Below are positions 1-44,161 of a stretch of DNA of 44,161 bases, in pieces (position 1 is the first letter of the stretch; each line of letters opens with the position of its first letter). A program made the position numbers and the translations under genes. The notes beneath the pieces are model-generated. The model had not been told where the DNA came from, did not search any database, and saw only the letters and a program-made list of their open reading frames with translations. Source of the stretch: Spirochaetaceae bacterium (GTDB taxonomy: Bacteria; Spirochaetota; Spirochaetia; DSM-27196; SKKC01); contig SKXQ01000057.1 of NCBI GenBank assembly GCA_007128315.1, forward strand, positions 1 to 44,161, written 5' to 3'.

Positions 1-580
1 ACGGCTGCGTCGGATCCCGGTCCTCGCAGAGAAAACGGGTTGCCTCTTGAGCAAGCCAGTTGTTCTGGTGAAACCGGTCTTCAAGCGGCCACGCCGACAC
101 GAGCCTGCTGTTTGAACCGATGCCGTGAAAGTGAGGATCTTCCTGCACCCCCTGCTCGCGAAGCCAGCGAACGTAGTCGTTCCGGGTCTGAACCGGTGAA
201 TCAGGCCGATAGTTCGACGTCTCGCTTAAGACCATGTTGTCGTAGCCGTAGCGCTTACCCATGGGGTGCATGTGCAGCTTCCCGACAAGTTGCGTCTGAT
301 ATCCGGCGTCTCCGAGAATCGCCGGTAACGTGAACGGAGGGTCCCACTCAAGCCCGTCCTGATACCACCGTAGGCCGTGTGTGAACGGATGTTGCCCACT
401 TAAAAGCGTCCGCCGGGCAGGTATGCACACCGGGCAGGTCGAGTAGCTGCGAGTAAAGTTAACTCCACGCGCGGCAAGGGCGTCCAGGTTCGGAGTTTCA
501 AGGCACGGATTACCGTTTATGCCAAGCGCATCGAAGCGCTGCTGATCGGTGGTAATGAGCAGAATATGTGGGCGGTTCAT
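1..580 (-). CDS. Sulfatase (alkaline-phosphatase superfamily), N-terminal part, runs off the window
   Basis: Reading from ATG at 580 to the window edge gives 193 open codons starting MNRPHILLITTDQQRFDALG. This is the metal-binding N-terminus typical of type I sulfatases. Residues 49-56 read CPVCIPAR, so Cys52 sits in the C-x-P-x-R motif whose Cys (or Ser) is oxidised to formylglycine by a maturase. The following RTLLSGQHPFTHGL also fits. Such enzymes hydrolyse sulfate esters of polysaccharides or small molecules. No signal peptide is visible, so this form looks cytoplasmic. There is no Shine-Dalgarno sequence, and a perfect TATAAT lies 8 nt before the ATG, so the mRNA may be leaderless. The substrate cannot be read from this part; the C-terminal half and the maturase are outside the window. 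The family call is firm. Confidence 0.9.
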   Translation of the reverse strand, partial: MNRPHILLITTDQQRFDALGINGNPCLETPNLDALAARGVNFTRSYSTCPVCIPARRTLLSGQHPFTHGLRWYQDGLEWDPPFTLPAILGDAGYQTQLVGKLHMHPMGKRYGYDNMVLSETSNYRPDSPVQTRNDYVRWLREQGVQEDPHFHGIGSNSRLVSAWPLEDRFHQNNWLAQEATRFLCEDRDPTQP

Positions 581-588
581 GGCCCGGA

Positions 589-594
589 ATTATA
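589..594 (-). promoter_or_regulatory. -10 element for the sulfatase gene
   Basis: Perfect TATAAT on the minus strand, 8 nt before the ATG at 580. No convincing -35 hexamer is seen 16-18 nt upstream. With this spacing transcription would start within about 2 nt of the start codon. Confidence 0.55.
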
Positions 595-621
595 CCTCAT
601 AAGGTCTGAGCGTGCCTGCCG

Positions 622-945
622 TCATGAAAAACGTGGAAACTCGACGACAATTCTCATTCCCCGACTGTTCCCTGCGTCACCGTCAGTAGACTCGATGTTT
701 CCCCTCAGCTGATCGACAAGCGCACGAACCATGGTCCTGCGCTTCGTGTCGAGTCGGCGCATGTCAGTAGAACCTACGGACGGTTCAGGACAATCGACGC
801 GTGCAGGCTTCAGGATTTACGTCCCGGTATCGGCCGTTCTGATCGGCCACAAACACTGCAAGCGGTGCGTTTTCCACGTAGGACCGAAAACGTTTTGCGG
901 TCTCGCGGAGCGTGTCTTTCGTGGACTTGAGTCTCCCTCGGGTTC
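622..945 (-). pseudogene. Decayed PAS-domain sensor histidine kinase (both ends kept, middle deleted)
   Basis: No intact gene lies between 581 and 1142. On the minus strand, about 790-930 translates to the start of a PAS domain (FRSYVENAPLAVFVADQNG, then RYRDVNPEACTRR), after which a stop appears. In another frame, about 624-731 encodes a typical kinase C-terminus (MVRALVDQLRGNIESTDG, then a GMRIVVEFPR strand) ending at the stop at 622-624. This resembles the last beta-strands of an HATPase_c domain. The phosphoacceptor His, the N-box and the glycine-rich boxes between them are missing. I read this as a PAS-kinase gene with a large internal deletion plus frame loss. A plus-strand reading frame at 731-1021 over the same DNA has no family resemblance and is disregarded. 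Confidence 0.7.
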
Positions 946-1065
946 ACACGAAAAGAAGCACACGCGTGCCTATGATTACAACCGGGTAGCTGTAAGCCTC
1001 AACGTCACGTACTTCCTATGACAAATGAACTGGAAGTCTGATCGATAGGGTACGTACTGTTTCTT

Positions 1066-1091
1066 GTGGAAAATACCGGTATCGTTTCCAC
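1066..1091. repeat. 26-bp imperfect palindrome
   Basis: Arms GTGGAAA and TTTCCAC flank the central palindrome ATACCGGTAT. It directly abuts the hairpin at 1090-1119. It could be a protein-binding site or part of a compound terminator. No partner is known. Confidence 0.4.
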
Positions 1092-1119
1092 AGCAGCGCG
1101 TTCAGAATCGCGCTGCTGT
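1090..1119. terminator. Strong hairpin, possible terminator downstream of the FMN-binding gene
   Basis: ACAGCAGCGCG, an 8-nt loop TTCAGAAT, then CGCGCTGCTGT: a perfect 11-bp GC-rich stem about 24 nt beyond the stop of the minus-strand gene ending at 1143. There is no clear U-tract on the minus strand, so termination may be weak or may need a factor. Confidence 0.45.
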
Positions 1120-1142
1120 TCGTCCTAATATTCTTGTACTAC

Positions 1143-1658
1143 TTACTCGCGATATCGGCCGCGGTTAAATGCGTCGCGGACTGCCGAGCCGAGCTTTCCC
1201 GAGCGAATGGTGGCAGCGCTGAAACCGTCGACATCCTGTGTCGTTATCGCTTCGAGCGCTGGCCCTGATGGTGACCCTTCCATATAAATGGTGCGTTCGA
1301 CTATTTCCTCAACACCGCGAGCGCCGATCAAGAACTCGAGAGATTCCACGTGCTGGTCGAAAATGCCGGCGTAGGGGTTTTCGTCGGCGGACCGATAGTC
1401 CGCGCCACGATAGTACGCCCAGCGGAGACTCACCGCAACGATCTCCTCATTCTCAATCGTTAGCTGAACGCTTACGTTATGCTCGCGATCGTCGAAATGA
1501 CCGCGATAGTCACCGTCGCGGAGATCCCAGACCGGCCACACTGCGTTCGCGGCAACCGGGTCGCTGTTGCCATTACACGCAACTATGGCTATAACTGCCA
1601 CGAGTACGGCAATAAAAATAACGAGGCGGTATAAACTTCCAGATGTTCGCTTACTTAT
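1143..1658 (-). CDS. FMN-binding-domain lipoprotein with apparent AUA start
   Basis: The protein carries an FMN_bind-type domain: DGDYRG near the start of the mature part and DVDGFSAATIRS near the C-terminus. The latter corresponds to the D-x-x-SGAT-[ST] segment that takes covalent FMN in RnfG/NqrC-type proteins (here SAATIR). Upstream lies a full lipoprotein signal, ISKRTSGSLYRLVIFIAVLV followed by AVIAIVAC, with a lipobox Cys. The only ATG/GTG/TTG-class start is GTG at 1601, which lies inside the hydrophobic segment, lacks a Shine-Dalgarno and would lose the basic N-region. A strong GAAGGAGGA (1662-1670) stands 3-4 nt before the in-frame ATA at 1656-1658. I therefore annotate 1658 as the start, giving 171 residues. 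It probably acts as a membrane-anchored extracytoplasmic flavoprotein. Alternatively the original ATG has mutated and expression is reduced. Confidence 0.7.
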   Translation of the reverse strand: MSKRTSGSLYRLVIFIAVLVAVIAIVACNGNSDPVAANAVWPVWDLRDGDYRGHFDDREHNVSVQLTIENEEIVAVSLRWAYYRGADYRSADENPYAGIFDQHVESLEFLIGARGVEEIVERTIYMEGSPSGPALEAITTQDVDGFSAATIRSGKLGSAVRDAFNRGRYRE

Positions 1659-1807
1659 AAATCCTCCTTCAAGCGAATGGGCCGAAGAGCACTACACGAC
1701 TGCAGCACACTACAAGACTAAGGTAAGCGGGTTTTGCTCGCGGCCCAAGTGCTGAACTCGTCTCGGCAGGGTCAGAAAATCGGATATTTTTAGCGAAAAT
1801 GTGCCAT

Positions 1808-2599
1808 TTAGCTGAGCAGCACCCGCTGAGCCTCCGCAGCCGCAAATGCACTTATGTGCTGTAGTAGTTTGACCGAACCGACGAGGGCGAGTTCCTGCTC
1901 TTCGGCGACGTGGAGGAGGAACTCGACATGCGGGACAAGGTCCGGATATGACATCATTATGAACCACGCCATATCTGGCCGACTGGTCGCCCAGTCTTCG
2001 GTTTCAGCGGCAATGACACACATGAGCGTGCGCAGGATCTTTCGGGCTATCGCCCCGCCGATCCGTCGTCGGTCGTACTCGTCGTGGGTCTGATCGAGGC
2101 GATCCCAGAGACTCGAGAGCACCTGTGGAGCATGGCCGTTCAGCGCTGTGCAGACCTCCTGCGACAGAGGGACGCGAGGCAGTTCAGGAGAAAGGTCGTC
2201 GCCCGCGATGCAGACGCAGAGGTGCTTTATAAATACCTTGTATCCGAGTGATTCGGTACTCGTGAGTACCTGATCGAGCCACGTTATGGCAATCTCGACG
2301 CTTCGAACGACTTTCGGATGGCGCTTCTCGAGTCGGCGTGCAGCATCGTCTATGGTTCGGCTGAGCGAACTGTCCGGCTCGGAAAGCAGTACAAGCAGCA
2401 GATCCAGGTCTGAGCGACCTGCCACCGCTCGCCCGGTGCCGACGCTTCCGTAGAGGTATAGCCCCGAGAGCTGCGGGCCAACGCTTTGTTGTATCTGATA
2501 AATTGAGTCCTGAACGAGTGGCAAAAACGGAGAGGCGATGTACTCACGTCTGACTTCGTTTCGAATATACCCGAAGTCGTCGACCATCGATCGAACCAC
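1808..2599 (-). CDS. Nucleotidyltransferase-fold protein (aminoglycoside adenylyltransferase-like)
   Basis: 263 residues. Residues about 46-69 read LYLYGSVGTGRAVAGRSDLD, the GS-x(n)-DxD signature of the polymerase-beta-type nucleotidyltransferase fold (NTP_transf_2), where the Asp pair binds Mg-NTP. A following beta-strand, VRSVEIAITW, may supply the third acidic residue (Glu rather than Asp). The C-terminal half is helical, as in ANT(3'')/(4') enzymes and related uncharacterised proteins. The likely start is GTG at 2599 behind GAGG; ATG at 2587 is an alternative without a Shine-Dalgarno. The substrate is unknown: it could modify a small molecule or, as in MNT-type antitoxins, a protein. No toxin partner is adjacent. 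The gene stands alone between decayed loci. Confidence 0.7.
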   Translation of the reverse strand: MVRSMVDDFGYIRNEVRREYIASPFLPLVQDSIYQIQQSVGPQLSGLYLYGSVGTGRAVAGRSDLDLLLVLLSEPDSSLSRTIDDAARRLEKRHPKVVRSVEIAITWLDQVLTSTESLGYKVFIKHLCVCIAGDDLSPELPRVPLSQEVCTALNGHAPQVLSSLWDRLDQTHDEYDRRRIGGAIARKILRTLMCVIAAETEDWATSRPDMAWFIMMSYPDLVPHVEFLLHVAEEQELALVGSVKLLQHISAFAAAEAQRVLLS

Positions 2600-2659
2600 A
2601 CGATACCTCTACGAAATGATAGGGTAACGAATCCTCGCGCGCAAGTGAGAGGCAGTCGT

Positions 2660-3184
2660 TCAGAGTCCTGGAGTCGCTATCGTCATGCGGCCGATACGCG
2701 GTGCCCACGACCGCTTTGCCTCTCCGGCTGACACGGTGGTGTCGGTTCCGTCTACATGTACAATCGTCCCAGGCAGGTGATCCACCACGAAGCTCGGTAT
2801 CGCTGATGTGTCCTCTGCTGTTTCGACTCTCGTTACGTCCTCGATCACGACATTCGCGCATCGGGTCTCCAGACGAAGGAGTGGAACGGGGTCATGCGTC
2901 GGAGCCTGACCCGGTATTGTTTCGAGCGCAGCGTTTACGCGGAGCGACCGGATCGTAATGTTTCGCAGGGTACCGATTCCGTCGGGGAAGGGTGGGGCAT
3001 CCGGGTCAAACAACTGTACCCGGCAGCCACGACAGCCGTCGCAGTTAATGACGGTATGTCTTGTGGTGCCTTCAATGTCCTTTATATATATGTCTTCTAT
3101 GGGCGAATGCACGCTCAACAGGCGTACAAAGCAATGTACGCCAGTGGCTCGAAGCTTCTCTATGCGGACACGCGGTGCGGCCAT
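2660..3184 (-). pseudogene. C-terminal fragment of a right-handed beta-helix glycosidase/lyase-like protein
   Basis: 174 codons from ATG at 3184 show the ladder-like strand pattern of pectin-lyase-fold proteins: [47 protein letters not shown] and NVVIEDVTRVE. The segment is far shorter than polygalacturonase-type enzymes and has no signal peptide or catalytic Asp cluster. It begins abruptly next to a piece of ABC permease in the opposite orientation (3201-3341). The reading frame continues upstream to 3274, but that part is only the antisense of the permease piece. I read it as the 3' end of a gene cut by a rearrangement. The beta-helix assignment is by sequence pattern; the substrate is unknown. 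Confidence 0.55.
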
Positions 3185-3200
3185 GATTGAGGCGGGTAAG

Positions 3201-3341
3201 GTATTTATCATGAAGCAGTTCTTCGAAACGATTTCGCCGGACGTCGAGGAAGCAGCGCTTATCGACGGAGCCAACCAGTGGCAACGCTACTCGCGTGTTG
3301 TGCTACCGATGGCACGTCCGGCACTTGCCACAGCAGTATAG
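3201..3341 (+). pseudogene. Fragment of a CUT1-type sugar ABC transporter permease (MalG-like)
   Basis: The plus strand encodes [20 protein letters not shown] followed by [20 protein letters not shown] and ALATAV, then TAG. This is the EAA loop (EAA---IDGA---------LP) that contacts the ATPase in carbohydrate ABC importers of the MalG group. Only about 47 of the usual ~270-300 residues remain, with no start signal and no ATPase or binding-protein gene nearby. The fragment must be a relic. Together with the beta-helix fragment and the sulfatase it hints at a lost polysaccharide or oligosaccharide uptake locus. Confidence 0.8.
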
Positions 3342-3353
3342 TCAGACTACCAT

Positions 3354-4547
3354 ATGGTCCAGAGTAAACCCATGTCCCGGCACATCGTGTTGGTATACGC
3401 CGTTCTTATCGGTGGTTCGACGCTACTTTGGAGCGGTGACTATAACGAATCAGCAACTCTGCAACACGTACTGTCCGAAACCTTTGACCGCCTCTATTCA
3501 GCACGCGGTCATGACGACGTTTCAGCAGTCCTGACCGACGTAGCCCTTGCTGTGCAGCGCTTCGAACCCGGACCGAGCGGATCAAGCGGTGATCGGAGTC
3601 AGGCGCAGAACCCTGTGCTGTTTTCTCTCGCTGGCTTTCGTGATGCATATATAGATCAGCTCTACTCGGCTGTCGGCCAGGCGAACCAGGCACTGCGTTC
3701 CGGCGACCGCAATCGTTTTCTGACCAAAGCAGATCTGGTCCAGCAGCGCACGGCTGTCCTGAGACAGATTCACGAGATCCTGCCACCAGATGACCGCGTG
3801 GCTGTAACCCGGATTGATCGGGTGCTGTCCTTACACGATACGATCAATGCGATTGAACATAGCCTTATCACTTTCGAGCGATCAATCGAAGATCGTGCGA
3901 GTGGCTCGGTTGTGCAACAGCAACTTCGTACCGTGCAAGCCCTGATCGATACCCTGTACGAGCAACATCCTGAACTGAGAGGTCTGTATGATGTTGATGT
4001 CCAGGACGCGATAACCGAGGTGGGGCGGCTTGTGTCTGGGTGGGGCGGCTTCGCCCTCGGGTTCGGGTATGGAACCGATTTTGTCGGTCCTGGTGTGTCT
4101 CTGGAGGTCATTAACTTCCTGATTCCCGAGCGTATGACACCGGACCGTCATGCGCGTTCTGCACGCATGGTGGATGTCTGGCTCAGCGCCGGCCGAAATT
4201 CTGGAATTGGTGGAATGCGGACCGGGTTTGGCTACTCCTGGCGAGTATCAGAACAGCAAGAATATCCTCGGGGTCACTATCTCGGGTATCATGTTTCGTT
4301 CGGACACCTGGGTCATGGTGGTCGATCATTGTACTGGCCGGAGCATGACGACGCTTCTATCGATGATCGGTTCAGAGGTCCCCAGTTCGGCTTGAGCTAT
4401 ACGTACGCGGTTGGCTTCCGTGTTAACAGCTTCGTGCGAGTGGGGGGAGCTTATGTTGTGAGCGACGCGAATGAGAATCGGATTGATTCAGGCGCTTTTG
4501 TAGTAACGCTGAGCGGAGGCTTCCGTTTCATTTTTTCTGAACTGTGA
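3354..4547 (+). CDS. Exported protein with barrel-like C-terminal half, first of a three-gene operon
   Basis: 397 residues from ATG 3354; ATG 3372 is an alternative that begins directly with the signal peptide (MSRHIVLVYAVLIGGSTLLW). Residues about 30-220 are predicted helical and polar. From about residue 225 the chain alternates aromatic/glycine strands (GWGGFALGFGYGTDFVGPGV, FGYSWRVSE, GLSYTYAVGFRV, GGFRFIFSEL), ending near an aromatic residue like outer-membrane beta-barrels. I do not recognise the family. The gene is followed at 27 nt by a second protein of similar design and then a third, so they probably act together at the outer membrane. A TATAGT at 3337-3342, inside the permease relic, may be its -10 element. 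Confidence 0.7.
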   Translation: MVQSKPMSRHIVLVYAVLIGGSTLLWSGDYNESATLQHVLSETFDRLYSARGHDDVSAVLTDVALAVQRFEPGPSGSSGDRSQAQNPVLFSLAGFRDAYIDQLYSAVGQANQALRSGDRNRFLTKADLVQQRTAVLRQIHEILPPDDRVAVTRIDRVLSLHDTINAIEHSLITFERSIEDRASGSVVQQQLRTVQALIDTLYEQHPELRGLYDVDVQDAITEVGRLVSGWGGFALGFGYGTDFVGPGVSLEVINFLIPERMTPDRHARSARMVDVWLSAGRNSGIGGMRTGFGYSWRVSEQQEYPRGHYLGYHVSFGHLGHGGRSLYWPEHDDASIDDRFRGPQFGLSYTYAVGFRVNSFVRVGGAYVVSDANENRIDSGAFVVTLSGGFRFIFSEL

Positions 4548-4574
4548 GTCAGGAGTTAGTAGGGGTGCTCGTGT

Positions 4575-5789
4575 ATGGGTAAATCGAAGCTGCTGCGGGT
4601 ATTCTTCCTGGTTCATTTTACGGTGTTCATGGGCGTGCCTCTGCTGTGTTCCGACGAACCATTACCAGCTGCAATTCGCCTGGTTGGGGACTCCCCGATT
4701 ACGTTTACCGATTTTGACGTCTATATAGACGGTCAAACCGTCGATGTAGACGTGAGTACCGGGGTTGTGTCGAGGCTGTCCTCTGGCGTCCGTTACCTGG
4801 AGATTCGTCAGCACCGTTTCGACGAGCAAACAACCCTTTTTCAACGCGCGGTCTATCTGGAATCGGGTACGGTACAGACGGTGCACGTTCGCATGCCGGT
4901 ACTTGGGGCACGTGAATGGGAGCTCTTGAACACGTGGGTCGAACGTGTCGATGAGGCAATCATGAGCGACTCACTGGAGAAACAACGGCAGATAGACGAA
5001 GCAGTTGCTGTAGCCGTTGCACAGGCAGATCGTTCGAGCGCATCTGCGGCTGCATCACGCGCACGGTCTGGAGTAACTTACTTTCCGGTCCAGTCCATTC
5101 GCGCGGTAAGGGATTTCGCCGAACTTCTCCTTACGGTGGAACAGGTTAGTCCGCAGGCAGTTGAGTACTACGAGTGGTACCTCGCCGAGCGAATGGTGTA
5201 TCTGTACCAGGGATTCGATCCTGACCCGGACCCTGCCGAAATGCGTTTTATCTCCCTAAGTATTTTTACCGGTTACGGGCATATGTACTCGGGCCTGGGT
5301 GGTGGATTAGGCCTGACGTGGAACATTCCGCTGTCGAGCAATCGACATTTCCTCATGGACTGGTACTACGGGCAAGGTGGAATCGATGGCCTGCAGTCGG
5401 GGGCATTTGGCGCACGTCTTGGCGTACAGGTGTTTAATACCCCTGCACAGACCGGTCCGTACGTTGGACTCGGCTTCGCTGCAGCAGGTATCGGTACGAA
5501 CAGGGAGTTGAGTTTTCGGCGCCGGTTTTCCGAAGCAGTCGAGGCAGGAGAGATGTCCGCGTTCTCGGAGGCCCGACACATTCCTGGACTGGGATTTATC
5601 GTGTTTCTGGACTACATGTTGTCCGGCGGCGTCCGCTTTACGTCCGACGTTGGTATCCTGGCAGCGTCGCTGGGCGATTCTGACGCACGACAGTGGCCTG
5701 TCCGCGATTTCCTGCCGAATAACGAAAGCATCGGTGTACTTTCGGCCAGTTTTGGATTGGCGTTCAGCCTTGTTGAGTGGTTTCGATAG
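4575..5789 (+). CDS. Exported protein: PEGA-like N-terminal domain plus predicted outer-membrane barrel
   Basis: 404 residues with a signal peptide (MGKSKLLRVFFLVHFTVFMG...LLCSDE). Residues about 45-110 (FDVYIDGQTVDVDVSTG, SGVRYLEIRQHRFDEQTTL, VYLESGTVQTVHVRM) have the short-strand pattern of PEGA domains, which are found in surface proteins. A helical stretch, residues about 115-160, is rich in Ala, Glu and Gln and may form a coiled coil. From about residue 225 there are amphipathic strands (ISLSIFTGYGHMYSGLGGGL, FGARLGVQVF, GPYVGLGFAAAG), ending FGLAFSLVEWFR, which suits an outer-membrane barrel end. AGGGG lies 9 nt before ATG. It is the second gene of the operon. No defined function is known. 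Confidence 0.7.
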   Translation: MGKSKLLRVFFLVHFTVFMGVPLLCSDEPLPAAIRLVGDSPITFTDFDVYIDGQTVDVDVSTGVVSRLSSGVRYLEIRQHRFDEQTTLFQRAVYLESGTVQTVHVRMPVLGAREWELLNTWVERVDEAIMSDSLEKQRQIDEAVAVAVAQADRSSASAAASRARSGVTYFPVQSIRAVRDFAELLLTVEQVSPQAVEYYEWYLAERMVYLYQGFDPDPDPAEMRFISLSIFTGYGHMYSGLGGGLGLTWNIPLSSNRHFLMDWYYGQGGIDGLQSGAFGARLGVQVFNTPAQTGPYVGLGFAAAGIGTNRELSFRRRFSEAVEAGEMSAFSEARHIPGLGFIVFLDYMLSGGVRFTSDVGILAASLGDSDARQWPVRDFLPNNESIGVLSASFGLAFSLVEWFR

Positions 5790-5801
5790 GAAGGGGGCGA
5801 G

Positions 5802-7028
5802 ATGGCAATGAAGGTAAAAATCGTTCTGTCCTGCATATGTTTCGTGCTCCTCGGAGCCGGGCCGCACTACGCGTTCGGAATAGACCGATTCTTACCGCCG
5901 CTTGACGGACAAACGCAGGAAGGCGCCGAGCTCCATGCTGCCGTTGGTCTGAGCGCATTAGGCTGGCTCGACGAGCATCGCAGGCAGGTGGATGTAATAA
6001 TGGATCGTCAGCGACGGTACATTCTGGAGCAGAACCCGTCGGTGCAGTCAGTTGATGATTTGTATGACCTGTACGATTACAGGGCATTCTCGGGTCGGTC
6101 GTCGTTGACGGTCGAAGATCGTGCAGAGGCCATGTCGCGGTATCTTCGAGACGCAGAGATGCGTTTCGCAGCACGCGACCTACGCACTCAAGGAGTGGAT
6201 TCCTCCGATATCCTTATCACAGACACGTTCGCGTTCATACACGGATACGATGGTGGAGCCGGTCGTACGTTCGGCGGAACAGTCAGCAGTTCACTTGACA
6301 TGTGGTCCGTTAATGGACGGGAATCGGTCGCAGCCGGGTTTTTTCTGCTTTTGAACGCGTACGGTGAGCGTAGTCTTATGCGTCTTTCGCTCGGTAATGA
6401 GCGCGGACGGTTCGAGCTCGCCTACGGTATAGAGGAGTTTGGTACATCGGAGTTCGGAGCAATCGTCGCTGCGGGGAGCTGGGTATCGGTAATGTACTCA
6501 GCGTACGGTCTGAGCGGTAACGTGATACTTGGTGGCGGCAGGACCGCTACGGATGAGTTCCGTGTTGATCTGCCTGTCATGAGCCTGTTACGGAGACCGG
6601 ATTTGCACCCCCGGGTGCAAGTGTATTTCGAACGTGTTCCTCCACAACGTCAGAGGATTAACCTTCGTTTCAGTGATATTCAGCCGCATCCCCGAGTCTT
6701 TCTGGATGGCCATGTACGGTTGCAGGTGTCAGACGCGGCTGGGATAGACATGCGAAGTGGTACAGCATACGGTCGGATTGTTTTCGTCCCTCTGCATCGC
6801 GAAACATGGCACCTGCGACTCGGCGGTGGACTATCGTACTCCGGGGATCTCACGGATCGCAGCTACGCCGGCTCCATGGCATTGTGTGAAGTGCGTCTCG
6901 GACCGCTTCACGCACGCGAAGCTCTTTCGTTCGGCGTCGTATACTCGCAGAACTATTTCCCGACGTTCTTCCGGATCCCTGATCCTGATGTCCCGGTTAT
7001 CCAAGTGCGATACGGTTCCTTTCCGTAG
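5802..7028 (+). CDS. Exported protein with predicted beta-strand-rich C-terminal half, third gene of the operon
   Basis: 408 residues with a signal peptide (MAMKVKIVLSCICFVLLGAG...AFG). Residues 30-150 are helical. From about residue 160 there are repeated amphipathic strands (GRTFGGTVSSSLDMW, VAAGFFLLLNAYG, WHLRLGGGLSYSG) that suggest a barrel or beta-sandwich. It starts 12 nt after the previous gene with AGGGGGCGAG before the ATG, so it is co-translated as part of the operon. Its last 76 bp lie antisense to the 3' end of the Lnt-like gene on the minus strand, so each transcript reads through the coding end of the other. I do not recognise the family. Confidence 0.7.
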   Translation: MAMKVKIVLSCICFVLLGAGPHYAFGIDRFLPPLDGQTQEGAELHAAVGLSALGWLDEHRRQVDVIMDRQRRYILEQNPSVQSVDDLYDLYDYRAFSGRSSLTVEDRAEAMSRYLRDAEMRFAARDLRTQGVDSSDILITDTFAFIHGYDGGAGRTFGGTVSSSLDMWSVNGRESVAAGFFLLLNAYGERSLMRLSLGNERGRFELAYGIEEFGTSEFGAIVAAGSWVSVMYSAYGLSGNVILGGGRTATDEFRVDLPVMSLLRRPDLHPRVQVYFERVPPQRQRINLRFSDIQPHPRVFLDGHVRLQVSDAAGIDMRSGTAYGRIVFVPLHRETWHLRLGGGLSYSGDLTDRSYAGSMALCEVRLGPLHAREALSFGVVYSQNYFPTFFRIPDPDVPVIQVRYGSFP

Positions 7029-8560
7029 GTGATTTTTCCGGCAGTCACCGAACGCCGCGCAGCTCCCGCACTTCGGGAATCGTGTTTGACACGAACCGTT
7101 TTCGAGCACCACACCGCGCCGGTGAGGATTCCGAGAAACGAAAGTATGCCAACCAGATCTCCTGTGCGTGGATAAAGCGTCCTGCGCGAGCGTACCCATA
7201 TCGTTGCTTCAAGAAGCTGTGCCGGCCCCCGCACATCGGCGACGATGCGACCCCACGGGTCCGACACAAGCGAATACCCCGAGTCGGCCTGCCGGAGAAT
7301 GGTCATGCCGTTTTCGACGCCTCGGAGCATGGTCATATGACCATGCAGGGGGTCGATACCGTCCCAGTCACGCGCAGGTACAAGAAGCAGATCCGTACCG
7401 TTGCGCCCGGCCTCTCGTACTACCGCCGGAAAATCGGCATCCCAGCAAATCGCGATAGCTATTCGCCCGAAGGATGTATCGGCGAAAGTCAGGGACTGGG
7501 CTCCCGCCACCGTTCCTTCCATAAAATTCCCGCCGAACTTTACATGCTCCGCAGTCAGCACTCCCTCCGGGGAATATAGAGTCGCCCGATTCAGGGCTTG
7601 TCGCTCGCCTTCAGGGTCCAGCGACATGGTCGGCACGAGCAGGTACACGCCGTGCGTGCGAGCGAGCTCAGCCGCGCTTGAGAGGAGCAGTTCTACATCA
7701 CTAAATGTTCCGATTCCTGCTGCCTCCGGCCACACGATCAGGCTCGCCCCGTTTTCCGCAGCCGCCCGGCTTGCGGCGAGGTATGCCGCGTGCAGGTCCG
7801 TGCTCGTCTCCCGAAACCGTGTCGTGTCCCGGGTCAGCAGGGGCATGAGTTCGTGAATCGGCGTCGGTCGCACCGTAATGCCTGCAATCGACACCTGCGC
7901 TTCCGTGCCCGGTGCTGCATCAATTATCCCCGGCGCCTGATGTATACGCAGAAATCCGGAAAGAATGATGATGCCCACCACCGCACCGGCAGCATACGCA
8001 CCAAGCGTCCACGGCAGCCCGTCCCGTTTTCGTCTCCAGACCCAGGCGGCGACCGCAGCCGGCCAGGTGAGCAGAAACGTGAGCCCCAGCATACCGGTAA
8101 CCGAAACAATCTGCAGCACCGGCGTAAACCCGACCTGACTGTACGCCTCCGCGCCGAAGCTTCCGAAGGGACTTCCAAACACGGCCAGCCATTCAACTGC
8201 CGTTACAGCCGCCGGGAATACGAGCGTTGAAGCGAAGGTACCCCGTGTCCGGGGAACGAGTATGCGGTACACGACGTACGGCATAACGCTGAAGAGCGCG
8301 TTCACCGCCATAAACACGAAGTGTGCAACTCCCCAAATCGGGGTGGCGCCAAACCAGGACACCGAGAGTGCGATCCACATGCACAGGTAGATCAGTTTCA
8401 ACCGCGTTCGCGGTGAGGTTTCGGCAGTATCGAGAAACCGCAGGGCGAAGAACGGCGCGAACCAGAGGGGTAGCGCATAGGAGTATCTACCGGTGCTCAG
8501 CGCAACGAGGACTCCGAAACACACGAGGAGTATATGCGAGCGACGTATTGATATTCTCAT
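6953..8560 (-). CDS. Apolipoprotein N-acyltransferase-like membrane protein (Lnt/nitrilase superfamily)
   Basis: 535 residues. About seven N-terminal membrane helices (residues 8-205) precede a periplasmic CN_hydrolase domain, and a last helix (about 468-485) follows it, the layout of Lnt. The nitrilase triad is visible: Glu279 in IVWPEAAG, Lys341 in EHVKFGG and Cys372 in AICWDADFP. Lnt transfers an acyl chain from phospholipid to the N-terminal Cys of lipoproteins. Two departures from usual Lnt stand out: the lysine lies in HVKFGGNF rather than the normal K-x-LVPFGE segment, and about 50 basic/polar residues follow the last helix. That tail is encoded partly in the 76-bp overlap with the convergent gene. 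It may be a divergent paralogue rather than the housekeeping Lnt. Confidence 0.75.
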   Translation of the reverse strand: MRISIRRSHILLVCFGVLVALSTGRYSYALPLWFAPFFALRFLDTAETSPRTRLKLIYLCMWIALSVSWFGATPIWGVAHFVFMAVNALFSVMPYVVYRILVPRTRGTFASTLVFPAAVTAVEWLAVFGSPFGSFGAEAYSQVGFTPVLQIVSVTGMLGLTFLLTWPAAVAAWVWRRKRDGLPWTLGAYAAGAVVGIIILSGFLRIHQAPGIIDAAPGTEAQVSIAGITVRPTPIHELMPLLTRDTTRFRETSTDLHAAYLAASRAAAENGASLIVWPEAAGIGTFSDVELLLSSAAELARTHGVYLLVPTMSLDPEGERQALNRATLYSPEGVLTAEHVKFGGNFMEGTVAGAQSLTFADTSFGRIAIAICWDADFPAVVREAGRNGTDLLLVPARDWDGIDPLHGHMTMLRGVENGMTILRQADSGYSLVSDPWGRIVADVRGPAQLLEATIWVRSRRTLYPRTGDLVGILSFLGILTGAVWCSKTVRVKHDSRSAGAARRSVTAGKITYGKEPYRTWITGTSGSGIRKNVGK

Positions 8561-8609
8561 AATGAATGAACGCTACACCCGCATGCCACATTCCACATCG
8601 TCCTTTCGC

Positions 8610-8652
8610 TTGTACGGCGGACGAACGACCGTACAATGTCCGTTCGTACAAT
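8610..8652. promoter_or_regulatory. Three TTGTACG/CGTACAA half-sites upstream of the sensor-kinase gene
   Basis: TTGTACGG at 8610-8617 is an exact inverted copy of CCGTACAA at 8629-8636. CGTACAAT recurs directly at 8630-8637 and 8645-8652, the last ending next to the place a -35 element would occupy for the TATACT at 8676. The -35 hexamer itself is poor, which suits an activator-dependent promoter. The downstream NarL-type regulator is the obvious candidate ligand. Confidence 0.45.
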
Positions 8653-8675
8653 AGCGCTCGCGCCGTCGGTGCGCG

Positions 8676-8681
8676 TATACT
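8676..8681 (+). promoter_or_regulatory. -10 element of the sensor-kinase gene, leaderless spacing
   Basis: TATACT followed by exactly 6 nt (TCGAGC) and the ATG at 8688. This puts the expected transcription start on the A of the start codon. No Shine-Dalgarno sequence is present. Confidence 0.55.
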
Positions 8682-8687
8682 TCGAGC

Positions 8688-9845
8688 ATGCGCCGCGAAT
8701 CGTACCCGGCACCGCTTTTCCTCTTCCTCTCGCTTCTGAGCGCGTTGGCCTTTGTATCAGCAGGTTCAATGACCACAATGGCCGGGCTCCTGCTCGGAGT
8801 TCACATCCTGTTGCACTGGTACGCGTTTCGCGTTCCATGGGTACTCTATGTGCTTGTACAGTCCCTGCTCCTGGGTTTCGTGCCTTGGCTCAGCGGAAAC
8901 ACCAGTCTTGTCGTGACGCTCGCGGCGTGGCTCGTAGGTGAATCGGTCGCCATGCCGTCGTCGTCGGTGCGCCGTTTCGGTGTACCGGTGTGGTTTCTGA
9001 TCCTCAGTATTCTGCTGATCGCTTTGCTCGAGGATCCCGCGGGCGCGAGAGACTGGATCTCGGCAGCCGTCCCGACCATGGTTTTTGTCCTGCTTATCAT
9101 GATGATGTATGCACGGGAGTCCCGGGCGCGTCAGACCGCCGAAGAGCTCTCACGTGAACTCGCGGATGCGAACAAACGGGTGGCGGACTATGCCCGCAGC
9201 GCCGAACGCGAACGGATGGCGCGCGATCTGCACGATACCCTGGCGCAGGGGTTGACCGGCATAGTCCTGCAGGTGGAAGTCGCACTGAGTAACCAGGCAC
9301 GCGGCGATCATGGTCTTGTCACCGGTACGCTCCAACGAGTGCTCGAGCAGGCGCGAACGACACTTCGGGAGTCACGAGACTCGATACAGGATCTCAGACA
9401 TGGCGATCGTGTCGTCGCATGGGACGAACTTGTCGAGCGGATTCGCTCGCAGGCCGCTCGTGCAGACCGTACCGCAGGCGCAACGACTGTAACGTGTACT
9501 GCGGTCGGGCCGCACAAGAGTGGAGTCCTGCTGCCGGAGTCTTGTGCGCGCGAGGTGGAGGCAATTGTCGGGGAGGCGTTATCCAACGCGCGCGTACACG
9601 CACATGCTGCCGGTATTTCCGTCACCCTGGAAACTAAAAACGAGCGACTGTTCGTGCGTATCGTGGACGACGGTACCGGGTTTGATCCGGAGGAGAGTTA
9701 TACATCCCGGGGCCACTTCGGGATACACGGAATGCGCGAACGCGCTGCACAGGCGGGTGGGGTCTTATCGATTGACAGCGCACGTGGCTTCGGGACGACG
9801 GTGACCGTCGCACTCCCCTGTGAAAGGAGCGAATCTCGTGTCTGA
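8688..9845 (+). CDS. NarL-group (HisKA_3) sensor histidine kinase
   Basis: 385 residues. Residues 1-150 contain about five membrane helices and no long external loop, so the sensor probably detects a signal in or at the membrane (DesK-like). A coiled segment (about 150-175) leads to the HisKA_3 motif ERERMARDLHDTLAQG, with phosphoacceptor His182. The HATPase_c domain shows the N-box GEALSNARVHAHA (Asn300), DDGTGF and GHFGIHGMRERA. The kinase autophosphorylates and passes phosphate to the regulator that overlaps its end by 8 bp (GTGTCTGA). The gene begins a likely leaderless transcript. An ABC-2 exporter operon follows the pair and is its probable target, as often seen for such systems. Confidence 0.93.
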   Translation: MRRESYPAPLFLFLSLLSALAFVSAGSMTTMAGLLLGVHILLHWYAFRVPWVLYVLVQSLLLGFVPWLSGNTSLVVTLAAWLVGESVAMPSSSVRRFGVPVWFLILSILLIALLEDPAGARDWISAAVPTMVFVLLIMMMYARESRARQTAEELSRELADANKRVADYARSAERERMARDLHDTLAQGLTGIVLQVEVALSNQARGDHGLVTGTLQRVLEQARTTLRESRDSIQDLRHGDRVVAWDELVERIRSQAARADRTAGATTVTCTAVGPHKSGVLLPESCAREVEAIVGEALSNARVHAHAAGISVTLETKNERLFVRIVDDGTGFDPEESYTSRGHFGIHGMRERAAQAGGVLSIDSARGFGTTVTVALPCERSESRV

Positions 9846-10497
9846 CCGCGTACGTGTTCTGATAGTCGACGATCACACGATTGTGCGGGAAGGACTTCGC
9901 GCGCTTCTGGAAAGCAGTGGCACGATCGATGTGGTTGCAGAAGCAGAAGACGGTGCGTCTGCGGTTACTCTCACGATCGAGTATGCGCCCGATCTCGTGC
10001 TCATGGATCTGCGCATGCCGGTCATGGACGGAGCGACCGCCACCCGGGAAATACTGCACAATCGGCCGGATCAGGCCATCATCATTCTGACGACATTCAG
10101 TGACGATGCGCACATTCTGGATGCCGTTCAGGCAGGCGCGCGCGGGTACGTACTCAAGGACATGAACCCCGACCTGCTGTTCCGTAGCATCGAGGCTGCT
10201 GCGCGCGGCGAAACACTTCTCGGTCCCGAGATAATGCAAAGCTTCCGGCGGGCGAGTCATGTGAATGCAACTGCACGGAGTGCGGGCACGGCAAGATCGC
10301 CGCTATCCATTCGGGAGTCTGAGGTGTTGTGTGCAATTGCCGACGGATTAACCAGCAGGCAGGCCGCCGAGCGGCTCTCCATTTCCGAACGGACCATAAA
10401 GGCGCACCTGACACACATTTTCGACAAACTCGGTGTCGACACCCGGGCCGCAGCAATCGCATGCGCTGCCGAGCACGGCTGGCTCGATCGGGGGTAG
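9838..10497 (+). CDS. NarL/FixJ-type response regulator
   Basis: 219 residues from GTG at 9838; the AAGGAG about 8 nt upstream favours this start over the in-frame GTG at 9820. The receiver domain has VLIVDDH near the N-terminus, phosphorylatable Asp57 in LVLMDLRMP, the Thr of ILTTF and Lys of YVLKD. A LuxR-type helix-turn-helix follows: LSIRESEVLCAIADGLTSRQ, AAERLSISERTIKAHLTHIF. It is translationally coupled to the kinase. It probably regulates the ABC exporter that begins at 10627 and perhaps its own promoter through the CGTACAA sites at 8610-8652. Confidence 0.93.
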   Translation: MSDRVRVLIVDDHTIVREGLRALLESSGTIDVVAEAEDGASAVTLTIEYAPDLVLMDLRMPVMDGATATREILHNRPDQAIIILTTFSDDAHILDAVQAGARGYVLKDMNPDLLFRSIEAAARGETLLGPEIMQSFRRASHVNATARSAGTARSPLSIRESEVLCAIADGLTSRQAAERLSISERTIKAHLTHIFDKLGVDTRAAAIACAAEHGWLDRG

Positions 10498-10564
10498 AGG
10501 GACTGCCTCAGGTATTTCCGCTCCATATTCCGTTCTGCAGTGATTCGGTACAACGGTCTCACCC

Positions 10565-10587
10565 TGGCGCATGATGTGCATGCTCCA
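10565..10587. promoter_or_regulatory. 23-bp inverted repeat, candidate TetR operator of the ABC exporter operon
   Basis: TGGCGCATG, 5 nt, CATGCTCCA: the arms match at 8 of 9 positions. It lies 40 nt before the ABC ATPase ATG, in the 129-bp gap after the response-regulator gene. The exporter operon ends with a TetR gene, and TetR proteins usually bind such palindromes upstream of the operon they belong to. Confidence 0.5.
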
Positions 10588-10626
10588 CCCGCTTGACACG
10601 AGTGCTCACATTGCACAGGAGGAAGT

Positions 10627-11625
10627 ATGGACGCCATCGCTACGAAGGGGCTGACGAAACGCTTCGGCGATCTTCTCGCCGTAGACAACCTCGATCTTCG
10701 AGTTCCGGCGGGAGGGGTAGTGGGATTCGTCGGGCCGAACGGCTCGGGGAAATCCACGACAATCAGGATGCTGCTCGGGCTGCTCTCTCCGACGTCGGGT
10801 GCGGGAGAGGTTCTCGGCTCGTCGATCGCACGTCCCGAGCGATACGCGAACCGCGTCGGAGCGCTGATCGAGAGCCCATCCTTCGTTCCGTCGCTCTCGG
10901 CGCGCGCGAACCTGCGCTCGCTCGCAGCGCTGCGGGGCCTGCGTGATGCCCGGGTCGACGCGGTCGTTGAGACCGTCGGGCTTTTCGGTCGCGACCGCGA
11001 TCCGGTCGCCACATACTCGCTCGGGATGAAGCAGCGCCTCGCGATCGCCGCAGCGCTCCTTCCCGACCCTGAGCTCCTTATCCTCGACGAGCCGACCAAC
11101 GGGCTTGACCCCGCGGGTATCGTCGAGATGCGCTCTCTGCTCATCGATCTCGGCAGTCAGGGACGTACGCTCATGGTTTCCTCACACCTCCTGTCCGAGA
11201 TCGAGGCAGCGTGTACCCGGGTGATAGTCATCGGATTTGGAGAGATGCTGTTCTCCGGACCGCTTTCCGAACTCACGACTCGCACAAGCGCTCATGTCCG
11301 TCTCGCCCCCGAGTTGGACCGAGACGCAGCGCGCCTCGCGGAGATCCTCCACGTTCACGGGTACAAAGTACATCGTACAAACGGAGATCTGCTCGTCGAC
11401 GCGGGCGCGGCCGCAGCTGCGGAGGTCAACAGGATCGCCGCACAGGGCGGCATCACGCTGCGAATGCTGTCGGCACACGAGGAAACGCTCGAGGAAGTAT
11501 TCCTTCGTATGACCGGAGCTACCGACGGCGATAACGCACACATCCGGTCCGATCAGCGGGGTAGGCGACGCCGGCGTCTACCGGGCCGCAGATCATCGAC
11601 CGGAAAGGAGGCAGCACATGCTTAG
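10627..11625 (+). CDS. ABC transporter ATP-binding protein (ABC-2/drug-exporter type)
   Basis: 332 residues. Walker A GPNGSGKST at residues 36-44, ABC signature YSLGMKQRLAIAAAL near 130, Walker B LLILDEPTNGLDP near 155 and the switch His in VSSHLLSEIE are all intact. The C-terminal 100 residues form the accessory domain common in NatA/BcrA/CcmA-type ATPases. The last 30 are very Arg-rich and are encoded across the junction with the next gene. AGGAGGA precedes ATG by 4-5 nt. The stop overlaps the permease start by 8 bp. It energises export of an unknown substrate (antibiotic, lipid or peptide) by the 11618 permease. Confidence 0.95.
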   Translation: MDAIATKGLTKRFGDLLAVDNLDLRVPAGGVVGFVGPNGSGKSTTIRMLLGLLSPTSGAGEVLGSSIARPERYANRVGALIESPSFVPSLSARANLRSLAALRGLRDARVDAVVETVGLFGRDRDPVATYSLGMKQRLAIAAALLPDPELLILDEPTNGLDPAGIVEMRSLLIDLGSQGRTLMVSSHLLSEIEAACTRVIVIGFGEMLFSGPLSELTTRTSAHVRLAPELDRDAARLAEILHVHGYKVHRTNGDLLVDAGAAAAAEVNRIAAQGGITLRMLSAHEETLEEVFLRMTGATDGDNAHIRSDQRGRRRRRLPGRRSSTGKEAAHA

Positions 11626-12400
11626 GGTCCTCAAGTCAGAGCTCATCCGTCTGAAGCGTCCATCCTTCCTGGCGGCGGGTGTCGGTGGAATGGGGGCCTT
11701 CGCCGCCGTCTCGACAATCATCGGCTTCGCCGCGGCGGGAAGTACCGGCGTGGGTCCCGGGGCGTACATTCCGTCGGAAGCCGCACTCGCGGCGCCTGAC
11801 GGCTACGTTGCAGGACTCATACTCGCCGCGAACCTGGTCGGCATCATCTCGTTATCATTCTGGGCAATCGCGACTGCGTCTGACTACCAGACAGGACTCA
11901 TTCGTCTGCTTGTTCAGGCCGAACCCCGGCGCTGGCGGCTCATTGTCGGCAAGCTGTTCGCGCTGCTGTTGTTCACGGTTGCGGGAACGCTTGCCGCCAC
12001 GATCACCGCGTACGGAACGGCGCTCGCATGCGCCGCCGTATTTGACGTCTCAACGGCCGCATGGAGCGATACGCTGCCCACCTTGCTTGAGGCGTTCCGG
12101 AATCTCGCTCTTTCGGCGACGATCTGGGGGACGCTCGGCATGGTAATCGCCTTCCTGACGCGAAGCTCCGGTGTCGCGATTGCGACCGGTATTGGCTATC
12201 TGGTTGTCTTCGAGAACATGATCCTGGCCGTAGCGACCAACGCTTCAGATCGATTGCTTGGCACCACGCTCACGGCGATAGCCGCCGGTGGTACCGAAGC
12301 TATTGCATTTGATCTTGCCCTGCAGCTTGGACTTGCATACCTCACTGGCGGTATTCTGATTGTTGTAACGGTTATGCACTTTCGGGAGATCCGGTATTAA
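11618..12400 (+). CDS. ABC-2 family transporter permease
   Basis: 260 residues with about six membrane helices, e.g. residues 18-43, 62-92, 105-130, 160-190, 190-210 and 228-252. An SDYQTGLIRLLVQAEPRRW segment after the second helix is typical of ABC-2 permeases (NatB/BcrB-like), where new insertions are described as a coupling region. It overlaps the ATPase gene by 8 bp, so the two proteins are made in coupled amounts. The TetR gene follows after 14 nt in the same operon. Confidence 0.88.
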   Translation: MLRVLKSELIRLKRPSFLAAGVGGMGAFAAVSTIIGFAAAGSTGVGPGAYIPSEAALAAPDGYVAGLILAANLVGIISLSFWAIATASDYQTGLIRLLVQAEPRRWRLIVGKLFALLLFTVAGTLAATITAYGTALACAAVFDVSTAAWSDTLPTLLEAFRNLALSATIWGTLGMVIAFLTRSSGVAIATGIGYLVVFENMILAVATNASDRLLGTTLTAIAAGGTEAIAFDLALQLGLAYLTGGILIVVTVMHFREIRY

Positions 12401-12414
12401 GCGAGGTAGATACG

Positions 12415-13023
12415 ATGACCCAGCGTGGCGACACCACAAGACTTCAGCTTCTCGATGCGGCAGCCTCCGTGTTTGCTGAGCGCGGCTACGCCGGCGCGAC
12501 TACAAAAGAAATCGCTCGATGTGCCGGTGTGTCGGAGGGTACTATATACCGACACTTCGCGGACAAGCGGGAACTGTTCGGTGCCGTGTTCGCTACCCGA
12601 AACGCGTCAGATTCCGAGTTTGTGACCTCGCTTCCGGCGCGGGCCGGTACCCGGACGGTGCGGGAGAATCTGCTGATCCTCGTGGAAGCGATACAGGACG
12701 TCGAACGCGAGGTAGCGCCGCTTCGCGCCGCTGCCTCGACCGATGCAGAGCTTGCCGCCGCTCTCATGCCGACACCTTCCGCTGGACCGAGTACTGCCAG
12801 GCTTGGTCCGCTTGAACCTCTGACCCGCTATCTCGAGGCCGAACAGCGGCTCGGCAGAATCATCGGCGATGTGGACTGCGCTTCGGCCGCGTTCGCACTC
12901 TTCGCAATCCCATTCGCTTCGGTAACCATGGACCGCCTGTCCCGGGCGATGGGCCTGTCGGACGTCACTGATATGGTCGGCGCCATCGATGAAGTTTTGC
13001 GCGGCATCGTGGCCCCGGAATGA
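12415..13023 (+). CDS. TetR-family transcriptional regulator
   Basis: 202 residues. The N-terminal helix-turn-helix reads AASVFAERGYAGATTKEIAR then CAGVSEGTIYRHFADKRELF, a textbook TetR domain at residues about 12-56. The ligand-binding part is helical and Ala-rich. It starts 14 nt after the permease with GAGGT in front. As the last gene of the exporter operon it probably represses the operon, with the 10565-10587 palindrome as the likely site, and may be released by the exported compound. Confidence 0.93.
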   Translation: MTQRGDTTRLQLLDAAASVFAERGYAGATTKEIARCAGVSEGTIYRHFADKRELFGAVFATRNASDSEFVTSLPARAGTRTVRENLLILVEAIQDVEREVAPLRAAASTDAELAAALMPTPSAGPSTARLGPLEPLTRYLEAEQRLGRIIGDVDCASAAFALFAIPFASVTMDRLSRAMGLSDVTDMVGAIDEVLRGIVAPE

Positions 13024-13033
13024 GGCCGCTGAA

Positions 13034-13049
13034 GCCTGTCCTTACAGGC
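13034..13049. terminator. Small hairpin after the TetR gene
   Basis: GCCTGT, CCTT, ACAGGC: a 6-bp stem with a tetraloop 11 nt past the stop. There is no U-tract, so it is only a weak terminator candidate. Confidence 0.3.
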
Positions 13050-13206
13050 GACTACCGTGCCCGGGCCAGTTACGACCAGTAACCACCGGTGTCGTCCGTT
13101 TCCCGCACGGATGTTAATGTATGGCGTCGGTGCCGAATGATAAACATGTTTCAGCATGGAGGCTCGACCGATGGTATTGTAAGCACAGACAGGGGGTGTA
13201 TCCCAA

Positions 13207-13821
13207 ATGCGTAACACAGGCAAGGACTCTAGTCGGTTCTGCAGGATATCAGAATCAGAGGAATGGATAGATCAGGCGGCCCACATACTGACACGAACCT
13301 TCACAGAGCAAGGTAATCACACCTGGCCAGATATTGAGAGTGCCCGCAGGGAAGTGTTGGAGTGTATGGAGGAACCAAACCTGTGTATCGGGTATCGACA
13401 AGGAGATGCGTTGCTCGGCTGGACGGGTCTGCGACCCATGTACGAGGAAACATGGGAAATGCATCCTCTGGTCGTCGATACCTGGCATCAGAAGAAAGGA
13501 ATTGGACGGAGCCTGCTGGAGGAGATAGAGCGAATCGGGAGGGAAAAGGGACTACGAGGGATCGCGCTCGGAACAGATGACGAGCAGTTCGGGACATCGC
13601 TGTCTCTGGTCTCCATTGACCGAAGCAACATCTGGGACGAGCTGAAAGGAATCCGAAACCTGGGGAGTCATCCGTACGAGTTCTACGAAAAATGTGGATA
13701 CATGATAGTCGGGATGATTCCGGATGCGAACGGCAGGCACAAGCCCGACATCTGGATGTGGAAGCGACTCTACCTGGAAGGAGATTCGCGCGCCAGATTA
13801 CGCAAAAGAACGGAGGTATGA
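13207..13821 (+). CDS. GNAT acetyltransferase, AAC(6')-I-like
   Basis: 204 residues. A GNAT core is clear: WEMHPLVVDTWHQKKGIGRS, where the Q-K-K-G-I-G loop binds the acetyl-CoA pyrophosphate. It is followed by IALGTDDEQFGTSLS, IRNLGSHPYEFYEKCGYMIV and DANGRHKPDIWMWKRL. The combination GTDDE...TSLS, IRNL.-HP-EFYE and PDANG-KPDIW matches the aminoglycoside 6'-N-acetyltransferase-like subfamily of GNATs. Whether it acts on aminoglycosides or another amine is not shown by sequence. An AGGGGG about 9 nt before ATG serves as Shine-Dalgarno. Downstream, the next start codon follows the stop by 1 nt. Confidence 0.85.
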   Translation: MRNTGKDSSRFCRISESEEWIDQAAHILTRTFTEQGNHTWPDIESARREVLECMEEPNLCIGYRQGDALLGWTGLRPMYEETWEMHPLVVDTWHQKKGIGRSLLEEIERIGREKGLRGIALGTDDEQFGTSLSLVSIDRSNIWDELKGIRNLGSHPYEFYEKCGYMIVGMIPDANGRHKPDIWMWKRLYLEGDSRARLRKRTEV

Positions 13822-13822
13822 A

Positions 13823-13996
13823 ATGAGAGGTGCTCCAGTTGTCCTTGTCCCCGGCGCCTGGCCTGGCGGGCTCGCCGAGCTGCGTGACCTTGTCTACGTG
13901 GATATGCCGACGAATCACTGGCCGATGTGGTTGCGACCGAAGGATCTCTCCGCGCTCATTGCCGAGGTATCGGCGCGATATCCGCGCGCGACCTGA
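13823..13996 (+). pseudogene. Internally deleted alpha/beta-hydrolase, 57-residue remnant ORF
   Basis: The ORF opens with MRGAPVVLVPGAWPGGL, the first strand and oxyanion-type HGAW-like loop of a small alpha/beta-hydrolase. It jumps directly to DLVYVDMPTNHWPMWLRPKD followed by LSALIAEV, which resembles the final strand with the catalytic His (GHWPMWSRP) of the same family. The nucleophile elbow and the lid are absent. The reading frame is kept across the deletion, and a GGAGGT lies 5 nt before the ATG, so the mini-protein may still be made. It starts 1 nt after the GNAT stop. Confidence 0.6.
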
Positions 13997-14167
13997 ATCG
14001 CCGGAAGTGTAGCTCTGCGGCCGCCGCCCCGGCGGGCATGCCACATCTTAACGCACGAGTCTCCAACCGGTGCGTACCAGCCTGCCGGAGTCGGTCTCGA
14101 TGAGGCGCCCGTAGACGGCCGGAGCGACCGAATCAGCGTCGCGTACGAGAACGAGAATATAGTCGGC

Positions 14168-14785
14168 ATGCGCAAGGCGCCCGGCGAGCACCGGCTCGGG
14201 GAGACCATAGAGTACGTAGAGAACCGGTATTTTACCGACTACGTTCGCACTACCCGGGCCGTCGTCCGGGCATCCGACAGGCGGGTGCTCTCCGAGCGGC
14301 GGACGACCGAGCCGGAGCGTGTCTTCCTGCCCGACTGGGAGTGGCGCTACCGGTACGACGGCCCCGTGTTACGCGAAGCTTGGTTTGATTACGGAACACG
14401 ACCGACCGTCGGATATTGCTACGACTACGACGACCGAGACAGGGTGCGCACGATCGAGCGGTACCAGCTCGAAGAGAGCGACCTCGGCCCCGGCGGCTCG
14501 ACCGAGGTCCGCGCCTACGACGCCGACGGACGTCTCGGCGAGCGTACGACCTACGACCGCTTCGGGCGGGTGCTATCGGCCGATGAGTACCGGTACGACG
14601 ATTTCGGAAATCGCACCTTCCACGCCGAGTACGGCGTCGGGCGGCAGCTTCAAAGCCGCGTGCGCAGCGAGTACCGGTACGACACCCGCGGTAACTGGAC
14701 CTCCCGAGTCGAATACCACACCGACAACCTCCGGCAGGAGTACGACGTCGTAAAGCGGATCGTGACCAGGGCGCTTCGTTATTAG
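14168..14785 (+). CDS. YD-repeat (RHS-like) protein fragment
   Basis: 205 residues from the first ATG. The chain contains several tyrosine-rich YD-type units: YCYDYDDRDRVRTIERYQ, VRAYDADGRLGERTTYDRFG, YRYDDFGNRTFHAEY and YRYDTRGNWTSRVEYHT. RHS/YD proteins form beta-cocoon shells or wall-associated repeats. No Shine-Dalgarno precedes ATG 14168. The same frame stays open upstream, without any start, back to the stop at 13994-13996 of the hydrolase remnant. That suggests the 5' part of the gene, with its signal peptide, has been lost. The C-terminus ends shortly after the last repeat, with no toxin domain. It may be untranslated or a remnant. Confidence 0.5.
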   Translation: MRKAPGEHRLGETIEYVENRYFTDYVRTTRAVVRASDRRVLSERRTTEPERVFLPDWEWRYRYDGPVLREAWFDYGTRPTVGYCYDYDDRDRVRTIERYQLEESDLGPGGSTEVRAYDADGRLGERTTYDRFGRVLSADEYRYDDFGNRTFHAEYGVGRQLQSRVRSEYRYDTRGNWTSRVEYHTDNLRQEYDVVKRIVTRALRY

Positions 14786-14817
14786 ATGGAACACCGACAG
14801 GATGCCGATTATGTCGT

Positions 14818-14970
14818 TTAACCGTAGAGGGGATTCCACGGCAATGAGATGATGCGCGACGCGTCTTGATCACCTTCGCGCAGGTACGGCTCCTGCGTGA
14901 TCTGAAAGCGTGGTCGTCGAGACAGGGGTGCAACCGGTGTAGCGTTGCTCTCGCGCGAAAGCGACAGCAT
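14818..14970 (-). CDS. Possible 50-residue protein following the beta-lactamase-family gene
   Basis: ATG at 14970 follows the TAG of the upstream gene with no gap (TAGATG). GGGAG lies only 3 nt upstream, which could allow re-initiation. The product begins MLSLSRESNATPVAPLSRRP and ends REGDQDASRIISLPWNPLYG. It has no membrane segment or signal. The end looks like the tail of a longer protein, so this may be a remnant. No family is recognised. Confidence 0.3.
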   Translation of the reverse strand: MLSLSRESNATPVAPLSRRPRFQITQEPYLREGDQDASRIISLPWNPLYG

Positions 14971-16134
14971 CTACTCCCAGGACGCGTCGTAGGCCGCGAA
15001 GATGGCGTTTCGTAGAACACCGGTGCCGTCCATGACTCCGCCGCGCGAGTTAGCCATGAACACTACCTCAATGCCACCGGGAAGGATCGCGATCACGTTG
15101 CGGTTGCCCCGACCGGTTCCGTCTGCCAGAGAACCGGCTTTCGAGTAGTACCAGCCACGCGCGCCATTAGGAGAGAGCGGTGGTGGGGCCCCGTCGCTGA
15201 GACCAAAAAACGCGTCGTAGAGGATCTGCCTGTTCGCCGCCGTTATGATCTGCTCGCTGTGGTTGAGGTACGCGAGGAACTGTGCCAGATCGAGAACCGA
15301 GAAGTAGTATCCGCCGGAGGCCAGATTTGCTGAGCGGTCACCGATTACCCACCCGCCCGAAGTCTGATTCCAGAGGTAATAGAGCGCCGAAGAGGGATTC
15401 GTGGTCGGCGCTATCCCCGCGGTGCCGACGTCGCTCAGCTGACCGGCGAGACTAAAGACCTCGTTCTCCATGAACATCCTGTACTCGCCGATCGCCGTGT
15501 TTTCCATCTGCTGATCGGTTCCCCAGTACGAGGCACCATTCATGCTCGCGATAAACATTCGCAGAAAGCCATAATTAGCGTTGCTGTACGCGTATCCCGC
15601 TGCGGGGGCGACCCCCAGACCGTTCTGTGCGATGTTTCTGAGCGTCGTGTAGTCCGAGTTGAACGTGCCCGCCTGCGGTCCGGGTATTCCCGAAGTGTGT
15701 GTCAGAAGACCACGTATAGTTACCGTTTGTATGAACGCTGACAGGTCGTTCGTCGCACCCCACGCTGGTGGAAGGAACCCTGCAATTCCGTTATCGAGAT
15801 CGACACCCGGGTTGTTCTGCATGACCTTCATTACCGCCACTGCAGCGACAAACTTGTTGATGCTCGATCCGTAGATCGGTGTTGTCAGGTCTGCGGAAGT
15901 TCCGGATCGGTCCCACAATCCAAAGAAATCAGACCTTCTAAGGTTTCCGTTCTGGTTGATCGCGTAGGCGAATCCGTCCCACTGCTGACCGATGTTTGCG
16001 AGCATCGTCTGCTCGAAGGTATCGAGATTCAGGGTCTGAACCTGCGGGCTCTGTTTTCCTAACGGCGAGATCAGCTCGCATGACGCAATGAGGACGACGG
16101 TAAGGACAGCAGATACGAATCGACCGATTTGCAT
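14971..16134 (-). CDS. Beta-lactamase-family serine hydrolase, lipoprotein
   Basis: 387 residues. The N-terminus MQIGRFVSAVLTVVLIASCE is a lipoprotein signal with lipobox LIASC (Cys19). The class C/penicillin-binding-protein fold is shown by the nucleophile motif S-I-N-K (Ser91, Lys94) in YGSSINKFVAAVAVMKV and by YAYSNANYGFL, whose Tyr-Ser-Asn is the second active-site motif. The third motif (usually HTG/KTG) is not clear; GGIEVVFMANSRGG covers the last strand. Such enzymes include esterases, D-aminopeptidases and wall-modifying peptidases, and a true beta-lactamase activity is not implied. It would be anchored to a membrane facing the periplasm or outside. The upstream 264 bp is a divergent promoter region shared with 16399. 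Confidence 0.85.
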   Translation of the reverse strand: MQIGRFVSAVLTVVLIASCELISPLGKQSPQVQTLNLDTFEQTMLANIGQQWDGFAYAINQNGNLRRSDFFGLWDRSGTSADLTTPIYGSSINKFVAAVAVMKVMQNNPGVDLDNGIAGFLPPAWGATNDLSAFIQTVTIRGLLTHTSGIPGPQAGTFNSDYTTLRNIAQNGLGVAPAAGYAYSNANYGFLRMFIASMNGASYWGTDQQMENTAIGEYRMFMENEVFSLAGQLSDVGTAGIAPTTNPSSALYYLWNQTSGGWVIGDRSANLASGGYYFSVLDLAQFLAYLNHSEQIITAANRQILYDAFFGLSDGAPPPLSPNGARGWYYSKAGSLADGTGRGNRNVIAILPGGIEVVFMANSRGGVMDGTGVLRNAIFAAYDASWE

Positions 16135-16363
16135 GGGATACTCGCTTTCTGCGGCTGTGCAGAATGAGAAGATAGCCTAACCCAACAAAATAAACCTGTT
16201 ATTATGGAAAGTATTTCCGGTAGGGCCGGGCACAGGATAGACCTGTTGTCACGTATGCCTTTGCGCAGGTCCTGTATTCCCCACTTGTAGCTGTGGCCAC
16301 ACGTGGAAAGTGATGCGACTCGTGGTTGCATTTGCCGTGGTGGAGTATCGCCGACTGCCGGCC

Positions 16364-16392
16364 TTGTTTGAAGACAAGCGCTCGAATACACT
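16364..16392 (+). promoter_or_regulatory. Promoter of the deacetylase-like gene, leaderless spacing
   Basis: TTGTTT (16364-16369), 17 nt, TACACT (16387-16392), then 6 nt to the ATG at 16399. The rest of the 16135-16398 intergenic region shows no other gene-like content. Confidence 0.55.
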
Positions 16393-16398
16393 CGGGGT

Positions 16399-17439
16399 AT
16401 GATTCTCTATGACCCGGAATCGCATATTTCGCTGCGTGATTACGGTATTCTTATTCCCGTGGCTCCGGACCGTTCCGCTCGTGTCTTTTCCGAGATCGAG
16501 ACGCGCCTTGCTGCGCGTGGGCTTGCGCGGGACCGGTGGCTCGCATCGCCCGAGCCGATCGAACTCTCACAAGATGACATTCTCCGCGTACATAGCCCCG
16601 AATACGCCAGACGCCTCTACGGATCCGGGCTTGAGCAGGCCGTTCTCGAGGCGTTCGAGCTTATAGACGATCATGGCCAGCCGCACCGGTACGCGCCGGA
16701 GACGGCGGTACGTTCGATGGACGAGCTCTTTGCCTCAGTGTTGCGGTGGACTGCGCGGAGTTACCAGGCGGGGGTAGAGGCTCTCTCGAATGGAGGGCGA
16801 TTCTGCTACCACCTCGGAGGTGGTGCACATCACGGGCACTACACCTTCGGTCACGGCTTCTGTATCGTGAACGACATTGTGGTTTCGATCCGCAAGCTTC
16901 AGGCCGAGCACGCGGTCACGACCGCGTGGGTAATTGATCTTGACGCACATAAGGGCGACGGGACGGCGGCACTGACCGAAGGCGACGAAAGCGTCACAAC
17001 ACTGAGCATTCATATGGCTGACGGATGGCCGCTCGACCTTCCGGAGGTTGGTCCGTCCGGGGCACCTCACCCGAGCTATGTCGCCAGTGATTACGACATA
17101 CCGGTCGCGGCAGGAGAGGAAGCTGAGTACCTGCCGCGGCTTGAAGCGGGGCTCGCGGCGCTCGATGGGCGTGGGACACCCGGTGTTGCCTACGTGGTGG
17201 GAGGTGTTGATCCCTACGAACACGACGGTCTGCCGTCGACGCAGAGTCTGCGGTTGACGCTCGAACAGCTTGTCGCTCGCGACAGAATGACATTCGATTT
17301 CCTGCACGACCGAGGGATCCCCCAGGCGTGGCTTATGGCAGGCGGGTACGGCGAGCGAGCCTGGGAACCTTATGTCCCCTCAATCGAGTATGCGGTTGCG
17401 CGGTCGCTCGGCCTTTCGGATCTCAACCCGAGCGTTTGA
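16399..17439 (+). CDS. Histone-deacetylase-superfamily protein (AcuC/APAH-like zinc deacetylase)
   Basis: 346 residues, the usual length for the family. The catalytic layout is complete. The His pair His144-His145 lies in YHLGGGAHHGHYTFGHGFC. Zinc ligands are Asp182 and His184 in VIDLDAHKGDGT, plus Asp271 in VGGVDPYEHD. The transition-state Tyr is Tyr317 in MAGGYGERAW. Bacterial members remove acetyl groups from polyamines, acetoin-pathway enzymes or lysines. The substrate here is unknown, and no histone exists to act on. The product has no signal peptide and is cytoplasmic. The gene starts with no leader; the MFS gene at 17520 lies 80 nt downstream on the same strand. Confidence 0.88.
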   Translation: MILYDPESHISLRDYGILIPVAPDRSARVFSEIETRLAARGLARDRWLASPEPIELSQDDILRVHSPEYARRLYGSGLEQAVLEAFELIDDHGQPHRYAPETAVRSMDELFASVLRWTARSYQAGVEALSNGGRFCYHLGGGAHHGHYTFGHGFCIVNDIVVSIRKLQAEHAVTTAWVIDLDAHKGDGTAALTEGDESVTTLSIHMADGWPLDLPEVGPSGAPHPSYVASDYDIPVAAGEEAEYLPRLEAGLAALDGRGTPGVAYVVGGVDPYEHDGLPSTQSLRLTLEQLVARDRMTFDFLHDRGIPQAWLMAGGYGERAWEPYVPSIEYAVARSLGLSDLNPSV

Positions 17440-17519
17440 TCGAGCTTGATCGACTATCAAATCCTGAGTGCTCCGATTTTTCCGGAACGTCGGCCTTGCG
17501 CAGGCTGCACGCTTGAATT

Positions 17520-18722
17520 ATGGTCAGAGCTTCTATGAGCACTTCTGATTCTCGTTCACCAGCGAATGATGCGTTCCGACCGGCGATACCCGGTCTTGCC
17601 GCGATCGTCGTTATGGTGTTCAGTATTTTTTTTCCGCGACTTCTGTTCTCCCCCCTGCTTGTCTCGATACAGCTTGATCTCTCGCTGAGCGCCGCGCAGG
17701 CGACCCGCATCTTCACGACGATAGCGGCTGGATATGCGGTAGTCATGCTCGCAAGCGGGTTTGTTTCCACACGGGTGCGGCACAGACGAATTGTCGCTGT
17801 GTCGGCGTTTGGCGTGGGCGTCGGGATGCAGATCGCGGCGTTTGCGCCAACGGTGACGTTTCTGCATGTCGGTGCGCTGCTCGTGGGGGCGTCTGCCGGG
17901 TTATACGCTCCGTCGGGTCTTACGATCGTGTCCGAGATTACCCCCCTGGCGAGAAGGGGAATGGGATTTGCGATTCACGAGATTGGTCCGTCGGTCAGTT
18001 TCGTGCTCGCACCTGTTATCGCTGCTGTTGCGCTTCCGCTCGTCGGCTGGCGGGGAATTGTCTCGGTGACGGGGGTGACCAGCGCAGCTGCGGGGATTGC
18101 GTACTTTCTGCGTGGTAGCGCTGGTTTTGTCTACGGCGAGGCACCGCACTTCGAGAACCTCAAGACGATCTTCCGGATTGCGCGCTTCTGGCTCATCATT
18201 CTGTTCTTTGTGCTTGCCGCTTCGGCCGCGATCGGAATGTTTGCAGTTCTTCCGACCTTCCTGATCAGCTACCGCGGCATGGATCAGCAGCTTGCAAACG
18301 GGCTCATTGGAGCTTCCCGTCTTTCGGGTATTGCAATGATCTTTCTGTCCGGTGTGCTTACAGACCGTTTCGGATTTCGTCGCACAGTAGCCGGGATATT
18401 CCTCCTGACCGGTGTGTTCACCATACTCCTCACGGTCGGCCGTGGTTCATTTCTTACGCTGGCGGTCCTGTTGCAGCCGGCGGTTATCAGCGCCTTCTTT
18501 CCCGCGGCGATTACCGCAATGTCGGAGATTGGCCCACCACAGACGCGCAACGTCGTCATCAGCCTGGTGATTCCACTGGCAAATCTTGTCGGTTCCGGTT
18601 TCTATCCTGCCGTTGCGGGCTTTGCCGCCGACGCCGGATACATTGACCGCTTCTTTCAGGGCACCGGGGTGGCGCTTTTGCTTGCGATCCTTCTACTTCC
18701 GTTGTATCGGTCGCGGAGGTAG
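17520..18722 (+). CDS. Major facilitator superfamily transporter
   Basis: 400 residues and about 12 hydrophobic helices. The cytoplasmic loop after helix 2 reads GFVSTRVRHRR, a variant of the MFS A-motif, and its counterpart after helix 8 reads GVLTDRFGFRR. Helix 4-5 contains GASAGLYAPSGLTIVSEIT and the following RRGMGFAIHEIGPSVSF resembles sugar-phosphate/CynX-like porters. The start is uncertain between ATG 17520 and ATG 17535, neither having a strong Shine-Dalgarno. It may share a transcript with the deacetylase gene, in which case it could import or export the substrate or product of that enzyme; that link is inference only. Confidence 0.88.
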   Translation: MVRASMSTSDSRSPANDAFRPAIPGLAAIVVMVFSIFFPRLLFSPLLVSIQLDLSLSAAQATRIFTTIAAGYAVVMLASGFVSTRVRHRRIVAVSAFGVGVGMQIAAFAPTVTFLHVGALLVGASAGLYAPSGLTIVSEITPLARRGMGFAIHEIGPSVSFVLAPVIAAVALPLVGWRGIVSVTGVTSAAAGIAYFLRGSAGFVYGEAPHFENLKTIFRIARFWLIILFFVLAASAAIGMFAVLPTFLISYRGMDQQLANGLIGASRLSGIAMIFLSGVLTDRFGFRRTVAGIFLLTGVFTILLTVGRGSFLTLAVLLQPAVISAFFPAAITAMSEIGPPQTRNVVISLVIPLANLVGSGFYPAVAGFAADAGYIDRFFQGTGVALLLAILLLPLYRSRR

Positions 18723-18735
18723 CGCCACCGGCGCT
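18721..18735. terminator. Hairpin between convergent MFS and EamA genes
   Basis: AGCGCC, ACC, GGCGCT: a 6-bp GC-rich stem that begins in the MFS stop codon and ends 4 nt before the end of the convergent EamA gene. There is no U-tract on either side. A bidirectional terminator is possible. Confidence 0.35.
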
Positions 18736-18738
18736 GAA

Positions 18739-19662
18739 TCACAGCCTCAGGATTTTCGATTTCAACATGCTCCCCCGTACGGGCATCGATGCGCGTGCTG
18801 CAGCGAAGACAACGAACGAAGCTCCGAGCAGCGCGAGGGGCGCGTATACTTCCTCGAAGATGACCGCGGCCAGTAGCGCTGCGATCACGGGCTCGATCGT
18901 CGCAACTACAACCGCCCGGGAGATCGCGACGCGTGTGAGGCCATGGTAGTACAGAAGGTAGGGAAGATACGTGCTCATCACACTCAAAACGAGCAGCCAG
19001 AATGCAGCAGAAGCCGTGTATGCTCCGAAGCGAACGAAAGGCAGAACCGAAACTGCGGCGACGGGAAACATGATCGCGAGTATCCACGGAGGTCTGTATC
19101 GATGTATGGCCCATTTCCCGACAAGGTAGTATCCCGAGTAGGTTACGGCGGCGGCGAAGCCCCAGCTCAGCGAAACAGCCGTGACGTTAATACCGTGACC
19201 GCCACCGACTGCGACCAGAACCACCCCCGTAATCGTCAAGGCTATAAGAATCCATCGCCCGGGGTTGATGGGCTCGCCGAATGCGAACCAGGCGCCGACC
19301 GCCACGAAGGCGGGTGACGTATAGAGCAAGATCACCGCGAGATTGATACCTCCGGTATCAACTGCGTACGCAAGTGACACCATGAAGCCGCCGACCCCAA
19401 GGGCTCCGAAGCTAATGAGAACCGGCGTATGGCGCCTTGTGACGGCAGGCCCCGTGTTCCTGCGTGATACAAGCAGTCGGATCACGAAAAGGACAGCAGC
19501 CCCGGCGGTGCGCCAGAACGCTGTCTCCAGAGGTGAGACACCGAGGTCATAGAGTCGCCGTGAGACCGGACCTGCCGCAGCCCAGAGGACGGCGGCAGCT
19601 GCGATAAAGAGATACCCGCGGGTTTCCCGTATGTGAGCGTCCTGGTGATCGTCCCGCATCAC
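18739..19662 (-). CDS. EamA/DMT-family transporter
   Basis: 307 residues with ten predicted helices in two repeats of five (EamA domains, residues about 18-150 and 165-300). Features include the early ...AAAVLWAAAGPVSRRLYDLG segment and the second-repeat GFAAAVTYSGYYLVGKWA and ISRAVVVATIEPVIAALLAA, which is the typical E-P-V/L-A end of DMT exporters. Members export amino acids or metabolites. The start is GTG 19662 or ATG 19659. A weak extended -10 (TGATAGGCT) sits 6 nt before the GTG, again compatible with a leaderless transcript. Confidence 0.9.
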   Translation of the reverse strand: MMRDDHQDAHIRETRGYLFIAAAAVLWAAAGPVSRRLYDLGVSPLETAFWRTAGAAVLFVIRLLVSRRNTGPAVTRRHTPVLISFGALGVGGFMVSLAYAVDTGGINLAVILLYTSPAFVAVGAWFAFGEPINPGRWILIALTITGVVLVAVGGGHGINVTAVSLSWGFAAAVTYSGYYLVGKWAIHRYRPPWILAIMFPVAAVSVLPFVRFGAYTASAAFWLLVLSVMSTYLPYLLYYHGLTRVAISRAVVVATIEPVIAALLAAVIFEEVYAPLALLGASFVVFAAARASMPVRGSMLKSKILRL

Positions 19663-19822
19663 ATGCCAAGCCTATCATGCATGCAGCGGTGGCGTCCCCC
19701 GGGTCGAAAGAGTTCGCAGTCCACAGCCGAATGGCGACACCGGATTCAGGCGGTATCAGGGTGTACGGTTGCGCCTTCTGTAAGCTTCGGGTACCGCGCG
19801 CGTATTCAGCAGGGTAGTGCGA

Positions 19823-19828
19823 TATACT
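19823..19828 (+). promoter_or_regulatory. -10 element of the small lipoprotein gene, leaderless spacing
   Basis: TATACT followed by 6 nt (TTACGT) and ATG at 19835. No clear -35 element or Shine-Dalgarno is seen. The remainder of 19663-19822 holds nothing gene-like. Confidence 0.5.
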
Positions 19829-19834
19829 TTACGT

Positions 19835-20230
19835 ATGAAGTATTTCGAGTCGAGCCGCGGTTATTGTCTCCTTTCGCTGGTCTTTGTCACCGTCCTGCTT
19901 GGTGGTTGCATAACCCCGGGTTTTCGAATCGGTGTGCTCACCGGCAGTGCTGGCGCGAACACGCTTCCGGATATGGGTAATAACACGCGAATAACGCTCG
20001 AAGCACAAACGTACCGGGCGTCACCCATAACGCACAATCGGGTCACGATAACGGGGCAGGGAGCCGGTCAGAGCCGCATTAGCGGTACCTTGCGCATTAG
20101 TGGAAACGGTGTTGTCCTTTCAGCTGTGACGATCGATGGGAACGTCCGCATAACGGGCAATAACGCAGACCTGAGCGGAGCCCGGATTACCGGCAGCGTG
20201 CAGGACTCGGGTCAGAATAACCGTTGGTAG
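19835..20230 (+). CDS. Small lipoprotein with beta-solenoid-like repeats
   Basis: 131 residues from ATG 19835. An in-frame ATG at 19817 exists but lies upstream of the -10 element. The signal MKYFESSRGYCLLSLVFVTV then LLGGC gives a lipobox with Cys25. The mature part carries repeats of about 10 residues ending in ITG or ISG: RVTITGQGAGQ, SRISGTLRISGNG, VTIDGNVRITGNN, ARITGSVQDSG. This pattern resembles one face of a small right-handed beta-helix. It is probably a surface or periplasmic lipoprotein of unknown role. It converges on the cyclase gene 29 nt away. Confidence 0.7.
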   Translation: MKYFESSRGYCLLSLVFVTVLLGGCITPGFRIGVLTGSAGANTLPDMGNNTRITLEAQTYRASPITHNRVTITGQGAGQSRISGTLRISGNGVVLSAVTIDGNVRITGNNADLSGARITGSVQDSGQNNRW

Positions 20231-20259
20231 CCCGAGCGAAGCGCCATTGTGGTTCGATG

Positions 20260-22908
20260 TCACGCACACTCCATCGCCGACCTCGCGAGTGAAATCACTT
20301 CCTCGGTCGTTCGTTGTCGACCGTTCTCGTATTGCCGGGCATACATGTCCTCACCAAGCTGTTCTTTCAATTCTTTGCAGATAACCTCATACGCGTCTTT
20401 CTGTCCGCGGTCCATGGCCATTTCCGACACGGAAACAAGCGATTCCATGCTGCCAAGCAGTTCGGCAGCGAGCTCGAAACGTCCCTGTACCTCTGCAATA
20501 CGTGCCATGAGAAACACGGTATAGGCGACCGGTGTCAGCATGTAGACGCCCGAGCGGTCGCCGACAAGGCTCGTTATTGACTCACAGATCGTTTCCTGTG
20601 CCGAGTCGATCCTGCCCGCCTGGAAGAGAACGGTTGCCTGGGCAAAAAGTACGTGGGGTACGCTGCTGCGATTTCTGCTACTGCGGGCAATGGCAATCGC
20701 TTCATCGAGAGCAGACAACGCATCGTCATAGCGTTCCTGTTCGGCATATATCGTTGACATGTTCATGACCGCGAGGCGAAGCGCCCCTTCATTGTTCGAA
20801 GACCGTGCCAGATCACGTGCCTCGGAGAAGCACTCGATTGCCCCTTCACGGTCACCCTCTACATTCATGGTGATCCCGGTGTTCATGATGGTTGCGACGA
20901 CACCGTTTGTGTTCCCTGCTTCCCGGTATAAGTCACGAGCCTTCAGATACAGTGTGCGAACTGTGTTCAGCTGCCCGGGATCATTCGAGTGCGGGAGGAT
21001 GTTCGCCAGGATGCGATGGGCGTGTGCTTCGTACAGCGGCGGTGCGGAATCAGGGAGAGTCAAAGCTTCGTTCAGGTAACCGAGCAGTTCACTCTGCCGT
21101 CCGATCCAGTGCCAGAACTGCCATAGTGGGGCGATAAGACGCAACGCACGCTCCCGCTCACCGGAGGAAACTGACCACCGCATCGCAATCCGGAAGTTCT
21201 CGATTTCGGCATACAGGATTGGAAAGTGTTCGGTGAAGTCACGCTCTTCGTCTATGGAGTATCCGTATCGATCGGCGAAACTGGCATAGCAGGAAGCATG
21301 TCGGGCATGCACGGCATTGAGTTCACCGGACTCCTCGAGCGCTTCACGGGCGTACTCACGGACGATCTCAAGCATGGAAATGCGAACGGTGCCGTTGACG
21401 TGCGACTCGCGCACGAGGTTCTTGTCGACCAGCGACTCCATGATGCCGTACGGTTCGCCCTGCGTTTCAAGCAGATGCGGGATCACGTCCGGCGTGCAGC
21501 CACCAGCGCACACTCCGAGTGCACGGAACACCGCCTGCTCTTCCTGTGTCAGGAGCTGGTAGCTCCATCCGATCGCACCACGGATCGTCTGTTGCCGGGG
21601 AGGAAGATCGCGGGCTCCGCCTGACAGCGTGTCCAGACTGCGCGTGAGGCCTTCGACAATAGACTCCAGGGGAACGTAGCGGCATCTGGCCGACGCGAGT
21701 TCGATTGCAAGCGGCAAGCCGTCGAGACGTCTGCATATGTCGCAGATCGTCCGGACATTCTGTTCGTTCAGTTCCAGGTCAGGCCGGACTGCACGCGCGC
21801 GCTGAGCGAACAGTTTGATTGCCTCGTACTCAAGAGCGACCGCGGGCGTGATCCGTCCCGCCTGTTCCGGGATGTTCAACGTGGGTACCGGGTACTCGTG
21901 TTCGCCGTAGAGGCGCAGCCGTTCGCGGCTGGAAAACAGCGCCTTTACCGCCGGGGCCTGGTCCAGTATCTGAGCGATGTGTGGAGCCTCCGCCACGAGC
22001 TGTTCAAAGTTATCCATGACCAGGAGAAGCGACTTATCGTGTAGATAGGTCCCGAGTGCGGCACCCGCTTCCACTGAAGGGAGTTGCACCGACAATGCGT
22101 TGGCGACGGCACGGATCAGTCCGTCTGCATCCGTAACCGACTCAAGCGGAACGAACCACACGCCGTCGGAAAACTGTTCGCTGATTTCGGCGGCGACTTT
22201 CAGACTCAGGCGGGTTTTTCCGGTTCCTCCCGGTCCGGTCAGTGTCACCATCCGTACCTCGGTTCGGGACAGAAGCGATCGAACGGCTTCGCGCTCCCGG
22301 GTTCGTCCGACGAAAGGTGTACGTTCGGCCGGCAGATGAACGCGGACCGAGTCGAGGGTACGCAGGGGTGGAAAGTTCTGTCTGAGCCCTGATGCCAGGA
22401 CCTGGAAGATCTGTTCGGGCCGGAGCAGATCTTTGAGTCGATGAACACCGCAATCGAGAAATTCGATGCCAGGAATCAGGCTGTCGGAAATCAGGGCCCG
22501 TGCATCCGCAGACAGGAGAATCTGACCACCGTGGGCTGCTGCCTCGATACGCGACGTCCGGTTCAGAGTCGTACCGAAATAGTCCTGATCGCGAAACTGT
22601 GCGGGTCCGGTGTGTATGCCCATACGGCACGAGATGGTCCCCAGCGCTGCGTCCCAGGGCTCTGCGGCAATGAGCTGCTGAGCTCGCACCGCCGCCTGTA
22701 CGGCGTCGCTGCACAACTCAAACACAGCGCAGAAGGCGTCGCCAACCGTTTTGAACACACGACCGTGGTTCTCTTCGATGGCAGTCCGCAGCAGCTCGTC
22801 ATGCCGTTGCAGCGCCGGTTGCATGAGGTCAGGATGTCGCTCCCACAACGAGGTGCTCCCCTGTATGTCGGTAAACAGAAATGAAGGTAGCTCGTTTGTT
22901 TTCTGCAT
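20260..22908 (-). CDS. Class III adenylyl cyclase fused to STAND-type ATPase and TPR domain
   Basis: 882 residues in three parts. Residues 1-170 form a class III cyclase with metal-binding Asp14 (FTDIQGST) and Asp57 (VGDAFCAVF), Lys53 as a likely adenine-selecting residue, and Asn116/Arg120 (LNRTSRI) for the transition state. All catalytic positions are present, so cAMP production is expected. Residues 196-500 are an NB-ARC/AfsR-like ATPase with Walker A GPGGTGKT (225-232), Walker B LLLVMDNFEQL and LFSSRERLRL. The rest is helical with TPR-like repeats (EGAIECFSEARDLARSS, YDDALSALDEAIAIARSS). No DNA-binding domain is present. A cytoplasmic sensor in which ligand binding to the TPRs and ATP control cyclase output is the likely scheme. 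It is divergent to the orphan response regulator at 23070. Confidence 0.92.
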   Translation of the reverse strand: MQKTNELPSFLFTDIQGSTSLWERHPDLMQPALQRHDELLRTAIEENHGRVFKTVGDAFCAVFELCSDAVQAAVRAQQLIAAEPWDAALGTISCRMGIHTGPAQFRDQDYFGTTLNRTSRIEAAAHGGQILLSADARALISDSLIPGIEFLDCGVHRLKDLLRPEQIFQVLASGLRQNFPPLRTLDSVRVHLPAERTPFVGRTREREAVRSLLSRTEVRMVTLTGPGGTGKTRLSLKVAAEISEQFSDGVWFVPLESVTDADGLIRAVANALSVQLPSVEAGAALGTYLHDKSLLLVMDNFEQLVAEAPHIAQILDQAPAVKALFSSRERLRLYGEHEYPVPTLNIPEQAGRITPAVALEYEAIKLFAQRARAVRPDLELNEQNVRTICDICRRLDGLPLAIELASARCRYVPLESIVEGLTRSLDTLSGGARDLPPRQQTIRGAIGWSYQLLTQEEQAVFRALGVCAGGCTPDVIPHLLETQGEPYGIMESLVDKNLVRESHVNGTVRISMLEIVREYAREALEESGELNAVHARHASCYASFADRYGYSIDEERDFTEHFPILYAEIENFRIAMRWSVSSGERERALRLIAPLWQFWHWIGRQSELLGYLNEALTLPDSAPPLYEAHAHRILANILPHSNDPGQLNTVRTLYLKARDLYREAGNTNGVVATIMNTGITMNVEGDREGAIECFSEARDLARSSNNEGALRLAVMNMSTIYAEQERYDDALSALDEAIAIARSSRNRSSVPHVLFAQATVLFQAGRIDSAQETICESITSLVGDRSGVYMLTPVAYTVFLMARIAEVQGRFELAAELLGSMESLVSVSEMAMDRGQKDAYEVICKELKEQLGEDMYARQYENGRQRTTEEVISLARSAMECA

Positions 22909-22916
22909 CTACACGA

Positions 22917-22945
22917 ACTGTACCGCTTGAACGCAGAATTGAGAA
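22917..22945 (-). promoter_or_regulatory. Promoter of the cyclase/ATPase gene
   Basis: On the minus strand TTCTCA (22940-22945), 17 nt, TACAGT (22917-22922), then 8 nt to the ATG at 22908. No Shine-Dalgarno is present, so the message is near-leaderless. Confidence 0.5.
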
Positions 22946-23039
22946 GCATCATTGAACCGATAGCGATAGGGGTCGATGAGGACGCCGTATGGCGACGGCC
23001 CCGGTGGTAGAGACCTGGTAAAGGCGTGTATCCTTCTCT

Positions 23040-23058
23040 ACGGACACGGTATGTCCGT
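23040..23058. promoter_or_regulatory. Hairpin/palindrome just upstream of the orphan response regulator
   Basis: ACGGACA, CGGTA, TGTCCGT: perfect 7-bp arms ending 11 nt before the ATG at 23070. It could be an operator over the promoter or a 5'-leader hairpin limiting translation. It lies in the 161-bp gap between divergent genes. Confidence 0.4.
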
Positions 23059-23069
23059 GGATAGGTGTT

Positions 23070-23738
23070 ATGGTGATTTCTGTTGTTCTTGCCGACGATC
23101 ACGTCGTTATGCGTCGTGGTCTGGCGCTTTTGATAGACCAGCAACCCGATTTCGAGCTGGTTTCCGAGGTATCCAACGGAAACGAAGCAATTCGTGCCTG
23201 CCTCGAACATCAACCCGATGTCGCTGTGCTTGACATTAAAATGCCACTCACGAACGGAATTACCGCCGCCATCGAGATCAAAGCGGACAATCCGGGGATC
23301 GGGCTTGTGATGCTCACTTTTCAGTCCGAGATCGGGGTGATTCGAGCCGCTGTTCGAGCCGGCGCACACGGGTACGTTCTCAAAGACTCTTCCGAGCAGG
23401 AACTCTTCGAAGCTATTCGAGCTGCGGCTGACGGACGTCGTCACGTGTCGCCGTACGTCGCCGAGCTGGTTATGGACAGCATGCTCGAATCCGACCCGCC
23501 GAAGGGTAGCTTGAGTGGACGCGAGGCGATTCGAGTGCTCAGTGGTCGGGAACAGCAGGTGCTTCAGATGATGGCTGAGGGAAGCTCGAACAATGCGATA
23601 GCCGCAGCGTTGCACCTGTCACCGAAGACGATAGAAACCTATCGCAGCCGTCTCATGCATAAACTTGGTGTGGCGTCGTTTGCCGAACTGGTTCGCATCG
23701 CCGTGAAAGCCGGTTTGGTTGACTCAAAAGACCAATAA
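23070..23738 (+). CDS. Orphan NarL/FixJ-type response regulator
   Basis: 222 residues. The receiver domain has VVLADDHVVMRRG, phosphoacceptor Asp55 in VAVLDIKMPL, a Thr in MLTFQ and Lys in YVLKD. The LuxR-type HTH reads LSGREQQVLQMMAEGSSNNA then IAAALHLSPKTIETYRSRLM. No kinase gene is adjacent; its neighbours are the divergent cyclase/ATPase gene and the MCP-CheW pair, 118 nt downstream on the same strand. It may take phosphate from a distant kinase. ATG 23070 is immediately followed by an in-frame GTG, so the start could move by one codon. Confidence 0.92.
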   Translation: MVISVVLADDHVVMRRGLALLIDQQPDFELVSEVSNGNEAIRACLEHQPDVAVLDIKMPLTNGITAAIEIKADNPGIGLVMLTFQSEIGVIRAAVRAGAHGYVLKDSSEQELFEAIRAAADGRRHVSPYVAELVMDSMLESDPPKGSLSGREAIRVLSGREQQVLQMMAEGSSNNAIAAALHLSPKTIETYRSRLMHKLGVASFAELVRIAVKAGLVDSKDQ

Positions 23739-23777
23739 AAAATAAAAATAACAAAACTCTAAAACCTTACATAAGGT
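23735..23777. other. A-rich tract with inverted repeat before the MCP gene
   Basis: Directly after the response-regulator stop a roughly 30-nt tract is almost all A with few T/C, striking in this GC-rich DNA. It runs into ACCTTA-CA-TAAGGT at 23764-23777. It may act as an UP element or curved DNA for the chemoreceptor promoter, with the inverted repeat as an operator. I found no convincing sigma-28-type promoter. Confidence 0.35.
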
Positions 23778-23856
23778 GTAGGGAACTCCTGACATACCCT
23801 GACGCTTCAATTCTCTACGGTGACGGTTCGTTTGATACGTGAGATAGGGAGAGCTG

Positions 23857-25533
23857 ATGATGAAATGGTTTCGTAACATGAAAATTGCCGGAAAACTGGT
23901 GATGTCATTCGTACTGGTAGCCGCCATGACGGCTGCCGTCGGGATATTCGGGATCCACAATCTGGGAGTAATGAACGATCTCGCTGAGACTATGTACGAG
24001 CAGGAGCTCATTGGCCTTGACGCCATTCAGAGTGCAAACACGGAGCTGCTCTACGCTGTTCGCGCAGAGAAGAACGTCATGCTTTCCTCGACGGAGGCTG
24101 AACGTTCTTTCTATACGGAGCAGCACGATCGCTTCCTGCAAACCCTGCAGAGCACGCTGGCGGGTGCCGTTCAATACTATCCTACCGAAGAAGGCCGGGC
24201 GCTTATGGCCGACATTGACCGGCGCGTCGAGTCCTGGATGGACAGTTCCCGCGAGGTGCTTCTTCTTGCCGCCGGTGAGGAACTCGCTACCGCGCGTGCA
24301 TCCGCGGATCTTTCAATGGGAGTTGCACGCGAACTGCTTGACGGTCTGGATGAGGCAATGAACCGTGCAATCAGTCTCAAGGAAGAAATGGCGGCTGAAG
24401 CGGCCGAACAATCCCGCGAAGTATACGCAGCCAGCTTTGTCACAATGAGCTCGGTGGTTGTCGGGGCGACGCTGATTGGTGTCGTCCTTGGACTGTTGAT
24501 CGCCCGCATCGTCAGTATTCCTTTGAAGAAGGGACTTGGCCTCGCGAACGCCCTTGCACGTGGGGATCTCAATCAGAGTATAGACGTCGACCAGCACGAC
24601 GAGGCCGGACAGCTCGCGGAAGCGCTGAACCGGACTGTCGAGAAGCTTCGCAGGACGGTCGGTGACATCAAGGCAAGCTCGGAACAGGTCGCGGCGGGCA
24701 GCGAACAGATGGCAACAACCGCCGAACAGATTTCGCAGGGCGCGACTGAACAGGCTTCATCGGCAGAAGAAGTGTCGGCTTCAATGGAAGAGATGCAGTC
24801 CTCGATTCGACAGAACGACGATAATTCGAGCGCCACCGAAAAGATCGCTCTCGAGTCGGCGCAGAGCGCCGACCGCGGTGGACGCGCGGTTTCGGAAACG
24901 GTCGCCGCGATGCGTGAGATTGCAAACAAAATTACCATTATTGAAGAGATAGCCCGGAACACGAACCTTCTGGCGCTGAATGCCGCCATAGAGGCAGCCC
25001 GTGCCGGCGAGCAGGGGAAGGGCTTTGCCGTTGTCGCGTCCGAGGTCCGGAAACTCGCTGAACGCAGCCAGGTCGCGGCGCGTGAGATCAGCGAGTTGTC
25101 TGCGAAGAGCGTCGGCGTGGCGGAAGAGGCCGGTGATATGCTGAAGGAGCTGGTGCCCAGCATCAGACGAACCACCGAACTCGTACAGGAAATCTCTGCC
25201 TCCAGTGCCGAGCAGACCAGCGGTGCCGTGCAGATTACAAGTGCAATAACGCAGCTCGATCAGGTGATTCAACAGAATGCGTCTGCGTCGGAGGAAATGG
25301 CGTCGATGTCTGAAGAACTGTCCACACAGGCTCAGTCGCTTCAGGAGAGTGTCGCATTCTTTCAGATTGGTTCCGGCGATGCACCGCCGAAAGTTCTCGC
25401 GCAGCCGGTTAACGGTTCAACGAACGGCGCGACGAACGGTCGGGCACACAGCAACGGCGGCTCGATGACCGTTGTGAAGGCAAGGCCTGAGCTCGTCCTC
25501 GCTCACGGCGACGAAGACTTTGAGGAGTTCTAA
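23857..25533 (+). CDS. Methyl-accepting chemotaxis protein
   Basis: 558 residues. Membrane helix 1 is at about 13-33, an extracellular four-helix-bundle-type sensor (4HB_MCP) at 34-190, membrane helix 2 at about 192-217 and HAMP at about 215-270. The long cytoplasmic coiled coil has the kinase-control tip [20 protein letters not shown] then [20 protein letters not shown] at about 363-400. After an Asn/Gly/Thr-rich linker the chain ends DFEEF, which fits the aromatic-x-x-aromatic pattern of CheR/CheB-tethering pentapeptides. AGGGAGA precedes the ATG. The stop and the CheW start share one base (TAATG), so receptor and coupling protein are made together. Confidence 0.96.
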
Positions 25534-26024
25534 TGCAAACGACGAGCCAGTATCTGACCTTTACCCTCGGTGGCGAATGTTATGCGGTGGATGTGCAGAA
25601 CGCACAGACCGTTATCGAACACTCCAGGGTAACGCACATTCCACGCATGCCCGATTTCATGATGGGTGTCATCAACTTCCGGGGAAGTGTGGTTCCCCTG
25701 ATCGATCTACATCGTAAGCTGGGATTAGTGCGCGACGAGGCCGACGCCGCCGAAAGCTCCCAGGACTTCGTGATAGTGATCCTTGAGCTTCCATGGGAAG
25801 GTCGCAGTATTACGCTCGGGGTTCGTGTTGATGAGGTGCGTGAAGTTATCGACATCGACTCAGCGATGATAGAGGCGACACCGTCAATCGGAGGCTCCGT
25901 GGATATGAGATTCATGCGGGGCATCACACGACGTGCCGACGAGTTCCTGCTTGTTCTCGATGCCGAGAGAGTCCTCGAGTCTGACGAGTTGTTGCGACTC
26001 GGGGAGCACCTCGTGGCATCATAA
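25533..26024 (+). CDS. cheW: CheW chemotaxis coupling protein
   Basis: 163 residues, the single-domain size. The SH3-like CheW fold is marked by YLTFTLGGECYAVDVQNAQT, HIPRMPDFMMGVINFRGSVV and PLIDLHRKLGL, then VDEVREVIDIDS and MRFMRGITR. CheW links the receptor tip to CheA. No cheA, cheY or cheR is in the window, so this is a dedicated receptor-CheW pair plugging into a kinase encoded elsewhere. The start overlaps the receptor stop by one base. Confidence 0.96.
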   Translation: MQTTSQYLTFTLGGECYAVDVQNAQTVIEHSRVTHIPRMPDFMMGVINFRGSVVPLIDLHRKLGLVRDEADAAESSQDFVIVILELPWEGRSITLGVRVDEVREVIDIDSAMIEATPSIGGSVDMRFMRGITRRADEFLLVLDAERVLESDELLRLGEHLVAS

Positions 26025-26053
26025 AGGGCTCGAAACTTCCGGCACGGCTACTG

Positions 26054-26062
26054 TGCTACAAT
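26054..26062 (+). promoter_or_regulatory. Extended -10 promoter of the epimerase-like gene, leaderless spacing
   Basis: TGCTACAAT: a TGn extension plus TACAAT (26057-26062), then 7 nt to ATG 26070. There is no Shine-Dalgarno and no good -35, as expected for extended -10 promoters. Confidence 0.55.
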
Positions 26063-26069
26063 CTCTTAC

Positions 26070-27026
26070 ATGACCAGTAAAAATATCTTCGTCATCGGCG
26101 GCAGCGGGTTTCTAAGCGGTGCTATTGTCAAGGCAGCGCTGCACGCCGGTAATTCAGTGTACGTCGTCACCCGCGGGCAGCGCCCCGTCGCCGAGGGTAC
26201 ACGCGCGCTCGTCGCGGATCGCCACGACGCGAAGGCGTTTGCCGCGGCAGTTGATGAAGGCCTGCGGGCGGCGGGAGGCAGATTCGACCTCGTGGTCGAT
26301 GCGATCCCGTTCTCGCCGGATGACGCCCGGCAGGATGTAGAGCTATTCAGGGGGAAGACCGATCGCCTTGTTTTCGTGTCCACAGATTTTGTCTACGATC
26401 CGCTCCGTCGCCGGTTTCCGCAGACCGAGGACGATGCGGTGTACTACCTGCACGGCTACGGTGGCGGCAAGCGGAAGGCGGAAGAGGTTCTGCTCGCTGC
26501 CGGCTCGAACGATTTACCGTGGGTCGTCGTACGGCCGGGACACATTTACGGTCCAGGATCCCAGCTCGGTTGCCTTCCTCCGCTCGGTCGGGATCCCGGG
26601 CTGATATCCCGGCTCCGTGAAGGTATGCCGGTCGAGCTCCTCGGCGGCGGCCATTTTCTTCAGCAACCCGTGTTCGTCGGTGATCTTGTGCGCGTGATTC
26701 TCGAACTTGGTGACGCCCCACCTGACCCGACTGTCGGCAGCATTATGAACGTTGCGGGTCCTGAGATCATCGAGTCAGTCGCGTATTATCGCATTATCGC
26801 CGAGGCGCTCAGCGTCGAACTGAAGATCAGCGAGGTTCCGGTTGCCGCGTACGCACGGGATAATCCGGATAAGGCTTCATTCATATGTCATCGTTTCTAC
26901 GACTTGAGTCGACTTGCTGCCACCGGTGTGCAGCTGCCGTCAACAAGCCTCGCTGACGGACTTCGGACACACGTGCAGGCGCTGCAGCGTTCTACGGGGC
27001 AGAGTGAGCCAGGGTGGCCCCTGTAG
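26070..27026 (+). CDS. NAD-dependent epimerase/dehydratase-family protein (extended SDR)
   Basis: 318 residues. The Rossmann nucleotide loop GGSGFLSGAIVKAAL lies at the N-terminus, VFVSTDFVYDP is the catalytic-Ser/Thr strand, and YGGGKRKAEEVL holds the YxxxK catalytic pair. VVRPGHIYGPG is the substrate-domain entry typical of sugar-nucleotide epimerases and isoflavone-reductase-like SDRs. The exact reaction cannot be read. The first base is the expected transcript start. The last 35 bp overlap the convergent gene ending at 26992. Confidence 0.88.
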   Translation: MTSKNIFVIGGSGFLSGAIVKAALHAGNSVYVVTRGQRPVAEGTRALVADRHDAKAFAAAVDEGLRAAGGRFDLVVDAIPFSPDDARQDVELFRGKTDRLVFVSTDFVYDPLRRRFPQTEDDAVYYLHGYGGGKRKAEEVLLAAGSNDLPWVVVRPGHIYGPGSQLGCLPPLGRDPGLISRLREGMPVELLGGGHFLQQPVFVGDLVRVILELGDAPPDPTVGSIMNVAGPEIIESVAYYRIIAEALSVELKISEVPVAAYARDNPDKASFICHRFYDLSRLAATGVQLPSTSLADGLRTHVQALQRSTGQSEPGWPL

Positions 27027-27999
27027 TCTCCTGACTGTTCCGATGCAAAAGATATACCAGGAGTATTTCTTCGAGTGTACGCTTCGGCCCGGGGCACCCT
27101 GATACGATCCGCCTGCCCACCTCTTGAGCGCGTCGCTGGTAGAAGCGGTACATTTCTCTCGGATCGGCGTTTTCGATTTCTGCACCCAGAGCACTATAAC
27201 CGAACAGCCGTACGAGATCGTCCCTATCCACCGCAGTGATTTCCTGTTCGTCCATTTCCGCTCGGATCCGCGATATCTGCTCATAGCTCAAACCAAAGAT
27301 GAACTCTTCGAGGGACTGTATGGTCTCCGTATCGTCACCGTATTCCTGCAGGAAGGTATACCAGGTGCTTTCCAGCAGACTGGAGATACGCAGGAGCTCT
27401 CGTGTTCCGAGCATGGTTCCGAAAACCGGAGCGACCCGCTTTCGGACCCGCCAGAGGTCAAGGATGACAGGAGCGTAATCTGGTACATTACGATCGCTTC
27501 GGTGTTCCCACAGATGCAGAAGATCGATGGCCGCCAGTCTTCGCTGTGCTGCCGTATAGCGATCGATACTCTCGACGATAGTCTGATACACGTTCTCGAT
27601 CAGAAGCGAAAAGATGAGAAACTCCCACTGGTGTTGAAGCACAGGGTAGTATTCGGCAAGCGCCTGAGAACTGTCGCAGATTTTGAGCAGAAACCCGTAG
27701 GTGTTAATCCGTGCGATCACGAGACCCTTGCCGACTGCGACCTTGGTCGGCAGGAGCACGCTATGCCGGCTGCCGTCGCGAAACAGGGCTTCGACTAAAG
27801 TTTCGAGCGACCGGCTTCCGTATATGGAGACCTCTTCGGCGAACACCGACGGGTACGAGTGGAACGCATCCGACAACAGTCGAAGACTGTGCTGCATTCG
27901 AACGCCATTCTCGTAGGCGTGCGGCTCCACACGCCGTATCGCTGGCATGAGCAGCTCGAAAAGGTCCTCATCCGTTTTCCCGGTGAACGACGCTGGCAT
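26992..27999 (-). CDS. Unrecognised soluble protein in an operon with the Rnk-like gene
   Basis: 335 residues from ATG 27999, which lies 4 nt behind the stop of the Rnk-like gene. The open frame extends further upstream, but that part would overlap the Rnk-like gene. The chain is predicted almost all helical, rich in Leu, Arg and Glu, without signal peptide or membrane segments. Examples are FELLMPAIRRVEPHAYENGV, RTLEEILLVYLLHRNSQ and LIENVYQTIVESIDRYT. I see no known motif. Pairing with a GreA/GreB-like protein suggests a cytoplasmic regulatory role, but this is inference. Its 3' end overlaps the convergent epimerase gene by 35 bp. Confidence 0.7.
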   Translation of the reverse strand: MPASFTGKTDEDLFELLMPAIRRVEPHAYENGVRMQHSLRLLSDAFHSYPSVFAEEVSIYGSRSLETLVEALFRDGSRHSVLLPTKVAVGKGLVIARINTYGFLLKICDSSQALAEYYPVLQHQWEFLIFSLLIENVYQTIVESIDRYTAAQRRLAAIDLLHLWEHRSDRNVPDYAPVILDLWRVRKRVAPVFGTMLGTRELLRISSLLESTWYTFLQEYGDDTETIQSLEEFIFGLSYEQISRIRAEMDEQEITAVDRDDLVRLFGYSALGAEIENADPREMYRFYQRRAQEVGRRIVSGCPGPKRTLEEILLVYLLHRNSQETTGATLAHSAP

Positions 28000-28003
28000 C
28001 ACG

Positions 28004-28417
28004 CTATGCCTGGACCGCTTCCTGAGTGATCGCGGTCTGCTCAACCTTGTCTATCTGTATTCGGAATGTGCCCCCGGGCGCGACGTACTCAACCTCGGTG
28101 CCTTCGCGTTCTCCAATCAACGCAAGTCCCAGAGGCGTCAGAATAGAGATGCAGGATTCATCATGAGCCTGTGCGGGAAATACGAGAACGACTTCCGCAG
28201 TCTGTCGGGTTTCGATACAGGTAAAGCGGATTCTTGACCCCATGGTTATCAGTTTCGGTGGTAGTTCATCCCGACTCATAACGATGGCGTGCTTCATCTC
28301 CTCGGCGAGACGCTTGAAATGCGGCTGTCCGAGCTTGCCGGAGCGGACCATGCGATCTACGAGCCGTTTGAGAATCGAATAATCATCTTCGCTGAGAACT
28401 ATTTTGCCTTCACTCAT
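28004..28417 (-). CDS. rnk: Rnk/GreA-GreB C-terminal-domain protein
   Basis: 137 residues from ATG 28417 behind a strong GGGAGG. The N-terminal 50 residues form a short coiled region (VLSEDDYSILKRLVDRMV...FKRLAEEMKHAIVM). The C-terminal part has the GreA/B FKBP-like fold, with LITMGSRIRFTC, EVVLVFPAQAH and ISILTPLGLALIGEREGTEV. The last is the hallmark SPLG-ALLG-x-GD/E segment of Rnk and Gre proteins. Rnk-type proteins bind RNA polymerase in the secondary channel but lack the long cleavage-promoting coiled coil, as here. It is transcribed with the unknown gene downstream. Confidence 0.85.
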   Translation of the reverse strand: MSEGKIVLSEDDYSILKRLVDRMVRSGKLGQPHFKRLAEEMKHAIVMSRDELPPKLITMGSRIRFTCIETRQTAEVVLVFPAQAHDESCISILTPLGLALIGEREGTEVEYVAPGGTFRIQIDKVEQTAITQEAVQA

Positions 28418-28440
28418 GTGAGACCTCCCGGTACCTGTAT

Positions 28441-28469
28441 ACAATACGGTGGGGTTCCTCTTGGAGCAA
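28441..28469 (-). promoter_or_regulatory. Promoter of the Rnk-like gene
   Basis: Minus strand TTGCTC (28464-28469), 17 nt, TATTGT (28441-28446). A TATACA overlaps slightly downstream. The leader of about 20 nt carries a good Shine-Dalgarno, unlike the leaderless genes elsewhere. Confidence 0.45.
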
Positions 28470-28475
28470 TCTGAG

Positions 28476-28511
28476 AAAAACGTGTACGAAATGTACATGT
28501 TTTCTACACGT
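28476..28511 (-). terminator. Rho-independent terminator after the LuxR-type gene
   Basis: On the minus strand ACGTGTA, an 18-nt loop containing ACATGT, then TACACGT followed by TTTT. It starts 8 nt after the stop of the gene ending at 28519 and separates it from the Rnk-like promoter. Confidence 0.55.
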
Positions 28512-28518
28512 GAGCCGG

Positions 28519-29391
28519 CTACTGCGCCGCGCGCAGATAACTCGTAAGGTTGATGTTCGAGTTGTTGAGATTGAGCTTGCGTCGAATTGTGTTTCGGTGA
28601 CGTTCGACAGTGGTTTCGCTTATGTTCAGGAATGAGCTGATTTCTTTCGTTGTCAGTCCGTTGCGAATAAGTCCGCTGATTTCCACCTCACGGGGGCTGA
28701 GACGGTGCGCAATCTCGACCAGTCGGTGGTTATCCCGCTCCAGAAGGCTGTCCAGAGATGCCTCAAGTTGTTGAACTCGTGAACGTACGATGAAATCGTT
28801 TCCGGCGCGTTCTGCGATTTCGTGCAGGTATGGTCGTATGTACGTGTCGACATGGGCGCGTGCGTCGCAGAGTATGGACTTTTTCTCATACTCGATCTGC
28901 GAAAGCACCTCGCGTAGTGCAACGTTCTTGCTTTCCAGTTCGGTCGCCTGCCGTTGAAGCGTCTTCGTTGACTCAACGAGAACCTGGTCCAGCTCTATTC
29001 GTTGAAGGAGGTGAGCGAGGAGCTCTGTGGTTGAAGTGATCAGGTGTTTCTCGCGACCGTCAATATGTGTGGCGCTTCTGACGGCGACACGAATGCGGCG
29101 GGTCATGCTGTAGGTTCGTTCAGCGACGTGTTCGTCTGCCTCCACGAACGAGCCGGAGACCTCACCTCCGCTGTATGTCCCGGTATGCGTGTCTGTTGTA
29201 ATGACGACCTTGACGAGATCGGGATGCTCCATCGATGTGCCGAGGATGGATGCGGTATTCATGAGGACTGATCGGACGTCGCCCGTCGTTCGGCTGAACA
29301 GGGTCGAGAGTCTATAGAGCGCATCAAGCTCCTTTTCGCGTTCGGCAAGCGTGTGCCTGAGCTCTTCGAGCTCGTGGTTGTCGGACCGCAT
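28519..29391 (-). CDS. LuxR-type HTH regulator with N-terminal coiled coil and sensor-like domain
   Basis: 290 residues from ATG 29391 (AGGA 8-9 nt upstream); ATG 29433 is less likely, lacking a Shine-Dalgarno and overlapping the previous gene. An N-terminal helix (ELEELRHTLAEREKELDALY) leads to a GAF-like region (residues 25-130, with VKVVITTDTHTGTYSGGEVS). A long helical linker and a C-terminal HTH follow: LSPREVEISGLIRNGLTTKE then ISSFLNISETTVERHRNTIR. There is no receiver domain and no phosphoacceptor Asp. It follows the exported-protein gene by 19 nt and is probably its operon partner. It ends at a U-tracted hairpin. Confidence 0.85.
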   Translation of the reverse strand: MRSDNHELEELRHTLAEREKELDALYRLSTLFSRTTGDVRSVLMNTASILGTSMEHPDLVKVVITTDTHTGTYSGGEVSGSFVEADEHVAERTYSMTRRIRVAVRSATHIDGREKHLITSTTELLAHLLQRIELDQVLVESTKTLQRQATELESKNVALREVLSQIEYEKKSILCDARAHVDTYIRPYLHEIAERAGNDFIVRSRVQQLEASLDSLLERDNHRLVEIAHRLSPREVEISGLIRNGLTTKEISSFLNISETTVERHRNTIRRKLNLNNSNINLTSYLRAAQ

Positions 29392-29410
29392 AGAAGATCC
29401 TATCACGAAA

Positions 29411-30532
29411 TCATCGACTGTCCGACCGGGCATCGCGGCGTTCGGCCTGCCGCCGGATGTCTTCGAGAAATTCGTCTGCGACGTACACGATTTCCGTGCG
29501 TTTGAACTCGTGCTCAGGAATACGCGGGCCGATTACGTTCGTACGGTAGCCGATCGAAATGCCGATCAGAAACGGGTTGGCTACGAAAATACTCTGCGGG
29601 TCGATCCGGCCGGTCAGACGTGCGAACACCGAGTGCACCCGATAGTTAAACGGACGCGGGTCGGTCCGGAAGTCCCGGCTTTCCGACGTTTCGTCGAAGA
29701 AGACTCGTTCCAGCTCGAGAAAGGCGCCCGGCTGTATACCGACACCGCCTCCCAGGGCGCTCCCGCGCACCTCAAGCAGCGTGTCTCCCCCGAACGAAAT
29801 GAGATTTGGTCCGATGAGCTCAGGCAGAATACCCGGAACGCGCAGACCCCCACCGGCTGTGAACGAAACAATCGGCGCGCGTCGCAGAGTAGCATCATCA
29901 AGATATCTGGCTGATGATGCGCTCGCACCGAGATGAGCAGTATAGCGCTCGCGAAAGACGCCCCGTACTCCGAGTCCGACACCGTCTGTCCCCGCCATAA
30001 GTCCCGCGTAGAGATCAAACAGGGGAAATTCGGTGTACGCTTTGCGGTTGTCGCTGATGTGCGGCACGATGATACCTTCGACTATCGAGATGTCGACCGC
30101 GTTCAAGCGTACGGCACCGAACCCGAAGGGGACGGTGTGCACCCCGCCGTCGGGAAGCGGATCTGAGATCTGTCCCGCACGGGCAAGGAGCACCGCGTCG
30201 CGCTGTTCGTTCGTGTATCGGGCGTACAACAGAAACGGTGCATGATCTCCCCGCAGACTCGTTGCGGGTCCAAAAGGATGGGACTGCACGACCAGTCGAC
30301 CATCTGCGGTCTCGGGGAATCCGAGCGGGTCGAAATGCGAGAAAGTCCCGTCCGTGGCGACTGCGTCCGGTGAGGTTAACGCCGATGCGTCACCGTCAAG
30401 AATGAGTCGGGTCAGCTCAACGGCCGAAAGCGGCTCCTCGAGATCATCGGGTCCGTCGACCGCATGTATGTGAGTACCTGCCGTAAAAAGGATCATAACG
30501 GCCCAGACCGACAGTAGAGGCGCTTTTTTCAT
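29411..30532 (-). CDS. Exported protein of unknown function, divergent to the glucan synthase
   Basis: 373 residues from ATG 30532 (MMKKAPLLSVWAVMILFTAG then THIHAVDG), which gives a good signal peptide; the frame upstream of it is not needed. Residues 40-110 are mixed. From about 150 on there are Gly-rich amphipathic stretches (GLMAGTDGVGLGVRGVFRER, YTAHLGASASS, IVSFTAGGGLRV, NPFLIGISIGYRTNV) compatible with an outer-membrane or periplasmic beta-structure. The tail (about 30 residues) is charged. The family is not recognised. In general plan it resembles the three exported proteins at 3354-7028, though I see no clear sequence identity. Confidence 0.65.
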   Translation of the reverse strand: MKKAPLLSVWAVMILFTAGTHIHAVDGPDDLEEPLSAVELTRLILDGDASALTSPDAVATDGTFSHFDPLGFPETADGRLVVQSHPFGPATSLRGDHAPFLLYARYTNEQRDAVLLARAGQISDPLPDGGVHTVPFGFGAVRLNAVDISIVEGIIVPHISDNRKAYTEFPLFDLYAGLMAGTDGVGLGVRGVFRERYTAHLGASASSARYLDDATLRRAPIVSFTAGGGLRVPGILPELIGPNLISFGGDTLLEVRGSALGGGVGIQPGAFLELERVFFDETSESRDFRTDPRPFNYRVHSVFARLTGRIDPQSIFVANPFLIGISIGYRTNVIGPRIPEHEFKRTEIVYVADEFLEDIRRQAERRDARSDSR

Positions 30533-30602
30533 CATATATACGGTACCTATAACACTTCTGAGGGCTTCGGGTAACAATACCGTAGCGACACCGACTTTAC
30601 CG

Positions 30603-30626
30603 GGTCTGTGCGGTGTCGTACAGACC
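30603..30626. promoter_or_regulatory. Leader hairpin upstream of the glucan synthase gene
   Basis: GGTCTGT, a 10-nt loop, ACAGACC: perfect 7-bp arms 46 nt before the start at 30672, within the divergent region 30533-30671. It could be an operator or an mRNA leader structure. No clear promoter was identified. Confidence 0.35.
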
Positions 30627-30671
30627 GCGCCCTGGCTGACTGGTACCGTTATCCACAGCGCGAGGATGACT

Positions 30672-33600
30672 ATGAAACCAGCAATACTTACCGCCTTTTA
30701 CGTTCGACACGCGGATGCGCTTTCAGCGTTCAAGACTCTGAAACGTCGGGGCCACCGCAGGGGTGCGGTGATCCACAAAGACTCCAATGGCCGTGTCGTG
30801 ATCCGGCGCTCCATGCTCCGACGCGGACTCAGGAGAGGTCTGCGCGCAGAGTACTCGCGACGGCTTGTGACCGAAGAATCCGCCCTTGTCCTTGAAGCGC
30901 CCATTGCGCAGTTGAGGAATCCGGCGGATCTGTTGCGCGAGAGCGGTGAGAATCCACCGCTCATTTTCGTTCGTAATCCGAAACGGGCAGGGGTCGTTGA
31001 TGATCTCGGAACCATGGTCTCGCCTCCGTCTCCAACGCAGATACAGGAGCGAGCTGTGTATCTGGCTACCACGAACCGCGTAACCCTCAGATCGTCCAAG
31101 GACACCGCTCTTCTCGACCGACTGAAGCGCATGCACCGATGGATAGGGCCGGTGTGCGCGGACCTGTCTGCGGCGGTCGCGCTCGGGCAGCGGGCGACTC
31201 CGCTTGTCGAATGGATACTCGATAACCAGTACGTCATCGACAGCAGTATTCGCGACGTGCAACAGAATCTGTCCCGCCAGTTCTATCGCGAACTTCCTTC
31301 CCTGGAGGATGGACCTCATCGCGGACTTCCCCGAATTTACGGCCTTGCCCGGCAGCTTGTTTCGGATACCGGTATGCGCATAGACCGGGACACCATCGTT
31401 TCCTTTCTTGAGGCCTACCAGTCGGTTCAGACGTTAACCACCGCGGAGCTGTGGGCAATCCCCCAGATGCTCCGACTTGCGCTTGTCGAGAGCATCGTCG
31501 TACTGGCATCCCGCGGTCTGACGGAGCTGCGCGACCGTGAGATTGCCGACTTCTGGGCGAACCGGCTGATCAGCGCCGGCCATCGTGATCCGAACCAGCT
31601 GTTCGCAATGATGGCCGAGCTGAGCGATCGTCACAGCACTTTGAGTGCGCACTTCGCGTTTCAGCTGCTCGATCACCTCTACGGTGAAGAAGCCTCGGCG
31701 ACACTGGTTCGCAACTGGCTTGAGCGGGTTTTTCACCGACCGATCGAGGAGCTGAACGCCGATGAACAGGACAGGCAGGCGAAGGAGCAGATTGCGGTCG
31801 GAAACGCGTTCAGCAGTCTGAGGGAACTCGTGCAGCTGGACTGGAGGGAACTGTTCGAGCAGGTCAGCCTCGTGGACAGAGCCCTGCGGCTTGATCCTGC
31901 GGCGATCTATTCCGGGATGGATTTCGCGACGCGTGACCGCTATCGGCGGGTAATTGAGCAGAGTGCCGGCCGGTCGGGCCGGACGGAAGTGTACGTGGCG
32001 AATGCCTGCGTTGCTCTGGCGTCCGACGCGGAGGCCCGGGGAGCCGGGGCCGAATTGACGCACATCGGGGCGTATCTGACAGGCACGGAGAAACCGGAGT
32101 TGCTGCGACGGATCGGTACCGACGAGCCGTTACAAGAGCGCGTCCGCCGCCGGGTAACCCGCCATCACACCGGTGTATACCTGACGGGAGTCGGTACGTT
32201 TCTGGCGCTGTTCATGGCGCTCATCGCCACGTTCGGACTGGCGGAGCTGCCTGCGACCGTGCGCATCGTGTTCGCTCTCATTGCCGTGCTGCCGCTGAGT
32301 CAGCTTTCGGTCGAGATAGTGAACTACCTGATCATGAGGCTGCTGCCTCCCCGGGCGCTTGCCAAGATGGACTACAGGGAGACCGGGATTCCCGACGAAT
32401 ACCGAACGCTGGTCGTTGTACCTATGCTTCTGACGAACACCAGTACCATCGATGCGCAGGTGAGAAGTATCGAAATACGGTTTCTGGCGAACCCCGATGA
32501 GAATCTGCTCTACAGTCTGTTCAGCGATTACACCGACTGTGAAACGCAGCACTGCAGCGATGATGACCCCCTGCTGCAGCGGGCAATCGCCGGGCTTGCG
32601 GGACTGAACGAACGATACGGGAACGATCGATTTCTGCTGCTCCACCGGCAGCGGGTCTGGAGTGAATCAGAGCGTGCCTTCATCGGCTGGGAGCGCAAGC
32701 GCGGAAAGCTCGAAGAGCTCAACCGCCTCATCGACGGAACACGCCCGCACGACGCCGGGAAGCTCGTCTACCTTGGCGACCCGGAGCGCCTGCGCGAGGT
32801 ACGCTTTATCATTACCCTGGACAGCGACACGCAGCTGCCGTCGGGGACGGCCCGCAGGATGGTCGAGACGATTGCACACCCGCTGAACCGACCCCGTATC
32901 GACGACGAGGGTCGAATCGCGGCCGGAACCTACACCATCATACAGCCTCGGGTGAGTCCCTCGTTGCCGAGTACCACGGGATCGCCTTTCAGTCGACTGT
33001 TCTCGCGTGCCGTCGGCATAGATCCATATACGAGCGTTGTCTCGGACCTTAACCACGATCTCAGCGGTGAGGGATCGTACCACGGGAAAGGCATCTACGA
33101 TGTGCGAGCCTTCAGCCGCGTGCTCTCTGGTCGCTTTCCCGAAGAACGGCTCTTGAGTCACGACCTGATCGAAGGGGCGCACGTTCGGGTTGGACTCGCG
33201 AGTGACATCGAGCTGCTCGACGAGTTTCCTCAGGACTACCTTACCTACGCGGTTCGACAGCATCGCTGGATACGCGGGGACTGGCAGATAGCCGCATGGA
33301 TTCGCTCTCGAGTTCCCGGTGCGAACACGGATCGAGTTGTGAATCCACTCTCGGGGTTCAATCGATGGAAGATCGCGGACAACCTCCGCCGCAGTCTCAT
33401 TCCTGTGGCAAGTCTTGCGCTGCTGGCAGTCGCGTGGACGGGGACACCGGTAACCGCAGTCATCGGGTCACTGGTCGTTGCCTCCCAGTTGCTCTTCCAC
33501 ACGATCATGCCTCCATTGACAATGGCCACAACGCGTGGGGGTCTCGGATTGCTTTCGTTCCAGACTGTGGGTCACGATTTGCTGCGAACACTCGTTGAGG

Positions 33601-36600
33601 CGTCGCTGATCCCTCACCAGAGCGCGCTGGCCGTCGACGCGATTGTACGGGTGTGGTATCGTCGCCTGCTTTCCCGCAGAAAGCTGCTGGAATGGACGGT
33701 CAAGCGGTCTGCTTCACGCGCCGCCCTGCGTCCGTCGGTCGTATTAGGGCTCACGGTCGTGCTGTCAGGCGTGGCAAGCGGCGCGGCCGCGTGGGCGTTG
33801 TATACCTGGTCGCCGGCACACGCGCTGATCGCCGCGCCCTGGCTTCTGGTGTGGATCGCATCCCCTCTCACCGCATGGGCGTTAACGCGACGTCGTCCGT
33901 CTGCGAAGCGGAGCCGAACGCTTACCGCGGTGGATGAGCACTATCTGCGCAGGATCGCGCGACGAACATGGCGCTACTATGCTGAGTTCGTTTCCAGCGA
34001 AACCTCATGGCTGCCACCGGACAACTACCAGCTTTCGCACCAGAACGAGCTTGCGATGCGTACAAGCCCGACCAATATCGGACTATGGTTTCTCAGCGCT
34101 GCCGGAGCGCGTGACTTCGGGTATCTGACCGGTGATCAGGTGATCGATCTTCTTTCGAAGTCCATGAGGTCGGTCGCCAGCCTGGAGCGCTTCGAGGGGC
34201 ATCTGCTGAACTGGTACGACATACAGACTCTGACACCTCTTGAGCCGCGCTACGTGTCGACGGTGGACAGCGGTAACCTGGTCGGCTCGCTGTGGGCTCT
34301 CGAACACGCGCTCGAGGCAATGATAACCGACCCGGTTCTCGACCGCGCGGCCTTTGCAGGGCTTCTCGATACCGTTGGCGTTCTCGAACAGTCCTTGTCG
34401 GGACGCGATCGCACGAGTCGACGGTTCCGCGAGGCGCTCGACGCCATGACCGAAGAGCTTGGAAGCCGGTTCGCCGACAGGGCGGATGCGATCCGGGCGC
34501 TTCGCACGGTCCATGAGATCGCCGGACAGATGATCGATGATCTGTCGGGAGACGAAAAGGATGCCGGAGATCCGGCCATCGTATCGACCACCGCCGCCTA
34601 CTGGCTCGGGCAGGTGCAGTGCCAGACTGCCGCGTGGCTTGAAACCTGCGACCGGTACCTCCGTTGGATGGAGATCGCAGCGGAGAAGGGCGAGGATGAA
34701 CTTGCCCCTCTCGGCAGCGAGGTGCTCGATCTCATTGCCCGGCAGCTGAAGCGCGTACCGTCGCTGCTCAGTCTTGCCAATGGAGATGTTGCAATGATTC
34801 GCGCGCTGGCTCAGAAACGCAGCCTTCCCGGCGTGACCGACACGGCGCTATCACTCTGGATCGACCGTATCGTACAGGCGTTCCACGACGCCCGGTGGCT
34901 GGCCGGTGAGAAGATTGCCTCTGCCCGGCGACTTCTCGACGACGTGCAGCGACTCGGTGACTCGGTCAACATGCGCTTTCTCTACGACCCACGGTGCAAA
35001 CTCTTTCGTATTGGCTTCAACGTGAGCGACCACCGTCCCGATAACGCCTACTACGATCTGCTGGCGAGCGAGGCGCGGATCGGAAGTTTTGTTGCTGTCG
35101 CCCGAGGTGAAGTGCCGGTCGAACACTGGTTCGCCATGGGGCGCCCGCACGACACGATCGGTGCACATCGTGTTCTGCTGAGCTGGAGCGGGACCATGTT
35201 CGAGTACCTCATGCCGCAGCTTCTGCTGCGATCCTACGACAGCTCTCTTCTGGAGAAGGCTGTCAGCGAGGCGGTGGCGATACAGATTGACTACGGACGA
35301 AAGCGACGAGTGCCGTGGGGAATCTCCGAGTCTGCGTTCGCAGACCTCGACATCAACAAAACCTATCAGTACAAGGCCTTCGGAATTCCCCGGCTCGGGC
35401 TGAAACGGGGACTTGACCGGGAACTGGTCGTTGCGCCCTACGCATGCCTGCTCGCACTCGGTATCGCCGTAAAGCCGACGCTGAAGAATCTGCGTCGTCT
35501 GGATGATCTGGGACTGCTATCTGATTACGGCTACTACGATGCAATCGACTACGGTCGTCAGGCAAGCCGTGACGGGAAGCGGGGCGTTCTGGTGAAAACC
35601 TGCATGTCCCATCATCAGGGTATGAGCTTCCTGTCGCTGAATAACGTTCTGCACCACGGCGTGGTACGGAACCATTTCCATCGTGATCCGCGGGTGCGTG
35701 CCTTCGAGCCACTGCTGCACGAAAGCATCCCTGCCGGACTTTCCCGATACTCTGCAACGCGAACGACCGAACTCGGCGCGGAGCGTATCGGCGAGGTAGT
35801 ACCGTCGGTCAGCAGATTTGAGACGCCGAACACCGCAACCACAAAGACACAGCTTCTTGGAAACGGTCGCTATTCGATCATGGTCACAAACTCCGGTGGG
35901 GGATACAGCCAGTGGGGTGAAATCGAGTTGAGTCGCTGGAGGGCCGACGCTACACGCGATTCAGGCGGTTTGTTCTGCTACATTCACGAACCCGATGCCA
36001 ATCGCCTGTGGTCGAACACCTACCACCCCACCACAGGGGCGGTGGAGTCCTATAGCGCTGACTTTACCCTTGACCGCGCGGTGATCCGCCGGTGTGACGA
36101 CGATATTGACGTCAAGACCGAGATTGTAGTCTCTCCGGAAGATGACGTAGAGATCAGGCGAATCACGCTGGTCAATCGCTCGCTGCACCGCCGTCGTCTC
36201 GAGCTCACGAGCTATATCGAGCTTTCTCTCGCACCGCACCGGCAGGATCTGCAGCATCCGGCCTTCAACAAGATGTTCATACAGACCGAGGCGCTTCCCG
36301 AACATCGGGCGCTTCTCGCGTATCGGCGGACGCGTCGCGACGACGAGGCACCCGTATTCGCGGCCCACAGGCTTACGCGTGGTGCCGGTACGCAGGAAGA
36401 GACAACAGACCTGAGGTTCCAGACCGACCGGGCAGCATTCATCGGGCGTGGACGGAGCCTCGAGAATCCGGAAGGTGCCGTCAGCGCGCCGGGAGGAGGG
36501 CATGGCTCGGTGCTCGACCCGATCTTCAGCCTGCGCGCCGGTGTGGTGCTCGAGCCCGGCGAGCAGCAGCAGCTTTCGCTGATTGTCGCCGCAGGAGACT

Positions 36601-39600
36601 CCAGGCAGCGTGTGATCGATCTGCTCGACACCTACGACGATCCCCATGCGATCGAACGCGCAATGGATTTCGCGTGGGCGGCGGCACAGATTGAGCTTCG
36701 TGCGCTTCGGATACAACCCGATGAGGCACGCCGGTTCCAGCAGATCGCGAGTCATCTGCTTATTCCCAATGCGCGCCTTCGCGTGCCGGGGCAGAGAATC
36801 CTGGAGAACGGGAAAGGACAATCCGGCCTGTGGCCGTACGGGATCTCGGGAGATGCGCCGATTCTCATGATCAGCATTGCTGATACCCGCGATGTCGGTC
36901 TCGTCAGGCAGATCCTTCGCGCACACTCCTACTGGCGCATGCAGGGATTCGTGACCGATCTTGTAATTGTGAACGAAGAAGCGAGCGGCTACGAGAATCC
37001 GCTACGTAATCATCTCGAAGATCTCGTGCGCGCCCACCCGCACGGAGCGTTCCTGGTCAGTGCAGATCAGATCCCGCGTGAAGACCTTGTCCTGATGACC
37101 GCCGTCGCACGCGTCGTGCTCGTTGCCGCGCGTGGATCCCTGCCGCAACAGCTCGGGATGGCCGTTGACGTTCCCGAGTTGCCGCAGAGAGCGGTTCGCA
37201 AGCGCGCTGTTGTTGATGCATCCGCCGAGCTTCGTTTCATGGAGCTTCATTACTTCAACGGCCTTGGCGGTTTCACCGACGGTGGACGCGAGTACGCAAT
37301 CTATCTCGGGGAAGGATCGCATACGCCCGCACCATGGGTGAACGTAATCGCGAACCCGGGCTTCGGGACAATTGTCGGAGAAACCGGCGCCGGATTTACA
37401 TGGTATGGCAACAGTCAGCGCAACCGGCTTACGCAGTGGTCCAACGATCCGGTTGTCGATCCTGTGTCGGAGGCCCTCTACATCCGGGATGAAGAATCCG
37501 GTGCGTACTGGTCACCGACCGCTTCGCCAGTTCGCGAACGATCCGCCTACCGCGCACGCCACGGAGCGGGCTATTCAGTATTTGAGCACAACAGTCACGG
37601 CATAGAGCAGGAGCTCACCGTTTTCGTACCGATGTCTGACAATGGAGGTGATCCGGTCAAGCTGCAGCGGCTGCGGTTGACGAATGCCACCACGAGAGAG
37701 CGGACGCTCTCGGTGACGAGCTACCAGGAGTGGACCCTTGGTGAAAACCGCGAGTCATCGTACATGCACGTATCCACGTCGTGGGATGAACGTTCCTCCG
37801 CGCTGCTCGCGCGGAATCGCTATCATCCGGATTACCCCGGTCGCCTTGCGTTCGCTGCCATTACACCTGCTGCCAGCTCCTACAGCGGCGACCGCACCGC
37901 GTTTCTGGGACGCAATCGCAGTGCGGAGCGACCCGCGGCCATGGATCGCGTCTCGCTTTCCTCGCGGACAGGAGCGGGAATAGACCCCTGCGCAGCGCTG
38001 CAGACATCGGTTACCCTGGCTCCCGGGGCGACCGCGGAGGTCGTCTGCATGCTCGGCCAGACCGACTCGCTTGAGCAGGCACGCGAACTCATTCTATCGT
38101 ATGGCAGCACAGCAGCCATCGAGACCTCGCTTGCTCACACGCAAGCGTGGTGGGACACCCTGCTTGGAACCGTCGAAGTCCAGACACCGGAGCTTGCGGC
38201 AAACATTCTTCTGAACCGCTGGCTGCTCTATCAGAGCCTGAGTTGCCGCATGTGGGGGAGGTCGGCCACGTATCAGTCAGGCGGCGCCTTCGGATTTCGC
38301 GATCAGCTGCAGGACTCCATGGCTTTCGCTGTCGCCCGGCCTGTACTGGCCCGCGAGCAGATTCTCCTCGCCGCCAGCCGACAGTTCTCCGAAGGCGACG
38401 TTCAGCACTGGTGGCATCCGCCCGGTGGTGCCGGTATCAGGTCGCGCATTTCGGACGATCTGCTCTGGCTTCCCTACGTGGTCGCGCATTACGTGCGGAT
38501 CAGCGGCGACACGAGCATCCTCGCCGAAGAGGTACCATTCCTCAATGCACCTCCGCTGGAAACAGGGGAACACGAGGTGTTTGCTGTTCCGCGGATCGGA
38601 ACCGAACGCGGTACGGTTTTTGAACACTGCCGGCGCGCCGTCGAGCGGGGACGTACCGCCGGCCCGCACGGTCTTCCGCTCATGGGAACCGGAGACTGGA
38701 ATGACGGGATGAATCTTGTCGGAGCCGGAGGCAGAGGCGAGAGCGTCTGGCTCGCCTGGTTCCTGGTCGACGTCCTTCGTGGAATGCAGGAGTTGAGCGA
38801 TCTCCAGGGTAATGGAGAGCTCAGTCGGTCCTTTGACCTGCAGAGAACCGAGCTCATCGGTCGAATAGAAGCCTCGGCGTGGGACGGCTCATGGTACCTG
38901 CGGGCATTCTTCGACAGCGGTGCTCCCCTGGGATCGGCGGCGAACGCCGAAGCGAAGATCGACTCGCTGCCACAATCCTGGGCCTGTCTGAGTGGCGGGG
39001 GAGACGAGACGCGCGCCCAGACAGCCGTTCAATCGGCGTGGGACCACCTGGTCCGCTCTGACGAGGCGCTGGTGCTGCTCTTTGACCCGCCGTTTGACAA
39101 GAGCGAGCCGTCGCCTGGCTATATCCGGGGATACCCGCCGGGTGTCCGCGAAAACGGCGGGCAGTACACGCACGCTGCACTCTGGTTCGCCATGGCCATG
39201 GCGCGCAGCGGTGACGGCGAGCGAGCTGCGACGATGCTGCGTCTGCTGAACCCCATAGAGCAGACCAGGAACCCCGAGGCGGTGTGGCGATACGCGGTCG
39301 AACCATATGCAATCGCAGCGGACGTCTATCGCCTGCCGGGGCGCGTCGGCCGCGGTGGCTGGTCGTGGTATACCGGATCGGCTGCGTGGATGTACCGGGC
39401 GTGGGTCGAAGAGGTGCTCGGTCTTCAGATCCACGGCGAGGAAATGCGGCTGGCCCCGGTCATACCGGCGTGGTGGGACGGTTTCACACTGCGCTACCGC
39501 CACGGCCGGGCTGTCTACCACGTGCGCGTGGAAAATCCCGACCACGGTGAGCGCGGCATAGCGCGCGTCGAGATAGACGGGCGGCCGGCACCGGACGGTT

Positions 39601-39689
39601 TGATCCGCCTCGAGCGGTCGGAGTCGGAGCACCACGTTCTCGTGACTATGTGTGCCAGCGCACCGACGGAGATAGTCTCAAGAGTGTAA
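30672..39689 (+). CDS. ndvB: Cyclic beta-1,2-glucan synthase (GT84-GH94 type)
   Basis: 3005 residues from ATG 30672, which lies 6 nt behind GAGG; the in-frame ATG 30666 abuts it. The layout matches Brucella Cgs/rhizobial NdvB (about 2830-2870 residues). Two membrane helices sit at about 500-555. The glycosyltransferase domain has DSD at 717-719 (LDSDTQLP) and RQHRW at 862-866, the QxxRW-type motif. Four or so more helices lie at about 905-1080, and a glycoamylase-like domain at about 1095-1660 (RTSPTNIGLWFLSAAG, CMSHHQGMSFLSL). Two GH94-type modules follow from about 1735 and 2205, the second with DWND at 2675-2678. The enzyme polymerises UDP-glucose on itself at the inner membrane, trims and cyclises the chain. 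Periplasmic glucans aid osmoadaptation. No glucan exporter or modification gene is next to it. Confidence 0.96.
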   Translation: MKPAILTAFYVRHADALSAFKTLKRRGHRRGAVIHKDSNGRVVIRRSMLRRGLRRGLRAEYSRRLVTEESALVLEAPIAQLRNPADLLRESGENPPLIFVRNPKRAGVVDDLGTMVSPPSPTQIQERAVYLATTNRVTLRSSKDTALLDRLKRMHRWIGPVCADLSAAVALGQRATPLVEWILDNQYVIDSSIRDVQQNLSRQFYRELPSLEDGPHRGLPRIYGLARQLVSDTGMRIDRDTIVSFLEAYQSVQTLTTAELWAIPQMLRLALVESIVVLASRGLTELRDREIADFWANRLISAGHRDPNQLFAMMAELSDRHSTLSAHFAFQLLDHLYGEEASATLVRNWLERVFHRPIEELNADEQDRQAKEQIAVGNAFSSLRELVQLDWRELFEQVSLVDRALRLDPAAIYSGMDFATRDRYRRVIEQSAGRSGRTEVYVANACVALASDAEARGAGAELTHIGAYLTGTEKPELLRRIGTDEPLQERVRRRVTRHHTGVYLTGVGTFLALFMALIATFGLAELPATVRIVFALIAVLPLSQLSVEIVNYLIMRLLPPRALAKMDYRETGIPDEYRTLVVVPMLLTNTSTIDAQVRSIEIRFLANPDENLLYSLFSDYTDCETQHCSDDDPLLQRAIAGLAGLNERYGNDRFLLLHRQRVWSESERAFIGWERKRGKLEELNRLIDGTRPHDAGKLVYLGDPERLREVRFIITLDSDTQLPSGTARRMVETIAHPLNRPRIDDEGRIAAGTYTIIQPRVSPSLPSTTGSPFSRLFSRAVGIDPYTSVVSDLNHDLSGEGSYHGKGIYDVRAFSRVLSGRFPEERLLSHDLIEGAHVRVGLASDIELLDEFPQDYLTYAVRQHRWIRGDWQIAAWIRSRVPGANTDRVVNPLSGFNRWKIADNLRRSLIPVASLALLAVAWTGTPVTAVIGSLVVASQLLFHTIMPPLTMATTRGGLGLLSFQTVGHDLLRTLVEASLIPHQSALAVDAIVRVWYRRLLSRRKLLEWTVKRSASRAALRPSVVLGLTVVLSGVASGAAAWALYTWSPAHALIAAPWLLVWIASPLTAWALTRRRPSAKRSRTLTAVDEHYLRRIARRTWRYYAEFVSSETSWLPPDNYQLSHQNELAMRTSPTNIGLWFLSAAGARDFGYLTGDQVIDLLSKSMRSVASLERFEGHLLNWYDIQTLTPLEPRYVSTVDSGNLVGSLWALEHALEAMITDPVLDRAAFAGLLDTVGVLEQSLSGRDRTSRRFREALDAMTEELGSRFADRADAIRALRTVHEIAGQMIDDLSGDEKDAGDPAIVSTTAAYWLGQVQCQTAAWLETCDRYLRWMEIAAEKGEDELAPLGSEVLDLIARQLKRVPSLLSLANGDVAMIRALAQKRSLPGVTDTALSLWIDRIVQAFHDARWLAGEKIASARRLLDDVQRLGDSVNMRFLYDPRCKLFRIGFNVSDHRPDNAYYDLLASEARIGSFVAVARGEVPVEHWFAMGRPHDTIGAHRVLLSWSGTMFEYLMPQLLLRSYDSSLLEKAVSEAVAIQIDYGRKRRVPWGISESAFADLDINKTYQYKAFGIPRLGLKRGLDRELVVAPYACLLALGIAVKPTLKNLRRLDDLGLLSDYGYYDAIDYGRQASRDGKRGVLVKTCMSHHQGMSFLSLNNVLHHGVVRNHFHRDPRVRAFEPLLHESIPAGLSRYSATRTTELGAERIGEVVPSVSRFETPNTATTKTQLLGNGRYSIMVTNSGGGYSQWGEIELSRWRADATRDSGGLFCYIHEPDANRLWSNTYHPTTGAVESYSADFTLDRAVIRRCDDDIDVKTEIVVSPEDDVEIRRITLVNRSLHRRRLELTSYIELSLAPHRQDLQHPAFNKMFIQTEALPEHRALLAYRRTRRDDEAPVFAAHRLTRGAGTQEETTDLRFQTDRAAFIGRGRSLENPEGAVSAPGGGHGSVLDPIFSLRAGVVLEPGEQQQLSLIVAAGDSRQRVIDLLDTYDDPHAIERAMDFAWAAAQIELRALRIQPDEARRFQQIASHLLIPNARLRVPGQRILENGKGQSGLWPYGISGDAPILMISIADTRDVGLVRQILRAHSYWRMQGFVTDLVIVNEEASGYENPLRNHLEDLVRAHPHGAFLVSADQIPREDLVLMTAVARVVLVAARGSLPQQLGMAVDVPELPQRAVRKRAVVDASAELRFMELHYFNGLGGFTDGGREYAIYLGEGSHTPAPWVNVIANPGFGTIVGETGAGFTWYGNSQRNRLTQWSNDPVVDPVSEALYIRDEESGAYWSPTASPVRERSAYRARHGAGYSVFEHNSHGIEQELTVFVPMSDNGGDPVKLQRLRLTNATTRERTLSVTSYQEWTLGENRESSYMHVSTSWDERSSALLARNRYHPDYPGRLAFAAITPAASSYSGDRTAFLGRNRSAERPAAMDRVSLSSRTGAGIDPCAALQTSVTLAPGATAEVVCMLGQTDSLEQARELILSYGSTAAIETSLAHTQAWWDTLLGTVEVQTPELAANILLNRWLLYQSLSCRMWGRSATYQSGGAFGFRDQLQDSMAFAVARPVLAREQILLAASRQFSEGDVQHWWHPPGGAGIRSRISDDLLWLPYVVAHYVRISGDTSILAEEVPFLNAPPLETGEHEVFAVPRIGTERGTVFEHCRRAVERGRTAGPHGLPLMGTGDWNDGMNLVGAGGRGESVWLAWFLVDVLRGMQELSDLQGNGELSRSFDLQRTELIGRIEASAWDGSWYLRAFFDSGAPLGSAANAEAKIDSLPQSWACLSGGGDETRAQTAVQSAWDHLVRSDEALVLLFDPPFDKSEPSPGYIRGYPPGVRENGGQYTHAALWFAMAMARSGDGERAATMLRLLNPIEQTRNPEAVWRYAVEPYAIAADVYRLPGRVGRGGWSWYTGSAAWMYRAWVEEVLGLQIHGEEMRLAPVIPAWWDGFTLRYRHGRAVYHVRVENPDHGERGIARVEIDGRPAPDGLIRLERSESEHHVLVTMCASAPTEIVSRV

Positions 39690-39726
39690 GCTGTAATGAT
39701 CATACGCTCGAAAAAGGGAGAAATCA

Positions 39727-39921
39727 ATGTCATTAATTCAGTTGATAGTCGTTCTTGTGGTTGTCGGTGTGATTCTCTGGGCGATCAATAACTACATTCC
39801 GATGCAGGGAAACATAAAGAAGATCCTGAACGTGGTCGTTGTCGTCGTCGTGATCATATTCATTCTTGATGCCTTCGGGATCCTGAACACCGGTTTCGGG
39901 TCTCGACTCGGCAGATGGTAG
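39727..39921 (+). CDS. Thivi_2564-type small membrane protein
   Basis: 64 residues: MSLIQLIVVLVVVGVILWAI forms one helix, NNYIPMQGNIKKIL is a conserved loop, and a second Val-rich helix follows, ending in a short Gly/Arg tail. This pattern fits the small Thivi_2564-like membrane proteins, whose role is unknown. AGGGAGA precedes the ATG, 37 nt after the glucan synthase stop, so the two genes are probably co-transcribed. Confidence 0.8.
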   Translation: MSLIQLIVVLVVVGVILWAINNYIPMQGNIKKILNVVVVVVVIIFILDAFGILNTGFGSRLGRW

Positions 39922-40037
39922 GTGTGGTTATCAGCGGACATTTCGCGAGAGAACGATACCCGAGCCGAAGGCCTGACTCGATTTCTGACTGACGGACAGC
40001 GGGAACACGAACCGTGGTTCCTTAAGAAGGAGGTTTG

Positions 40038-40046
40038 TGCGACAAT
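40038..40046 (+). promoter_or_regulatory. Extended -10 of the Crp-like gene, leaderless spacing
   Basis: TGCGACAAT: a TGn extension plus GACAAT (40041-40046), followed by 6 nt and ATG 40053. An AAGGAGG at 40027-40033 lies upstream of the predicted transcript start and too far (19 nt) from the ATG to serve it. Confidence 0.45.
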
Positions 40047-40052
40047 CCGGGT

Positions 40053-40793
40053 ATGAGCCGTGCTGCAAATCCTCCCGCAGACCGTTCTGGCCCTTCCACA
40101 AACCATCTGCTTCAGGTGCTTTCGGAGGACGACTACGGGCGTCTCGGACCCTATCTTGAACCGGTACACCTCTCGCTTGGTGAGGTTCTCTACGAATCCG
40201 GGGGCCAGCTGGATTACGTCTATTTTCCGACGACTGCGATCGTCTCGCTTCTGTATGTCATGGAAGACGGTGCCTCCGCAGAGATAGCCATCGTCGGCTA
40301 CGAAGGTATCGTTGGAATTGCACTGTTTATGGGCGGCGAGAGTATGCCGAACCGGGCCGTGATACAGAGCGAGGGGGAGGCATTACGCCTCAAAGCCAAC
40401 ATACTCACACAGGAGTTCAAGCGTTCCGGTCCGGTGCAGCAACTTCTTCTCCGCTATACCCTCGCGATGCTGACTCAGATGGCGCAGACAGCCGTGTGCA
40501 ACCGTCACCATTCGATAGACCAGCAGTTGTGCCGATGGCTGCTTCTGAGCCTCGACCGCCTCCCATCCAACGAATTGAGTATGACCCAGGAGCTCATTGC
40601 CAATATGCTTGGAGTACGGAGAGAAGGTGTCACCGAGGCTGCCGGCAAGCTTCAGCACGCGGGACTCATCGAATACCATCGTGGGAAGATCACCGTGATC
40701 GACCGTCCAGGACTTGAGGCACGGGTCTGCGAATGCTACCAGGTTGTCAAGGACGAGTTTGATCGACTGCTACCAAATGCAATGGAAACATAG
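40053..40793 (+). CDS. Crp/Fnr-family transcriptional regulator
   Basis: 246 residues from ATG 40053. The cyclic-nucleotide-binding-like beta-roll runs through PYLEPVHLSLGEVLYESGGQ, VYFPTTAIVSLLYVMEDGAS and EIAIVGYEGIVGIALFMGG. The usual phosphate-binding RxxS/T loop of cAMP receptors is not seen (NRAVIQSEG instead), so it may not bind cAMP. There is no Fnr cysteine cluster. The winged helix reads LSMTQELIANMLGVRREGVT and EAAGKLQHAGLIEYHRGKIT. This subtype, with the GYEG segment, is common as an orphan in many phyla. It is convergent with the oxidoreductase, 9 nt apart. Confidence 0.9.
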   Translation: MSRAANPPADRSGPSTNHLLQVLSEDDYGRLGPYLEPVHLSLGEVLYESGGQLDYVYFPTTAIVSLLYVMEDGASAEIAIVGYEGIVGIALFMGGESMPNRAVIQSEGEALRLKANILTQEFKRSGPVQQLLLRYTLAMLTQMAQTAVCNRHHSIDQQLCRWLLLSLDRLPSNELSMTQELIANMLGVRREGVTEAAGKLQHAGLIEYHRGKITVIDRPGLEARVCECYQVVKDEFDRLLPNAMET

Positions 40794-40802
40794 CGCTTCG
40801 CT

Positions 40803-41804
40803 TCAGGCTATCTTCACAAGCATTTTACCGAGATTGCTTCCGTTGAACAGATTGATAAAAGCACGCGGTGCGTTCTCCAGGCCTTCGACCAGCGTTTCTT
40901 CGTAGGCGATCCTGCCGTCGCGGACCCGGGGAGCCACGTCCGAAATGAAGGCATCGTAGTGCTCCCAGTGGTCGCTGACGATAAAACCCTGCAGGCGCAG
41001 CCGTTTCCAGACGATGTGCGACAGATTCCGGGGCGCCGGGGGTGCTTCGGTAGCGTTGTAAGAAGAAATCATTCCGCAGCAGATGATCTGTCCGTGCATC
41101 GCCATGTTCTCAAACGCCGCTTCAAGGTGGTCTGTTCCGACGTTATCGAAGTAAATGTCGATACCGCCCGGGGCGGCCTTTTTCAGGTCGGCGGCGAGAT
41201 TGCTGCTTTCGCGATAGTTAACTGCGACATCGACCCCGGCACGTCCGGTAAGCCAGGCAACCTTTTGAGACGAACCGGCGCTTCCGATAACCCGGCAGCC
41301 GGCGTCTCGTGCGAGCTGGCACACGAGCGAGCCGACAGCCCCCGCCGCCGCGGAGACGAAAACCGTCTGCCCCGCGCGAGCTGAGGCGAGTTTCATAAGC
41401 CCGACATACGCGGTCATCCCCGGCATTCCGAGCACGCCGAGACAGGTCGACACGGGTGCTGCCTCTGCGTCGACAACGCGGATTTCTTCCGGGCGGCTGA
41501 CGTAGTAGTCGCGCCATCCCCGTTCTCCGACGACGAAGTCGCCTGGTCGAATCTCCGGGGCCCTGGACTCGATGACTTCGCCGACACAACCACCACGCAT
41601 CGCTTCGCCCGGTCTCCAGTTGTCGGCGTAGGAAGCCCCTTTAGCAATACGTCCGCGCATATACGGATCCACCGACACGTAGTGGTTGCGAACGAGCACC
41701 TCACCTTCGGAAGGCGCCCGAAGGTCGGTATCGACGAGCTCGAAGTCACTTTCTTCGGGAATGCCTGCGGGGTTCTGCTTTAGACGGATCTCTCGACTCT
41801 TCAT
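40803..41804 (-). CDS. NADP-dependent medium-chain oxidoreductase (PTGR/leukotriene-B4-dehydrogenase-like)
   Basis: 333 residues. The GroES-like N-terminal domain has VRNHYVSVDPYMRGRI and the early GGCVGEVIES strand, lacking the zinc-binding Cys/His of alcohol dehydrogenases. The Rossmann domain shows VFVSAAAGAVGSLVCQLARD (AxxGxxG), GIDIYFDNVG and MHGQIICCGMIS. YMRGRI and the FDNVG strand are diagnostic of the zinc-independent 2-alkenal/prostaglandin-reductase subfamily (including E. coli CurA). It reduces C=C bonds of enones with NADPH, often in detoxification. It opens a likely leaderless transcript. Confidence 0.93.
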   Translation of the reverse strand: MKSREIRLKQNPAGIPEESDFELVDTDLRAPSEGEVLVRNHYVSVDPYMRGRIAKGASYADNWRPGEAMRGGCVGEVIESRAPEIRPGDFVVGERGWRDYYVSRPEEIRVVDAEAAPVSTCLGVLGMPGMTAYVGLMKLASARAGQTVFVSAAAGAVGSLVCQLARDAGCRVIGSAGSSQKVAWLTGRAGVDVAVNYRESSNLAADLKKAAPGGIDIYFDNVGTDHLEAAFENMAMHGQIICCGMISSYNATEAPPAPRNLSHIVWKRLRLQGFIVSDHWEHYDAFISDVAPRVRDGRIAYEETLVEGLENAPRAFINLFNGSNLGKMLVKIA

Positions 41805-41810
41805 GGTGTG

Positions 41811-41816
41811 ATCATA
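41811..41816 (-). promoter_or_regulatory. -10 element of the oxidoreductase gene, leaderless spacing
   Basis: Minus-strand TATGAT followed by 6 nt (CACACC) and ATG at 41804. An imperfect inverted repeat, CATGA-N6-TCATG (41823-41838), covers the -35 area and could be an operator. Confidence 0.5.
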
Positions 41817-41959
41817 CTATACCATGACCGGGTTCATGAAAAACGGTGCGAAAGAGCATTGTTTTACCCAATTGGCGCCATGTAGGATCACGAGCCGCCG
41901 CCGGCACTCTGAAAAAAGAAGCAGACTCGGTGCTGAGCATACCCGTTGTTCCGCTGTCG

Positions 41960-41988
41960 TTCACGATTGTCCGAAAAGGGTGTATACT
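41960..41988 (+). promoter_or_regulatory. Promoter of the ferric-reductase-like gene, leaderless spacing
   Basis: TTCACG (41960-41965), 17 nt, TATACT (41983-41988), then 6 nt to ATG 41995. No Shine-Dalgarno is seen. The divergent region 41817-41959 contains nothing else gene-like. Confidence 0.6.
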
Positions 41989-41994
41989 CAACGA

Positions 41995-42660
41995 ATGGAA
42001 CAGAACAATCGCAGAAAAGCACAGACATCACGCGCGGCTCTTGTCGGGGCGGGACTCGTTACCCTGTCGATTCTCCTGATTCCGGCTGTCGCCTGGACCC
42101 GGGACGCTGCACAGTTCTATGGCACTGGCATGGACGTTGCGTTTCTGGCGGTCTATCTACCCGCCCGGCTCATGGCCCTCATGGGGCTGACGCTCATGTT
42201 CTTCCAGTTCATACTGTCCGCGCACCTGCCCTTTATCGAGAAGTGGTTCAAGCGTTCGAGTCTTCTCAAGACACACCGGGGTGCGGGAAAGGTCGCATAC
42301 CTTATGGTGTTGCTCCATGGCGTAGGCATGCTGACATTCGATCTGATTTCGTCCGGCGAGATATTTCTCTACCTCGAGAATACGGTCGGGCTGATCGCGC
42401 TTGTTCTGCTGACCCTCGCAGTGCTGGCCGCGTGGTTCTTTAAGCCGCTCAAGCTTTCACGGAAACAGTGGCGGTTTATCCACGGCCTCACCTACATCGT
42501 CTTTCCCATGGTCGTCTGGCATGCGCTTGCGCTTGGTTCGACGGTCAATTCGGTTCGTTCACTTCAAATACTTCTGCATGTCTTCCTCGGCGGGTACGTC
42601 CTGATTCTGGGATATCGCCTGTACGGTGTTGTGCGGTCTCGTGCTTCCCGGAGGACTTGA
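41995..42660 (+). CDS. Ferric-reductase-like transmembrane cytochrome-type protein
   Basis: 221 residues from ATG 41995; an upstream in-frame ATG at 41824 precedes the promoter. There are about six helices. His94 (KTHRGAGKVAY), His108 (VLLHGVGML), His163 (WRFIHGLTYI) and His176 (VVWHALALG) have the spacing of the bis-heme-b ligands in Ferric_reduct-domain proteins such as MsrQ/YedZ. No NAD- or FAD-binding domain is attached, so it would need a partner for electrons. The cupredoxin gene starts 67 nt downstream, making a membrane-cytochrome/blue-copper pair plausible. Confidence 0.8.
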   Translation: MEQNNRRKAQTSRAALVGAGLVTLSILLIPAVAWTRDAAQFYGTGMDVAFLAVYLPARLMALMGLTLMFFQFILSAHLPFIEKWFKRSSLLKTHRGAGKVAYLMVLLHGVGMLTFDLISSGEIFLYLENTVGLIALVLLTLAVLAAWFFKPLKLSRKQWRFIHGLTYIVFPMVVWHALALGSTVNSVRSLQILLHVFLGGYVLILGYRLYGVVRSRASRRT

Positions 42661-42727
42661 TATCCGCTATCTGAACGTATCGATTTTCCGTTTGCCTGTT
42701 AGACTATTTATAACTAAATTCGGAAGC

Positions 42728-43120
42728 ATGAAGACACAAAAACTTGGTACTGCATTATTTCTGATAATGCTGCTGGCTTTTATTTCCGCTCCGATCGTCG
42801 CGAGTGAACACGTTGTTGATCTTACTGGCGATACCGCGGAGGTAAAAGAGGTTGAAGTCACCAGTCGAGGCCTTGCCTACGACGTCGAGGAGATTCGTGT
42901 CAATCTTGGTGATACCGTTCGCGTGACATACATTAACGGTGGCGGTCGTCACGACTGGGTTATCGACGAGTTCGAAGGTGCTCAGACTGCCATAATCTCG
43001 GGTGGAAGGCGTGAGACGATAGAGTTTGTGGCCGACCAGGCAGGAGAGTTCGAGTTCTACTGCAGCGTACCCGGCCACCGGCAGGCGGGCATGTTCGGAC
43101 GATTTATCGTCGTTGAATAG
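42728..43120 (+). CDS. Cupredoxin (plastocyanin/azurin-like) with signal peptide
   Basis: 130 residues from ATG 42728 (GGAAGC just upstream). The signal peptide MKTQKLGTALFLIMLLAFIS then APIVAS is followed by a single cupredoxin domain. The four type 1 copper ligands are in place: His75 (GRHDWVID), Cys112 and His117 (FYCSVPGHRQAGM) and Met122. It is thus likely a periplasmic blue-copper electron carrier. A TATAAC at 42709-42714 may give it its own promoter besides read-through from the cytochrome-like gene. Confidence 0.9.
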   Translation: MKTQKLGTALFLIMLLAFISAPIVASEHVVDLTGDTAEVKEVEVTSRGLAYDVEEIRVNLGDTVRVTYINGGGRHDWVIDEFEGAQTAIISGGRRETIEFVADQAGEFEFYCSVPGHRQAGMFGRFIVVE

Positions 43121-43137
43121 CGCGCCCCGACGGTGCT

Positions 43138-43554
43138 TCAGGTGCGACGTGGTCGCTGTGCCCGGATATAGTACAGGAACGTGACGATACAGACCGCGAA
43201 ATATACCATCATCATGTACTGACCGTTGAACTCGGATTGCATTGATACACCGTTGAGCCGGATGCCAGTAGTGCCGAGGCCATATGCCACTGGTATGATT
43301 CCAAGCACATAGCCCGCGAGATTCTCTGCCTTCCACGCGATAAGTGCAAAAACACCCGCAGTCAGGAAGTTGGAGTTACCAAAGACACCGAGCAGCATCA
43401 ATGCGTCCGGATGGGGGTCGATACGGGCTACGTTCAATGCAGCCCAGTTCAGAAGAAAGGTGTGTGCGATCCCGCGTATGAGGTCCACCGCCGCGAGTAC
43501 GACCAGTACGTTTCTTGAGACAGCCACGGCCCGCGCCGTTCCAGTCGATTTCAT
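43138..43554 (-). CDS. Small four-helix membrane protein under probable TetR control
   Basis: 138 residues. Four hydrophobic helices occur at about 14-36, 49-70, 74-96 and 112-130 (LGVFGNSNFLTAGVFALIAW; AGYVLGIIPVAYGLGTTGIR; YMMMVYFAVCIVTFLYYI). ACGGAGGTCTT precedes the ATG. The family is not recognised with confidence. The gene is divergent from the partial TetR gene across a perfect palindrome at 43567-43590, so it is a likely target of that repressor. It converges on the cupredoxin gene. Confidence 0.75.
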   Translation of the reverse strand: MKSTGTARAVAVSRNVLVVLAAVDLIRGIAHTFLLNWAALNVARIDPHPDALMLLGVFGNSNFLTAGVFALIAWKAENLAGYVLGIIPVAYGLGTTGIRLNGVSMQSEFNGQYMMMVYFAVCIVTFLYYIRAQRPRRT

Positions 43555-43566
43555 AAGACCTCCGTG

Positions 43567-43590
43567 TACATGTTACATATGTAACATGTA
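43567..43590. promoter_or_regulatory. Perfect 24-bp palindrome, likely TetR operator
   Basis: TACATGTTACAT and ATGTAACATGTA form an unbroken dyad. It starts 13 bp upstream of the membrane-protein ATG (43554) and 79 bp before the TetR start, inside the divergent regulatory region. Length and position suit a TetR-family operator that controls both genes. Confidence 0.75.
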
Positions 43591-43668
43591 TGGTCAGAAT
43601 GTATTCCGTTGATCGGGAGGGCGCAAGGTGCCGCACAAAACTGAGACAGTCTTGCCGGAGTTTGTATC

Positions 43669-44161
43669 GTGAAACGACAGGATCAGGTTGAAGATAGTCG
43701 CGAGCGCATCGAACGGGGGCTTCTCGTGTCCGCTGTGCGCACAGGTTACGGCAGGCTGTCGAATACACAGATCGCGCGGGCGGCCGGAGTATCGCGTATG
43801 ACCTTCTACCGCCACTTCAATAATAAGCGTGATGTACTGATTTCGCTCCTGGAACGGCTTTCGGGTGATATACACCGTAAGAGCGACAACGACGCTTCGG
43901 GCGTATCCGTCGATCTTAAAGCTCTCCTGCACCGGCGGTTCGAAGTACTGCAGAAGAACCGCACCTTGCAGCTGCTCCTGACTGACCTTGAAGCTCGTGA
44001 GGTTTTCCGGGCGTTCAGGTGGCGTCGGTCACACGAGGTGTTTCCTGAAAGCAACGATGGTCGAGGCTTGTATCGACGCGCATTCGTGTTCGCGGGACTC
44101 GATGCAATGGTACTGAGATGGTTTGAAACGGGCTTGCAGGAATCAGTTGACGAAATGGTCG
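43669..44161 (+). CDS. TetR-family transcriptional regulator, 3' end beyond the window
   Basis: 164 codons from GTG 43669 (GGAG about 10 nt upstream) to the window edge. The helix-turn-helix is VRTGYGRLSNTQIARAAGVS then RMTFYRHFNNKRDVLISLLE, a standard TetR domain at residues 20-60. The remaining part is helical and variable. It most likely binds the 43567-43590 palindrome and represses itself and the divergent membrane protein. The ligand is unknown. Confidence 0.9.
   Translation, partial: MKRQDQVEDSRERIERGLLVSAVRTGYGRLSNTQIARAAGVSRMTFYRHFNNKRDVLISLLERLSGDIHRKSDNDASGVSVDLKALLHRRFEVLQKNRTLQLLLTDLEAREVFRAFRWRRSHEVFPESNDGRGLYRRAFVFAGLDAMVLRWFETGLQESVDEMV

Follow-up and report, generated by a model that had tools for sequence, protein, structure and literature searches.

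Among described outer-membrane proteins, OmpA combines in a single chain an N-terminal eight-stranded β-barrel and a periplasmic domain of the OmpA/Pal type that binds peptidoglycan. The barrels of the OmpW/OprG and NspA/OmpX types have eight strands with short turns and long loops. To our knowledge, few outer-membrane proteins of spirochaetes are well described, and the periplasm of these bacteria holds the flagella. The four eight-stranded outer-membrane proteins TP0126, TP0479, TP0698, and TP0733 of Treponema pallidum are described as single-domain proteins (PMC8407342); we compare them with the proteins reported here by description only.

We analyzed a stretch of 44,161 nucleotides from a Spirochaetaceae bacterium (contig SKXQ01000057.1), hereafter the window, in which three consecutive genes, denoted A, B, and C, encode proteins with apparent signal peptides. 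Like OmpA, B is predicted to carry an eight-stranded barrel and a periplasmic domain in one chain (Z of 15.3 against the OmpA structure 1qjp), but the order is reversed, and a Pfam scan of B found no OmpA-type peptidoglycan-binding domain. Membership of B in the OmpA family was rejected because its predicted barrel is C-terminal and the scan did not find this domain. The modeled barrel has the strand number of the OmpW/OprG and NspA/OmpX types and, like them, combines short turns with long loops, and the second domain of B sets it apart from the four T. pallidum proteins. B also shares a PEGA-like domain and the helix that follows with a set of spirochaetal proteins, some of which have the same order, with the barrel at the C-terminus. 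The features are as follows.

3371 to 7029, plus strand: conserved block, from a blastn comparison of a sibling locus (L023) with the whole window
3354 to 4547, plus strand: gene A as listed, an open reading frame of 397 residues with a sibling homologue that is 75% identical
3441 to 4046, plus strand: predicted helical front of A, residues about 30 to 231, from an AlphaFold2 model
4041 to 4544, plus strand: putative eight-stranded barrel of A, residues 230 to 397, from composition, with strands placed by eye
4575 to 5789, plus strand: gene B, 404 residues, predicted to be exported, with a PEGA-like front and a predicted barrel at the back
4668 to 5075, plus strand: divergent PEGA-like domain and helix of B, residues 32 to 167, from alignment A7
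5214 to 5786, plus strand: predicted eight-stranded outer-membrane barrel of B, residues 214 to 404, from AlphaFold2 and Foldseek
5802 to 7028, plus strand: gene C, 408 residues, predicted to be exported, with a longer strand-rich back judged by eye

Organization and conservation of the three-gene block

The three open reading frames lie on the same strand and are separated by 27 nt (A to B) and 12 nt (B to C), and the original prediction of closely spaced genes for proteins near 400 residues (397, 404, and 408) was confirmed. A spirochaete of the same genus, the sibling, carries the trio in identical order, with protein identities of 75, 79, and 85% for A, B, and C. The dN/dS ratios of 0.19, 0.19, and 0.15, respectively, indicate purifying selection. 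When the sibling locus was compared with the whole window by blastn, a single match was obtained (81.5% over 3675 columns), and no DNA match was found to either flank. The limits of this match fall within one base of the ATG of A at 3372 and the stop codon of C at 7028. On the strength of the shared gene order, the low dN/dS ratios, and the confinement of the similarity to the coding limits, we regard all three as real genes. The true start of A is probably the ATG at 3372 (Met7, giving 391 residues) rather than position 3354, since the sibling open reading frame has its first start codon there and the DNA similarity begins at 3371.

A promoter scan returned one site (3325–3353), where 2.7 were expected, and a terminator scan returned 10 sites, all on the plus strand and mostly intragenic, where 4.2 were expected; we draw no inference from either. 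Two of the terminator sites, at 7011–7027 and 7064–7078, are located at the end of C.

The N-termini of A, B, and C resemble signal peptides when judged by eye, and a simple export rule flagged A and all three sibling proteins, so that the signal peptides originally proposed are upheld by eye for the whole trio and by the rule for these four proteins. A lipoprotein signal on B is unlikely, since Cys25 is replaced by His in the sibling. A scan of A, B, and C against Pfam and NCBIfam found no family at E ≤ 0.05.

Profiles built from two sequences each (window and sibling) were run against 46 genomes of the order; A, B, and C were each detected in two of them, identical for all three proteins, and in none of the other 44. 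This co-occurrence supports the proposal that the full-length proteins are lineage-specific, as well as their retention as a unit, with a sample of two genomes. A third genome of the genus (G002) does not contain the trio and is only 76% complete, so its absence there says little. The weak match of A in that genome (E of 0.14) is a short open reading frame, adjoining what we take to be an isopropylmalate-synthase gene, and was rejected as apparent chance. A scan of a genome collection with the sequence of C alone found nothing; the peptide patterns used by that scan sit at positions where the sibling differs. With the alignment of C (A3), the sibling was the sole match.

Protein B and its spirochaetal relatives

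The last 191 residues of B were modeled with AlphaFold2 as eight strands, with a pTM of 0.54 and a mean pLDDT of 60.8. The underlying alignment consisted of two sequences; mean pLDDT values for the remaining four models were 34–51. In the numbering of the domain, the strands span residues 11–22, 27–40, 44–57, 60–73, 81–94, 122–136, 140–152, and 174–190. The gaps are 27 residues after strand 5 and 21 after strand 7, and 2–7 elsewhere. Foldseek matched the model to OmpX (E of 2.0e-6) and also to OmpW, OmpA, and NspA. The structural matches to OmpX, OprG, OmpW, and NspA had Z values of 11.7–16.4, the alignment with NspA (Z of 16.4) extending over 144 residues at an rmsd of 2.6, and OprF was also found. 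Sequence identities to the solved barrels are 7–16%. The top-scoring matches are outer-membrane proteins, and among those ranked lower (Z of 9–12) are some soluble barrels, for example PsbO and a fluorescence-activating barrel obtained by design. The model therefore supports, with moderate confidence, an eight-stranded outer-membrane barrel at the back of B.

As a single query, the sequence of B found matches in five other genomes (E of 3.2e-5 to 7.5e-4). Alignment A7 joins B with proteins from four other spirochaete genomes. Of the 297 genomes of the class searched with the A7 profile, 39 contain this type of front, and as many as 13 such places occur in a single genome. Six of the 39 genomes supplied sequences to the profile, B's own match follows by construction, and a number of matches have little length and low significance (E near 1e-4), so that they may represent PEGA-type domains of another sort. 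In a 14-member alignment (A9), four columns (Gln, Arg, Pro, and Glu) are invariant in all 14 sequences. By these alignments B can be assigned to a spirochaetal family with a PEGA-like domain, a helix, and, in some members, a barrel. Relatives of B often have an additional front domain, weakly TolB-like (E of 1.5e-4 for L072 and, more weakly, 0.033 for L079, both far under the model's cut-off), together with a C-terminal barrel. This front domain is missing from B, where the PEGA-like domain begins at residue 32, directly after the signal peptide. A C-terminal barrel exceeded the Pfam cut-off in 3 of the 14 relatives scanned and gave no match over it in the other 11; barrel sequences across the family are too divergent for a good alignment.

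The PEGA-like domain that had been proposed for one of the three proteins is supported for B by homology, including the following helix, but not by the PEGA model itself. PF08308 did not match B at E up to 10, and it matched 2 of the 14 members of A9 with a best E of 0.12. In a protein from genome G080, two PEGA domains are followed by a further domain, and it is with this one that the front of B aligns. In the members scanned, no named Pfam or NCBIfam family was found above cut-off in the front, and the open-access literature that we searched yielded no published description of the family. The term "undescribed" holds for the trio within the searches made, whereas the front half of B belongs to a large spirochaetal family.

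We examined the neighbors of 25 family genes (20 open reading frames from 19 of 20 loci, L085 giving none, and 5 found earlier). An exported neighbor on the same strand within 60 nt was found for 10 of the 25, the B gene of the sibling included, and none was found by this rule for the other 15, some of which are cut by contig ends. Open reading frames at these loci were started at the first start codon, which can be wrong; the neighbor of the L018 gene is such a case and for this reason was not included among the exported ones. Outside the sibling, no homologue of A or C was found among the open reading frames of the 25 loci (best E of 0.11 and 0.5).

Proteins A and C and the protein at 29411

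The full-length AlphaFold2 model of A has a pLDDT of 40 and a pTM of 0.35, and it suggests, at low confidence, a helical front. Its helices run from residues 30–49 to 216–231, with pLDDT values of about 44–68 over residues 31–210 that fall thereafter to about 20–30 in the C-terminal half. A fold search with VIA-align returned generic helical bundles only (best Z of 11.9). Compositions of the C-terminal halves were ranked among 111; this test is weak, as one of three Pfam-positive barrels ranks only 46 and 29. The C-terminal half of A ranks 3 for Gly/aromatic content (31%) and 8 for strand propensity, and the protein ends in what resembles an outer-membrane-type last strand. The back of A is consistent with a putative barrel, by composition only. 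For C, the strand propensity of the C-terminal half is high, as expected (rank 8), whereas its Gly/aromatic content is not (20.6%, rank 27). The proposal of outer-membrane barrels is thus supported for B by the model, and A is compatible with it.

A crude count of amphipathic 10-mers showed no excess over shuffled sequences in either half of A, B, C, or the protein at 29411. Searches by sequence against solved structures gave nothing meaningful for alignments A1, A2, and A3 (best E of 2, 0.3, and 1.5), and none with E ≤ 1 was obtained for A9.

Profile–profile comparisons of A, B, and C found no homology among them, and the shared architecture was not sustained in the sense of common descent. 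The same comparisons detected no kinship of the protein at 29411, said to follow a similar plan, with A, B, or C. Judged by its sequence it is a separate family; its C-terminal half is of average composition (ranks 36 and 42), still compatible with a barrel.

Proposed arrangement and alternative readings

Tentatively, we favor the reading that the trio is a cassette, moved or rearranged, whose products are outer-membrane barrels with fronts in the periplasm and may form a complex, and we consider the chance of this to be slightly below even. The signal peptides would export the three proteins, and the Bam machinery would fold each C-terminal part to form a barrel in the outer membrane, leaving the front in the periplasm; each of the two trio genomes has two Omp85 (BamA-type) matches. 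B would resemble OmpA turned round: the PEGA-like domain and the helices would make up its periplasmic part, followed by the barrel, with the two long loops pointing outside. A would be a periplasmic helical bundle followed by a barrel similar in size to that of B, and the larger strand-rich domain of C, perhaps with 12–14 strands, could be a channel or receptor. Made together, the three would most probably share one location in the outer membrane, where the fronts of A and B may tie the barrels to periplasmic partners or the cell wall. We infer the barrels of A and C, the complex of three, and the tie to the wall; what the sequences record is linkage of the genes, and an assembly of A, B, and C is possible.

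The gene order, purifying selection, block limits, and joint distribution (2 of 46 genomes) argue for the cassette, as do the barrel model and fold matches of B, the barrels in 3 of 14 relatives, the exported neighbors in 10 of 25 cases, the Omp85 matches, and the helical front and barrel-like composition of A. It is weakened by the restriction to two genomes, the two-sequence model of B and its soluble-barrel matches, the low pLDDT of the C-terminal half of A, the ordinary Gly/aromatic content of C, the shuffling result, the dissimilarity of the three proteins, and the relatives that lack a barrel match (11 of 14) or an exported neighbor (15 of 25). Alternatively, three independent lineage-specific surface proteins, serving as small-molecule channels, adhesins, or phage receptors, could be encoded on one transcript within a block that has moved, and form no complex; we regard this as a serious though doubtful possibility. 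The lack of homology among the three fits such independence, as do the 15 family genes without an exported neighbor and the single-domain barrels of T. pallidum, which are described as having possible transport functions (PMC8407342). Against it stands the retention of the three genes as one block between flanks that are unlike in the two genomes.

It is unlikely that B is the sole outer-membrane barrel and that A and C are its partners in the periplasm, either soluble or associated with lipid, whose C-terminal domains are rich in strands. The Gly/aromatic content of C, the pLDDT of the C-terminal half of A, and the amphipathic count would agree with this arrangement, but the C-terminal half of A matches those of B and the better of the three Pfam-positive barrels in Gly/aromatic content and strand propensity, and A has the apparent last strand. 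Very improbable is the suggestion that the block is cargo of a mobile element or island for surface-antigen exchange, with no fixed host function. The block limits lie near codons between unrelated flanks, third-position GC is 55–58% in the trio versus 63–72% in the 8 further window genes for which it was determined, an ABC permease fragment lies directly upstream, and the sibling flanks contain a HicB-like match, weak and under the cut-off, as well as an HTH of resolvase type that is borderline. However, within 2900–7500 no pair of repeats, whether direct or inverted, was found to enclose the block, C as a query finds no relative in viral contigs or plasmids, and the trio is under purifying selection.

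Returning to the cassette, the trio looks like new lineage-specific surface proteins that are familiar in kind, and not a new type of machine. A bolder version, which we think improbable, is that the trio is a self-contained, exchangeable complex of unrelated barrels with periplasmic arms, B coming from an "inverted OmpA" family, widespread in spirochaetes and ordered TolB-N-like, PEGA-like, helix, and barrel, that would link the outer membrane to the periplasm. Those family members that have a PEGA-like front and a C-terminal barrel would be candidates for a tie between the outer membrane and the periplasm, and the trio would be a small, lineage-specific case of this family.

Gene block and its distribution

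The three genes of the block lie on one strand, with 27 bases between A and B and 12 bases between B and C:

3354–4547 (start probably 3372), same strand as B and C: gene A, exported protein of 397 residues
4575–5789, same strand as A and C: gene B, exported protein of 404 residues
5802–7028, same strand as A and B: gene C, exported protein of 408 residues

The genome from which the window derives is a 3.3-Mb draft assembly of 175 contigs. The trio was also found in a same-genus sibling, on a 5721-base contig (L023) of Spirochaetaceae bacterium isolate DLM2.Bin42, the sequence of which is identical at every letter to contig G001:C75 (L014). The gene order is the same in the sibling, and A, B, and C are 75, 79, and 85% identical to their counterparts. 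Most of the differences fall at third codon positions, and the dN/dS values are 0.19, 0.19, and 0.15, respectively. From the shared order, the third-position differences, and these purifying ratios, we judge A, B, and C to be real genes, as originally predicted for three tightly spaced exported proteins of about 400 residues.

Single-sequence searches of 100 genomes, including the window's own, located A in two, C in two, and B in seven, and in five of these seven the front of B alone was matched. Using two-row profiles, each protein was found in the same 2 of 46 genomes of the order, in agreement with the predicted co-occurrence. A scan of the species-genome collection with the C alignment, which starts from two short peptide patterns that distant relatives may escape, returned the sibling as the sole match, and no relatives of C were found in viral contigs or plasmids. 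The trio thus appears to be lineage-restricted.

Limits and flanks of the block

A single DNA match was obtained between the sibling contig and the whole window (3371–7029, 81.5% identical). It ends within 1 base of the Met7 codon of A and the stop codon of C, and the flanks of the block do not match in this comparison. The third-position GC content of the trio is 55–58%, versus 63–72% in the eight other window genes measured. Because of these sharp limits, the unmatched flanks, and the lower GC content, the block looks to have moved, or to have been caught in a rearrangement, as one unit. A repeat search around the block found no bracketing pair.

Upstream of A is a 43-residue ABC permease piece (3210–3338, forward strand; BPD_transp_1, E 1.7e-8, model positions 73–113 of 184) that ends about 12 bases before the listed start of A and is a gene remnant at the block edge. 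An ORF at 2660–3274 (reverse strand, no Pfam match) overlaps this remnant. The DNA at 2820–3172 within it is 70% identical to G000:C32:971–1323 in the window's own genome, evidently a partial second copy. Downstream of C, on the opposite strand, is an apolipoprotein N-acyltransferase gene whose ORF enters C, and so the conserved block, by 76 bases (6953–7028); the arrival of the block may have replaced its tail. In the sibling, the downstream neighbor is a gene with a weak, below-cutoff HicB-like match; two ORFs lie upstream, one small and exported-looking, the other with a borderline resolvase-type HTH.

Predicted barrels and front domains

AlphaFold2 modeled residues 214–404 of B from two sequences with eight strands (mean pLDDT 60.8, pTM 0.54; 34–51 mean pLDDT for the remaining four models). 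The top Foldseek matches were OmpX (E 2.0e-6, TM 0.50 by query), OmpW, OmpA, and NspA. VIA-align gave Z 16.4 against NspA (144 residues, rmsd 2.6), 16.3 against both OmpW and the barrel of OprF, and 15.3 against OmpA, followed by soluble barrels at Z 9–12. The inter-strand gaps are 27 residues after strand 5, 21 after strand 7, and 2–7 elsewhere, and the two long gaps are expected if the front of B is periplasmic. B most likely resembles an OmpA turned round. Confidence is low for the full-length model of A (mean pLDDT 40, pTM 0.35), in which residues 30–231 are helical, with pLDDT about 44–68 over 31–210, and nothing beyond is informative. A closed barrel of the predicted kind is modeled for B at moderate confidence, and a helical front for A at low confidence, the front of B being PEGA-like.

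When the last 180 residues were compared for Gly/aromatic content and strand propensity, respectively, A ranked 3 and 8 of 111, B 5 and 18, and C 27 and 8. Three Pfam-positive barrels ranked 13 and 27, 7 and 3, and 46 and 29, so this test is no more than indicative. Inspection by eye would put 8 strands in A and 12–14 in C. Amphipathic-strand counts did not exceed those of shuffled sequences in A, B, C, or the product of the gene at 29411. By composition, A and B are consistent with the predicted Gly/aromatic, strand-type C-terminal halves.

Residues 32–167 of B align with a domain from four other spirochaete genomes, in one of which it follows two PEGA domains; the predicted PEGA-like assignment stands on this alignment, B itself having no Pfam PEGA match. 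Of 297 genomes of the class, 39 matched a six-row profile of the domain, including by construction the six that supplied its rows. The domain occurs at 13 places each in genomes G029 and G041, in proteins of very different lengths; this spirochaetal domain, which has no name, has undergone a lineage expansion. We located 25 family genes, 20 of them in 19 of the 20 loci fetched and the other 5 in loci obtained before; 15 of the 25 encode 430–560 residues. Ten, including the sibling's B, have at least 23% Gly/aromatic residues over their C-terminal 180 positions; those at L015, L016, and L017 are among the members with different C-terminal ends. Of 14 members scanned, three (L074, L077, and L072) reached the cutoff of Pfam outer-membrane barrel models, and four residues are invariant in a 14-member alignment that includes B. 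The front of the L072 relative resembles N-terminal TolB (E 1.5e-4, far below cutoff), an extra domain that B lacks. In two gene pairs of genome G023 (L018:2678–5331 and L069:197–2795), a second ORF overlaps the PEGA-like/barrel gene, and these second ORFs are related (E 1.8e-37). At L074:1364–3090, two overlapping PAP2 phosphatase genes, with a strand-rich C-terminus, converge on such a gene.

Relatives of the gene at 29411–30577 (reverse strand), whose product was originally likened to the trio, occur in 9 of 61 genomes, counting the window's own. In pairwise comparisons this protein did not resemble A, B, or C, and its C-terminal half is of average composition; nothing links it to the trio, and the proposed shared plan is not upheld. 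The protein may still contain a barrel. A second copy, 79% identical, lies in the same genome at G000:C14:1147–2268, and the relative in genome G021 is in two pieces split by a stop. The adjoining ORF (30666–39689, forward strand, 3007 residues) may encode a cyclic beta-1,2-glucan synthase-like protein.

Proposed working of the trio

A, B, and C would all be exported, and the Bam machinery would insert their barrels into the outer membrane; two Omp85 matches were found in each of the two trio genomes. The fronts would remain periplasmic, and those of A and B probably bind the wall or partners there. The larger pore may be supplied by C. That the three genes are linked as a block suggests joint action of their proteins. 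An exported neighbor lies within 60 bases of only 10 of the 25 B-family genes; a fixed complex is therefore not the rule in this family.

T. pallidum is described as having four single-domain 8-stranded barrels and two OmpA-like-domain proteins without barrels (PMC8407342). Another paper lists one PEGA-domain protein, TPANIC_0923, with the outer-membrane proteins known or predicted to be exposed at its surface (PMC10600179). The trio originally proposed as a novel system is real and lineage-restricted but of a familiar kind, and the new element is the inverted domain order in B's family.
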